Below are positions 1-35,774 of a stretch of 35,774 bases of DNA, piece by piece (position 1 is the stretch's first letter; each line of letters begins with the position of its first letter). This DNA is from Gammaproteobacteria bacterium (GTDB taxonomy: Bacteria; Pseudomonadota; Gammaproteobacteria; DSM-19610). The stretch covers positions 1 through 35,774 of the forward strand of contig JAPHQV010000053.1 of the NCBI GenBank assembly GCA_026197075.1. The letters are read 5' to 3'. The notes under the pieces are model-generated. The model saw nothing but the letters and a program-made list of their open reading frames with translations. It was not told where the DNA came from and did no database searches. Made by a program: the position numbers and the translations under genes.

Positions 1-38
1 GCGGAAGCTGAGGCAAACTACTACCGGCAACTCGCCAG

Positions 39-413
39 TCAGGATGCAATAGCCGCCTGACTTAAACCAAACAGCCTCCTCAAAACCCGGGGCGGTTCAT
101 TACGGCGACTTGCTTCAGACCAAAGGCTTTCAACACCGTCCTGAAGTTCAGATAGAGACATCCAAAGATCGTTGTAGAGCTTGAACTGGCCTTCAAAATA
201 GAGAGAAAACATAAGCTGTCGCTGTTGCGATTCAGCTTGTAGCTTATTCTTGATCTTCTCGAGCTCCGACGTGTACCGGAGCTTATCCTGCTCAAGAATT
301 CGATTAGCCCACACCTTTCCTAGCCAGGAACTGAGCCCGAATATAATCGCAGCTGCTCCACCAGCCGAGGCAAGGATTGCACCAGAAACAAGAAATACAT
401 CAGTTGCGTCCAT
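39..413 (-). CDS. small membrane protein with coiled coil, probably truncated
   Basis: This 124-residue protein has one N-terminal membrane helix (about residues 7-28), then a conserved-looking stretch GKVWANRI and a charged coiled coil (about 38-65). It ends in a segment rich in Leu and Trp. Proteins with this TM plus coiled-coil layout are common hypothetical cassette and defence-island genes and are, as I recall, usually longer. The coding frame stops at 39 in sequence that does not look like attC, so a 3' truncation or frameshift is possible. It starts just left of the second long attC-like palindrome (427-542), as the first gene of the next cassette. ATG at 413 is preceded by a GAGAAAGG ribosome-binding site. 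No enzymatic motif is visible and the function is unknown. Confidence 0.6.
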   Translation of the reverse strand: MDATDVFLVSGAILASAGGAAAIIFGLSSWLGKVWANRILEQDKLRYTSELEKIKNKLQAESQQRQLMFSLYFEGQFKLYNDLWMSLSELQDGVESLWSEASRRNEPPRVLRRLFGLSQAAIAS

Positions 414-426
414 CGCTACCTTTCTC

Positions 427-542
427 AGCTGACTCTTATTAGCGGGCGCACGCCCGATAACGCGAAACAGGGTGCACGCGCCCGGTTAATAGCCGATTTG
501 GGTGTGATATGGTGCAGATGCCCGATAACATTCTTGTTATGT
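427..542 (-). other. long attC-like site, copy 1 (degenerate)
   Basis: This is the counterpart of the site at 6277-6392, with the same inner palindromes and the same TAATAAGAG sequence before the junction. On the minus strand it runs from an R''-like box ending in AAC (plus gttatgt, 536-542) to an R'-like box (plus agctgac, 427-433). The latter departs from GTTRRRY, having GTCAGCT. The sequence diverges from copy 2 exactly at the expected crossover base, which supports a cassette junction here. No gene is visible between 432 and 790. Confidence 0.5.
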
Positions 543-883
543 CCCTGTATTCTTCGTTGTTATTGTTTCTCTTATAAGCTTTTTTCCCCGCCCCTGGCAA
601 CCCGGACCGGGTTAACGCGCAGACGCCTGTTTATCCCTGGAATGAACACTCATACGGGCACATGCCCGGTAAAACCATGGTTGGGGAGCAAAGCGGGCGC
701 GGTAACCGAATGATATCCAGATAAAAATTCCTACTCGCCCGTTTGTTGACATTCATGTACCGCCACTGGCCGGGGACTCCCCCGATCCATTCACCCGCAA
801 CAGCCACCGCCCTGCTGGATGGGCGGGCATTTCACCGTGCCGTAGGAGCAGAACACGCAGCAGTCGCCGGGTCTGGGTTTCAG
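432..883. repeat. 452-bp repeat, copy 1 (GDCCVxC cassette 3' part)
   Basis: This aligns end to end with 6282-6733 at high but imperfect identity, by eye above 80 percent. It comprises the 3' end of a GDCCVxC gene, about 250 bp of non-coding sequence with palindromes (for example around 655-672, GGGCACATGCCCG), and the long attC-like site. The alignment stops sharply at 432, the cassette junction, and at about 883, where a small inverted-repeat element begins. It looks like a diverged second copy of one cassette rather than a recent duplication. Confidence 0.85.
791..883 (-). pseudogene. truncated GDCCVxC protein gene (C-terminal 30 codons)
   Basis: The minus strand reads LKPRPGDCCVFCSYGTVKCP and on to a CCG end and a TGA at 791-793. 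This matches the C-terminal part of the intact gene at 6641-6853, with Tyr for Phe after CCVFCS. The 5' part, including the start and the two upstream CxxC pairs, is missing: homology ends at about 883, where the GGGGACA-repeat element starts. It is a gene remnant and should not be expressed as a folded protein. Confidence 0.8.
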
Positions 884-1040
884 AGACAAAGGAGACAAAG
901 GGGACGGACAAAGGGGACAGATTTATTTGTGAATGGCACTGCAAACATATCTACCTCATGCCTTTTCCACTCCAAACCAATCTCCACTTTTTATCCAAAT
1001 AAATCTGTCCCCTTTTCCACAGTCCCCTTTTCCAGCCCCT
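884..1040. mobile_element. small inverted-repeat (REP/MITE-like) element
   Basis: Perfect 20-bp inverted arms lie at 910-929 (AAAGGGGACAGATTTATTTG) and 996-1015, about 66 bp apart. They are flanked by direct GACAAAGG(G/A)GAC units on the left (885-918) and CCCCTTTTCC units on the right (1010-1042). The AAGGGGACAGATTTATTT motif is a widespread intergenic element that I associate with IS200-like REP transposases; no transposase is encoded here. The element abuts the broken GDCCVxC gene and sits where the attC of the DUF4041 cassette would be expected. From 1041 to 1145 I see no gene, only a weak CCGGG/CCCGG hairpin just after the DUF4041 stop codon. Confidence 0.65.
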
Positions 1041-1145
1041 TTTCCGCTCCCGTTGCTTCGGCTCATTGAGCACCAGATCGCATCCGCGCGAAATCTCGAA
1101 ATGTTTCTCGTTCGGGCTTCGCGTGCCGGGACTTACCCGGCGACA

Positions 1146-2486
1146 TCAACTACCACGAGGTGGCCTCCGACCTTCCGGCCAGTACCGAAGACTCTGCAAG
1201 AATTCAGTCGCTTCAACCCTCTCAGCGAATTCCAACAGATTGCCGACCTTCGCTTCCAGGACCTCTCTCACTTCGGCGGGAGTTGCGAAGAAGAACTCTT
1301 TCCGAGTGTTCACGCAGTTCAAGCGCCGGTCGGCGAAGTGCTGGTGTAGCTCAGCCTCCAGCCCAACGGCATCCTCCGAGAAAAAGAGGGCGTGCACGTC
1401 GAAGCGGAACGGCACCGAAGCACCCCCGAGTTCATTTACTCGGTCCAAGGGCTCCAGCCTTCGAGTCAGGCCGATCTTGATAACTCTGTCGCCGAAGGCA
1501 CCGCGGTTGGAAATAACATAAACGTATCCGGCCCGGATGTTTGCGGCCCGGTAGTCATTTTGGGCGATCGCCGCATCCAGTTCCGTAAGCCGGATCTCCA
1601 ACTCAGCGGCGTTGCCACCCGTGGCTTGGAGCTTCTGAATGGCATTAACGATATGGCTTCGCTCCTTGTCCAAGCGTTCGCGCTCTGCAGCCAGTTCCAT
1701 GGCCACCTTCCGCTCTTCACGAAGACGAACCCGCTCCTCTCGGGCCTCCTCTTTCTCCTCCTGCTTCTTCATGAGGAAATCCGCCGTGAGCTCGATCTCT
1801 TCAAGACGCAGGGCGTGAAACTCATCCGTTATGCTCATTTCCATCATCCGACCTAGCTTCGCGATGGCAGTCCGGGAGGCTTCGAGCCGCTTTTTTGCGG
1901 TGACGACGTTCCCAACCCGCAGCGTGCGAATACTGTTGTCCGCCTCGACGTTGTAGGCGCGGAGCATCAGTCTGCCCAGGTCGTTAGTCATCATGCGACC
2001 TTTGGCCAAGGATCCATCGTATGTGAACATCTCCGACTTCTGGATGCCCCTATCCGACTTCACGAGCATCGCGATACGCTCACTGAGGTCCGTCAGACGA
2101 TCACGATAGGCCGCAGCAGTCTCGAGTGGGTGATGGTACCGGTAGATGCCGACTTCCTGGAGGACCCGTTCATCGTTGAGGACTACCGTCTCCTCGGATG
2201 CCAAAGCCTCTAGCTGAAGACGAAGCGCTCGAAGTTCGCCCTCGAGCAGCGCGATCCGTGCATCACTATCGCCCGAGGAGACCACATGGAAATCGTTTTC
2301 GGGCGTCGAGGCAGTGGGGAAAGACTGTCCCTGTATCGCCTCCGCAGAGGCCGGCAGCCAAAGCTGCCAACCTTCAGGTGGTGGTGGCCACGAGGGATCC
2401 GGCGTCCAACCTTTCGGAGGCACCCATCCCGCCGGAGGCTTCGGCCAGCCCGGTGGTGGGTTGAATACAACGCCGCGATCACTCAT
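1146..2486 (-). CDS. DUF4041 and GIY-YIG (T5orf172) nuclease-like protein
   Basis: This is a 446-residue protein. Residues 8-45 are a Pro/Trp-rich repeat of PPxGW units. Residues about 75-235 match the DUF4041 pattern (EVGIYRY, KGRMMTNDLGRLMLRAYN, then a helical stretch). A long charged coiled coil (235-310) follows. Residues 320-410 are a T5orf172-type GIY-YIG domain with GYVYVIS at 320-326, KIGLTRR at 337-343, Arg349 and the KEFF glutamate at 397, so the catalytic residues appear intact. GIY-YIG domains cleave DNA. DUF4041 plus GIY-YIG is the core of the SNIPE antiphage nuclease, which is membrane-anchored; I see no membrane helix here. The start overlaps the stop of the upstream coiled-coil gene (ATGA), implying translational coupling. 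A role in phage defence is inferred from domain and context, not shown. Confidence 0.85.
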   Translation of the reverse strand: MSDRGVVFNPPPGWPKPPAGWVPPKGWTPDPSWPPPPEGWQLWLPASAEAIQGQSFPTASTPENDFHVVSSGDSDARIALLEGELRALRLQLEALASEETVVLNDERVLQEVGIYRYHHPLETAAAYRDRLTDLSERIAMLVKSDRGIQKSEMFTYDGSLAKGRMMTNDLGRLMLRAYNVEADNSIRTLRVGNVVTAKKRLEASRTAIAKLGRMMEMSITDEFHALRLEEIELTADFLMKKQEEKEEAREERVRLREERKVAMELAAERERLDKERSHIVNAIQKLQATGGNAAELEIRLTELDAAIAQNDYRAANIRAGYVYVISNRGAFGDRVIKIGLTRRLEPLDRVNELGGASVPFRFDVHALFFSEDAVGLEAELHQHFADRRLNCVNTRKEFFFATPAEVREVLEAKVGNLLEFAERVEATEFLQSLRYWPEGRRPPRGS

Positions 2487-3757
2487 GCCTTCCTCACACC
2501 TGTCGGATCGATCGGGACCAGTTCGTAGGGGTTTTTGGTGACAGCGGCACCCAGATGATCGAGAGTCGCGAGCGGTACTACCGACGAAAGATCGAACTTC
2601 ATGAAGGTCTCTCTGGCCGACGCTACGGCAACGAACGGTAGATAGGTGGCCAAGCCCGTGGCAGGATGAATCGTCTCGGTCCCGACTTCGAGTGAGATGG
2701 ACTGGATAATCCCTCGGCGGTCAGCCTCGAAGACCTCGTGCGGTATCCGAATAGCAACTTGGTGCACCGCACTGGCGTAGCGGTCCTTGCATGCCTTTTT
2801 AGAAAGCTGGCTTCCCGTAATCTCGTCGCTTGCCTTTGTGTATTTGTACGCTTTAACGGAGGGTACCTGATCAGGAGCCGGGACCACCGCACGAACTCGC
2901 AACTCTGCATGCGCGGGATCAAACTGGAATTCGGTAATCACAGGGAAATGGTCCGGGTAAACCGAGTTTGACATCACGATAGCGACGTACTCCTCGACTG
3001 CCTCGACCACACCATAACCCAGGTTCGAGGCCAGCTTGTCCACCGCAGCATTCTGTTCGGCTATCTTGGCCTCACGGGCCTCGCAATCCTTCGCGTACCT
3101 GGCCCTTTCAGCCTCGAGTTGCACCAACCGCCGTTCTTCATCGCGGACATGCGCCTCAAGTGCAGTCTTGTATTCGGCTTCAAGCCGCTTCACTGTCACC
3201 TTCCACTTCAATGAATCATCCTCGTGCTGCCTTCTTGCTTCCTCAAGGCGTTTCGCATGGCCCTTCTTGCCGAAAAGACCGAGCAGACCCGTAGGTGCGT
3301 CGGGCTCTATCAGTGCGGGCATTTCAGGAGACTCGGGCTTCGCTGGCGCTGGAATTGGTCGCTCGAGGTCGGGGCGATCGAACGGTGGATGCTTGACCTC
3401 TTGCTTCAACGTTTCCAAGTTAACGTGATCGTCCACAGATAGCGTGGCGGCCAGCAGTCCGTCGATCTCCGCGTATACCTCTTGGAGCTCTGCGTTGAGG
3501 TCGTCGACCTCGGCTAGTCTTGTCTCGAGGTGAGCAGCTGCCGCCTCCTTTTCGGCCTCCTTCTCCAGTCTCCTTAGTTCCGCGGCACTCGCTTTGGCCG
3601 CTTGTTGGCGGAGCCGCGCCTCTTGCTTTCTCCGCTGCTCGGTCGTCCGTTGGACTGCCCGCACTTCACGCTCGCGCCGACGCTGAGCACGCTCCGCCTC
3701 ACGTGCCGACGCCTGAATCGCCCTGTTGAGATCCGCCAAGAAGCTACGTCGCGCCAT
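2483..3757 (-). CDS. coiled-coil protein, partner of the GIY-YIG protein
   Basis: ATG at 3757, behind AGGAGAAGG, gives 424 residues. An upstream ATG at 3829 would lie inside the attC and is rejected. Residues 1-105 are an extremely charged coiled coil. Residues 120-155 are Pro-rich, with a GLLGLFGKKG patch at 157-166, and a second coiled coil spans 167-245. Residues 250-420 form a globular, beta-rich domain (VKAYKYTKASDEITG, then HLGAAVTKNPYELVPID at the end). From memory, this last domain resembles the segment that precedes an Mrr-type nuclease domain in some longer coiled-coil restriction endonucleases, but here the chain stops where the nuclease would begin. The 4-base overlap with the GIY-YIG gene suggests that the nuclease is supplied in trans. 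The family assignment needs a profile search. Confidence 0.75.
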   Translation of the reverse strand: MARRSFLADLNRAIQASAREAERAQRRREREVRAVQRTTEQRRKQEARLRQQAAKASAAELRRLEKEAEKEAAAAHLETRLAEVDDLNAELQEVYAEIDGLLAATLSVDDHVNLETLKQEVKHPPFDRPDLERPIPAPAKPESPEMPALIEPDAPTGLLGLFGKKGHAKRLEEARRQHEDDSLKWKVTVKRLEAEYKTALEAHVRDEERRLVQLEAERARYAKDCEAREAKIAEQNAAVDKLASNLGYGVVEAVEEYVAIVMSNSVYPDHFPVITEFQFDPAHAELRVRAVVPAPDQVPSVKAYKYTKASDEITGSQLSKKACKDRYASAVHQVAIRIPHEVFEADRRGIIQSISLEVGTETIHPATGLATYLPFVAVASARETFMKFDLSSVVPLATLDHLGAAVTKNPYELVPIDPTGVRKA

Positions 3758-3771
3758 TAACCTTCTCCTAG

Positions 3772-3843
3772 ATTGAACGCCTAAGCTGTGCGGTGCAAGC
3801 GAAGCGCAGCGTATTTTGCATCCGAACAATCGTCTTGTTATGC
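3772..3843 (-). other. attC site after the trypco2 gene
   Basis: On the minus strand the R'' box is GCATAAC (3843-3837) and the R' end is GTTCAAT (3778-3772). Internal arms CGGATGCAA and TTGCACCG pair with one bulged base, the extrahelical feature typical of attC. R'' complements the first bases of this cassette (TTATGC at 4328-4323), as it should in the circular form. It is 72 bp long and begins immediately after the trypco2 stop codon. Confidence 0.85.
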
Positions 3844-3844
3844 A

Positions 3845-4309
3845 TTACACTCCCATCCAGCTGCCACGACTCCGATTGTGATTCCGAATAGCCTCTGATT
3901 GCCTGCGTCGCTTTTCTCTTAGCATTTCATCTTGCTCTTTTAGCTGTTTTTCTGAAACCGCATCAACTGGGAGTCCCAACGGAACTTTAAAGCTAATTCT
4001 GTTAGTTGCGCTATTTGATGTGTTTTTTTCTACGCCGCCACCCACTTTCAATAGACTTGCGACCTGAAGCTTAGCCTTAGCTTCCCCGCCACTTTCTTCG
4101 ACCACAGTAACCGACACATCGAAATCCACGAGAAATATATTTTGGCCGTTGCTTAGAACGCCAAAATGAGATTCACTCGAGTTATTGGGATTTACGCGAT
4201 GCGCAGGATTAACAAAACCGCCACAATCGCGTACTTCTGTCTGGGCTGCCTCAATGCCCGCTGCAATTTGCGACAATGTTTCTTTTACAAATTCTTTAAG
4301 TTCCATCAT
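3845..4309 (-). CDS. trypco2-domain protein
   Basis: This is a 154-residue protein. Residues 1-115 fit the trypco2 (trypsin-co-occurring) pattern: an N-terminal helix LKEFVKETLSQIAAGIEAAQ, a GGFVNP turn at 30-35, a beta strand around VDFDVSVTVVEES (61-73), a small-residue stretch, and a closing strand ISFKVPLGLP (105-114). The tail from 118 is charged and helical. Known trypco domains are small components of predicted conflict systems, usually beside trypsin-like peptidases or other effectors. No peptidase is nearby, so this is a single-gene cassette (4328 to 3778). The DNA is visibly more AT-rich than its neighbours to the right. An ATG three bases downstream (4306) is an equally possible start. 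An immune role is inferred only. Confidence 0.75.
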   Translation of the reverse strand: MMELKEFVKETLSQIAAGIEAAQTEVRDCGGFVNPAHRVNPNNSSESHFGVLSNGQNIFLVDFDVSVTVVEESGGEAKAKLQVASLLKVGGGVEKNTSNSATNRISFKVPLGLPVDAVSEKQLKEQDEMLREKRRRQSEAIRNHNRSRGSWMGV

Positions 4310-4322
4310 CGTTCCCTTTTAT

Positions 4323-4385
4323 GCATAACACTGCCTTCAGCGGAAGATGTGCGTTAGCACCGATGTCCGCTGCACAGCGTTGTCA
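4323..4385 (-). other. attC site overlapping the 3' end of a membrane protein gene
   Basis: R' reads GTTATGC on the minus strand (4329-4323) and R'' reads TGACAAC (4385-4379), a weak fit. The arms TGCAGCGGA and TTCCGCTGAA pair closely with a bulge. It is 63 bp long. The preceding gene reads into the site and stops within its R' arm at 4337, so its last 16 or so residues are encoded by attC DNA, a situation often seen in cassette arrays. Confidence 0.8.
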
Positions 4386-4825
4386 TGCGCTGGTTCCATC
4401 ACCTTCCTCGACAAATCTCGCCAAACCCTGCTTGCTTCCTTTAAGCTTCGCTCTTCTAATTTCATTCGGATAATGCGTTGGAAGAGAATTAAAAACTGGC
4501 TTGAATATCCTTGATTTATTTTTTCTCTAATAGTATCTAATGTCATCATATTGTAAGAGTTAGCAGTCAGGTAACCAATAATCTGATCTTTAGCTATTTC
4601 TCGCTTTTTCTCATTATTTGAGCCAATCAACATAGCCACAACACCCAGAATATAAGCAATAAGAACAATACTGAGCGACCAATACTGAGCGCACAAACCA
4701 AATTCTAGCTTTTCAAGTATTCGCAACCATGCTTCGAACACAAAAGGAAGCGCAAGAAATGAGATAAGGAAAAGATCTAATGGCGATGCTTCCTTCAATG
4801 TTTTTAAAATTGTCTTAGGATCCAT
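4337..4825 (-). CDS. two-helix membrane protein of unknown function
   Basis: This 162-residue protein has two membrane helices (about 16-36 and 48-68), then a cytoplasmic region. Its segment KDQIIGYLTANSYNMMTLDT could form a winged-helix-like fold, and a basic helix (about 118-140) follows. The last 16 or so residues (from HDNAVQRTSV) are encoded by the attC and are probably not conserved. The gene shares a cassette (5322 to 4329) with the upstream membrane protein at 4890-5276, and no attC is evident between them. The DNA is AT-rich. I do not recognise the family. Its position among defence-type cassettes is the only functional hint. Confidence 0.65.
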   Translation of the reverse strand: MDPKTILKTLKEASPLDLFLISFLALPFVFEAWLRILEKLEFGLCAQYWSLSIVLIAYILGVVAMLIGSNNEKKREIAKDQIIGYLTANSYNMMTLDTIREKINQGYSSQFLILFQRIIRMKLEERSLKEASRVWRDLSRKVMEPAHDNAVQRTSVLTHIFR

Positions 4826-4889
4826 TGTTCGATTCTTTGTAATGGCTAGTGGTCGCTATAGCGAACTAAAATTATGCTTGCGGCATAGA

Positions 4890-5276
4890 TTACTGAGCGT
4901 GGCGTTTGGTATACGCAATCCTAAATACGATTGCGGCCGCATTGATAACATACCCAACTACCAGCACACCGAATAGCTCTCCAATAATTGATCCTCTTAA
5001 ATAGTCACCACCATCCAGATGCATGGAAATCTTTAAAGCAACAAGGCTAACTGCTACCGTTAAAAGGACAGCAAACAGGATCTTTTGATTCTTTATAAAA
5101 ATAGAAAAGGGGGCTAGGACAATCCAAAGCCATTCATCCACAAGATTAAACGTGATCCCGTTAATAAAAAATGCGACCTTCTCGCTATCCGCAAGGATTC
5201 CATAAATAACAACCAGAATCAGAATTGCAAGTAATGCCATGTGCACCTTGAGGCCACCAATATTGGTTGTATTCAT
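4890..5276 (-). CDS. four-helix membrane protein of unknown function
   Basis: The 128 residues contain four predicted membrane segments (about 12-28, 45-60, 65-84 and 97-118) and a short basic tail. ATG at 5276 follows a GAGGAG ribosome-binding site. The gene begins close after the attC at 5317-5413 and is the first of two membrane-protein genes in one cassette. The 64-bp gap to the next gene holds a perfect 12-bp palindrome (4853-4864, TCGCTATAGCGA) but no R'' or R' boxes, so either the two genes are one unit or an attC there has decayed. No catalytic motif is visible. A pore or effector role is possible but unsupported. Confidence 0.6.
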   Translation of the reverse strand: MNTTNIGGLKVHMALLAILILVVIYGILADSEKVAFFINGITFNLVDEWLWIVLAPFSIFIKNQKILFAVLLTVAVSLVALKISMHLDGGDYLRGSIIGELFGVLVVGYVINAAAIVFRIAYTKRHAQ

Positions 5277-5316
5277 TTGGACTCCTCTACAAGCCTTCGG
5301 TAATCAAATTGCCACC

Positions 5317-5413
5317 GCATAACGCCTGAGTTCAGCGGCGTTTGAGGCACCGCCTGTTTTGCGGCGGCAAAGCAGGCGGCGGATCAAACGTCCGCTGCAA
5401 CGATTTGTTGGGC
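5317..5413 (-). other. attC site after the Abi_C gene (clearest example)
   Basis: This is a textbook attC on the minus strand. R'' is GCCCAAC (5413-5407) and R' is GTTATGC (5323-5317). Outer arms TTGCAGCGGACGTTTGA and TCAAACGCCGCTGAA pair with an extrahelical base, and an inner GC-rich hairpin (about 5347-5383) closes the loop. It is 97 bp long. R'' is the exact complement of the cassette's first bases (TTGGGC at 6282-6277). The Abi_C stop codon lies one base before R''. Confidence 0.93.
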
Positions 5414-5414
5414 G

Positions 5415-6242
5415 TCATATGCTCCGCTCCAGGTGGGTTTCAAGCAGAAAGGTGGCAAGCGTTCCGGCGGCCCCAACCGCCAGGCGAGCGTGCCGTGGTC
5501 CGAGACCGCGAACTGACCCGTCTTTTCCATGACCCGTGCCGTATAAGTTTCTCAACTCTCCCAGGCCCTGTGCCACATTGCCTAGGTTGCTCAGCAAACG
5601 TCGAATAGCATCTGCACCTTTTGCGGAGTTTGGTATGGACTCAGGCACTAGCCCCAAAGCCTGCCGCGTTTCCTTCACTAGCTTTGGAACGTCGGCATCG
5701 GCTCGCAAATCTATACTTCGCTCGGCGAGGATGGTTTTACACACCGTTTCCACCAACTCCTTTGCAGTGCCAATGGCCAATGCGGGGTCAGCCTCGACCG
5801 CAGCGTTCATGCGTTCAATTTGGCGGTGCAGTTCAGGCATGTCGAGGTGCCCAACCGCATCGGCAATTCCTGCAAGTGCCTGATGATTCCGCACGGACGT
5901 GAGGCGCCCATTTTCATACCTGAACCCATCACGCTCAATCCACTTTTTAAGGAACTTGAACGCATTTTCAGCCCATTCCTGTCCATTTTCCGCAATGTCT
6001 TCGACAGAAAGCAGGACATTTTCATAGACCGTCAGGATCTTCCGAACATCCGACCATTTTGACCAATCGACGGAGTGGTAATACTGCTCGACCAAGGACC
6101 GGCGCTGTCCAGTTTCAGGCGGGTCGTACTCCCAATCGCACACTACATCTGCCGAATCGAACTCCTGCGAGATGGTTGAAAGCGAGGTGCCGACAAAATA
6201 TTCGCGGAACTCGATGCGCGTCTTCTTGCTGATGATGTCCAT
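5415..6242 (-). CDS. abortive infection (Abi_C domain) family protein
   Basis: This is a 275-residue protein. Residues 1-110 are an alpha-helical N-terminal region of the kind found in Abi-family proteins. Residues about 120-265 match the Abi_C domain (ALAIGTAKELVETVCKTIL at 155-173, PKLVKETRQALGL, then RNLYGTGHG at 231-239). R231-N and H238 form an R-x6-H arrangement within the R-x4-6-H motif of HEPN ribonucleases, so RNA cleavage is a reasonable inference. Family members are predicted to act by growth arrest on phage infection. The gene fills a single-gene cassette (6282 to 5323), starting about 40 bases from the cassette junction and stopping against the attC. Target, trigger and any partner are unknown. 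Confidence 0.85.
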   Translation of the reverse strand: MDIISKKTRIEFREYFVGTSLSTISQEFDSADVVCDWEYDPPETGQRRSLVEQYYHSVDWSKWSDVRKILTVYENVLLSVEDIAENGQEWAENAFKFLKKWIERDGFRYENGRLTSVRNHQALAGIADAVGHLDMPELHRQIERMNAAVEADPALAIGTAKELVETVCKTILAERSIDLRADADVPKLVKETRQALGLVPESIPNSAKGADAIRRLLSNLGNVAQGLGELRNLYGTGHGKDGSVRGLGPRHARLAVGAAGTLATFLLETHLERSI

Positions 6243-6276
6243 CGCTTCAGTATCCCGAAGACGTTCCGGTTATGAC

Positions 6277-6392
6277 GCCCAACTCTTATTAGCGGGTGAA
6301 CGCCCGATAACGCGAAACAGGGTGCGCGCGCCCGGTTAATAGCCGATTTGGGTGTGATATGGTGCAGACGCCCGATAACAATCTTGTTATTT
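6277..6392 (-). other. long attC-like site, copy 2 (after GDCCVxC gene)
   Basis: On the minus strand R' is GTTGGGC (6283-6277), shared with the start of the Abi_C cassette. The most likely R'' is AAATAAC (6392-6386), followed by AAGATTGTTATCGGGCG, which resembles other attC 5' arms. The 3' arm TCACCCGCTAATAAGAGTT pairs with it imperfectly. An alternative R'' is CAATAAC at 6415-6409, which exactly complements the cassette's first bases (TTATTG, 6886-6881) and would make the site about 139 bp. Either length is near that of Vibrio-type repeats. The region 6284-6640 otherwise holds only short palindromes (for example CGGGCACGTGCCCG at 6505-6518). Confidence 0.6.
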
Positions 6393-6733
6393 CCCCGTGT
6401 TCTTCGTTGTTATTGGTTTACTTATAAACTTTTCCCCCCGCCCCTGGCAACCTGGGCCGGATTAACGCGCAGGCGCACGTTTATCCCGGGAATGGCCACT
6501 TATACGGGCACGTGCCCGAAAATATCCATGATTGGGGAGCAAAGCGGTCGCGGTAACCGAATGATATTTAGTTAAAAAATCGTCCTCGCCCGTTTATTGA
6601 TATCCATATACCGCCACTGGCCGGGGACGCCCCGATCCATTCATCCGCAGCAGCCACCGCCCTGCTGGATGGGCGGGCATTTCACCGTGCCAAAGGAACA
6701 GAACACGCAGCAGTCGCCGGGCCTGGGTTTCAG
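6282..6733. repeat. 452-bp repeat, copy 2
   Basis: Partner of 432-883; see that entry. This copy is continuous with an intact GDCCVxC gene, whereas copy 1 is cut at its right edge by an inverted-repeat element. The two copies bracket the defence-type cassettes in direct orientation, so homologous recombination between them could delete or amplify the block 883-6282. Confidence 0.85.
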
Positions 6734-6853
6734 GAGCATGTGGCAGGACTCGCATTCGTAGTAGTACTGGCAGGCGTCCGTGGGCATGGTCTCGGTCTTC
6801 TGGTGACCGCAGTTCGGACAGGTGAGGGTGGATTCGAGGATCAGGTTGGGCAT
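6641..6853 (-). CDS. GDCCVxC motif cysteine-rich small protein
   Basis: The 70 residues contain CPNCG at 12-16, Cys28, CESC at 34-37, then GDCCVFCSFGTVKCPP at 46-61 and a GGGCCG tail: four cysteine groups suited to binding metal or to redox chemistry. This matches the GDCCVxC family, some members of which carry selenocysteine in the motif; here the motif uses Cys. Its biochemical role is, to my knowledge, not established. ATG at 6853 is preceded by AGGGAG and is preferred over an upstream ATG at 6883, which overlaps the cassette junction. The gene appears to be a cassette (6886 to 6283) with an unusually long 3' region. A broken second copy lies at 791-883. Confidence 0.8.
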   Translation of the reverse strand: MPNLILESTLTCPNCGHQKTETMPTDACQYYYECESCHMLLKPRPGDCCVFCSFGTVKCPPIQQGGGCCG

Positions 6854-6898
6854 GGTTGGCTCCCTGTCAGTAGTCACCCTCAATAACGCCAGGATTGT

Positions 6899-7192
6899 CT
6901 ATGCGGCCGAGAGCTTTAGTTTCCGCACCTGCTTAAGGTCTACATGCTTGCGGGCATGCCACAGGTCGTACTGATCCTGCATTGCCAGCCAGCTTTCGGG
7001 AGTTCGTCCAAGCGCCTTGGACAGGCGCAGCGCCATTTCGGGGGAGATATTGCTATCGCCATTCAGTAGCCGGTTAAGGGTGGATGCAGAAACCCCCAGG
7101 CTCTCTGCCACCTGGCGAGCACTGATATCGAATGGTGTTATGTAGACCTCGCGGATAAATTCTCCGGGATGAGGCGGGTTATGCATGGGCAT
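6899..7192 (-). CDS. higA: HigA-type antitoxin
   Basis: A 97-residue antitoxin with an N-terminal PPHPGEFIRE signature (residues about 6-15) and a central helix-turn-helix (ISARQVAESLGVSASTLNRL). This is followed by ALRLSKALGRTPESWLAMQ, all standard for the HigA/VapI XRE group. It neutralises HigB by binding it and represses the operon through DNA binding. Its ATG at 7192 overlaps the higB stop by one base (TGATG). A second in-frame ATG lies at 7186. Toxin-before-antitoxin order is usual for higBA. Such pairs are common in chromosomal integrons, where they are thought to stabilise the array. Confidence 0.9.
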   Translation of the reverse strand: MPMHNPPHPGEFIREVYITPFDISARQVAESLGVSASTLNRLLNGDSNISPEMALRLSKALGRTPESWLAMQDQYDLWHARKHVDLKQVRKLKLSAA

Positions 7193-7470
7193 CAGTGATA
7201 ATCCTCGTAATCGACCAGGTCCGCATTGCCATCCTGGAAGGTGAAGGTAACGCGCCAATTTCCGCTTACCGATACCGCCCATCGGCCTTTTAACTTCCCT
7301 TTCAGGGCATGCAACCCAAAACCCGGGATATCCATATCCTCGATTACAGTAGCGGTGTCCAGGGCAGCCATGAGCATTCGAATCCTGGCTGCATGGGCAG
7401 GCTGTATACCCGTCATGCGGCCATCTTCGAAGAAACGGCGCAGTCCCTTGTGCCGGATCGATAGAATCAT
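7192..7470 (-). CDS. higB: HigB-type (RelE superfamily) toxin
   Basis: The 92 residues match the HigB/RelE-like mRNA interferase family. The start is MILSIRHKGLRRFFEDG, the middle has LHALKGKLKGRWAVSVSGNWRV, and the end is the conserved DVDYEDYH-like motif (here LVDYEDYH). Members cleave mRNA at the ribosome and are counteracted by HigA, encoded directly downstream. The promoter region contains a palindrome between likely -35 and -10 boxes, consistent with autoregulation. The presumed transcription start lies only a base or so before the ATG, so the toxin message may be leaderless. The protein is full length. Confidence 0.9.
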   Translation of the reverse strand: MILSIRHKGLRRFFEDGRMTGIQPAHAARIRMLMAALDTATVIEDMDIPGFGLHALKGKLKGRWAVSVSGNWRVTFTFQDGNADLVDYEDYH

Positions 7471-7477
7471 TGGTGAA

Positions 7478-7505
7478 GCATAGCGTGTTGCGCTCCACGC
7501 AACAA
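7478..7505 (-). promoter_or_regulatory. higBA promoter and operator
   Basis: Reading the minus strand, TTGTTG (7505-7500) and TATGCT (7483-7478) are spaced by 16 bases, a fair sigma-70 promoter. A perfect palindrome with 7-bp arms TGTTGCG and CGCAACA (7486-7504, 5-bp spacer) sits between them, well placed for HigA repression. Confidence 0.6.
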
Positions 7506-7513
7506 CAGGTCAC

Positions 7514-7769
7514 AGGAATATTACAAAATACCCAGTATTTCCAGCGTATTAGAGCTGTCCATCCCTCTTGCCATGGTGGAAAGGGATTGCCGCGTCGCTT
7601 CGGCTCATAGAATCCCTTCGGGCTTCATCATGAGTACCTTACCCTTCGGGTCAAGGCATCCTCGCAATGACGGGTTGGGCGAGGGTTGGGCTTAGGTATG
7701 GATTGCGGCATTCGCCGCAATGACGGGGAAGGGACGCCCTGGCGGGAATGTCGGAGCGCTGTTCCCGGC
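7514..7769. other. intergenic transition from cassette array to backbone
   Basis: No gene is visible. The stretch 7560-7750 holds repetitive intergenic sequence, including a hairpin ATTGCGGCA/TTCGCCGCAAT at 7702-7721 and GCAATGACGGG-type motifs related to the REP family. The cassette array probably meets the stable chromosome here. No integrase gene or clear attI is present. Confidence 0.5.
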
Positions 7770-9083
7770 TCAGTGCAGCTTGATCTCCGGATGCACGCTG
7801 GCGCGGAAGCGGTTGGCGATGCTGAGCATCATGGTGCGGTAGAAGCCGAACAGGGCGAGCTGGTGCATTTTGTAGAGGGACAGGTACACCATGCGGGCCA
7901 GGAAGCCTTCCACCATGACGGTGCCGGTGAGGTTGCCCATGAGGTTGCCGACGGTGCTGTACTTGCCCAGCGACACCAGCGAGCCGTAGTCGCGGTAGTG
8001 GTAGAAGGGCAGCGGTTCGCCCTTGAGGCGGGCGCATATACTGCGCACCAGCAGGGAGGCCTGCTGGTGGGCGGACTGGGCGCGGGGCGGCACGGTGCCC
8101 TGGCCGTCCTTGCAGGGGCAGGCGGCGCAGTCGCCGAAGGCGAAGATGTTTTCGTCGCGGGTGGTCTGCAGGGTGGGCTTGACCACCAGCTGGTGGATGC
8201 GGTTGGTCTCCAGGCCGTCCAGGTCGGCGAGGAAGTCCGGCGCCTTGATGCCGGCGGCCCACACCTTGAGGTTGGCGGTGATGCGCCGGCCGCTTTCGGT
8301 GTGGATGGCGTCGGCGTCCACCTTCACCACCCGCTCTCCCTTGAACACCTCGATGCCGAGCTTGTGCAGTTCGTCTTCCGTGGACTGGGACAGGCGTGGC
8401 GGCAGGCCGGGCAGGATGCGGTCGGCGGCCTCGATGATGCTGATCTTGATGTCAGCGGGGCTGATCTGGTCCAGGCCGTAGACCTTGAACAGGCGCGACA
8501 CCTTGTGCAGCTGTGCCGCCAGTTCCACGCCGGTGGCGCCGCCGCCGGCGATGGCCACGTCGAGCTGACCTTCCTCCAGGGGCTGTTCCTGGGCATGGGC
8601 GTGGACGAAGGATTCCAGCAGACGGTTCTGGAAGGCCTCGGCCTGTTCGCGGGTGTCGAGGAAGCGGCAGTGCTCGCGCACGCCTTCGATGCCGAAGTCG
8701 TTGCTGACGCTGCCCACGGCGATGACCAGGGTGTCGTAGCCGAAGCGGCGCGCGGGGATGATCTCCTCGCCGGCGCTGTTGAGGGTGGGCGCCAGCTGGA
8801 TCTCGCTGCGTTCGCGGTCCAGGCCCACCATGCGGCCCAGGCGGTAGCGGAAGTGGTTGCGCGCGCCCTGGGCCAGGTATTCGATCTGGTTTTCGTAGGA
8901 ATCGAAGGTGCCGGCGGCCACTTCGTGCAGCAGCGGTTTCCAGATGTGGGCGCGGGAGGCGTCCACCAGGGTGATGTGGGCCTTGCCGCGCTTGCCGAGC
9001 TTGTTGCCCAGCCGGGTGGCCAGTTCCAGGCCGCCGGCGCCCCCGCCGACGATGAGGATGCGATGGGGGCTGGTTGTGGTCAT
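7770..9083 (-). CDS. ndh: type II NADH dehydrogenase (NDH-2)
   Basis: This 437-residue FAD-dependent NADH:quinone oxidoreductase works at the membrane without pumping protons. It has a dinucleotide-binding motif ILIVGGGAGGLELA near residues 8-21, a second Rossmann motif VAIAGGGATGVELAAQ mid-protein, the ANLKVWAAGIKAPDFL segment, and the FAFGDCAACP motif that closes the FAD site. C-terminal hydrophobic and basic stretches would hold it to the membrane. ATG at 9083 overlaps the upstream transhydrogenase stop by four bases, so the two are co-translated. Pairing an NADH oxidase with a transhydrogenase suggests a redox-balancing unit that can bypass complex I (encoded at the right end of the window). 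Confidence 0.92.
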   Translation of the reverse strand: MTTTSPHRILIVGGGAGGLELATRLGNKLGKRGKAHITLVDASRAHIWKPLLHEVAAGTFDSYENQIEYLAQGARNHFRYRLGRMVGLDRERSEIQLAPTLNSAGEEIIPARRFGYDTLVIAVGSVSNDFGIEGVREHCRFLDTREQAEAFQNRLLESFVHAHAQEQPLEEGQLDVAIAGGGATGVELAAQLHKVSRLFKVYGLDQISPADIKISIIEAADRILPGLPPRLSQSTEDELHKLGIEVFKGERVVKVDADAIHTESGRRITANLKVWAAGIKAPDFLADLDGLETNRIHQLVVKPTLQTTRDENIFAFGDCAACPCKDGQGTVPPRAQSAHQQASLLVRSICARLKGEPLPFYHYRDYGSLVSLGKYSTVGNLMGNLTGTVMVEGFLARMVYLSLYKMHQLALFGFYRTMMLSIANRFRASVHPEIKLH

Positions 9084-10483
9084 GGGGACTCCAGTTGCGC
9101 CAGGCATTCCAGCGCCGCGGTCTTGTAGCATTGGGCCAGGGTGGGATAGTTGAACACCGTGGCGGCGAGCTGGTCGACGCCGGCGCCACAGGCCATGGCC
9201 ATCTGGCCCACGTGCACCAGTTCGCTGGCGGCCTCGCCGAGGATGTGCACGCCGAGGATGGCGCGGCTGTCGCGGTCCACCAGCAGCTTGAGCAGGCCGT
9301 GCTCGGCGCCGATGATCTGGCCGCGCGCGGTGTCGCCGTAGCGGGCACTGCCGCGCACGTAGCGCGCGGCGCGAGCCTGCAGTTCCGCTTCCGTCTCGCC
9401 CACCCAGGACACTTCGGGAATGGTGTAGACGGCCATGGGCAGGGGGCCGGCGCTGCTGGCCGCGGCGCCGCCGAAGGCGTGATGGACGGCACGGCGGCCC
9501 TGCTCCATGGCGGTGGCGGCCAGGGAGGGACGGCCGGCGAGGTCGCCGACGATGTAGATGTGGGACTGCGCCGTCTGGTGATCATCGTTGATGCGCACCC
9601 AGCCCTGATCGTCGGCCAGCAGGCCGGCGCGCTCCAGCCGCAGGCCGTCGTAGTTGGGCTCGCGGCCCAGGGCGTAGAGCAAGGTATCCGCCTGCAGCAC
9701 CTCACCGGCCTCGGTGGTCAGCACCACGCCGTCGCCGCTTTCGTTGCGGGCGATGGCGGCGACGCGGGTGTTCATGCACAACTGAATGCCCAGGTCGTGG
9801 AACTCGCCGGCCAGTTCCGCGCCGATGTCCGCATCCAGGTAGCCCAGCGGCCGGGCGTGGGAATCCACCAGGGTGACCTGGGTGCCCAGCGCCGCGAACA
9901 TGGTAGCGAACTCGCAGGCGATGACGCCGCCGCCCACCACCAGCAGCGAACCCGGCAGGCGGCGGATCTTGAGGATGGAAGTGGAATCCAGCACCCGTTC
10001 CTTGTCGAAGGGCACATCACCGGGACGGCGCGGGCGCGAACCCGTGGCCAGCACGATGACGGCGGCACTGAGCGGCTGCATATCACCCTTGGGACTGGTG
10101 ACGACCAGGGTATGGGCATCGACGAAGCCGGCCTCGCCCGGTATCAGGGTGACGCCCTCCTCCATCAGCCGCCCCAGCAGCTGCGCCTCCTTGCTCTCCA
10201 CCACCCGGTCCTTCTGACGCAGGGCCTCGGCCAGGAAGCCGGGCTCCATGGCGGCGCGCCGCTGCAAGGCACCGCGCATGCCCAGGCTCGCGGCCCGCGA
10301 GGTGAGGTAGGCCGCCTCGCGCAGGGCCTTGCTGGGGATGGTGCCGGTCTGCAGGCTGACGCCGCCCACGTAGGGCTTGCGCTCGATGAGCGCCACGCGT
10401 CTGCCCAGCTGCGCGGCGGCGATGGCCGCCGCCTGGCCACCGGGGCCGGAGCCGATTACCAGCAGGTCGTAGTCGTAGTGCAT
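9080..10483 (-). CDS. sthA: soluble pyridine nucleotide transhydrogenase
   Basis: This is a 467-residue flavoprotein of the disulfide reductase superfamily: IGSGPGG at 10-16 (FAD), GGVSLQTGTIPSKALREA at 40-57, a second Rossmann motif LLVVGGGVIACEFA, and a C-terminal dimerisation domain with VFNYPTLAQCYKTAALE. It interconverts NADPH and NADH. The residues that form the redox disulfide in lipoamide dehydrogenase are Ser43 and Thr48, so no disulfide can form, as expected for a transhydrogenase. From memory the sequence resembles mycobacterial SthA more than E. coli SthA, though the mycobacterial protein keeps the first Cys. It overlaps ndh by ATGA. Confidence 0.9.
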   Translation of the reverse strand: MHYDYDLLVIGSGPGGQAAAIAAAQLGRRVALIERKPYVGGVSLQTGTIPSKALREAAYLTSRAASLGMRGALQRRAAMEPGFLAEALRQKDRVVESKEAQLLGRLMEEGVTLIPGEAGFVDAHTLVVTSPKGDMQPLSAAVIVLATGSRPRRPGDVPFDKERVLDSTSILKIRRLPGSLLVVGGGVIACEFATMFAALGTQVTLVDSHARPLGYLDADIGAELAGEFHDLGIQLCMNTRVAAIARNESGDGVVLTTEAGEVLQADTLLYALGREPNYDGLRLERAGLLADDQGWVRINDDHQTAQSHIYIVGDLAGRPSLAATAMEQGRRAVHHAFGGAAASSAGPLPMAVYTIPEVSWVGETEAELQARAARYVRGSARYGDTARGQIIGAEHGLLKLLVDRDSRAILGVHILGEAASELVHVGQMAMACGAGVDQLAATVFNYPTLAQCYKTAALECLAQLESP

Positions 10484-10549
10484 TCAGGCTCCAAGGTTGG
10501 GGATTACGTCCCCGATAGTACCCGAAAACACACCCCTACCCGACCCCGT

Positions 10550-11626
10550 TCAGGACGCATCCAGCAGCGCCACGGACTTGATCTGCACCCACACCGGCTG
10601 CCCGGGTGCCAGCGCCAGCTGCGACGCCGCGCGTTTGGTGACCCGTGCCAGCAGCAGGGCCTCGCCCACCCGCACCCGTGCCAGCAGGGTCGCCGGGTGT
10701 TCCTCGTCGGCGAGGGCATCCAGTTGGCCTTGCAGCACGTTCTGGATGCTGCTCGGGCCCGGCGGTTCGGTGGCCAGGCTCACGTCGCGGGCCAGGATCC
10801 GCACCCGCGCCTTGTGGCCCAGCGGCAGACCCTGTTCGCGGGACCAGAGGCCGCCGCCGGGGAAGTCCAGCCGCATCAGGTGCCAGTCGGGTTCCAGGGC
10901 GCCCACCCGGGTTTCGAGCACGACACCGGCATCGGCGCCGAGGGCGATCGGCAGGTCGAGCCGCGCCAGCATGGAGGTGAGCGGCCCGCTGGCCAGCGCG
11001 CGTCCGTCCTCCAGCAGCACCAGGTGATCGGCCAGCCGCGCCACCTCGTCCGGCGAATGGGTGACGTAGAGCACGGGGATGTCCAGTTCGTCGTGCAGGC
11101 GTTCCAGGTAGGGCAAAATCTCCTGCTTGCGCTTCAGGTCGAGGGCCGCGAGCGGTTCGTCCATCAACAGCAGGCGCGGTTTCAGCGCCAGGGCGCGGGC
11201 GATGGCGACGCGCTGACGCTCGCCGCCGGAGAGCTGGTCGGGATGGCGTTCCAGCAGTGCACCGATGCCGAGCAGTTCGATGACATGGTCGAGGCGTGCG
11301 CGCTCCAGTGGCTCGGCGGCACGGCGCCTGCCGTATTCCAGGTTGCCGCGCGCCGTGAGGTGGGGAAACAGGCTGGCCTCCTGGAACACGTAACCCAGGG
11401 GACGGCGATGGGTGGGCAGGAAAGTATTCTCGTCCTGCCATGTCTCTCCCTTGACCCGCAGCCGTCCCTCGGCGGCCCGTTCCAGGCCGGCGATGCAGCG
11501 CAGCAGCGTGGTCTTGCCCGAGCCGGAGGCGCCGAACAGGGCGGTGACGCCGCGGCCGGGCAGTTCCAGGTCCACATCGAGCGTGAATTGCGGATAGCGC
11601 AATTGAAAACGCGCCGCGATGCTCAC
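10550..11626 (-). CDS. modC: molybdate ABC transporter ATP-binding protein
   Basis: A 358-residue ATPase that energises molybdate uptake. Walker A GASGSGKTT is at 32-40, the signature LSGGERQRVAIARAL mid-protein, Walker B LLLMDEPLAALD just after, and the H-loop VTHSPDEVARLAD follows. Residues from about 290 form a C-terminal Mop/TOBE regulatory domain (ILARDVSLA, then NVLQGQLDAL) that binds molybdate. The start is GTG at 11626, overlapping the modB stop by four bases (GTGA). It is the last gene of modABC. Confidence 0.93.
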   Translation of the reverse strand: MSIAARFQLRYPQFTLDVDLELPGRGVTALFGASGSGKTTLLRCIAGLERAAEGRLRVKGETWQDENTFLPTHRRPLGYVFQEASLFPHLTARGNLEYGRRRAAEPLERARLDHVIELLGIGALLERHPDQLSGGERQRVAIARALALKPRLLLMDEPLAALDLKRKQEILPYLERLHDELDIPVLYVTHSPDEVARLADHLVLLEDGRALASGPLTSMLARLDLPIALGADAGVVLETRVGALEPDWHLMRLDFPGGGLWSREQGLPLGHKARVRILARDVSLATEPPGPSSIQNVLQGQLDALADEEHPATLLARVRVGEALLLARVTKRAASQLALAPGQPVWVQIKSVALLDAS

Positions 11627-12300
11627 AGGTGGATCATCCGGTAGCGGCGGTTGACCATATAGATGGTGAGCAGCAGCAGGAACGAGGCCGCCAGCAGGCC
11701 GCCCGCGAGCACATGGGCACTGGCGTAATCCAGCGCCTCGGCGTGATCGTAGATGGCGATGGACAACACCCGCGTCTCGCCGGGGATGTTGCCGCCCACC
11801 ATCAACACCACGCCGAACTCGCCCACGGTGTGGGCGAAGGTGAGCGTGAGGGCGGTAAGGAAACCGCGCCGCGACAGCGGCACCACCAGGCTGAAGAAGC
11901 GATCCAGCGGCGAGGCCCGCAGGGTGGAGGCCACGTCGAGCATGCGCTCGCCGACGGCGGCGAAGGCATCCTTGAGCGGCTGCACCATGAAGGGCAGTGA
12001 ATAAAGCGTGGAGGCCACCACCAGGCCGGTGAAGGTGAAGGCGAGATGCGGCAGACCCATGGCCTGCAGCGTGCCGCCGATGGGGCCGTGCGGGCCCAGG
12101 GCGACCAGCATGTAGAAGCCCAGCACCGTGGGCGGCAACACCAGTGGCAGGGCCACCACCGCCTCGATGATCACGGCGGCACGACTGCGCGTGCGCGCCA
12201 GCCACCAGGCCAGCGGCGTGCCCAGCAGCAGCAATACCAGCGTGGTGACGGCGGCCAGCTGCAGGGTGGTGACCAGGGCCTGCCAGTCGGCGGCGGACAT
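11623..12300 (-). CDS. modB: molybdate ABC transporter permease
   Basis: This 225-residue inner-membrane permease has about five or six membrane helices, the PPTVLGFYML segment of ModB, and the ABC permease EAA-type loop (ASTLRASPLDRFFSLVVPLSRRG) that docks onto ModC. The helix AHTVGEFGVVLMVGGNIPGETRVLS is characteristic of ModB. ATG at 12300 lies two bases after the modA stop. It forms the channel for molybdate delivered by ModA. Confidence 0.93.
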   Translation of the reverse strand: MSAADWQALVTTLQLAAVTTLVLLLLGTPLAWWLARTRSRAAVIIEAVVALPLVLPPTVLGFYMLVALGPHGPIGGTLQAMGLPHLAFTFTGLVVASTLYSLPFMVQPLKDAFAAVGERMLDVASTLRASPLDRFFSLVVPLSRRGFLTALTLTFAHTVGEFGVVLMVGGNIPGETRVLSIAIYDHAEALDYASAHVLAGGLLAASFLLLLTIYMVNRRYRMIHL

Positions 12301-12302
12301 GC

Positions 12303-13085
12303 TTACGGCCCCTCCTCGCCCGGCAGCACGAAGCCATAGCGGCGCATGATGGCGCGTGCCGGTTCGCTGTCCATGTAGTGATCGAATGCCGCGGCCAGCG
12401 GGTTGTCCGCGGCGCGGCGGGTGATCACGTGGCCCTGTTCGAGCGGTGCGTGCCAGGCATCCGGGATCAGGGTCCAGGCGCCCTTGTCCGCCATGGGCGG
12501 CGCCAGCACCAGGGCCAGGGCGACGATCCCGGCCTCGGCCGCGCCGCTGTCGACGAACTGGGCCGTGTGGGCGATGTTCTCGCCCAGCACCAGCCTGGAC
12601 TGCATGGCCTCCCAGATACCCTGGTGCTGGAGCGCCTCGCGGGCACGCATGCCGTAGGGCGCATGCCGGGGGTTGGCGATGGCGAAGCGGCGGATGTCCG
12701 TGCCGGGCAGGTCCTGCAAGGGCGTTCTGGCCAGCACAGGGTCCAGGCTCCACAACACGATGCGGCCGACGGCGTAGGGCCGGGGCGGACCCAGGGTCAA
12801 CCCTTTCTCCTCCAGCTCGCGCGGGTAGGCGATGTCCGCCGAGAAATACAGATCGAAAGGCGCGCCGTTGGCGATCTGGGCGAACAGCTTGCCGCTCGAG
12901 CCATAGATCACCTTAATGTCTTCGCCGGGCCGATCCGCCTTGAACTGCTCCACCACCTCGTCCAGGGCGAAGCGCAGATCGGAGGCGGCGGCGATGGTCA
13001 GGGACCCGGCCAGCGCCGGGGGCGACAGCAGTACGGTGGCCAGCAATGCGGCCTTGGCAAACAGGAGATGTACTCGGGGGAACAT
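12303..13085 (-). CDS. modA: molybdate-binding periplasmic protein
   Basis: This 260-residue solute-binding protein has a Sec signal peptide (residues 1-26, ending PPALAGS), then LTIAAASDLRFALDEV, typical of ModA, and an IKVIYGSSGKLFAQIANGAPFDLYFSAD oxyanion site. It binds molybdate or tungstate in the periplasm and passes it to ModBC. Molybdenum supply would serve molybdoenzymes such as nitrate reductase, none of which is in the window. No ModE regulator is present. A REP hairpin lies upstream. Confidence 0.93.
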   Translation of the reverse strand: MFPRVHLLFAKAALLATVLLSPPALAGSLTIAAASDLRFALDEVVEQFKADRPGEDIKVIYGSSGKLFAQIANGAPFDLYFSADIAYPRELEEKGLTLGPPRPYAVGRIVLWSLDPVLARTPLQDLPGTDIRRFAIANPRHAPYGMRAREALQHQGIWEAMQSRLVLGENIAHTAQFVDSGAAEAGIVALALVLAPPMADKGAWTLIPDAWHAPLEQGHVITRRAADNPLAAAFDHYMDSEPARAIMRRYGFVLPGEEGP

Positions 13086-13148
13086 GGATCAGGGAACCTT
13101 TGATTTATTCGTCATGGCGCTAATCCTACCCCTCATTCTCCTTTTCCT

Positions 13149-13240
13149 CGTCATTCCCGCGAAGGCGGGAATCCAGGTGTTCAAAAAACATGGATTCCCG
13201 CCTTCGCGGGAATGACGGGTAGGACTCGCGGGAATGACGG
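13149..13240. repeat. REP hairpin, copy 1
   Basis: Two long inverted arms (TCATTCCCGCGAAGGCGGGA and its complement) flank a loop of about 20 bp. A partial third arm lies at 13223-13240. The same family occurs at 16853-16924, 25388-25458 and 34075-34144. It lies upstream of modA and downstream of acr3. Confidence 0.9.
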
Positions 13241-13313
13241 GTTGGGGTCGCGGCCATCGCGTGAGGATACCGATTCGTTCCAGCGAAATCACCCGCACAA
13301 AGTACGAGTCGAA

Positions 13314-14408
13314 TCAGCTGGCGTCATCCTGCCGCTTCAACCCGCGCTCATACCAGCCCTTGCTGCGGTTGACGATCTTCACCACCGACAGCATCACCGG
13401 CACCTCCACCAGCACGCCCACCACCGTGGCGAGCGCGGCGCCGGAGGAAAAGCCGAACAGGGAAATGGCGGCGGCCACGGCCAGCTCGAAGAAGTTGCTG
13501 GCGCCGATCAGGGCCGAGGGTGCGGCCACGCTGTGGGCGGAACCCACGGCGCGGTTGAGCAGGTAGGCGAGGCCCGAGTTGAAATACACCTGGATCAGGA
13601 TGGGCACCGCCAGCAGGGCGATGATCAGTGGCTGGGCGATGATCTGCTCGCCCTGGAAACCGAACAGCAGCACCAGGGTGACCAGTAGGGCCAGCAGCGA
13701 CAGGGGCTGCAGGATACCGAGCAGACGTTGCAGCGCCGCGTCGCCGCCCCGCCCCAGCACGCGCCGGCGCCAGAAGTGAGCGAACACCACGGGAAACACG
13801 ATGTACAGCACCACCGACAGGAACAGGGTGTCCCAGGGCACGGTGATGGCGGCGAGACCCAGCAGCAGGCCGACGATGGGCGCGAAGGCGAAGATCATGA
13901 TCACATCGTTGAGCGCCACCTGGGTCAGGGTGAAATTGGGCTCGCCGTCGGACAGGTTGCTCCACACGAACACCATGGCCGTGCAGGGCGCGGCGGCGAG
14001 GATGATCAGCCCCGCCACATAGGCGTCGTGCTGGTCGGCAGGCAGCCATTCACTGAACAGGCCGTAGATGAACAACCAGGCCAGCAGCGCCATGGAGAAG
14101 GGCTTCACCGCCCAATTCACGAACAGGGTCACGCCCACGCCCTTCCAGTGCTGGCGCACCTGGCCCAGGGCCCTGAAGTCCACCTTGAGCAACATGGGAA
14201 TGATCATCAGCCAGATCAGCACCGCCACCGGCAGGTTGACCTTCGCGACCTCCAGGGCGCCGATGGCCTGGAACACCCCGCTGAAGAAATGCCCGAGGCC
14301 GATGCCCGCGATGATGCACAGCAACACCCACAGGGTCAGGTAGCGTTCGAACAGATTCATGCGTACGCCGGCGGCGCGCTTGGCGGTGGCTTCACATTGT
14401 GCGGTCAT
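13314..14408 (-). CDS. acr3: arsenite efflux permease of the ACR3 family
   Basis: This 364-residue, about ten-helix membrane carrier exports As(III). Diagnostic segments are FERYLTLWVLLCIIAGIGLG near the N-terminus, ILAAAPCTAMVFVWS with the conserved Cys in the fourth helix, and the later GASNFFELAVAAAISLFG and VGVLVEVPVML stretches. ATG at 14408 follows a GAGGTG site; a downstream ATG at 14360 (MNLFERY) is an alternative. It is the last gene of the arsenic set, separated from arsJ by a 200-bp repeat-rich gap, so it may have its own regulation. Confidence 0.93.
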   Translation of the reverse strand: MTAQCEATAKRAAGVRMNLFERYLTLWVLLCIIAGIGLGHFFSGVFQAIGALEVAKVNLPVAVLIWLMIIPMLLKVDFRALGQVRQHWKGVGVTLFVNWAVKPFSMALLAWLFIYGLFSEWLPADQHDAYVAGLIILAAAPCTAMVFVWSNLSDGEPNFTLTQVALNDVIMIFAFAPIVGLLLGLAAITVPWDTLFLSVVLYIVFPVVFAHFWRRRVLGRGGDAALQRLLGILQPLSLLALLVTLVLLFGFQGEQIIAQPLIIALLAVPILIQVYFNSGLAYLLNRAVGSAHSVAAPSALIGASNFFELAVAAAISLFGFSSGAALATVVGVLVEVPVMLSVVKIVNRSKGWYERGLKRQDDAS

Positions 14409-14439
14409 TATGCACCTCGGTAGCTGGAGAATGATTTGA

Positions 14440-14612
14440 ACCGCTAAGCGGCCAAGAGCGCCATGAAAAACCTTGTTGGAACCGCCAAGACGCCAAGGCG
14501 CCAAGGCGCCAAGAAAACCCAATAAAAAATTTAGATCGAATTCTCATCGATCTTTCTTGGCGTCTTGGCGTCTTGGCGGTTATAAAATCTTCCCTGGCGC
14601 CTTGGCGGTTCA
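14440..14612. repeat. CTTGGCG-type inverted and tandem repeats
   Basis: The left arm 14479-14516 has tandem CGCCAAGG units. The right arm 14552-14582 has CTTGGCGT units ending TTGGCGGTT. A further arm is at 14593-14612 and a degenerate one at 14440-14466. The repeats fill the acr3-arsJ gap, and the arsJ stop codon (14610-14612) lies at the right edge. They could form a large hairpin in the ars transcript. Confidence 0.85.
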
Positions 14613-15827
14613 CGAAAAAACCCCCTCAGCGCGATTGCGCGGCAACTTCATGGCCAGCAGGGCCGACAGCAGCACGAAGGCGCTGGACACCCACAGGCAA
14701 CCGACCAGGCCCTGGGTCTGGTACACCCAGCCGGACAGCACCGTGCCCAGCAACCGGCCGCCGGCGTTGGCCATGTAGTAGAAGCCCACGTTCATGGACA
14801 CCCGCTCGCGGTCCGACCAGGCCACCACCAGGTAGGAATGCACGGCGGAGTTGATGGCGAACAGGGCGCCGAAGGCGATCAGACCGACGATCAGCACCGC
14901 CTCCACCGCCCACTCCTGCATTAGGCCGATGGCGATAGCCGCCGGCAGGAACGCGAGCAGGAAGGCCCAGAACTGCGCCGTACCACCGTCGGGCCCGGCG
15001 CCGCCATGGCTGCGGCGCAGCAGGCGCGGCGCGCTCGCCTGCACGATGCCGTAGCCGATGATCCACAGGGCCAGGAAACCACCCACCTGGCTGAAGGACC
15101 AGCCCAGCACCGAGTAGAGGAACACCGGCAGGCCCACCACGAACCAGACATCGCGCGCACCGAACAGGAAGAAGCGCGCCGCCGACAGCCAGTTGAGCGC
15201 CGGGCTGCGCGAGAAGACCTGGTTGAACTTGGGTTTCACCTTCATGCGGCCCAGCCCGCCCGGCAGCAACACCAGGGTGGCGAGCAGCACCAGCAACAAC
15301 ATGCCGGCCAGCACCAGCAGGGCACCGCGGAAGCCCACCAGCTGCAACAACAGGCCACCGAGGAAGAAACCGATGCCCTTGAGGGCATTCTTGGAACCGG
15401 TGAGCACCGAGATCCAGCGGAACAGCTGCGACTCCGCACCCGATTCGGGCACCAGGGTCTTGATGCTGGCCTTGGCGGACATCTTGTTCAGGTCCTTGGC
15501 GATGCCGGACAGGGCCTGGGCCAGCATCACGTAGGCCACCGTCAACCAGGCGTCGGGCACGGTGAGCATCATCAGGGCGAATACCTGCAGCCCCATGCCG
15601 ATCTGCATGGTGAGGTTCAGGCCGATGCGTGCCCCCAGCCAGCCGCCCACCAGGTTGGTGACGATGCCGAAGAACTCGTAGAACAGGAACAGCATGGCCA
15701 CTTCGAAGGGCGAGTAGCCGAGCAGGTGGAAATACAGCACCACCAGCATGCGGATGGCACCGTCGGTCAGAGTGAAGGCCCAGTAGCCGCCGGTAACGAT
15801 GAGGTAGTTTCTGAGTCCGCTGTTCAC
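14610..15827 (-). CDS. arsJ: organoarsenical efflux MFS transporter ArsJ
   Basis: The 405 residues carry about 12 membrane helices. The start [29 protein letters not shown] and the segment [18 protein letters not shown] match ArsJ, the MFS exporter of 1-arseno-3-phosphoglycerate. It works with the neighbouring GAPDH, which forms that compound from arsenate and glyceraldehyde-3-phosphate; export of the unstable product gives arsenate resistance. The start is GTG at 15827, overlapping the gapdh stop (GTGA). Later ATG-led frames would lose the first helix. The stop codon is at the edge of a repeat cluster. Confidence 0.93.
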
Positions 15828-16825
15828 ATCCGCCGCGCCATCTCCGCGGCCAGTTCCATCATGCGGTTCACGTAGCCCCATTCGTTGTCATACCAGGCCA
15901 GCACCTTCACCTGGGTGTCGTCGATCACCATGGTGGACAGGGCATCGACGATGGAGGAACGCGGGTCGTCCTTGTAGTCGACGGACACCAGCGGGCGTTC
16001 CTCGTAGCCGAGGATGCCCTGCAGCGGCCCCGCGGCGGCGGCACGGAACAGGGCATTGACCTCCTCCGCCGTAGTCTTGCGCGCCGCCTCGAACACGAAG
16101 TCGGTGAGCGAGGCGTTGAGCAGGGGCACGCGTACCGCCAGGCCGTTCAGCTTGCCGGTGAGTTCGGGAAATATCTTGGTGATGGCCTTGGCGGAGCCGG
16201 TGCTGGTGGGGATGAGCGACTGGCCGCAGGCGCGCGCCCGGCGCAGGTCCTTGTGACCGGCGTCGATGATGGTCTGGGTATTGGTGATGTCATGGATGGT
16301 GGTCATGGTGCCGTGGCGGATGCCGATGCCCTCGTGCATCACCTTGACCACCGGCGCCAGACAATTAGTGGTGCAGGAGGCGGCGGTGACGATCTGGTGC
16401 GTCGCGGGGTCGTACTGGTCATGGTTGATGCCGTATACCACGTTGAGCGCCGGCTCGGGCACGGGCGCGGATACCAGCACCTTCTTCACGCCCTGGTCGA
16501 AATAGGGCTGCAAGACCGCCGCGGTCTTGAATTTGCCGGTGCAGTCGAGGAGCAGGTCGATGTCCTTCCAGTCCACGGCGGCGGGGTCGAGTTGCTGGCT
16601 GTAGCGGATGGTCTTGCCGTCGAGGCGCAGTTCATTGTCGCCCGCCTGGATACCCCGATCCCAGCGACCGTGCACCGAGTCGAATTCCAGTAGGTGCGCC
16701 ATACAGGCGGCATCGCCGGCGATCTCGTTGACCTGCACGATGTCGTACTCGGTGCGGTCCCAGCCGGCACGGAAACCCAGGCGGCCCATGCGGCCGAAGC
16801 CGTTGATGGCGACGCGGATGGTCAT
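15824..16825 (-). CDS. ArsJ-associated glyceraldehyde-3-phosphate dehydrogenase
   Basis: This 333-residue GAPDH has INGFGRMGR at 7-15 (NAD-binding), the catalytic SCTTNCLAP with Cys151, and His178. The C-terminus has [12 protein letters not shown]. In this context it uses arsenate in place of phosphate to make 1-arseno-3-phosphoglycerate, the ArsJ substrate. Translational coupling to arsJ and the upstream arsR make this role more likely than general glycolysis. It is full length. ATG at 16825 follows AGGAGC. Confidence 0.93.
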
Positions 16826-16852
16826 GGTTGTAGCTCCTTTTCGCTTTACTTT

Positions 16853-16924
16853 TCGTCATTCCCGCGAAGGCGGGAATCCAGGCATTTCAAAAACATGGAT
16901 TCCCGCCTTCGCGGGAATGACGGG
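16853..16924. repeat. REP hairpin, copy 2
   Basis: Same family as 13149-13240, with arms TCATTCCCGCGAAGGCGGGA and the complement around a loop of about 22 bp. It lies between arsR and gapdh within the presumed operon, where it could attenuate or process the message. Confidence 0.9.
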
Positions 16925-16929
16925 TTATT

Positions 16930-17283
16930 TCAGGCGCAGCAGGCCTTGTCCGGACGGTTCGCCATGGACCGCAGCTTGCGCAGGTCTGTCAGGAAGGGCT
17001 CGACCTTGCGATTCGCCTGCGCGGTCTGTTCCAGCACCTGCGCCATCCAGGCGGGCAGCTTCGGGTTGAGGCGGTAGTAGATCCACTGCCCCTGGCGTCG
17101 GTCCAGCACCAGGCTCGCCGTACGCAGCAGGCCCAGGTGACGGGAGATCTTGGGCTGGATCTCGGCCAGGGCATGGGTCAACTCGCAGACGCACAGCTCG
17201 CCTTCGTGTGCCAGCAGCATCAGCACGCGCAGGCGGGTGGGATCGGCCAGGGCCTTGAAGAAATCGTCGGTTGCCAGGGTCAT
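16930..17283 (-). CDS. arsR: ArsR-family arsenic-responsive repressor
   Basis: This 117-residue winged-helix repressor has FFKALADPTRLRVLMLL at 8-24, the metal-sensing ELCVCEL at 29-35 (Cys31, Cys33), and the recognition helix region IQPKISRHLGLLRTASLV. The third Cys of the E. coli-type CVCxLC site is not present (CVCELTH). A C-terminal Cys pair (ACCA end) could take part in As(III) binding. It should dissociate from DNA on arsenite binding and de-repress the ars genes. A palindrome directly upstream is the likely operator. The ATG at 17283 lacks a ribosome-binding site. Confidence 0.93.
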   Translation of the reverse strand: MTLATDDFFKALADPTRLRVLMLLAHEGELCVCELTHALAEIQPKISRHLGLLRTASLVLDRRQGQWIYYRLNPKLPAWMAQVLEQTAQANRKVEPFLTDLRKLRSMANRPDKACCA

Positions 17284-17289
17284 GGGCGC

Positions 17290-17313
17290 ATTATATACGT
17301 TTTTTCGTATATA
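17290..17313 (-). promoter_or_regulatory. arsR promoter -10 and ArsR operator
   Basis: A perfect palindrome with 8-bp arms TATATACG and CGTATATA lies at 17292-17313 around a 6-bp A/T spacer. On the minus strand a consensus TATAAT (17295-17290) overlaps its end. The -35 region is weak. A start about seven bases downstream would fall at the arsR ATG (17283), implying a leaderless message. The operator overlapping the -10 box fits repression by ArsR. Confidence 0.7.
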
Positions 17314-17392
17314 TGGTTACACAAATATGACAGGCACAAAAAAAGGGGCGCGTTGTCACGGCCCCTTGGCAGGCGGTGGGTACTGGCACCCG

Positions 17393-17506
17393 TAGGAGCG
17401 GGCTCTGCCCGCGAACCTGCGTGGCACATACCTTCGCGGCCAGAGGCCGCTCCTACAGGTGTCGGGGAAGGCACCACCCTTCGCGGGCGAAGCCCGCTCC
17501 TACGGG
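17393..17506. repeat. GTAGGAGCGGGC-type REP cluster
   Basis: Three related hairpin units: 17393-17416 (GTAGGAGCGGGCTCTGCCCG), 17434-17458 (ending GGCCGCTCCTACA) and 17480-17506 (ending GCCCGCTCCTACGGG). This is a REP family common in pseudomonads and relatives. It occupies the gap between arsR and the RND pump 3' end and would insulate the two units. Confidence 0.85.
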
Positions 17507-17514
17507 TGGAATCG

Positions 17515-20500
17515 CTACGCGGTCACCGGGTCCGGCTCCTTGCGCATCGCGGAATGATCCCGCGCCAGCAGCATGTACACCGCCGGTACCACGTAGAGGG
17601 TGAACAGGGTCCCGATGCTGAGACCGGTGGCCACCACAAGGCCGATGTCGAAGCGACTCACGGCACCGGGGCCGGTGGCGATGAGCAGTGGCACCATGGC
17701 CACCACCAGTGCCAACGTGGTCATGATGATGGGCCGCAGGCGGATGCGGGCGGCCTCCTCGACGGCCTCACGCTTGCTGCGGCCTTCACGCACCTGCAAC
17801 TGGTTGGCGAACTCCACGATGAGGATGCCGTTCTTGGCGATGATGCCGATCAGGGTGATCAGACCCACCTGAGTATAGATGTTCACCGTGGCGAAGCCCA
17901 GGGTCAGGAAGATGAGCGCGCCGGCGATGGACATGGGCACGGACACCAGGATGATGATGGGATCACGCCAGCTTTCGAACTGCGCCGCCAGTACCAGGTA
18001 GATGACCAGGATGGACATGAAGAAGGTCACGATCAGCGCACTGCCCTGCTGGGCGAACTGGCGCGAACCGCCGGTATAGTCCCAGGTGAAGCCCTGCGGG
18101 AAATTGGCGCGCGCGGTCTCCTCCAGGAAACCGAGCGCCTCGCCCAGGGGCACGCCCGGGGCCATGACGCCCTGCACGGTCACCGAGTTGAGCTGCTGGA
18201 ACTGGGTGCGCTGACTGGGTTCGACCGTATCCTCGAAGCGCACCAGGGAGGACAAGGGCACCTGGCCGCCATTCCCGGTGGCGATGTAATAGTCGTCCAG
18301 CATCTCCTTGCTGAGCCGGAAGTCGCGCGACACCTGCGGGATGACCTTGTAGCTGCGTCCTTCCAGGCTGAAGTAGTTCACATGCCCCGATCCGAGCAGG
18401 GCCGACAGGCTGGTGCCGATGTCGCGCATGGAGATGCCCAGATCACCGGCGCGGTTGCGATCGATGAGGATGGTGGTCATGGGCCGCGAGAACTCCACAG
18501 TCTTCATCAGGAACATGAACTTGCCGCTCTGCATGCCGGCGCCGATCAGGCCGTCGCTGACGCTGTCCAGGCGTTCGTAGTCGGCATCGGTGACGATCAC
18601 GAACTGCACCGGCAGGCCGCCGCCGGAACCCGGCAGGCTGGGACGCGGGAAGGTGGCGATCTGGAAGCCGGCGATCTGGTCCAGCTTCTGCTGCAATTCC
18701 GGCTGTACCTCCATCTGCGAGCGGGCGCGCTCGGAGGGCGGCGGCATCTTGAAGCCGCCGAAAACCGTGCTGGTGTCGCGGCCGAAGCCGAGCAGGAAGA
18801 AGCTCTCGTGGTATTCGGGAATGGATGCGAAGGCGTCGTGGATCTGGCTGGCGTAGACGCGGTTGTAGTCCAGGGTGGCGGTCTGCGGCGCGCGCGCCTG
18901 GAAGAACAGGATGCTCTGGTCCTCGGTGGGCGCCAGCTCGGACGGCGTGGTGATGAACATGAAATAGATGCTCACCAGGATGGTGGCGGCGAACACCATG
19001 GTCACCGGCACGAAGTTCAGGGAGCCGTGCAGGGAACGCTGGTAACGGTCCGCCAGGCGGTTGAAGAAGTGTTCCACCCCCTGCTCGAAGCGTCCCTGCT
19101 GGCCATGGGGCTTGAGCACCTTGCCCGACAGCATGGGCGACAGGGTCAGGGCCACCACGCCGGAGATCAGTACGGCGCCGGCCAGGGCAAAGGCGAACTC
19201 GGTGAACAGGGTGCCCACCAGGCCGCCCATGAAACCGATGGGCGCATACACCGCCACCAGGGTGGTGGTCATAGCGATGATGGGCAGGGCCAGTTCGCGC
19301 GCGCCGTCCAGGGCCGCCTGCATGCGCGACTTGCCCATCTCGATATGGCGGTGCACGTTCTCCACCACGATGATGGCATCGTCCACCACCAGGCCGATGG
19401 CCAGCACCATGGCCAGCAGGGTGAGCATGTTGATGGAGAAGCCCAGCAGCAGCATGATGAAGGCGCCGCCGATCAGGGACAGGGGCACGGCCACCGCCGG
19501 GATCATGGCGGCGCGGAAGGAGCCCAGGGACAGGAAGATGATCACCAGCACGATGATCACCGCCTCGGCAATGGTCAGGAAGACCTCGTCGATGGAATCC
19601 TCGATGAACACGCTGGCGTCATAGGGAATGTGGCCGTTGAGCCCGGAGGGCATCTGGCTGCGCAGTTCCGGCATGAGTTCGCGCACGGCCTGCGCCACGG
19701 TCAGCGGGTTGGCGCCCGGTGCCGGTTCGATGCCGATGAAGATGGCCTGCTGGTCCTTGTACAGGTTGAGGGAATCGTAGTCCTCGGAGCCCAGTTCGAT
19801 GGTGGCGATGTCTTCCAGGCGCACCAGGGTGCCGTTGCCGGCGCGCACCACCAGCTGGCGGAAGTCCTCCTCGGAGCTGATGTCGGTAGTGGCGCGCAGG
19901 TCGGTGATGGTATAGGCGCCCTTGGTCTGCCCCACCCCGGCCAGGTAGTTGTTGGCCTGCAGCACCTGCAGCACCTGAGCGGGCGAGACCTCCAGCGCGG
20001 CCATGCGCCGCGGGTCGAGCCAGATGCGCATGGCGAAGGTGCGGTTGCCGATCAGGCCGGCCTTGGCCACGCCCGGCACCGCCTGCAGCTTGGGCTGCAC
20101 CACGCGCAGCAGGTAGTCGGTGATCTGCGAGGGCTGCATGGTCTCGCTGTAGAAGGCCATGTACATGAGCGCCGTGGAATCCCCGGTAGTGGAAGTGATG
20201 ACCGGGTCCTCGGATTCCGCCGGCAGTACGTTGCGCTGGCTTGCCACCTTGGCCTGGATCTCCGCCACCGCCGCGTTGGCGTCGTAGTTCAGTTCCATGT
20301 GTACTTCGATGCTGGAACTGCCCTGGGTGCTGCGCGAGGTGATGTAGTCGATGCCGTCGGCCTCGGCGATGGCCTGCTGCAGCGGTGTGGTGATGAAGCC
20401 CTTGACCAGTTCGCTGCTGGCACCGGGATAGCTGGTGCTCACGGTGACCACGGTATTCTGGGTCTCCGGATACTGGCGCACCTCCATCAGGCCGATGGAG

Positions 20501-20580
20501 CGCAGGCCGACCACCAGGATCAGCAGGCTGACCACGCTGGCCAGCACCGGGCGATTCACGAAGATGTCGGTGAACTTCAT
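17515..20580 (-). CDS. RND multidrug efflux pump (HAE1 type)
   Basis: This 1021-residue inner-membrane proton-drug antiporter has the full RND layout: helix 1 at 10-28, a large periplasmic loop to about 330, a block of six helices, a second loop, and a second block. Asp400 and Asp401 (GLVVDDAIIVVENVH) are the proton-relay pair, and IIAKNGILIVEFAN near residue 920 carries the matching Lys. The N-terminus MKFTDIFVNRPVLASVVSLL is typical of the MexK/VmeI-like branch. Its ATG overlaps the adaptor stop by one base (TAATG). No outer-membrane TolC-like gene follows, so a channel encoded elsewhere must be used. The substrate is unknown. Confidence 0.92.
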   Translation of the reverse strand: MKFTDIFVNRPVLASVVSLLILVVGLRSIGLMEVRQYPETQNTVVTVSTSYPGASSELVKGFITTPLQQAIAEADGIDYITSRSTQGSSSIEVHMELNYDANAAVAEIQAKVASQRNVLPAESEDPVITSTTGDSTALMYMAFYSETMQPSQITDYLLRVVQPKLQAVPGVAKAGLIGNRTFAMRIWLDPRRMAALEVSPAQVLQVLQANNYLAGVGQTKGAYTITDLRATTDISSEEDFRQLVVRAGNGTLVRLEDIATIELGSEDYDSLNLYKDQQAIFIGIEPAPGANPLTVAQAVRELMPELRSQMPSGLNGHIPYDASVFIEDSIDEVFLTIAEAVIIVLVIIFLSLGSFRAAMIPAVAVPLSLIGGAFIMLLLGFSINMLTLLAMVLAIGLVVDDAIIVVENVHRHIEMGKSRMQAALDGARELALPIIAMTTTLVAVYAPIGFMGGLVGTLFTEFAFALAGAVLISGVVALTLSPMLSGKVLKPHGQQGRFEQGVEHFFNRLADRYQRSLHGSLNFVPVTMVFAATILVSIYFMFITTPSELAPTEDQSILFFQARAPQTATLDYNRVYASQIHDAFASIPEYHESFFLLGFGRDTSTVFGGFKMPPPSERARSQMEVQPELQQKLDQIAGFQIATFPRPSLPGSGGGLPVQFVIVTDADYERLDSVSDGLIGAGMQSGKFMFLMKTVEFSRPMTTILIDRNRAGDLGISMRDIGTSLSALLGSGHVNYFSLEGRSYKVIPQVSRDFRLSKEMLDDYYIATGNGGQVPLSSLVRFEDTVEPSQRTQFQQLNSVTVQGVMAPGVPLGEALGFLEETARANFPQGFTWDYTGGSRQFAQQGSALIVTFFMSILVIYLVLAAQFESWRDPIIILVSVPMSIAGALIFLTLGFATVNIYTQVGLITLIGIIAKNGILIVEFANQLQVREGRSKREAVEEAARIRLRPIIMTTLALVVAMVPLLIATGPGAVSRFDIGLVVATGLSIGTLFTLYVVPAVYMLLARDHSAMRKEPDPVTA

Positions 20581-21671
20581 TATTCGTTTACCTGTCCATC
20601 CAGCTCACCGGAATTGTCGATCTTCACCGGCATGTCATTGCGCAACTTGTTGTGACCGGCGGTCACCACCTGCTCGCCTTCCTCCAGGCCGCTGATGAGC
20701 TCCGCCCGCCCTGCGCGCACCTCGCCGGTGACGATCTGGCGACGCTGCACGAACAGCCCGCCCTCGCGTTCCTCCACCACGAACACGGAATCGCCGTAGG
20801 GGTTGTAGCTGATGGCATGCTCCGCGACGGTGAGTACCCGGTCTCGTACCGGCAGCCGGGTGATCACCTCGGCGAACATGCCGGCACGCAGCCGTTCGTC
20901 GGGGTTTTGCAGGGTGGCGCGCACCGGCACGCTGCGGGTGGCGGCATCGATGCGCGGGCTGATGGCGCTGATGGTGCCGGTGAAGCGTTCCCCCGGCCAG
21001 GCCTGCACTTCGACCTCCACGGCCTGTCCGATGGCCAGCTCGTTCAGGTTGCGTTCCGGCAGGCTGTAATCCACGTAGACAGGATCCAGGCTCTGCAGCG
21101 AGACGACCTGGTCACCCGGAGCGAGGAACTGGCCCAGGTCCACCTGGCGGATACCCAGCTGGCCAGCGAAGGGCGCATGGATGTTCTTGAGTGCGATGCG
21201 CGCCTCCTGCGAGGCCATGCGGGCAGTGGCACTGTCCAGGTTGGCGCGCGCCTGGTCATATTCGGAGCGGGAGATGGTCTTGTCGCCCAGCAGTTTGCGG
21301 GCGCGTTCGAACTGGATCTCCGCCAGGCGCCGTTCCGCCTGCAGGCCGGCCAGCTCGGCGCGGTCCACGGCGTCATCGAGGCTGACCAGGGGAGCGCCTT
21401 CCTCGACCCGGGCACCCGATTCGAAATGAATGGCGCGCACATGACCGGCGATCTCGCTGGAGATAAACACGCCCTGGGTAGCCACCAGGCTGCCCACGGA
21501 GCGAAGGCCCGGCTGCCAGCGATCGAAGCGCACCGTCTCGGCGGCGACCACGGCCGGCGGCGGTGCCCCGCCCATGGCAGCCATTTTCTGCATCTGCAGG
21601 TATTTCCAGCCGAAGATTCCGCCGAACAGCAGCAACAGGGCGACCAGGACAATGATCAGGCGTTTGAACAC
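20580..21671 (-). CDS. RND efflux periplasmic adaptor (membrane fusion protein)
   Basis: The 363 residues from GTG at 21671, behind GAGGAAA, start with a membrane anchor (about 3-20, LIIVLVALLLLFGGIFGW). This is followed by a lipoyl-like half (GVFISSEIAGHVRAIHFESG), a helical hairpin (about 110-160), the second lipoyl half (IHAPFAGQLGIRQVDLGQFL), and a beta-barrel and proximal domain. It bridges the RND pump to an outer-membrane channel. An upstream in-frame ATG (21845) would run through the TetR operator and repeat and is rejected. It is the first gene of the pump operon, divergent from tetR. Confidence 0.9.
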   Translation of the reverse strand: MFKRLIIVLVALLLLFGGIFGWKYLQMQKMAAMGGAPPPAVVAAETVRFDRWQPGLRSVGSLVATQGVFISSEIAGHVRAIHFESGARVEEGAPLVSLDDAVDRAELAGLQAERRLAEIQFERARKLLGDKTISRSEYDQARANLDSATARMASQEARIALKNIHAPFAGQLGIRQVDLGQFLAPGDQVVSLQSLDPVYVDYSLPERNLNELAIGQAVEVEVQAWPGERFTGTISAISPRIDAATRSVPVRATLQNPDERLRAGMFAEVITRLPVRDRVLTVAEHAISYNPYGDSVFVVEEREGGLFVQRRQIVTGEVRAGRAELISGLEEGEQVVTAGHNKLRNDMPVKIDNSGELDGQVNE

Positions 21672-21747
21672 GGGCTTTCCTCGCAGTGGCGGACGGAGCG
21701 GGAACCCGGCGCGAGGGCCGGATCCCAAAGTGCGGATTGTGGCGTAA

Positions 21748-21770
21748 ATGGACTGGACCGTCCAGTCCAT
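21748..21770. promoter_or_regulatory. palindromic operator, probably TetR target
   Basis: A perfect inverted repeat with 11-bp arms (ATGGACTGGAC) lies around a single central base, 77 bases upstream of the adaptor start and between the divergent pump operon and tetR. Spacing and symmetry suit a TetR dimer, and GGAC-type palindromes are often used by TetR regulators of RND pumps. The assignment to the adjacent TetR is inferred. Confidence 0.75.
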
Positions 21771-21800
21771 ACACGGGATAATGCGCGGGTTAATAAAACA

Positions 21801-21944
21801 TTCACCGCAAAGGCGCAAAGGTCGAAAAGAAACCCGTAAATTCAATTCATTACGTGACCTTTATGCATGCACCCCGAATACCGGGTCAGTGATCATCCTT
21901 AAGGTCAGGTTTTTTCTCTGCGACCTTTGCGCCTTTGCGGTGAA
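21801..21944. repeat. 24-bp perfect inverted repeat (CTTTGCG type)
   Basis: Arms at 21801-21824 (TTCACCGCAAAGGCGCAAAG then GTCG) and 21921-21944 are exact complements, separated by 96 bp without a gene. This kind of repeat is a widespread intergenic element. The right arm ends just before the upstream start candidate of tetR. Confidence 0.9.
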
Positions 21945-21947
21945 CAC

Positions 21948-22613
21948 ATGGTTTCCAGTGCTTCCGTTTCCAGAGGTATCGACTTGACCCAGACCCCCGC
22001 CTTCTGCCCCAGCCCCGGCCTGTCCGACAAGCAGCGCGCCATCATCGAGGCCGCCACCCGGATCTTCCTGGCCGCCGGCTACCGCGAGACCAGCATGGAT
22101 GCCATCGCCCGGGAAGCCGGGGTATCCAAGCAGACCATCTACAACCACTACGGCAACAAGGAAGCCCTGTTCAGCGACGTCATCACCCAGCATTGCCAGG
22201 ACGTGCTGCTGTCACGGCTGGAAACGGAACAGGCCCGTCATGACGTGGAGGCCACCCTGCGCGAATTCGCGCGCACCCTGCTGAGCATCATCCTGCAACC
22301 CTCGGTGCTGGCCCTGCACCGGCTGATCGTGGCCGAGAGCGCACGCTTCCCCGAGGTGGGCGAGATCTATTACCGGGTCGGACCCGAGCGCGGCAACCGC
22401 CGCCTGGCGAACTACCTGGATAAACAATGTGCAATGAAGCACCTGTACATTGATAATACCTATCTCGCCGCCCAGCAGTTCACCGGTGCGCTCATCGGTT
22501 CGGTGCGCACCCAGGCCCTGGTCCTGAACCGGGCCATCCCGGAGGCGGAGATCGAAGCGGTAGTCGAGCACACCGTGGCCTGTTTCATGGCCCTTCACGG
22601 CAGGAAGGAATGA
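21948..22613 (+). CDS. TetR-family repressor
   Basis: An N-terminal helix-turn-helix (RAIIEAATRIFLAAGYRETSMDAIAREAGVSKQTIYNHYGNKE) is followed by an AefR-like ligand domain of about 130 residues. It probably represses the divergent RND operon through the palindrome at 21748-21770. The start is uncertain: ATG at 21948 gives 221 residues but has a weak ribosome site, while TTG at 21984 has AGAGG seven bases upstream and would begin LTQTPAF. The stop overlaps the mgtE start by four bases, so the regulator is co-transcribed with magnesium transport genes, an unexpected pairing. Confidence 0.88.
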   Translation: MVSSASVSRGIDLTQTPAFCPSPGLSDKQRAIIEAATRIFLAAGYRETSMDAIAREAGVSKQTIYNHYGNKEALFSDVITQHCQDVLLSRLETEQARHDVEATLREFARTLLSIILQPSVLALHRLIVAESARFPEVGEIYYRVGPERGNRRLANYLDKQCAMKHLYIDNTYLAAQQFTGALIGSVRTQALVLNRAIPEAEIEAVVEHTVACFMALHGRKE

Positions 22614-23971
22614 AATACGACTTCGAACAGTTCCAGGGCCAGGTACGCGAACTGGTGGAACGCCGCGAGGCGGACCAGGTGCGCGAGATCCTGGACCTCA
22701 TGCGCATCCAGGATATCGCCGCCGTCGCCATGCAATTGCGCGATGACGATATGCCCTGGGTGTTCGCCCAATTGGCACCGGGGCGGCGCGTGGACGTGTT
22801 CTCCTACCTGGAACCGGGTTACCAGTACCGCCTGGCCATCCGCCTGCCCCAGGAGGAAGCGCGGGAAATCCTCCAGCGCCTGGTGCCCGACGACCTCACC
22901 GCCCTGCTCGAGGACCTGCCCAAGCATGAGGTGCGGCGCCTGCTGCGCCTGCTGCCCTACCGTACCATCCGCCGTGCCCTGACCCTGCTCGGCTACCCGG
23001 CCAGCAGCGTCGGCCGCCTGATGTCGCCACTATTCGTGTCGGTGCGCCCCGAGTGGACGGTGGGCCAGGCCCTCGAGTATATCCGCGCCCAGAGCGAGCA
23101 GGACATCACCGTCAACATGGTGTTCATCACCGATGAACACGAACAGCTACAGGGCATGATCCCCCTCAAGCATTTCGTGTTCGGTGCGCCCGAGGACCTG
23201 ATCAGCAGCCTGCAGGGTGTACCCATGGTGTCCATCCTCACCGATGCGCCCCAGGTCGAGGCCATCCGCATGATGAAGCACTACGATCTGGAAGTGCTGC
23301 CGGTGGTGGATGGCGACAACGCCCTGGTCGGCATCGTCACCGTCGATGACGTGCTCGATGCCGCCGAGGAAGAGACCACCGAGGACTTCCACAAGATGGG
23401 TTCGGTGGGCATCGGCCTGAGCCTGCGCGATGCCAAGGTCACGCTGCTGTACCGCAAGCGCATCGGCTGGCTGCTGGCCCTGGTATTCATCAACCTCATC
23501 GGCGGGGGCATCATTGCCTGGTTCGAGGAGACCATCAACGCCCTGGTGGTACTGGTATTCTTCCTGCCCCTGGTGATCGCCAGCGGCGGCAACGCCGGCG
23601 CCCAGGCGGCCACCCTCATGGTGCGCGCCCTGGCCGTCGGTGATGTGCAATCGCACGACTGGCTCAAGCTGTGGACCAAGGAGTTCGCGGTGGCCTCGGC
23701 ACTGGGCGTCACCATGGCCCTGGCGGTTTCCCTGCTGGGTTACTGGCGCGGCGGCCTGGGGGTGGCGCTGGTCATCGCCATCGCCCTGGTGCTGATCGTG
23801 GTGGTGGGCAGCCTCATCGGCCTGCTGTTGCCCATCCTGCTCACCCGCATGCGCCTGGATCCCGCCTCGGCCAGCGTGCCGCTGGTGACCTCCATTGCCG
23901 ACGTGGCCGGCATCATCATCTATTTCACCATGGCGGCGGTGTTGCTCAACCTGCCCGTACATTCGGTCTGA
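22610..23971 (+). CDS. mgtE: MgtE-type magnesium transporter, first copy
   Basis: This 453-residue channel-like Mg2+ transporter has an MgtE N domain (about 30-130) built of repeats like LEDLPKHEVRRLLRLLP, and a CBS pair (about 140-255, SVGRLMSPLFVSVRPEWTV and VLPVVDGDNALVGIVTVDD). A plug helix and five membrane helices follow, with the hallmark LPLVIASGGNAGAQAATL. The N and CBS domains sense cytosolic Mg2+ and close the pore. ATG at 22610 overlaps the tetR stop (ATGA). A second copy follows after four bases. Confidence 0.93.
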   Translation: MKYDFEQFQGQVRELVERREADQVREILDLMRIQDIAAVAMQLRDDDMPWVFAQLAPGRRVDVFSYLEPGYQYRLAIRLPQEEAREILQRLVPDDLTALLEDLPKHEVRRLLRLLPYRTIRRALTLLGYPASSVGRLMSPLFVSVRPEWTVGQALEYIRAQSEQDITVNMVFITDEHEQLQGMIPLKHFVFGAPEDLISSLQGVPMVSILTDAPQVEAIRMMKHYDLEVLPVVDGDNALVGIVTVDDVLDAAEEETTEDFHKMGSVGIGLSLRDAKVTLLYRKRIGWLLALVFINLIGGGIIAWFEETINALVVLVFFLPLVIASGGNAGAQAATLMVRALAVGDVQSHDWLKLWTKEFAVASALGVTMALAVSLLGYWRGGLGVALVIAIALVLIVVVGSLIGLLLPILLTRMRLDPASASVPLVTSIADVAGIIIYFTMAAVLLNLPVHSV

Positions 23972-23975
23972 TCCC

Positions 23976-25343
23976 ATGGGCGCCACGGCACAGGACACGG
24001 AACAGCAGCTGGAGCAGACCAACGGCATCGCCGCGCTGCTGGCGGTGATCGACCAGGCGGCCCTCGATGGCTGGCTGGCGGAGCGCGCCAACCAGGATGT
24101 GGCCGCCGCCCTGGACAGTCTCGACGACCAGGCCACCCTGGTACTGTTGCGGCGCCTGCCCCTGGAGCGCATGCCCCACATCTTTTCCCACCTGGCCACC
24201 GAACACCAGGCACGACTGCTGGAACGGCTGAGCTCGGAGGAAAAAGCCTACCTGGTGGGCGAACTGTCCTACGACGATGCGGCGGCACTGATCGACGAAC
24301 TGGAGGAGCCCCACAGCGAGGAGATCATCGAACTCCTCGAACCCCAGGATCGCCAGGTCATCGAAACCCTGCTCTCCTATCCCGATGACAGTGTCGGCCG
24401 CCTGATGACACCGGAATACATTGCCTTGCGTCCCGGCTGGACCGTGAACCGCGCCCTGGAGTACGTGCGCCGCCACAGCGAGGAAGGCGAGACCATCAAC
24501 GATGTGTTCGTCACCGACCGGGAGGGTCACCTGCTCGGCATGGTGGGCCTCAAGCACCTGCTGCTGTCGCGACCGGCCAGCAAGATCGAATCTTTGCTTG
24601 GCGACGAGGTGGTGAGCATCGATGTCAACGCCCATCGCGAGGATGCCGCCCACCTGACCCGCCGCTACGATATCGAAACACTGCCGGTGGTGAACAGCGA
24701 GAAACAACTGCTCGGCGTGGTCACCGTCGACGACGTGTTCGATATGATGGAAGAGGAAAGCACCGAGGACTTCCACAAGCTGGGTTCCGTCGCCCCCCTG
24801 GCGCTGAGCCTGATGGAGGCCTCGCCCAGCCTGCTGTACCGCAAGCGGGTGGGCTGGCTGGTCATCCTGATCCTGGTGAACATCGTCAGTGGCGGCGCCA
24901 TTGCCTTCTACGAGGCGGCCATCGAAACGGTGGTGGCGCTGGTGTTCTTCCTGCCCCTGGTCATCGCCAGCGGCGGTAACGCCGGCGCCCAGTCCGCCAC
25001 CCTCATGGTGCGCGCCCTGGCCACGGGCGACGTGCAAGCCAAGGACTGGCTGCGGCTGTGGGGCAAGGAGTTTTCCGTGTCCATGGCCCTGGGCCTGACC
25101 ATGGGCGCATCCGTATGGTGGGCCGGGAACTGGGTTGGCGGTAGCGGCGTGGGCAACACCATCGCCCTGGCCATGCTGCTGGTGGTGTTGTTCGGCAGCA
25201 TGCTGGGCATGATCATGCCCTTCCTGCTGGCGCGCCTGAAGATCGACCCGGCCACCGCCAGCGCGCCCCTGATCACCTCCATCGCCGACGTGGTGGGAAT
25301 CCTGATCTATTTCTCCGTGGCATTGATGGTCCTGGGGATCTGA
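23976..25343 (+). CDS. mgtE: MgtE-type magnesium transporter, second copy
   Basis: 455 residues with the same domain order as the preceding gene: MgtE N domain, CBS pair (DSVGRLMTPEYIALRPGWTV; TLPVVNSEKQLLGVVTVDD), and five membrane helices with LPLVIASGGNAGAQSATL. The two proteins are clearly paralogous but well diverged, so this is an old duplication. MgtE works as a homodimer; a heterodimer of the two is possible. ATG at 23976 lies four bases after the first gene's stop. Confidence 0.93.
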   Translation: MGATAQDTEQQLEQTNGIAALLAVIDQAALDGWLAERANQDVAAALDSLDDQATLVLLRRLPLERMPHIFSHLATEHQARLLERLSSEEKAYLVGELSYDDAAALIDELEEPHSEEIIELLEPQDRQVIETLLSYPDDSVGRLMTPEYIALRPGWTVNRALEYVRRHSEEGETINDVFVTDREGHLLGMVGLKHLLLSRPASKIESLLGDEVVSIDVNAHREDAAHLTRRYDIETLPVVNSEKQLLGVVTVDDVFDMMEEESTEDFHKLGSVAPLALSLMEASPSLLYRKRVGWLVILILVNIVSGGAIAFYEAAIETVVALVFFLPLVIASGGNAGAQSATLMVRALATGDVQAKDWLRLWGKEFSVSMALGLTMGASVWWAGNWVGGSGVGNTIALAMLLVVLFGSMLGMIMPFLLARLKIDPATASAPLITSIADVVGILIYFSVALMVLGI

Positions 25344-25387
25344 TCCCCACCGGGCATCCGTACCCCCGTCATTCCCAAGATACCCCC

Positions 25388-25458
25388 CGTCATTCCCGCG
25401 AAGGCGGGAATCCAGTGGTTCTCACTTACATGGATTCCCGCATCCGCGGGAATGACGA
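25388..25458. repeat. REP hairpin, copy 3, read into by a gene
   Basis: Arms CATTCCCGCGAAGGCGGGAA and a variant complement (CATCCGCGGGAATGACG) surround a loop. Its right half encodes the last residues (SSFPRMRESM) and stop codon of the d1-like gene on the minus strand. It separates the convergent mgtE and d1-like genes and may act as a two-way terminator. Confidence 0.9.
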
Positions 25459-26790
25459 AATGACGGAATACTTCCCGGTCGGCCGACTCATGGGGATGCG
25501 ATTGATCTCTTCCAGGCTGGCACTGTCGTAGACCACGAGCGCACCCTCCTCCTCCCAGATGGACACCAGGGCGTGTCTACCCTCCGCGCTGAAGGCCACG
25601 TGGGCCGCCCGCTTGCCGGGTTCGGGACGCAGGGTATGCACGATCTCGAGACTCTGCTTGTCGATCAGGTGCAGCAGGTCCTGGTGCGGGCCGAAGAACA
25701 CATCGCCCCACAGGTAGGGACTGTTTTCATGGCTGGCGAGGAAAAAGCCGGGCCCCCGGGTGGCGATGGACTTGACCAGTTCCCAGCGCGCCTCGTCGAT
25801 CACACTCACCACGCCTTCGCGCAGGTTCGGCAGGGCCAGCAGCGTGCGGCCTTCGTGCTCCCAGCGTACCCCCGCGCCGGGGCGCGGCAGGCCGGACAGT
25901 TCCAGGGTCGCCAGCCGGCGACGCGCATCGAGATCGATGGCCATCACCTGGCCATTACCCGTAACCCCGATCACATAGAGAAAATCCGGGTCGAACAGGA
26001 AATCCTCGAGCGGTGTGTCGAGCAACACCCGGCGTGGCGGGAACGCACCCGGCACCGGCACGCCCTCGCCCAGGCGGAAGTCATGTACAAAGCCCTGGTA
26101 GACCGGCGGCGCATCCGCGTCGTAGCGCAGCTCCCACAACTCGGGGATATCCTTCAGGGCCGCAATGAAACTGTGGCGCGCCGGTGCATCATAGACCGCC
26201 GACACCCGCGAGCTGCGTCCGTCCTCGTCGCGCACCTCGATCACCTCGTGCAGGCCGAGGTCATGGGCGTCGAGCACCACCAGGGTATGGGGCTGGTCAT
26301 TGGCCACCAGCAGGTAACGGCCGTCGCCGGACAGGGCCAGGTTCCGGCTGGCACTGCCGGCGCGCACCTCAGCCACCGCTGCCAGGCGATGCAGATCGTA
26401 CTGGGTGACCCAACCCTCGCCGGAGAGAAAATACACGAAGCGGCCGTCGGCGGAGAATTTGGGCGCGCCGCGCAGACCGGGACGGGTCGGCCAGCGATGA
26501 ATGAGTGCGAATGTCTCCCCGTCGAGCAGGCTGGCGTGATGATCACCCGATTCCACCACCAGGAAGCGCTCGGACACATCGGAAGCCGGCGCGGCCACGG
26601 CATCATCGGCAAGGGGATACCGGACATGGGATGCGCGAATGGCGGCGGCATCCCACTGCACTGACTGCGCCGGCGCCTGGTAGCGATGTTCCGCCAGTTG
26701 CCCGTCCGGGTTCGCGTGCGAAAAACCGGGCACGAGTACCAGCAGCAAACCGAGCATCAGGCCACGACAGCTGTCAGTGGGCGTGGCCAT
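25426..26790 (-). CDS. cytochrome d1-like beta-propeller protein (NirF/NirN-like)
   Basis: 454 residues with a signal peptide (LMLGLLLVLVPGFSHA) followed by an eight-bladed-type propeller of the cytochrome d1 superfamily (GDHHASLLDGETFALIHRW, FSADGRFVYFLSGEGWVTQYDL, LSGDGRYLLVANDQPHTLVVLD, AAHVAFSAEGRHALVSIWEE). There is no cytochrome c CXXCH motif, so it resembles NirF or the d1 part of NirN rather than the NirS reductase. Such proteins bind or process heme d1, but no other heme d1 gene is in the window. ATG at 26790 overlaps nosL by 17 bases; ATG at 26757 is an alternative. The C-terminus is encoded by a REP element. Confidence 0.8.
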   Translation of the reverse strand: MATPTDSCRGLMLGLLLVLVPGFSHANPDGQLAEHRYQAPAQSVQWDAAAIRASHVRYPLADDAVAAPASDVSERFLVVESGDHHASLLDGETFALIHRWPTRPGLRGAPKFSADGRFVYFLSGEGWVTQYDLHRLAAVAEVRAGSASRNLALSGDGRYLLVANDQPHTLVVLDAHDLGLHEVIEVRDEDGRSSRVSAVYDAPARHSFIAALKDIPELWELRYDADAPPVYQGFVHDFRLGEGVPVPGAFPPRRVLLDTPLEDFLFDPDFLYVIGVTGNGQVMAIDLDARRRLATLELSGLPRPGAGVRWEHEGRTLLALPNLREGVVSVIDEARWELVKSIATRGPGFFLASHENSPYLWGDVFFGPHQDLLHLIDKQSLEIVHTLRPEPGKRAAHVAFSAEGRHALVSIWEEEGALVVYDSASLEEINRIPMSRPTGKYSVISSFPRMRESM

Positions 26791-27337
26791 CGTGCATCGA
26801 GTGGTCACGCCCGGCATCCATGGTCGCCACCAGGGAATCGAGCAGCGCAGTATCGATCTCTCCATACCCCAGCACCTTGCCCTGGTACTGGGCCGCGAAG
26901 GCTGCGGCGGCCTGGCGATCCGCGAAACTGGCCAGGGTCGGCCCCATGGAACCCATGCGGCTGTGTCCGGCCACGAACCAGGCATCGCGGGCATCGATCC
27001 AGGGGGCCACATCGGGCTGATCCCAGTCGGCCTGGGTCATATCCTGTACATAGACCTTCAGCACACGGGGATTCTGGTCGGGGTGCAACACATAGCGCAT
27101 GAGGTCGACGGTGTTGTCGAAGAACAAGGGACGATCCGAACTGCTGAGGAACAGTTGCCCCTTGGGGCCGGGCCAGCCCAGCACCTTCATGCCACATACC
27201 GGGCAGCGGGCCTCGCTGTCTGGCGCACGGGGAGTGTGGGCCAATTCCTGGCTCACACTGCCGTCACAGGACAACAGCAGCAACGCGAACAACAGTGCGG
27301 TGAAAACCGACAGATACTTTTTATATGCGAGACGCAT
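26774..27337 (-). CDS. nosL: NosL-family copper-binding lipoprotein
   Basis: 187 residues. A lipoprotein signal ends LLFALLLLSC with the lipidated Cys, followed by EARCPVCGMKVLG (metal-binding CxxCGM) and the NosL core (QLFLSSSDRPLFFDNTVDLMRYVL, DARDAWFVAGHSRMGSMGPTLASF). The tail HSMHDGHAH is His/Met-rich. NosL delivers Cu(I) for nitrous oxide reductase maturation in nos clusters; here it pairs with a d1-like protein, without nosZ nearby. ATG at 27337 is chosen because it directly precedes the signal peptide. An FNR-type box lies upstream. Confidence 0.9.
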   Translation of the reverse strand: MRLAYKKYLSVFTALLFALLLLSCDGSVSQELAHTPRAPDSEARCPVCGMKVLGWPGPKGQLFLSSSDRPLFFDNTVDLMRYVLHPDQNPRVLKVYVQDMTQADWDQPDVAPWIDARDAWFVAGHSRMGSMGPTLASFADRQAAAAFAAQYQGKVLGYGEIDTALLDSLVATMDAGRDHSMHDGHAH

Positions 27338-27400
27338 AATGACTCCCTGGACAGGCAATCCCGGCCCTGGTTGGCAGGACATCGGAACCCATCAGCGGTG

Positions 27401-27462
27401 ATTGTACAAGTTCGCAACCATACTGGCCCTGGTCTGCCGGCCAGGGCATTGATGTGCATCAA
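27401..27462 (-). promoter_or_regulatory. FNR/DNR-type box and promoter for nosL
   Basis: TTGATGTGCATCAA at 27449-27462 is a perfect match to TTGAT-N4-ATCAA, the site of FNR, ANR and DNR regulators. On the minus strand TACAAT (27406-27401) is a good -10 box; the start it implies (about 27394) puts the box centre near -61.5, a class I activation position. It probably induces nosL and the d1-like gene under low oxygen or with nitrogen oxides. The box overlaps the stop codon of the MFS gene. Confidence 0.75.
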
Positions 27463-28640
27463 GATCGGCCCTCGCCCCGGGCCGCCCAGCGCAGGGCCAG
27501 TGGCAGGAACAGCAGTGCGCAAAGCACCTCCAGTCCACCGACGACCAGGAAGGCCATGGGATAGGCGGGCAGCGTCGTGGCGCCGAACAGGGCCACCAGC
27601 AGGCCGCCGGTAAGCGGGCCCAGCACAAAACCCAGGGAACCGGCGAAATGGAAGCCGCTCATGGCCAGGGCCTTGTGTTCCGGTCGAGACAGGTTCGCCA
27701 CCAGCACCAGGGACGGTGCATACATGAGCGAGGCAACCACACCGCCGGCAAACATCAACCAGGGGATCATGCCGGGCACGACAAAGCCGATGGCGGTGAG
27801 AGTGATGCCGTAGGCGGCACTGCCGGCCAGCATCATGAACAGGGGATTCCAGTGACGCGAAAGCAGTCCCGCCGGATAGGTAAGCAGCGAAAAGGGCACC
27901 AGGAACAGGGCCATCACCAGGCCGATGGCGACCGACTCCAGGCCGATGACGCTGCTCAGGTACAGCGACAGGGTCGAGACGATGAAACCCACGGTGAGGC
28001 GATCGACAAAGGCAAAGGTATAGGGCAACAGCAGACGACGGTTGTCGGGCAGTGACCGCAACAGGGCGGACAGGGTTGTGGAACCATGGCGCAGCGGGGC
28101 GTCGCGCAACAGCAGCGTCGCGAGCAGGGTGAGCGCCAGCAGCAGCCAGAACCCGGCCTGCAACACGTGCTCCGCGCCATGCTGGCCGATGAAGCCGCCC
28201 AGAGGCGCGCCGCTTGCCACCCCCAGGCCGAGGGCAGTGCCCACCAGCCCCATGACCGCGCCCATGCCGCGCTGACGGGCATGGTCAACCGCCAGGGCCA
28301 TGAGCAGACTCAGCGAGGTAATATGGGCGCAGCCCTCCAGGAAACGCCAGGACAGGTAGACGGCATATGGCCAGTCCAGGGTCAGCATCAGCAAGGACAG
28401 GGTATTGACCGCCAGCGCCACCACGATGATGATCTTGCGGCGGCGCCACCAGTCGGACAACAGCCCGGCCAGTGGCACGAACAGCAGTGCCCCCAGCATA
28501 TTCGCCGACATGAACAGGTGTTGTTCGAATTCGCCGAGCCCCGGATAACGGCCCGCGGTCAAGTCCCGCAAAACCGGCACCATGGCCGTTACCGGCAGCA
28601 TCAGCAGGTAAATAATAAGAACGATGGGTGTCAGGTTCAT
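27459..28640 (-). CDS. MFS transporter of unknown substrate
   Basis: 393 residues and about 12 membrane helices in two halves. The conserved MFS loop between helices 2 and 3 appears as GLLSDWWRRRKIIIV. The segment LEGCAHITSLSLLMALAVDHARQRGMGAVMGLVGTALGLG carries the helix 4-5 signature. No specific family is recognisable. It lies directly upstream of nosL and reads the same way, but the FNR box between them suggests nosL and the d1 gene have their own promoter. Confidence 0.85.
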   Translation of the reverse strand: MNLTPIVLIIYLLMLPVTAMVPVLRDLTAGRYPGLGEFEQHLFMSANMLGALLFVPLAGLLSDWWRRRKIIIVVALAVNTLSLLMLTLDWPYAVYLSWRFLEGCAHITSLSLLMALAVDHARQRGMGAVMGLVGTALGLGVASGAPLGGFIGQHGAEHVLQAGFWLLLALTLLATLLLRDAPLRHGSTTLSALLRSLPDNRRLLLPYTFAFVDRLTVGFIVSTLSLYLSSVIGLESVAIGLVMALFLVPFSLLTYPAGLLSRHWNPLFMMLAGSAAYGITLTAIGFVVPGMIPWLMFAGGVVASLMYAPSLVLVANLSRPEHKALAMSGFHFAGSLGFVLGPLTGGLLVALFGATTLPAYPMAFLVVGGLEVLCALLFLPLALRWAARGEGRS

Positions 28641-28683
28641 GCCGCGCTATCCTGCGGTAAGACCCGGCCATCATGCAAGACAC

Positions 28684-28712
28684 AAAAAAAGGGCTGGTTG
28701 ACCAGCCCTTTT
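28684..28712 (-). terminator. rho-independent terminator of the DUF1631 gene
   Basis: A perfect stem AAAAGGGCTGGT/ACCAGCCCTTTT with a two-base loop is followed on the minus strand by seven T. It lies about 33 bases after the DUF1631 stop codon and separates it from the MFS gene. Confidence 0.9.
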
Positions 28713-28744
28713 CATCAAACGTTATCCGGACATGCGGGACTGTG

Positions 28745-30967
28745 TCAGCTGGCCTGGCGCATGCCCTCCACCACCTTGCTGACGGCACGATCCAGTACCG
28801 GTGCTTCCTCGATGGCGCGCGCCTTGCCACACTGGAAGGCCGCCACCAGCGCAACCTCGTGCATATTGGACACCATGTGGCCCTTGCGGTTTACGAACAG
28901 GTAGCGGTTGGTTACCGGGCTGACCCAGCTCAGCTTGACGCGCATCGGGGCACCGTCTTCATCCTCCATTTCCACCCAGCTTCCCACCTGGATCCCACGC
29001 ACCTTGTCGATGAACTCATCCTGCAGGTCGGCAATGCTGACGCCGTGATCGGAATTCTCTTCCTCCTCACTCAGTGTGATCTCCTCGACCTGCAATGCGC
29101 CTTCGTTCACCAGGTGCTGCAGCGCTTCGGTGGCGGCCGCCTCTTCCTGCTCCGCGCTGGGCATGGTCGGTGGCACGGGGGCGGGCGCATTGGGATCGCG
29201 CAGGTAGTCGTGTACGGAACCCTGCTGCTGCAGGGCATTGGCGACGGCTGAATCCTCGTTCATGATACGGGCGTGGAAACCGGCGAGCTGTGCCAGGAAA
29301 TGATGCCGTTCGTTGGAGGGCATGGATACCTTCTCCATGCCGTCCTGGAGCACCTGCAGCAGGTTCGGCAGCACCTTGATCACCCGCGCCCGCTCCTGGG
29401 CGTCCGTCTTGGGCTGTACGCTCCAGATCAGGTTGTCCATGAACACCAGGGAACGTTTCCAGGCCACACTGCCCTCGCCTTCCTTGATATGGTTCAGTAG
29501 CAGGACACCACGCCAGTAGCTGCCAAGGAAGTCACGCACCTGCTCAGGTATGCCGGGCCTTTCTATCCGGCTACGCACTTCCCGCTTGACCTCTTCCTTG
29601 GCTGCGAGCAGACGTTCCCGGGATTGGGCCAATTGCGCGGACACCTCCGCCCGACGTGCCGCCGCCTGTTGCTCCTGACCGAGGAAACTTTCGAAATCTC
29701 GCAGGACCTCGGCGAACAACCCAATGTCATCATTGTATTCGTTGAGAATCCGCTCCACGACTGCCTGAATCTTGCAGTACAGGCCATCTTCGTAGCCACA
29801 TGACTCATCCCAGCCAATGCCGGAAAAGGCCAGCAGGTTCAGCAGGCGGCGCGCGGGATGACTCCGCTTCTTGAAGAAATCCTGATCGGAGAGCGCCACC
29901 TTCAATACCGGAATCTGTAGTTGGCCAAGCAACGCCTTGATGGGATCCGGGAGGCTCTTGTCGTCGAGGATATAATCGAACAGCATGGCCACCACATCGA
30001 GAATCATGGCATCGGCCTGGCCCATGTGTCCCGTGGCGCCACTTTGCTGAATCCCGCGGATAACGTTGACCAGCCCTCCATTTTCCGTATGGGTGCTGTT
30101 TGTACTCGCCTGCAGTGGCAACAGATCGGTATCGCCATGCTGGTATGCGGTCAAGGCCCTGAAGAAAGAAGCCTGGGCATCCTGGATACCGGTTCCATTG
30201 GTCGCGGGAACACCATCCCCGAGTATTCTTTTCTGCAGGGCTGAGAACAGCTCATCCGCATCATCCTGTTCCCGCTCCTGCTTTATTCGAGCTTTGGGAA
30301 GTACAGGCAGGACGCCCTTTTCAATCAGCAATTCATTGACGGCCTTGTAGGCGGGCACCGCCGCTGTTGCGATCAGGTATCGGTCGAATAGCTTATAGAT
30401 TACCAGCTTGACTCGCAGCTCCACTGCGACCCGGTCCAGTGCGGAACGGAAAGCCTCGCAGATGATCCCGGGTGAAATCGGATTGGATTCCGTATCCAGT
30501 TCCATTGTCTGCAGCAGCCAGGCAAAGCGCTGGTTCAAGGCCGCAATTTCATCCCGTGCCAGCAACTCCAGCTTTATCACCATGTCTCGGATGGCGATAT
30601 CTTCTTCGATTTCTTCGTAATCAACCAGGCCGAGTTCCTGAAGAGCATCATCCTCACAGAGATCTTCGACCCCGAAGGTTTTCAAGGAATCGCCGAAACC
30701 GGCGCGCAATTTATCCAGGAAGGACTGCTCGATGTCCTTGCGATTGATGCGCAGTACGCGCATGGCGTCGAAATAGCAGTTCTGCACGGTTGGGTCTTTC
30801 TGCGAAAGATCGAACATGGAATCATCGATCTTGGCCATGATCGCCTGCATGGCCTGCCCCAGCCTGTCCGCCATAAGGGCTCGTGCCTGGCGCAGCAGGG
30901 TAATGGTTTCATCACGCGTCAGGACACGGCGCGGCTCCTGGTACTGATCAAGACGAATGATGTTCAT
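28745..30967 (-). CDS. DUF1631 family protein
   Basis: 740 residues, soluble and mostly helical, with the DUF1631 pattern: an N-terminal helical region (DDSMFDLSQKDPTVQNCYFDAMRVLR), a middle block (GIGWDESCGYEDGLYCKIQAVVERIL), and a C-terminal beta-rich part (VGSWVEMEDEDGAPMRVKLSWVSPVTNRYLFVNRKG) that recalls a PilZ-like barrel. That last point is my inference; a c-di-GMP-type RxxxR motif is not evident. ATG at 30967 follows GAGG and fits the family start MNIIRLDQY better than an upstream ATG. Function is unknown. It is divergent from an HDOD gene, which suggests a signalling context. Confidence 0.85.
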   Translation of the reverse strand: MNIIRLDQYQEPRRVLTRDETITLLRQARALMADRLGQAMQAIMAKIDDSMFDLSQKDPTVQNCYFDAMRVLRINRKDIEQSFLDKLRAGFGDSLKTFGVEDLCEDDALQELGLVDYEEIEEDIAIRDMVIKLELLARDEIAALNQRFAWLLQTMELDTESNPISPGIICEAFRSALDRVAVELRVKLVIYKLFDRYLIATAAVPAYKAVNELLIEKGVLPVLPKARIKQEREQDDADELFSALQKRILGDGVPATNGTGIQDAQASFFRALTAYQHGDTDLLPLQASTNSTHTENGGLVNVIRGIQQSGATGHMGQADAMILDVVAMLFDYILDDKSLPDPIKALLGQLQIPVLKVALSDQDFFKKRSHPARRLLNLLAFSGIGWDESCGYEDGLYCKIQAVVERILNEYNDDIGLFAEVLRDFESFLGQEQQAAARRAEVSAQLAQSRERLLAAKEEVKREVRSRIERPGIPEQVRDFLGSYWRGVLLLNHIKEGEGSVAWKRSLVFMDNLIWSVQPKTDAQERARVIKVLPNLLQVLQDGMEKVSMPSNERHHFLAQLAGFHARIMNEDSAVANALQQQGSVHDYLRDPNAPAPVPPTMPSAEQEEAAATEALQHLVNEGALQVEEITLSEEEENSDHGVSIADLQDEFIDKVRGIQVGSWVEMEDEDGAPMRVKLSWVSPVTNRYLFVNRKGHMVSNMHEVALVAAFQCGKARAIEEAPVLDRAVSKVVEGMRQAS

Positions 30968-31168
30968 CGCAATTGCCTCACATGGTGCTTCCTGTATCCG
31001 TTTTCGGGTACATGGGCTCAAAACTTGAGCACGGGACTATGAATACCATGGGGGAAATGCCCGGATTGTGACGAAATCCGCAAATACCGACTACATGACC
31101 CTGACGCTCAAGATTCCGCCAGAAAGGCCGCTCCCTGCGAACGACATCCTTATTCCGGATCCTGGACC

Positions 31169-32059
31169 ATGGAAGCCGAACACCTGAATCCAAAACCAGG
31201 CGCCGCGCAGCTGGTGCAGGGGCTTATCGGCGATGTGTCCTTCCTGGTCACGCCACCGGACCTTTGCGTGCGCCTGTTTGGCCTTCTGGAGTCTGGCGAC
31301 GCCTCCGCCACCGCGATCGGTGATGTCATCAGCCACGACCCGAGCCTGACCGCGCGACTGCTGCAACTGGTCAACAGTTCCTTTTTCAATTTCGCACGTC
31401 GTATCGACACCGTGAGCCGGGCCATTACCGTGCTCGGCACCCGGGAGCTTTACAGCCTGGTGCTGGCCGTATCCGCCATCAAATCCTTTTCAAAATTGCC
31501 CGTCACCCTGGTAAATATAGACACCTTCTGGCGCCATGGTATCTTCACGGGTCTGCTGGCAAGGGAAATTGCTCGTAAAATCAGAATTCTGCACCCTGAA
31601 CGACTGTTCATTGCCGGCCTGTTGCACGATATCGGCTGCCTGGTACTGTACGCCCGCATGCCGGAGCAGATGCGTGACCTGATGCTGGTGTGCGAGGGGG
31701 AAGAAGACCTCCTGCACCGGGCGGAACAGGAACACTTCGGGTTCAGCCATGGCGACCTGGGCGGGGCCCTGGCAGAGGTCTGGAATCTGCCCGAACACCT
31801 GCAGGATGCCATCACCCATCACCATGACCCGGATGCCGGCCAGACATCCGATGCCGCCATCATCCACCTGGCCGATGCCCTGGCCAACCGTTCCCGGCTG
31901 GGGGCCTTCTGCGAGGACCCGCCTGGCATCGCCCATATCCACCCCGGAACCTGGGAGCGCCTGGGCATGGAACCCGCCGACCTGGACGAGGAAGAACTCA
32001 TCGGGGCCGCCGGTTTGCAGTTCACGGAAACCGCCGGCTTGCTGCTGGCGCGGGGCTGA
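31169..32059 (+). CDS. HDOD-domain signalling protein
   Basis: 296 residues. The HDOD domain (about 20-215) shows LVTPPDLCVRLFGLLES, ISHDPSLTARLLQLVNSSFF, RAITVLGTRELYSLVLA, and the HD-like FIAGLLHDIGCLVLY, then AITHHHDPD. HDOD proteins are non-catalytic or poorly characterised relatives of HD phosphohydrolases linked to two-component and c-di-GMP signalling. There is no receiver or GGDEF domain here, so it is a stand-alone HDOD protein. It is followed by a strong terminator. Confidence 0.9.
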   Translation: MEAEHLNPKPGAAQLVQGLIGDVSFLVTPPDLCVRLFGLLESGDASATAIGDVISHDPSLTARLLQLVNSSFFNFARRIDTVSRAITVLGTRELYSLVLAVSAIKSFSKLPVTLVNIDTFWRHGIFTGLLAREIARKIRILHPERLFIAGLLHDIGCLVLYARMPEQMRDLMLVCEGEEDLLHRAEQEHFGFSHGDLGGALAEVWNLPEHLQDAITHHHDPDAGQTSDAAIIHLADALANRSRLGAFCEDPPGIAHIHPGTWERLGMEPADLDEEELIGAAGLQFTETAGLLLARG

Positions 32060-32065
32060 GCAAAG

Positions 32066-32100
32066 AAAAAGGCCCCGGCGCGCATGCGCCGGGGCCTTTT
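32066..32100. terminator. bidirectional rho-independent terminator
   Basis: The stem GGCCCCGGCGC/GCGCCGGGGCC has a short loop, flanked by A5 on the left and T4 on the right. It can end the HDOD message on the plus strand and the tRNA transcript on the minus strand. Confidence 0.92.
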
Positions 32101-32104
32101 GGTT

Positions 32105-32181
<77 letters not shown>

Positions 32182-32230
32182 TCAGAGCCGTGCATTGTAC
32201 ATAGCCACCCAAGCCTTGGCAAGGGTGAAA

Positions 32231-32563
32231 CTAGCGGGCGCGGCGCTTGGCGCGGTCCAGGTGTACGCGCAGGTCGGTGCGGTAGATGAACCCCGGCAGG
32301 GCGAAGACCAGGAACAGGCAGGCCGTCACGGCATAGAATTCCCAGTCCTGGGCATGACGGGTGCCGGTGATCTTCTGCTCCAGGCCCATCACGATCCCGC
32401 CGACGATGAAATAGAGCAGCAACCATTCCAACAGGCGGAACCAGGCGCTCTTGCGGCCGGAACCGGGTTCACGGATGAAAAACACCCGGTTGCTCATCCA
32501 GGGCAGGTTGGCGGCCACCATGGACAACAGCAGCACGATCCAGACAGCAGTGGTAGCGGACAT
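32231..32563 (-). CDS. DUF2818 family membrane protein
   Basis: 110 residues with three predicted membrane helices (about 5-20, 43-63 and 77-95). The segment NLPWMSNRVFFI and a basic C-terminus match DUF2818, a family found directly after nuoN in many beta- and gammaproteobacteria. It starts 20 bases after the nuoN stop and is therefore the last gene of the complex I operon. Its role, perhaps in assembly, is unknown. Confidence 0.85.
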   Translation of the reverse strand: MSATTAVWIVLLLSMVAANLPWMSNRVFFIREPGSGRKSAWFRLLEWLLLYFIVGGIVMGLEQKITGTRHAQDWEFYAVTACLFLVFALPGFIYRTDLRVHLDRAKRRAR

Positions 32564-32583
32564 GGCGATACTTCTTCAGGTTG

Positions 32584-34020
32584 CTACAGGAGGGCGGCGC
32601 TACAGAGGGCCATCAGGCCGCCGGGAAACAGGCCCAAGCCTAGCACAGCCAGGCCGTTGACACTCAAAACCGCACGCAGTCCGGGGTTGGACTGCAGGGC
32701 AGCCTCATCGGTCGGGGAATCGAAGTACATGATCTTGACCAGGCGGATGTAGTAGAAGGCGCCGATGACCGAGAAGAACACCGCCACCAGGGCCAGCCAG
32801 ACCATGTCCACCTGGATCACCGCCTGCAGCACCGACAGCTTGGCGTAGAAGCCCACCGTGGGCGGCACCCCGGCCATGGAAAACATCAGGATCAGCATCA
32901 TGAAGGCGAACCAGGGATTACGGGCGTTCAGGCCGCGGAAATCCTCCAGTTCGTCGGCCTCGAAACCGGCGCGGCTCAACAGGATGATCATGCCGAAGGC
33001 ACCCACCGCCATCAGGGCATAGGTGATGGTGTAGAACATGGCGGCGGCGTAACCATCCGGCGTACCCGCCAGGACACCCAGCAGCAGGAAGCCCACGTGG
33101 GAGATGGTCGAGTAGGCCAGCATGCGCTTGAGATTGGTCTGGGCGATGGCGATGACGTTCCCCACCGCCAGGGACAACACGGCCAGGATCACCAGCATGC
33201 CCTGCCAGTCCGCCACCAGGCCGCCCAGGCCATCCACCAGCACCCGCATGACAATGGCGAAAGCGGCGATCTTGGGCGCACTGCCGATGAACAGGGTCAC
33301 CGGCGTGGGCGCGCCATGATAGACATCGGGCACCCACATGTGGAAAGGCACCGCACCCAGCTTGAAGGCCAGTCCCACGACGATGAAACAGAGGGCGAAG
33401 ATCAGCACGATGCTGCTGCCCTCCTCCGCGCCGATGGCGCTCGCCACGGCGGCGATCTCCAGGGAACCGGTGGCACCGTAGAGCATGGAGATGCCGTACA
33501 GCAGCATGCCGGAGGCCAGCGCACCCAGCACGAAGTACTTCATGGCCGCCTCGGAACAGGTGCCCGAGTCACGGTTGAAGGCCACCATGGCATAGAGGCA
33601 CAGGGACAGCAGTTCCAGGCCCAGGTAGATGGTCAGGAAATGGCTGGCGGACACCATGATCATCATGCCCAGCATGGCGAACAGGCCGAGCACATAGAAC
33701 TCGCCCTTGAACAGGCCGCGGTCCTGCAGGTAGGGCCGCGCATAGAGGAAGCCCATCCCGGTCACCAGGTAGATGAACAGCTTGAGGAGGGTGGCCATGC
33801 CATCGCTGATGAAGGTGTTGCCGAAGGCCAGGACCGGTTCCGGTACCTGCACCGCCAGGGTGATGAGTGCGGCCACCACCAGGGTCGCCTGCACCATCAG
33901 ATAGGTGAGGATGCGGCTGTCGTCGCGGATGAACAGGTCCAGCACCAGGATCAGGCAGGCCATGCCCAGCACCCAGATCTCGGGTAGTGCCAGCAGGTAT
34001 TCAGCGGTTTCGAGCGGCAT
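32584..34020 (-). CDS. nuoN: NADH-quinone oxidoreductase subunit N
   Basis: 478 residues, about 14 membrane helices, and one of the three antiporter-like proton-pumping subunits of complex I. Recognisable stretches are [27 protein letters not shown] with the conserved Glu, [24 protein letters not shown], and [17 protein letters not shown] at 34020 gives [16 protein letters not shown]. It follows nuoM across a 140-bp gap that holds a REP hairpin. Confidence 0.95.
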
Positions 34021-34074
34021 ACGTTTTCCTGTTCCCAATGAGGATTTCTGTTTTCCCCGTCATTCCCGTTTCCA

Positions 34075-34144
34075 CGTCATTCCCGCGAAGGCGGGAATCC
34101 ATCTGTCCGAGGCACTGGATGCCCGCATCCGCGGGCATGACGAT
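34075..34144. repeat. REP hairpin, copy 4
   Basis: Arms CATTCCCGCGAAGGCGGGAA and a variant right arm (GCCCGCATCCGCGGGCATGA) surround a loop; the most diverged copy. It lies between nuoM and nuoN inside the complex I operon. Confidence 0.9.
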
Positions 34145-34160
34145 GTGTCTTTGCCCAACG

Positions 34161-35669
34161 CTAGAGCTTGGACACCGTAATATGGGCCAGCAGATTCTCG
34201 ATCGTGACCTGCATGACCTCCACCAGCGGCGCCGGCCAGACGCCGAATAGCAGCACCGGCACCGCCAGGCTGCCCAGCACGAGGAATTCACGCCCATTGA
34301 TATCCTGCAGCTTGGCCACCTTGTCACTGGTCACCTCGCCGTAGAGCACTCGTTTCACCATCCACAGGGTGTAGGCTGCACCCAGGATCAGGGTGGTGGC
34401 GGCCAGGAAGGCATACCAGAAATTGGCCTTGAAACTGGCCAGTATGACCATGAACTCGCCCACGAAGCCGGAGGTGCCCGGCAGGCCCGCATTGGACATG
34501 GCGAACAGCACCATGAAACCGGCAAAGATGGGCATGCGATGCGCGACACCGCCGTAATCGACGATCTGGCGGCTGTGCAGGCGATCGTAGAGCACGCCCA
34601 CACACAGGAACAAGGCCGCGGAGATGAAGCCGTGGGAGACCATCTGCACCATGCCGCCCTGGATCCCCATGGCCGCGCCGCTCAGCTCGCCGGTGTTGCG
34701 CAGGATGCTGAACACGAGGAAGAACCCCAGGGTGGCGAAGCCCATGTGGGCGATGGAGGAATAGGCGATCAGCTTCTTCATGTCCTCCTGCACCAGGGCC
34801 ACGAAGCTGATGTACACCACCGCCACCAGGGACATGGTGATGATCAGCCAATCCAGCTCCATGCTGGCGTCGGGGGTGATGGGGAGACTGAAGCGCAGGA
34901 AACCGTAGCCGCCGATCTTGAGCATGATGGCCGCCAGGATCACCGAACCACCGGTGGGCGCCTCCACGTGGGCGTCGGGCAGCCAGGTATGCACCGGCCA
35001 CATGGGCACCTTGACGGCGAAGGCGATCAGGAAGGCCAGGAAGATGAGCACCTGCTCCGTAAGTCCAAGCTGCAGCTGGTGGAAATCGAGCACACCGAAC
35101 AGGCCACCGGCCTTGTTGTACATGTAGATGAGCGCCACCAGCATGAACACCGAACCAAGGAAGGTGTAGAGGAAGAACTTTATGGTGGCATAGACCCGGC
35201 GCGGGCCGCCCCACATGCCGATGATGAGGAACATGGGGATCAGCATGCCCTCCCAGAATACGTAGAACAGCACCGCATCCAGGGCCGAGAACACGCCGAT
35301 CATCAGGCCTTCCATGATGAGGAAGGCGGCCAGGTACTGGGCCATGCGCTCCTTGATCACCTCCCAGCCCGCCAGCACGACCAGCACGGTGGTGAAACTG
35401 GTGAGGATGATCAACGGCATGGAGATGCCGTCCACGCCCAGGTGGTAGAACACATTGAAGGCGGCGATCCAGCTCAGCCGTTCCTCGAACTGCATGGCGG
35501 CCGTGGTGGCATCGAAACCGGTGTAGAGCAACAGGCTGGCCAGGAAGGTGAGGATGGACACCACCAGGGCCAGGGGACGCACGGGGGCCCGCTCGCCCAC
35601 GGCAAGCACCAGCAGTCCGCCCAGAATGGGCAGCCAGATCAGCAGACTCAGCAAGGGCAGGTTAGACAT
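34161..35669 (-). CDS. nuoM: NADH-quinone oxidoreductase subunit M
   Basis: 502 residues and about 14 membrane helices. Landmarks are FNVFYHLGVDGISMPLIILT, FYVFWEGMLIPMFLIIGMWGG with the key Glu, FAVKVPMWPVHTWLPDAHVEAPTGGSVILA, and AYSSIAHMGFATLG. It is the central antiporter-like pump subunit of complex I. ATG at 35669 fits the family start MSNLPLLSLLIWLPILGG. nuoL should lie just beyond the window's right end. Confidence 0.95.
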   Translation of the reverse strand: MSNLPLLSLLIWLPILGGLLVLAVGERAPVRPLALVVSILTFLASLLLYTGFDATTAAMQFEERLSWIAAFNVFYHLGVDGISMPLIILTSFTTVLVVLAGWEVIKERMAQYLAAFLIMEGLMIGVFSALDAVLFYVFWEGMLIPMFLIIGMWGGPRRVYATIKFFLYTFLGSVFMLVALIYMYNKAGGLFGVLDFHQLQLGLTEQVLIFLAFLIAFAVKVPMWPVHTWLPDAHVEAPTGGSVILAAIMLKIGGYGFLRFSLPITPDASMELDWLIITMSLVAVVYISFVALVQEDMKKLIAYSSIAHMGFATLGFFLVFSILRNTGELSGAAMGIQGGMVQMVSHGFISAALFLCVGVLYDRLHSRQIVDYGGVAHRMPIFAGFMVLFAMSNAGLPGTSGFVGEFMVILASFKANFWYAFLAATTLILGAAYTLWMVKRVLYGEVTSDKVAKLQDINGREFLVLGSLAVPVLLFGVWPAPLVEVMQVTIENLLAHITVSKL

Positions 35670-35774
35670 CCATTATTCCTGTTGTTCTAACGGGGTCGGC
35701 GCGAGGGTGGCCTGGCCGCCGGCGGGACGCCGTGAATACATCCCTGTAGGCTTGACGGCCGCGTCCATGCGGCC
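35670..35774. other. intergenic segment upstream of nuoM
   Basis: No open frame on the minus strand continues to the window edge without a stop close to nuoM, so nuoL is not visible. The part 35727-35774 (with TACATCCCTGTAGGCTTGAC) resembles a widespread intergenic repeat I have seen in purple sulfur and related gammaproteobacteria. That identification is from memory only. Confidence 0.45.

Follow-up and report, generated by a model that had tools for sequence, protein, structure and literature searches.

SNIPE (PD-lambda-1), a membrane-bound DUF4041-GIY-YIG nuclease of E. coli, is the closest described relative of the system presented here (PMC13190303, PMC9519451). This single-gene system cleaves phage DNA during injection, in contact with the tape measure protein, and tells self from non-self by cellular location (PMC13190303). 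When deprived of its membrane segment, SNIPE binds and cuts the host chromosome and is toxic, the anchor serving both to restrain and to position the enzyme (PMC13190303). A transmembrane helix is predicted in 66% of the set of SNIPE homologues and is missing from 34%, and the authors think that the anchorless homologues get to the membrane by other means (PMC13190303). Since one third of the family is already without a helix, the loss of the anchor alone is not new; the novelty of the locus described below is its partner gene. No mention of such a gene with SNIPE was found in the consulted portions of PMC13190303, and none is described in the excerpted literature passages on DUF4041 proteins.

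In the window, i.e., the whole stretch of 35,774 nucleotides of gammaproteobacterial DNA that was analysed, two genes on the minus strand form the system, with the following features:

1146..2486, minus strand: SNIPE-type nuclease gene with DUF4041 and GIY-YIG/T5orf172 domains (446 aa; profile matches)
1254..1529, minus strand: GIY-YIG/T5orf172 catalytic domain, nuclease residues 320-411
1296-1298 and 1440-1442, minus strand: nuclease Glu397 and Arg349, respectively, inside the GIY-YIG/T5orf172 domain
1806..1973, minus strand: DUF4041 domain, nuclease residues 172-227
2352..2486, minus strand: Pro/Trp-rich N-terminus, about residues 1-45, at the position of the SNIPE membrane anchor (six of six pair-bearing nucleases)
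2483..2486, minus strand: ATGA, in which the stop codon of the partner and the start codon of the nuclease overlap (sequence)
2483..3757, minus strand: partner gene, beginning with the ATG at 3757 and encoding 424 aa with a coiled coil and an alpha/beta domain; it shares homology with the module found N-terminally in Mrr restriction endonucleases
2543..3010, minus strand: partner C-terminal alpha/beta domain, residues 250-405 (predicted structure)
3017..3268, minus strand: partner second long helix, residues 164-247, with a conserved P..GLFG motif ahead of it (predicted structure and alignment)
3461..3751, minus strand: residues 3-99 of the partner, an N-terminal helix whose beginning is amphipathic (predicted structure)

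The domain profile search found DUF4041 (PF13250, E=6.5e-20) and T5orf172 (PF10544, E=2.2e-15) in the nuclease, which also matched the PADLOC PD-Lambda-1 model (334 bits, E 3.1e-100) and phrog_1847 (348 bits), in full support of the initial annotation of this gene as a SNIPE-type nuclease. Common to SNIPE and the window nuclease is the DUF4041/GIY-YIG region, over window residues 78-434, together with the invariant catalytic Arg/Glu; Arg349 and Glu397 are unchanged in 12 of 12 aligned nuclease homologues, those of E. coli and Salmonella included. The window system departs from SNIPE in having no transmembrane segment, in carrying a Pro/Trp-rich N-terminus instead (FNPPPGWPKPPAGW..PDPSWPPPPEGWQLW) and in its coupled second gene. 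As judged by 19-residue Kyte-Doolittle means, no hydrophobic stretch of the window nuclease attains the usual transmembrane threshold: the best mean is 0.54-0.89 in the nuclease's three near-identical copies and the peak is 0.39-0.89 across the pair-bearing nucleases, compared with 1.7-3.4 in anchored homologues. The proposed replacement of the anchor by a Pro/Trp-rich N-terminus is therefore upheld, and the description as a possible soluble relative of SNIPE holds as regards a relative without a transmembrane anchor; "soluble" goes further than this result, and the authors of the SNIPE study think that anchorless homologues reach the membrane (PMC13190303). A similar Pro/Trp-rich N-terminal motif stands ahead of a hydrophobic membrane-type segment on an unrelated contig (L153, 984-2855, plus strand), and as it also heads this unrelated protein, the motif looks like a portable module. 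A plasmid search with the Pro/Trp stretch yielded no match, to be ascribed in all likelihood to low-complexity filtering. Pro/Trp-rich or DUF2510 N-termini might localise the nuclease by themselves.

The structure model of the partner (mean pLDDT 92) shows a pair of long helices followed by an alpha/beta domain, and the modelled helices together with the four-base overlap bear out the earlier reading of a 424-residue coiled-coil gene translationally coupled to the nuclease. That reading did not extend to the large C-terminal alpha/beta domain, the homology with Mrr enzymes and the cassette-array setting, all of which are added here. Sequence searches of the PDB with the partner, the nuclease and the partner profile returned no relative, and the alpha/beta domain had no PDB fold match at E<=0.001. 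The sex pheromone cAM373 precursor (3n2q) was rejected as a fold relative of the partner, the VIA Z of 7.1 lying in the chance range and the best Foldseek E being 0.0078 (whole partner and alpha/beta domain alone), and the only match of the fold search in BFVD, an uncharacterised protein of a phage, was weak. Transmembrane helices are absent from the partner. Its N-terminal helix ranks among the protein's most amphipathic segments in most of the tested family members; the signal is modest (helical moments of 0.23-0.59, with L006 and L007 weak) and hints at membrane contact, but at no more than that.

Between the window and its close copies, dN/dS was 0.20-0.25 for the partner and 0.12-0.19 for the nuclease; with values of 0.12-0.25, neither gene is a chance ORF, and judging by these ratios both are under purifying selection. 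A housekeeping role of the partner was ruled out by its patchy presence, in one of 39 genomes among relatives, namely the window's own. No partner protein was present in the phage record collection, and the pair region was absent from the E. coli genomes.

Altogether, the pair was recovered at six loci, comprising the window and five further complete or near-complete copies in a Verrucomicrobia MAG (L002), a Desulfatitalea MAG (L003), a Desulfofustis MAG (L004), a Kocuria rosea plasmid and a prophage contig. When genome contigs were scanned with the partner, the nuclease was found immediately 3' of it in the three MAGs, at 92-95% identity. The identities for the Kocuria pair are 51% (partner) and 68% (nuclease); the prophage pair, which adjoins an integrase-like gene, has a nuclease of 60% identity and a frameshift in the partner. 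Gene order and the Pro/Trp-rich nuclease N-terminus are kept in all six pairs, the tight gene overlap is retained in L002, L003, L004, L006 and L023, and partner identity across the linked pairs spans 51-92%. Four of these pairs (window and three MAG contigs) belong to one near-identical cassette family, so the deep divergence is that of three lineages, i.e., the cassette family, Kocuria and the prophage. These comparisons demonstrate the pairing and the coupling of the two genes. Lack of conservation across genomes, which had been named as the observation that would speak against a distinct two-component variant, was not what the search revealed: the six loci are distantly placed and the coupling is kept. 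We accordingly regard the pair as a real and conserved two-gene variant of SNIPE whose function is predicted.

A tree of 94 rows (the best 80 of 495 SNIPE relatives in viral contigs, plus plasmid and genome copies), built by a quick method, gathered the six pair-bearing nucleases into one clade with 100% SH-aLRT. Partner and Pro/Trp motif occurred in none of the 88 remaining SNIPE rows of the tree, whose N-termini carry transmembrane helices, DUF2510 or short "MGLF..K" helices running into a coiled coil. This distribution points to a single origin of the Pro/Trp nuclease with its partner. Additionally, one phage contig carries two SNIPE-like genes (L109 and L110), one of them very divergent.

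The partner itself leads to another group of nucleases, the Mrr_cat endonucleases with a long coiled-coil N-terminus, e.g., WP_075382261.1 of Methylobacterium pMOC3, with whose N-terminal module it aligns. Homology links partner residues 4-418 with the N-terminal ~380 residues of these endonucleases (PADLOC PDLC03663 "mREase_IV", a catalogue label only); the match covers the first ~380 of the 544 positions of this type IV model at 112-140 bits, as against 256-344 bits for full fusions; identity to the L007 Mrr fusion is 31% (tblastn) or 35% (multiple alignment). Common ancestry of the partner and the Mrr N-terminal module is demonstrated by these alignments. Relatives of the partner from plasmids, prophages and genomes run on past the common region into Mrr_cat, whereas the window partner has no Mrr_cat PD-(D/E)XK domain and stops a few residues past that region, at the start of the Mrr linker; in the window pair, the nuclease activity would come from the separate GIY-YIG gene and not from an Mrr domain. 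Outside the pair, all complete family members that were found are Mrr-fused, a few with a frameshift or a two-ORF split, and at least 30 loci carry the module covalently joined to Mrr. L060/L061, considered as an Mrr version divided between two genes, proved on inspection to reflect a frameshift and no second gene pair. A profile search without bias towards Mrr, which covered the phylum of the window (398 genomes) and that of Desulfofustis (297 genomes), returned nine Mrr fusions and one contig-end fragment besides the pairs. Such fusions are frequent in phage and prophage contigs (L024, L025 and L035-L065; 32 matches in one scan).

The Mrr fusions bearing the partner module are thus a widespread and uncharacterised nuclease family. 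Since the partner family is homologous to proteins that continue into Mrr_cat, the module works with a nuclease, and fusions and pairs together give it two nuclease outlets, Mrr in cis and the SNIPE-type enzyme in trans. Tentatively, and with a little less than even confidence, we see in the partner family a portable nuclease-delivery module that directs DNases of unrelated families to one common feature of phage infection, e.g., the injection site at the membrane.

The surroundings of the pair have the character of a cassette array:

897..1045, unstranded: AAAAGGGGACAG element in place of the pair's own attC in the window copy, with inverted 35-bp repeats at 897-929 and 996-1030
3771..3780, minus strand: GCG|TTCAATC, the probable 5' boundary of the cassette, a short way upstream of the partner (GCG|TTCGATC at the equivalent place in L004)
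3845..6242, minus strand: array genes that lie upstream and share the orientation of the pair, a Trypco2-like gene (3845-4309), two membrane-type ORFs and an Abi_C/AbiJ-like gene (5415-6242) (profile matches)
5317..5413, minus strand: the one clear attC site, which belongs to an adjacent cassette of this array (arm score 14; fold z -6.1)

An arm score of at least 10 was reached in 0 of 10 shuffles; this result comes from an attC scan with longer arms, which replaced one that could not tell true sites apart from shuffled sequence. The window boundary is complementary to GGTCGAAC/AGTCGAAC in the attC 3' of the nuclease in L002 and L004, a site lying at 8713-8776 in L004 and degenerate in L002. 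The first core of this attC matches the sequence just 5' of the partner start codon, which is what a circularised cassette would show. The segment 3778-3852 was rejected as an attC upstream of the partner for want of a convincing attC fold, and only the boundary sequence is claimed there. In the window, the tail common to it and L002-L004 ends near 1045. A full integron integrase (IntI TIGR02249, 497 bits) is encoded on another contig of the window's genome, and the Desulfofustis unit is flanked by 98%-identical 3.2-kb direct repeats carrying transposase-like genes. The pair probably travels in integron-like cassette arrays. High identity between copies whose hosts belong to different phyla is consistent with a mobile cassette; misbinning of MAG contigs could exaggerate it.

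Several further observations concern the same region. The Abi_C/AbiJ-like gene at the array head (5415-6242, minus strand; Abi_C E 5.4e-29) is a second likely defence gene. A 452-bp direct repeat (432-883 and 6282-6733, 89% identical), both copies of which begin in a GDCCVxC zinc-ribbon gene and end before a cassette-like ORF, is possibly a cassette insertion platform minus the integrase. Upstream of the array (6899-7513, minus strand), a helix-turn-helix domain follows a RelE/HigB-like stretch in an open frame, a probable toxin-antitoxin pair. In Saccharospirillum (L005, 5981-6600), a partner remnant ends after residue ~172, interrupted by a AATCAATGGGGTCAGAGTCATTG repeat, which resembles the loss of the attC from the window copy, where a GGGGACAGATTTATTT element took its place.

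How might the two proteins work together? Given the toxicity of SNIPE deprived of its membrane segment (PMC13190303), an anchorless version has to be restrained in some other way and to find phage DNA by a different route, and the partner, coupled to the nuclease here and fused to nucleases elsewhere, is the obvious supplier of both functions. The suggestion made from the window sequence that the partner localises or gates the nuclease gains weight from the fusion of the same module to Mrr nucleases. We therefore consider it reasonably probable that the pair is a two-gene anti-phage nuclease system, in which a SNIPE-type DNase is served by a separate targeting subunit in place of a membrane anchor. 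Here we infer partner binding, restraint of the nuclease and a membrane location: the partner, translated first and in step with the nuclease, would assemble as a coiled-coil oligomer, bind the nuclease, perhaps via the Pro/Trp-rich N-terminus, hold it away from the chromosome, and present it at the place of phage DNA entry or where the alpha/beta domain recognises phage DNA. The DUF4041 region would contact DNA and a phage protein and the GIY-YIG domain would cut. Membrane attachment by the partner's amphipathic N-terminal helix is the version that we weakly favour. The membrane-sited, multi-part systems Kiwa (KwaA-KwaB) and Zorya (PMC12904381) likewise combine a localising or sensing subunit with a DNA-acting one; the likeness is one of working only, no homology with the partner having been found and the latter being free of transmembrane helices. 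The coiled-coil nuclease tandems, CoCoNuTs, resemble the pair only in their way of working, with a coiled coil tied to nucleases in a type IV context; they are a branch of McrBC systems (PMC11090510).

Obviously, other explanations have to be weighed. The main rival holds that the partner's alpha/beta domain reads phage DNA in type IV style, by sequence or base modification, and that the pair is a split modification-dependent restriction enzyme with GIY-YIG in Mrr's place. Mrr-type type IV enzymes usually have a DNA-reading domain N-terminal to the catalytic domain, the partner matches the PADLOC type IV model with the scores given above, and the examined array genes beside the pair include no methyltransferase. 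Nevertheless, we judge it unlikely, given an alpha/beta domain without a known reader fold match at E<=0.001, a coiled-coil layout that differs from the usual winged-helix or SRA readers, and a DUF4041 that in SNIPE already provides the DNA contact.

A toxin-antitoxin-like arrangement, in which the partner simply inhibits the toxic, anchorless nuclease and is itself removed upon infection, would suit the leading position of the partner gene, its tight overlap and the toxicity of SNIPE minus its membrane segment (PMC13190303). Covalent fusion of the module to Mrr in so many loci is unexpected for a discardable antitoxin, and 424 aa with a large conserved domain is big for one, which makes this explanation improbable. 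Furthermore, the nuclease could act alone as an anchorless SNIPE, accompanied by an independent partner, e.g., a hitch-hiking restriction enzyme minus its catalytic domain. Anchorless homologues are common enough (PMC13190303), and the non-paired ones among those read have no neighbouring partner-family gene; but linkage in six of six cases across phyla at 51-92% partner identity, a partner dN/dS of 0.20-0.25 and the single origin of the Pro/Trp nuclease with its partner leave very little room for it.

On the preferred reading of a nuclease with a separate targeting subunit, the location element, on which the distinction of self from non-self depends in SNIPE, appears to be a separate gene here, and one whose relatives also became fused to another kind of nuclease in the course of evolution, suggesting that the partner may be an interchangeable module which steers nucleases to their target. 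If so, the pair would make it possible to test directly if injection-site defences can have their targeting separated from their cutting, and would provide a handle on the widespread uncharacterised Mrr enzyme family. Additionally, the array setting suggests that integron cassettes may spread two-gene SNIPE across phyla.

Follow-up and report, generated by a model that had tools for sequence, protein, structure and literature searches.

The origin of CALINs is debated, and in the available part of one account off-target insertion, loss of the integrase gene (intI) and rearrangement are each proposed (PMC8618304). That intI can be lost while the arrays stay behind is already known, and in Xanthomonas, according to the available portion of the relevant report, intI is truncated or lost in most strains (PMC12444791). 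With regard to the attI site, the text available from PMC9024848 indicates that sites outside class 1 integrons are poorly described and that IntegronFinder does not detect them. A search of the literature, with most subscription papers outside its reach, turned up no description of CALINs headed at several loci by attI sites without intI.

Here we describe a locus at which the non-coding tail behind a chromosomal gene is very probably an orphan attI, that is, an integron's primary cassette-entry site together with its cassette promoter, standing without an integrase. A cassette begins at the tail's crossover base and no intI adjoins it.

The GDCCVxC locus and its tail

The window, meaning the whole stretch of 35,774 nucleotides that was analysed, is contig C52 of the 2.99-Mb genome G000 (59 contigs), the congener of which is G001. 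Read along the minus strand, an oxidoreductase gene is followed by higBA, GDCCVxC, the tail and then integron cassettes, with Abi_C first (Table 1). The tail measures 357 bp (6284-6640) from the GDCCVxC stop to the next cassette, so that the stretch of about 360 bp noted behind this 70-codon gene by the first-pass annotation is real. GDCCVxC adjoins a higA-like gene in both species, which places it at the same chromosomal spot in G000 and G001. According to NCBIfam the GDCCVxC family is one of (seleno)proteins; the copy at 6641-6853 has cysteines. The tail is also present without GDCCVxC, behind ligA (NF005932), in both species, and the ligA copy of G000 is here called c3, alongside c1 and c2 in the window.

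The second copy in the window (432-883, with its tail part at 432-787) is 89% identical to the first, and its GDCCVxC gene is shortened. By eye, this copy is cut at a MITE-like inverted-repeat stretch at 889-1146 (AAAGGGGACAGATTTATTT). The same ~98 bp opens both this contig and that of c3 (window 1-99, L029:1-98); on inspection by eye this looks like an IS end interrupting the assembly within a cassette. Palindromes had been said to be preserved in both copies, and this holds in part: CGGGCACGTGCCCG at 6505-6518 is kept with one change in its counterpart at 655 (CGGGCACATGCCCG), whereas CGCCCGATAAC is exact twice in the first copy (at 6301 and 6369) and once only in the second (at 451).

Table 1. 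Coordinates of features in the window
Feature	Position	Strand	Evidence or remark
Second orphan attI-B core, copy c2; crossover base 433	433-562	-	profile E 1e-12
c2 leader and 3' fragment of second GDCCVxC gene	563-889	-	24-residue tblastn match 818-889
attC of Abi_C cassette	5317-5413	-	fold z -5.66
First cassette behind c1, with Abi_C gene at 5415-6242	5323-6282	-	PF14355; R'' match
R box GTTGGGC	6277-6283	-	TTGGGC is part of the inserted Abi_C cassette; complements the cassette's R'' 9/9
Orphan attI-B core, copy c1; crossover base G = 6283	6283-6412	-	linked-site profile E 2.4e-9, match 6391-6287; 24-site alignment
L box CGCTAAT	6288-6294	-	column counts, 23 of 24 sites
attI leader ORF, 30 codons, TTG start, stop at crossover	6289-6381	-	frame conserved over 24 sites
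Proximal repeat GTTATCGGGCG	6301-6311	-	
Middle repeat TTAACCGGGCG	6329-6339	-	
Distal repeat GTTATCGGGCG	6369-6379	-	
Remainder of shared intI-attI leader, without intI and without SOS box	6413-6612	-	tails profile spans 6285-6619; no CTG-N10-CAG
-10-like TATAAG of Pc-like promoter	6421-6426	-	looser own scoring
-35-like TTGCCA, 168 bp upstream of crossover	6445-6450	-	looser own scoring
GDCCVxC gene, 70 codons	6641-6853	-	NCBIfam NF041374, 109 bits; chromosomal neighbour, outside the recombination site
higBA toxin-antitoxin pair, chromosomal flank	6899-7470	-	TIGR02607, PF05015

Homology to attI sites beside integrase genes

For comparison, 12 stretches surrounding family intI genes were retrieved, and the DNA upstream of intI was taken from 40 intI loci (22-650 bp per locus, some shortened by contig ends). 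A profile of the four tails (c1, c2, c3 and the ligA copy of G001) matched five of the 40 upstream stretches at E <= 4.4e-4, namely those of G006, G002, G010, G015 and G005, and a sixth, that of G016, at E 0.1. All six belong to family f1 and lie in the cassette direction; the matches in G006, G002, G015 and G005 end at most 4 bases from the end of the profile, and those in G010 and G016 earlier. On the minus strand of the same 40 regions the best values were 0.0066 (G002) and 0.028 (G005), which fall short of the five plus-strand matches without being negligible.

The reverse comparison is the stronger test. A profile of the five intI-linked attI sites, built without the tails, found c3 at E 6.3e-15, c2 at 1e-12, c1 at 2.4e-9 and the ligA copy of G001 at 9.9e-9, with the next match among all loci fetched by then at E 0.14, and the tail matches end at the crossover. 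Taken alone, c1 is a moderate match to the linked sites at this value. As judged from these profiles, homology to the attI sites of IntI-B in sister genera extends over the last ~130 bp of the tail (6283-6412, minus strand), and the earlier suggestion of a recombination-related site, perhaps attI-like, is thereby borne out.

When 369 genomes of the class were searched with the tail DNA, two genomes appear among the matches listed, its own and G293, the latter with a single 20-bp match taken for chance; c3 is not among the matches listed. The tail together with its gene, searched against 186 relatives, gave a match in 24, with the gene part only outside this genus. Two attI regions beside intI show irregularities: the attI core of G010 (L084 from ~1929) is interrupted after GTTAACGCGCC, apparently by an insertion, and the attI region of G005 (L079:139-388) holds a partial second copy of the repeat block.

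Anatomy of the attI-B site

The attI-B sites share a fixed G|TT crossover at which cassettes start, an L box and upstream direct repeats. The crossover motif is GTTRRRY, at the same position across sites; all 23 sites counted (of 24) have A at -8, G at -1 and T at +1, and three of the 23 have TC in place of TT at the crossover. When the sites are aligned at the crossover, GTTAT-CGGGCG-like repeats fall near -96, -57 and -28, and the 24 sites hold 59 repeat-like matches against 7.7 expected from shuffles.

Upstream of the core, all four tails carry a TTGCCA-N17/18-TATAAR pair with the -35 hexamer 166-175 before the crossover, and TTGxxA hexamers occur 167-176 before the crossover in four of the five intI-linked sites. 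A standard scan for promoters and terminators listed nothing in 6200-7000 or in L029 1100-1700; no -10 is listed at TATAAG because the scan demands a final T. In a looser scoring of our own the Pc-like site is the top candidate in all four tails as well as in G002, G016 and G005, takes third place in G015 and falls outside the best three in G006. An SOS box (CTG-N10-CAG) is found at 385-398 in five linked sites and is absent from the four tails. An SOS-like palindrome behind ligA in c3 was considered and dropped, having 9 rather than 10 bases between its halves and lying at another distance.

A leader ORF runs through the repeats to the crossover. Its start codon stands at -99 in half of the sites (12/24), and 11 of those reach a stop in the last 12 bases. 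Of the 24 sites, 18 have this frame open, compared with 9 and 7 for the two other frames, and a stop at -9 to -1 occurs in it in every site (24/24), against 0 and 0 for the others. The Pc-like promoter and the leader ORF may contribute to expression of the first cassette, a role that Pc and ORF-11 have in attI1.

Distribution of attI-B across the family

Of the 20 family genomes, 14 matched a sequence-only model built from 9 sites at E <= 0.01; among 166 other genomes, 3 did so at E <= 0.001, with a strong match only in G140. Eight of the 31 model-match rows were left out before the 24-site set was formed: three were second matches at loci of G003 and G005, one was G010:C167 with its interrupted core, and four (G019:C87, G000:C34, G016:C18 and G009:C219) were without a crossover or were not pursued. 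Also left out were G140:L137 (end lost) and the GDCCVxC copy of G001 (core lost); G013:C60 and G016:C25 were kept though weak (E 0.002). Among the 24 sites, an intact intI adjoins five and a truncated intI adjoins one (G140); the other 18 are without intI, and four of these lie in G000 and its congener. At 16 candidate loci, tblastn with five IntI proteins found no intI (best E 0.04).

Setting c2 aside, 16 of the 17 intI-less sites have a co-oriented gene that ends ~160-740 bp before the crossover, the exception being G002:C91. The host genes of orphan sites are ligA (twice), recG (twice), uvrA, tag and genes for an HhH-GPD glycosylase, a serine/threonine kinase, rubrerythrin, a GGDEF protein and a TPR protein, as well as valS, plsC, msrQ, a nasA-like gene and GDCCVxC. 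By raw count, DNA repair genes (ligA, recG twice, uvrA, tag and the HhH-GPD glycosylase) are frequent among them.

Copies in the same genome tend to be the most alike (98% in G002, 81% in G140, 76% in G003 and 73-90% in this genus), with G015 and G006 as genomes whose own copies are not. In six of seven copy pairs similarity is higher over the 65 bp next to the crossover than over the outermost full 65 bp, c3 against the ligA copy of G001 being the exception. In G140, one of the six pairs, a transposase gene lies upstream of one copy.

The integrase and its loss

At c1 there is no intI beside the attI, as there is in a complete integron. G000 encodes a single IntI above the family cut-off (contig C35, 497 bits), the attI of which is matched by neither profile. 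In a tree of 40 IntI proteins it groups with those of G003 and G017, one of the two of G006 and members of other families, while IntI-B, with seven family members, is a clade of its own (support 100/99) that holds every IntI with a tail-like attI and excludes the IntI of G000. Since the only IntI of G000 thus belongs to another clade with another attI, the IntI-B cognate to the tails was not found in that genome. By eye, the neighbour of the G000 intI is apaH/apaG, for which Pfam gives Metallophos; the cco names in G002 were likewise assigned by eye, except FixG_C. On G000:C34 (L116:1503-1563) a weak attI-B-like match is followed by a 15-residue match resembling an IntI C-terminus (best E 0.04), and this may be a further relic in G000.

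Sister loci display successive states. Behind recG, intI and attI-B stand together in G005, G010, G015 and G016, and attI-B stands alone in G009 and G013 (a weak match in G013). At a nasA-like gene, intI is present in G003 and G009, attI-B and an SOS box remain without intI in G010, and in G140 the locus has an SOS box and a truncated intI-B of ~90 residues, 66% identical to that of G002. G002:C91 also retains the SOS box without intI, and its homology to the linked copy spans from the box to the crossover and not into intI. At these loci the orphan sites stand where intI was lost, and c1 and the ligA copy would have arisen in the same manner.

Cassettes behind orphan sites and possible use in trans

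The c1 array is a CALIN in that it has at least two attC sites and no intI nearby; one attC was recognized by folding, the second by 87-88% identity over 57-68 bp to other arrays. Further attC sites in this array were noted by eye only. The R'' of the Abi_C cassette (5407-5413) is the exact complement of GTTGGGC at 6277-6283. More widely, 20 intI-less places allowed this comparison. In 11 of them the R'' of the first cassette matches that cassette's start at 8/9 or 9/9 bases, and in the remaining nine at 7/9 or fewer, against 16% of 3327 random GTT starts that reach at least 8/9; the 20 are all the intI-less places with more than a few bases downstream, weak ones included. At c2 the first cassette begins with TC rather than TT, and its attC is cut off by the IS end.

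The first cassettes differ between G000 and G001 at both orphan loci. In G001 the GDCCVxC copy is without the attI core, and a cassette starts at A|TT right behind a -10-like box (L030 ~6044-6055, G001:C106). A 517-bp stretch, 94% identical, is common to the IntI-A array of G003 and the orphan tag array of G016. A gene-less first cassette of ~270 bp with a strong hairpin, ~74% identical among its occurrences, lies behind the orphan attI in G000 (ligA), G003 (near ligA) and G007, at L029 ~916-1185 and in L120 and L122 after their crossovers, and is perhaps an RNA cassette.

IntI produced from another locus of the genome (at present IntI-A, formerly IntI-B) may insert and remove cassettes at the orphan sites in trans, which would keep these sites in use. 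The R'' fits, the differences between species and the shared 517-bp stretch are compatible with such activity and are not proof of it. We tentatively extend this to a distributed integron, in which one IntI serves several attI sites behind housekeeping genes and fills many arrays in trans, so that CALINs would be secondary docks and not wrecks; we regard this as possible rather than probable. A weaker form of the orphan-attI explanation, in which the attI was left after loss of intI, is unused and has its cassettes frozen, is a serious contender that also falls short of being probable. The absence of the cognate IntI-B from G000 and the loss of the attI core from the GDCCVxC copy of G001 count in favour of such a dead relic, but the difference in first cassettes between the two species at both loci, the greater likeness of copies on the crossover side and the open leader frame speak against it. 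The differing first cassettes, for their part, could also have come from excision alone or from insertions that predate an independent loss of intI in each species.

Other readings of the tail

A structured RNA or riboswitch-like leader, the former suggested by the first-pass annotation, is highly unlikely: Rfam gave no match up to E 2 in window 1-9000, and the covariation term of the consensus fold of 9 sites is 0.09. Two inverted repeat arms do pair in a consensus stem of 11 pairs, 4 of which have changed on both sides, but repeats bound by one protein would likewise change together. The riboswitch proposed for class 1 integrons is traced, in the available text of PMC8876359, to attI1 with ORF-11.

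The annotation had further taken GDCCVxC for a cassette with an unusually long attC, a palindrome of 115-140 bp, bounded by GTTGGGC at 6277-6283. The 149 nt from 6277 to 6425 fold no better than shuffles (z -0.47; 57 of 200 as good), whereas the true attC of the next cassette (5317-5414) folds at z -5.66 with 0 of 200 shuffles as good, and the tail does not form the R''/L''-L'/R' single-strand hairpin of an attC. GTTGGGC instead begins the Abi_C cassette and, with the crossover base at 6283, the boundary that was drawn reaches 6 bp into that cassette. A cassette does start at 6282/6283 and inverted arms do lie within the stretch, but given the fold, the same tail behind ligA without GDCCVxC and the homology to attI sites adjoining intI, a giant attC of VCR size deserves hardly any credence; with the gene at the same chromosomal spot in the congener, its status as an integron cassette finds no support. 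Insertion by an IntI from elsewhere at a chance genomic GTT, an attG-type secondary site, belongs to the off-target mechanisms proposed for CALINs in the available part of PMC8618304, but is very hard to reconcile with ~130 bp of homology among the sites and to intI-linked attI, or with the conserved promoter spacing and leader frame.

Comparison with known integron systems

The arrays described here can be read: they start at a true attI, occur several to a genome and include intermediate stages of intI loss. They yield a family of 24 attI sites in which promoter spacing and a leader ORF are conserved. Should orphan sites be used by IntI in trans, the view of one integrase and one entry site would need widening, and attI-guided searches could then explain the recurrence of CALINs at fixed loci elsewhere.

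Among described sites, attI1 of class 1 integrons, as presented in the available parts of PMC12901181 and PMC8876359, is alike in its G|TTRRRY crossover, adjoining L box, upstream direct repeats and Pc, and in a short ORF (ORF-11; PMC8876359) that runs to the crossover as the attI-B leader ORF does. The two differ in that attI-B has three repeats and attI1 two, the attI-B leader ORF has ~30 codons and its own stop, and no intI adjoins the orphan site; no sequence identity between them is claimed. The c1 array resembles a CALIN as a cassette array on a contig without intI, but is headed by a recognizable attI with a promoter, which is absent from the CALIN definition. The CALINs of Xanthomonas are similar in that integrase-less arrays occupy the same few chromosomal loci across species, and differ from the attI-B arrays in that the available portion of PMC12444791 reports no attI there. 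Delta-attI-type cassettes of class 1 and 2 integrons likewise place attI sequence away from intI, as c2 does inside an array, but according to the available text of PMC12901181 the delta-attI pieces are mostly 14-18 nt long and in mobile integrons, whereas the attI sequences described here extend over 130-350 bp at several chromosomal loci.
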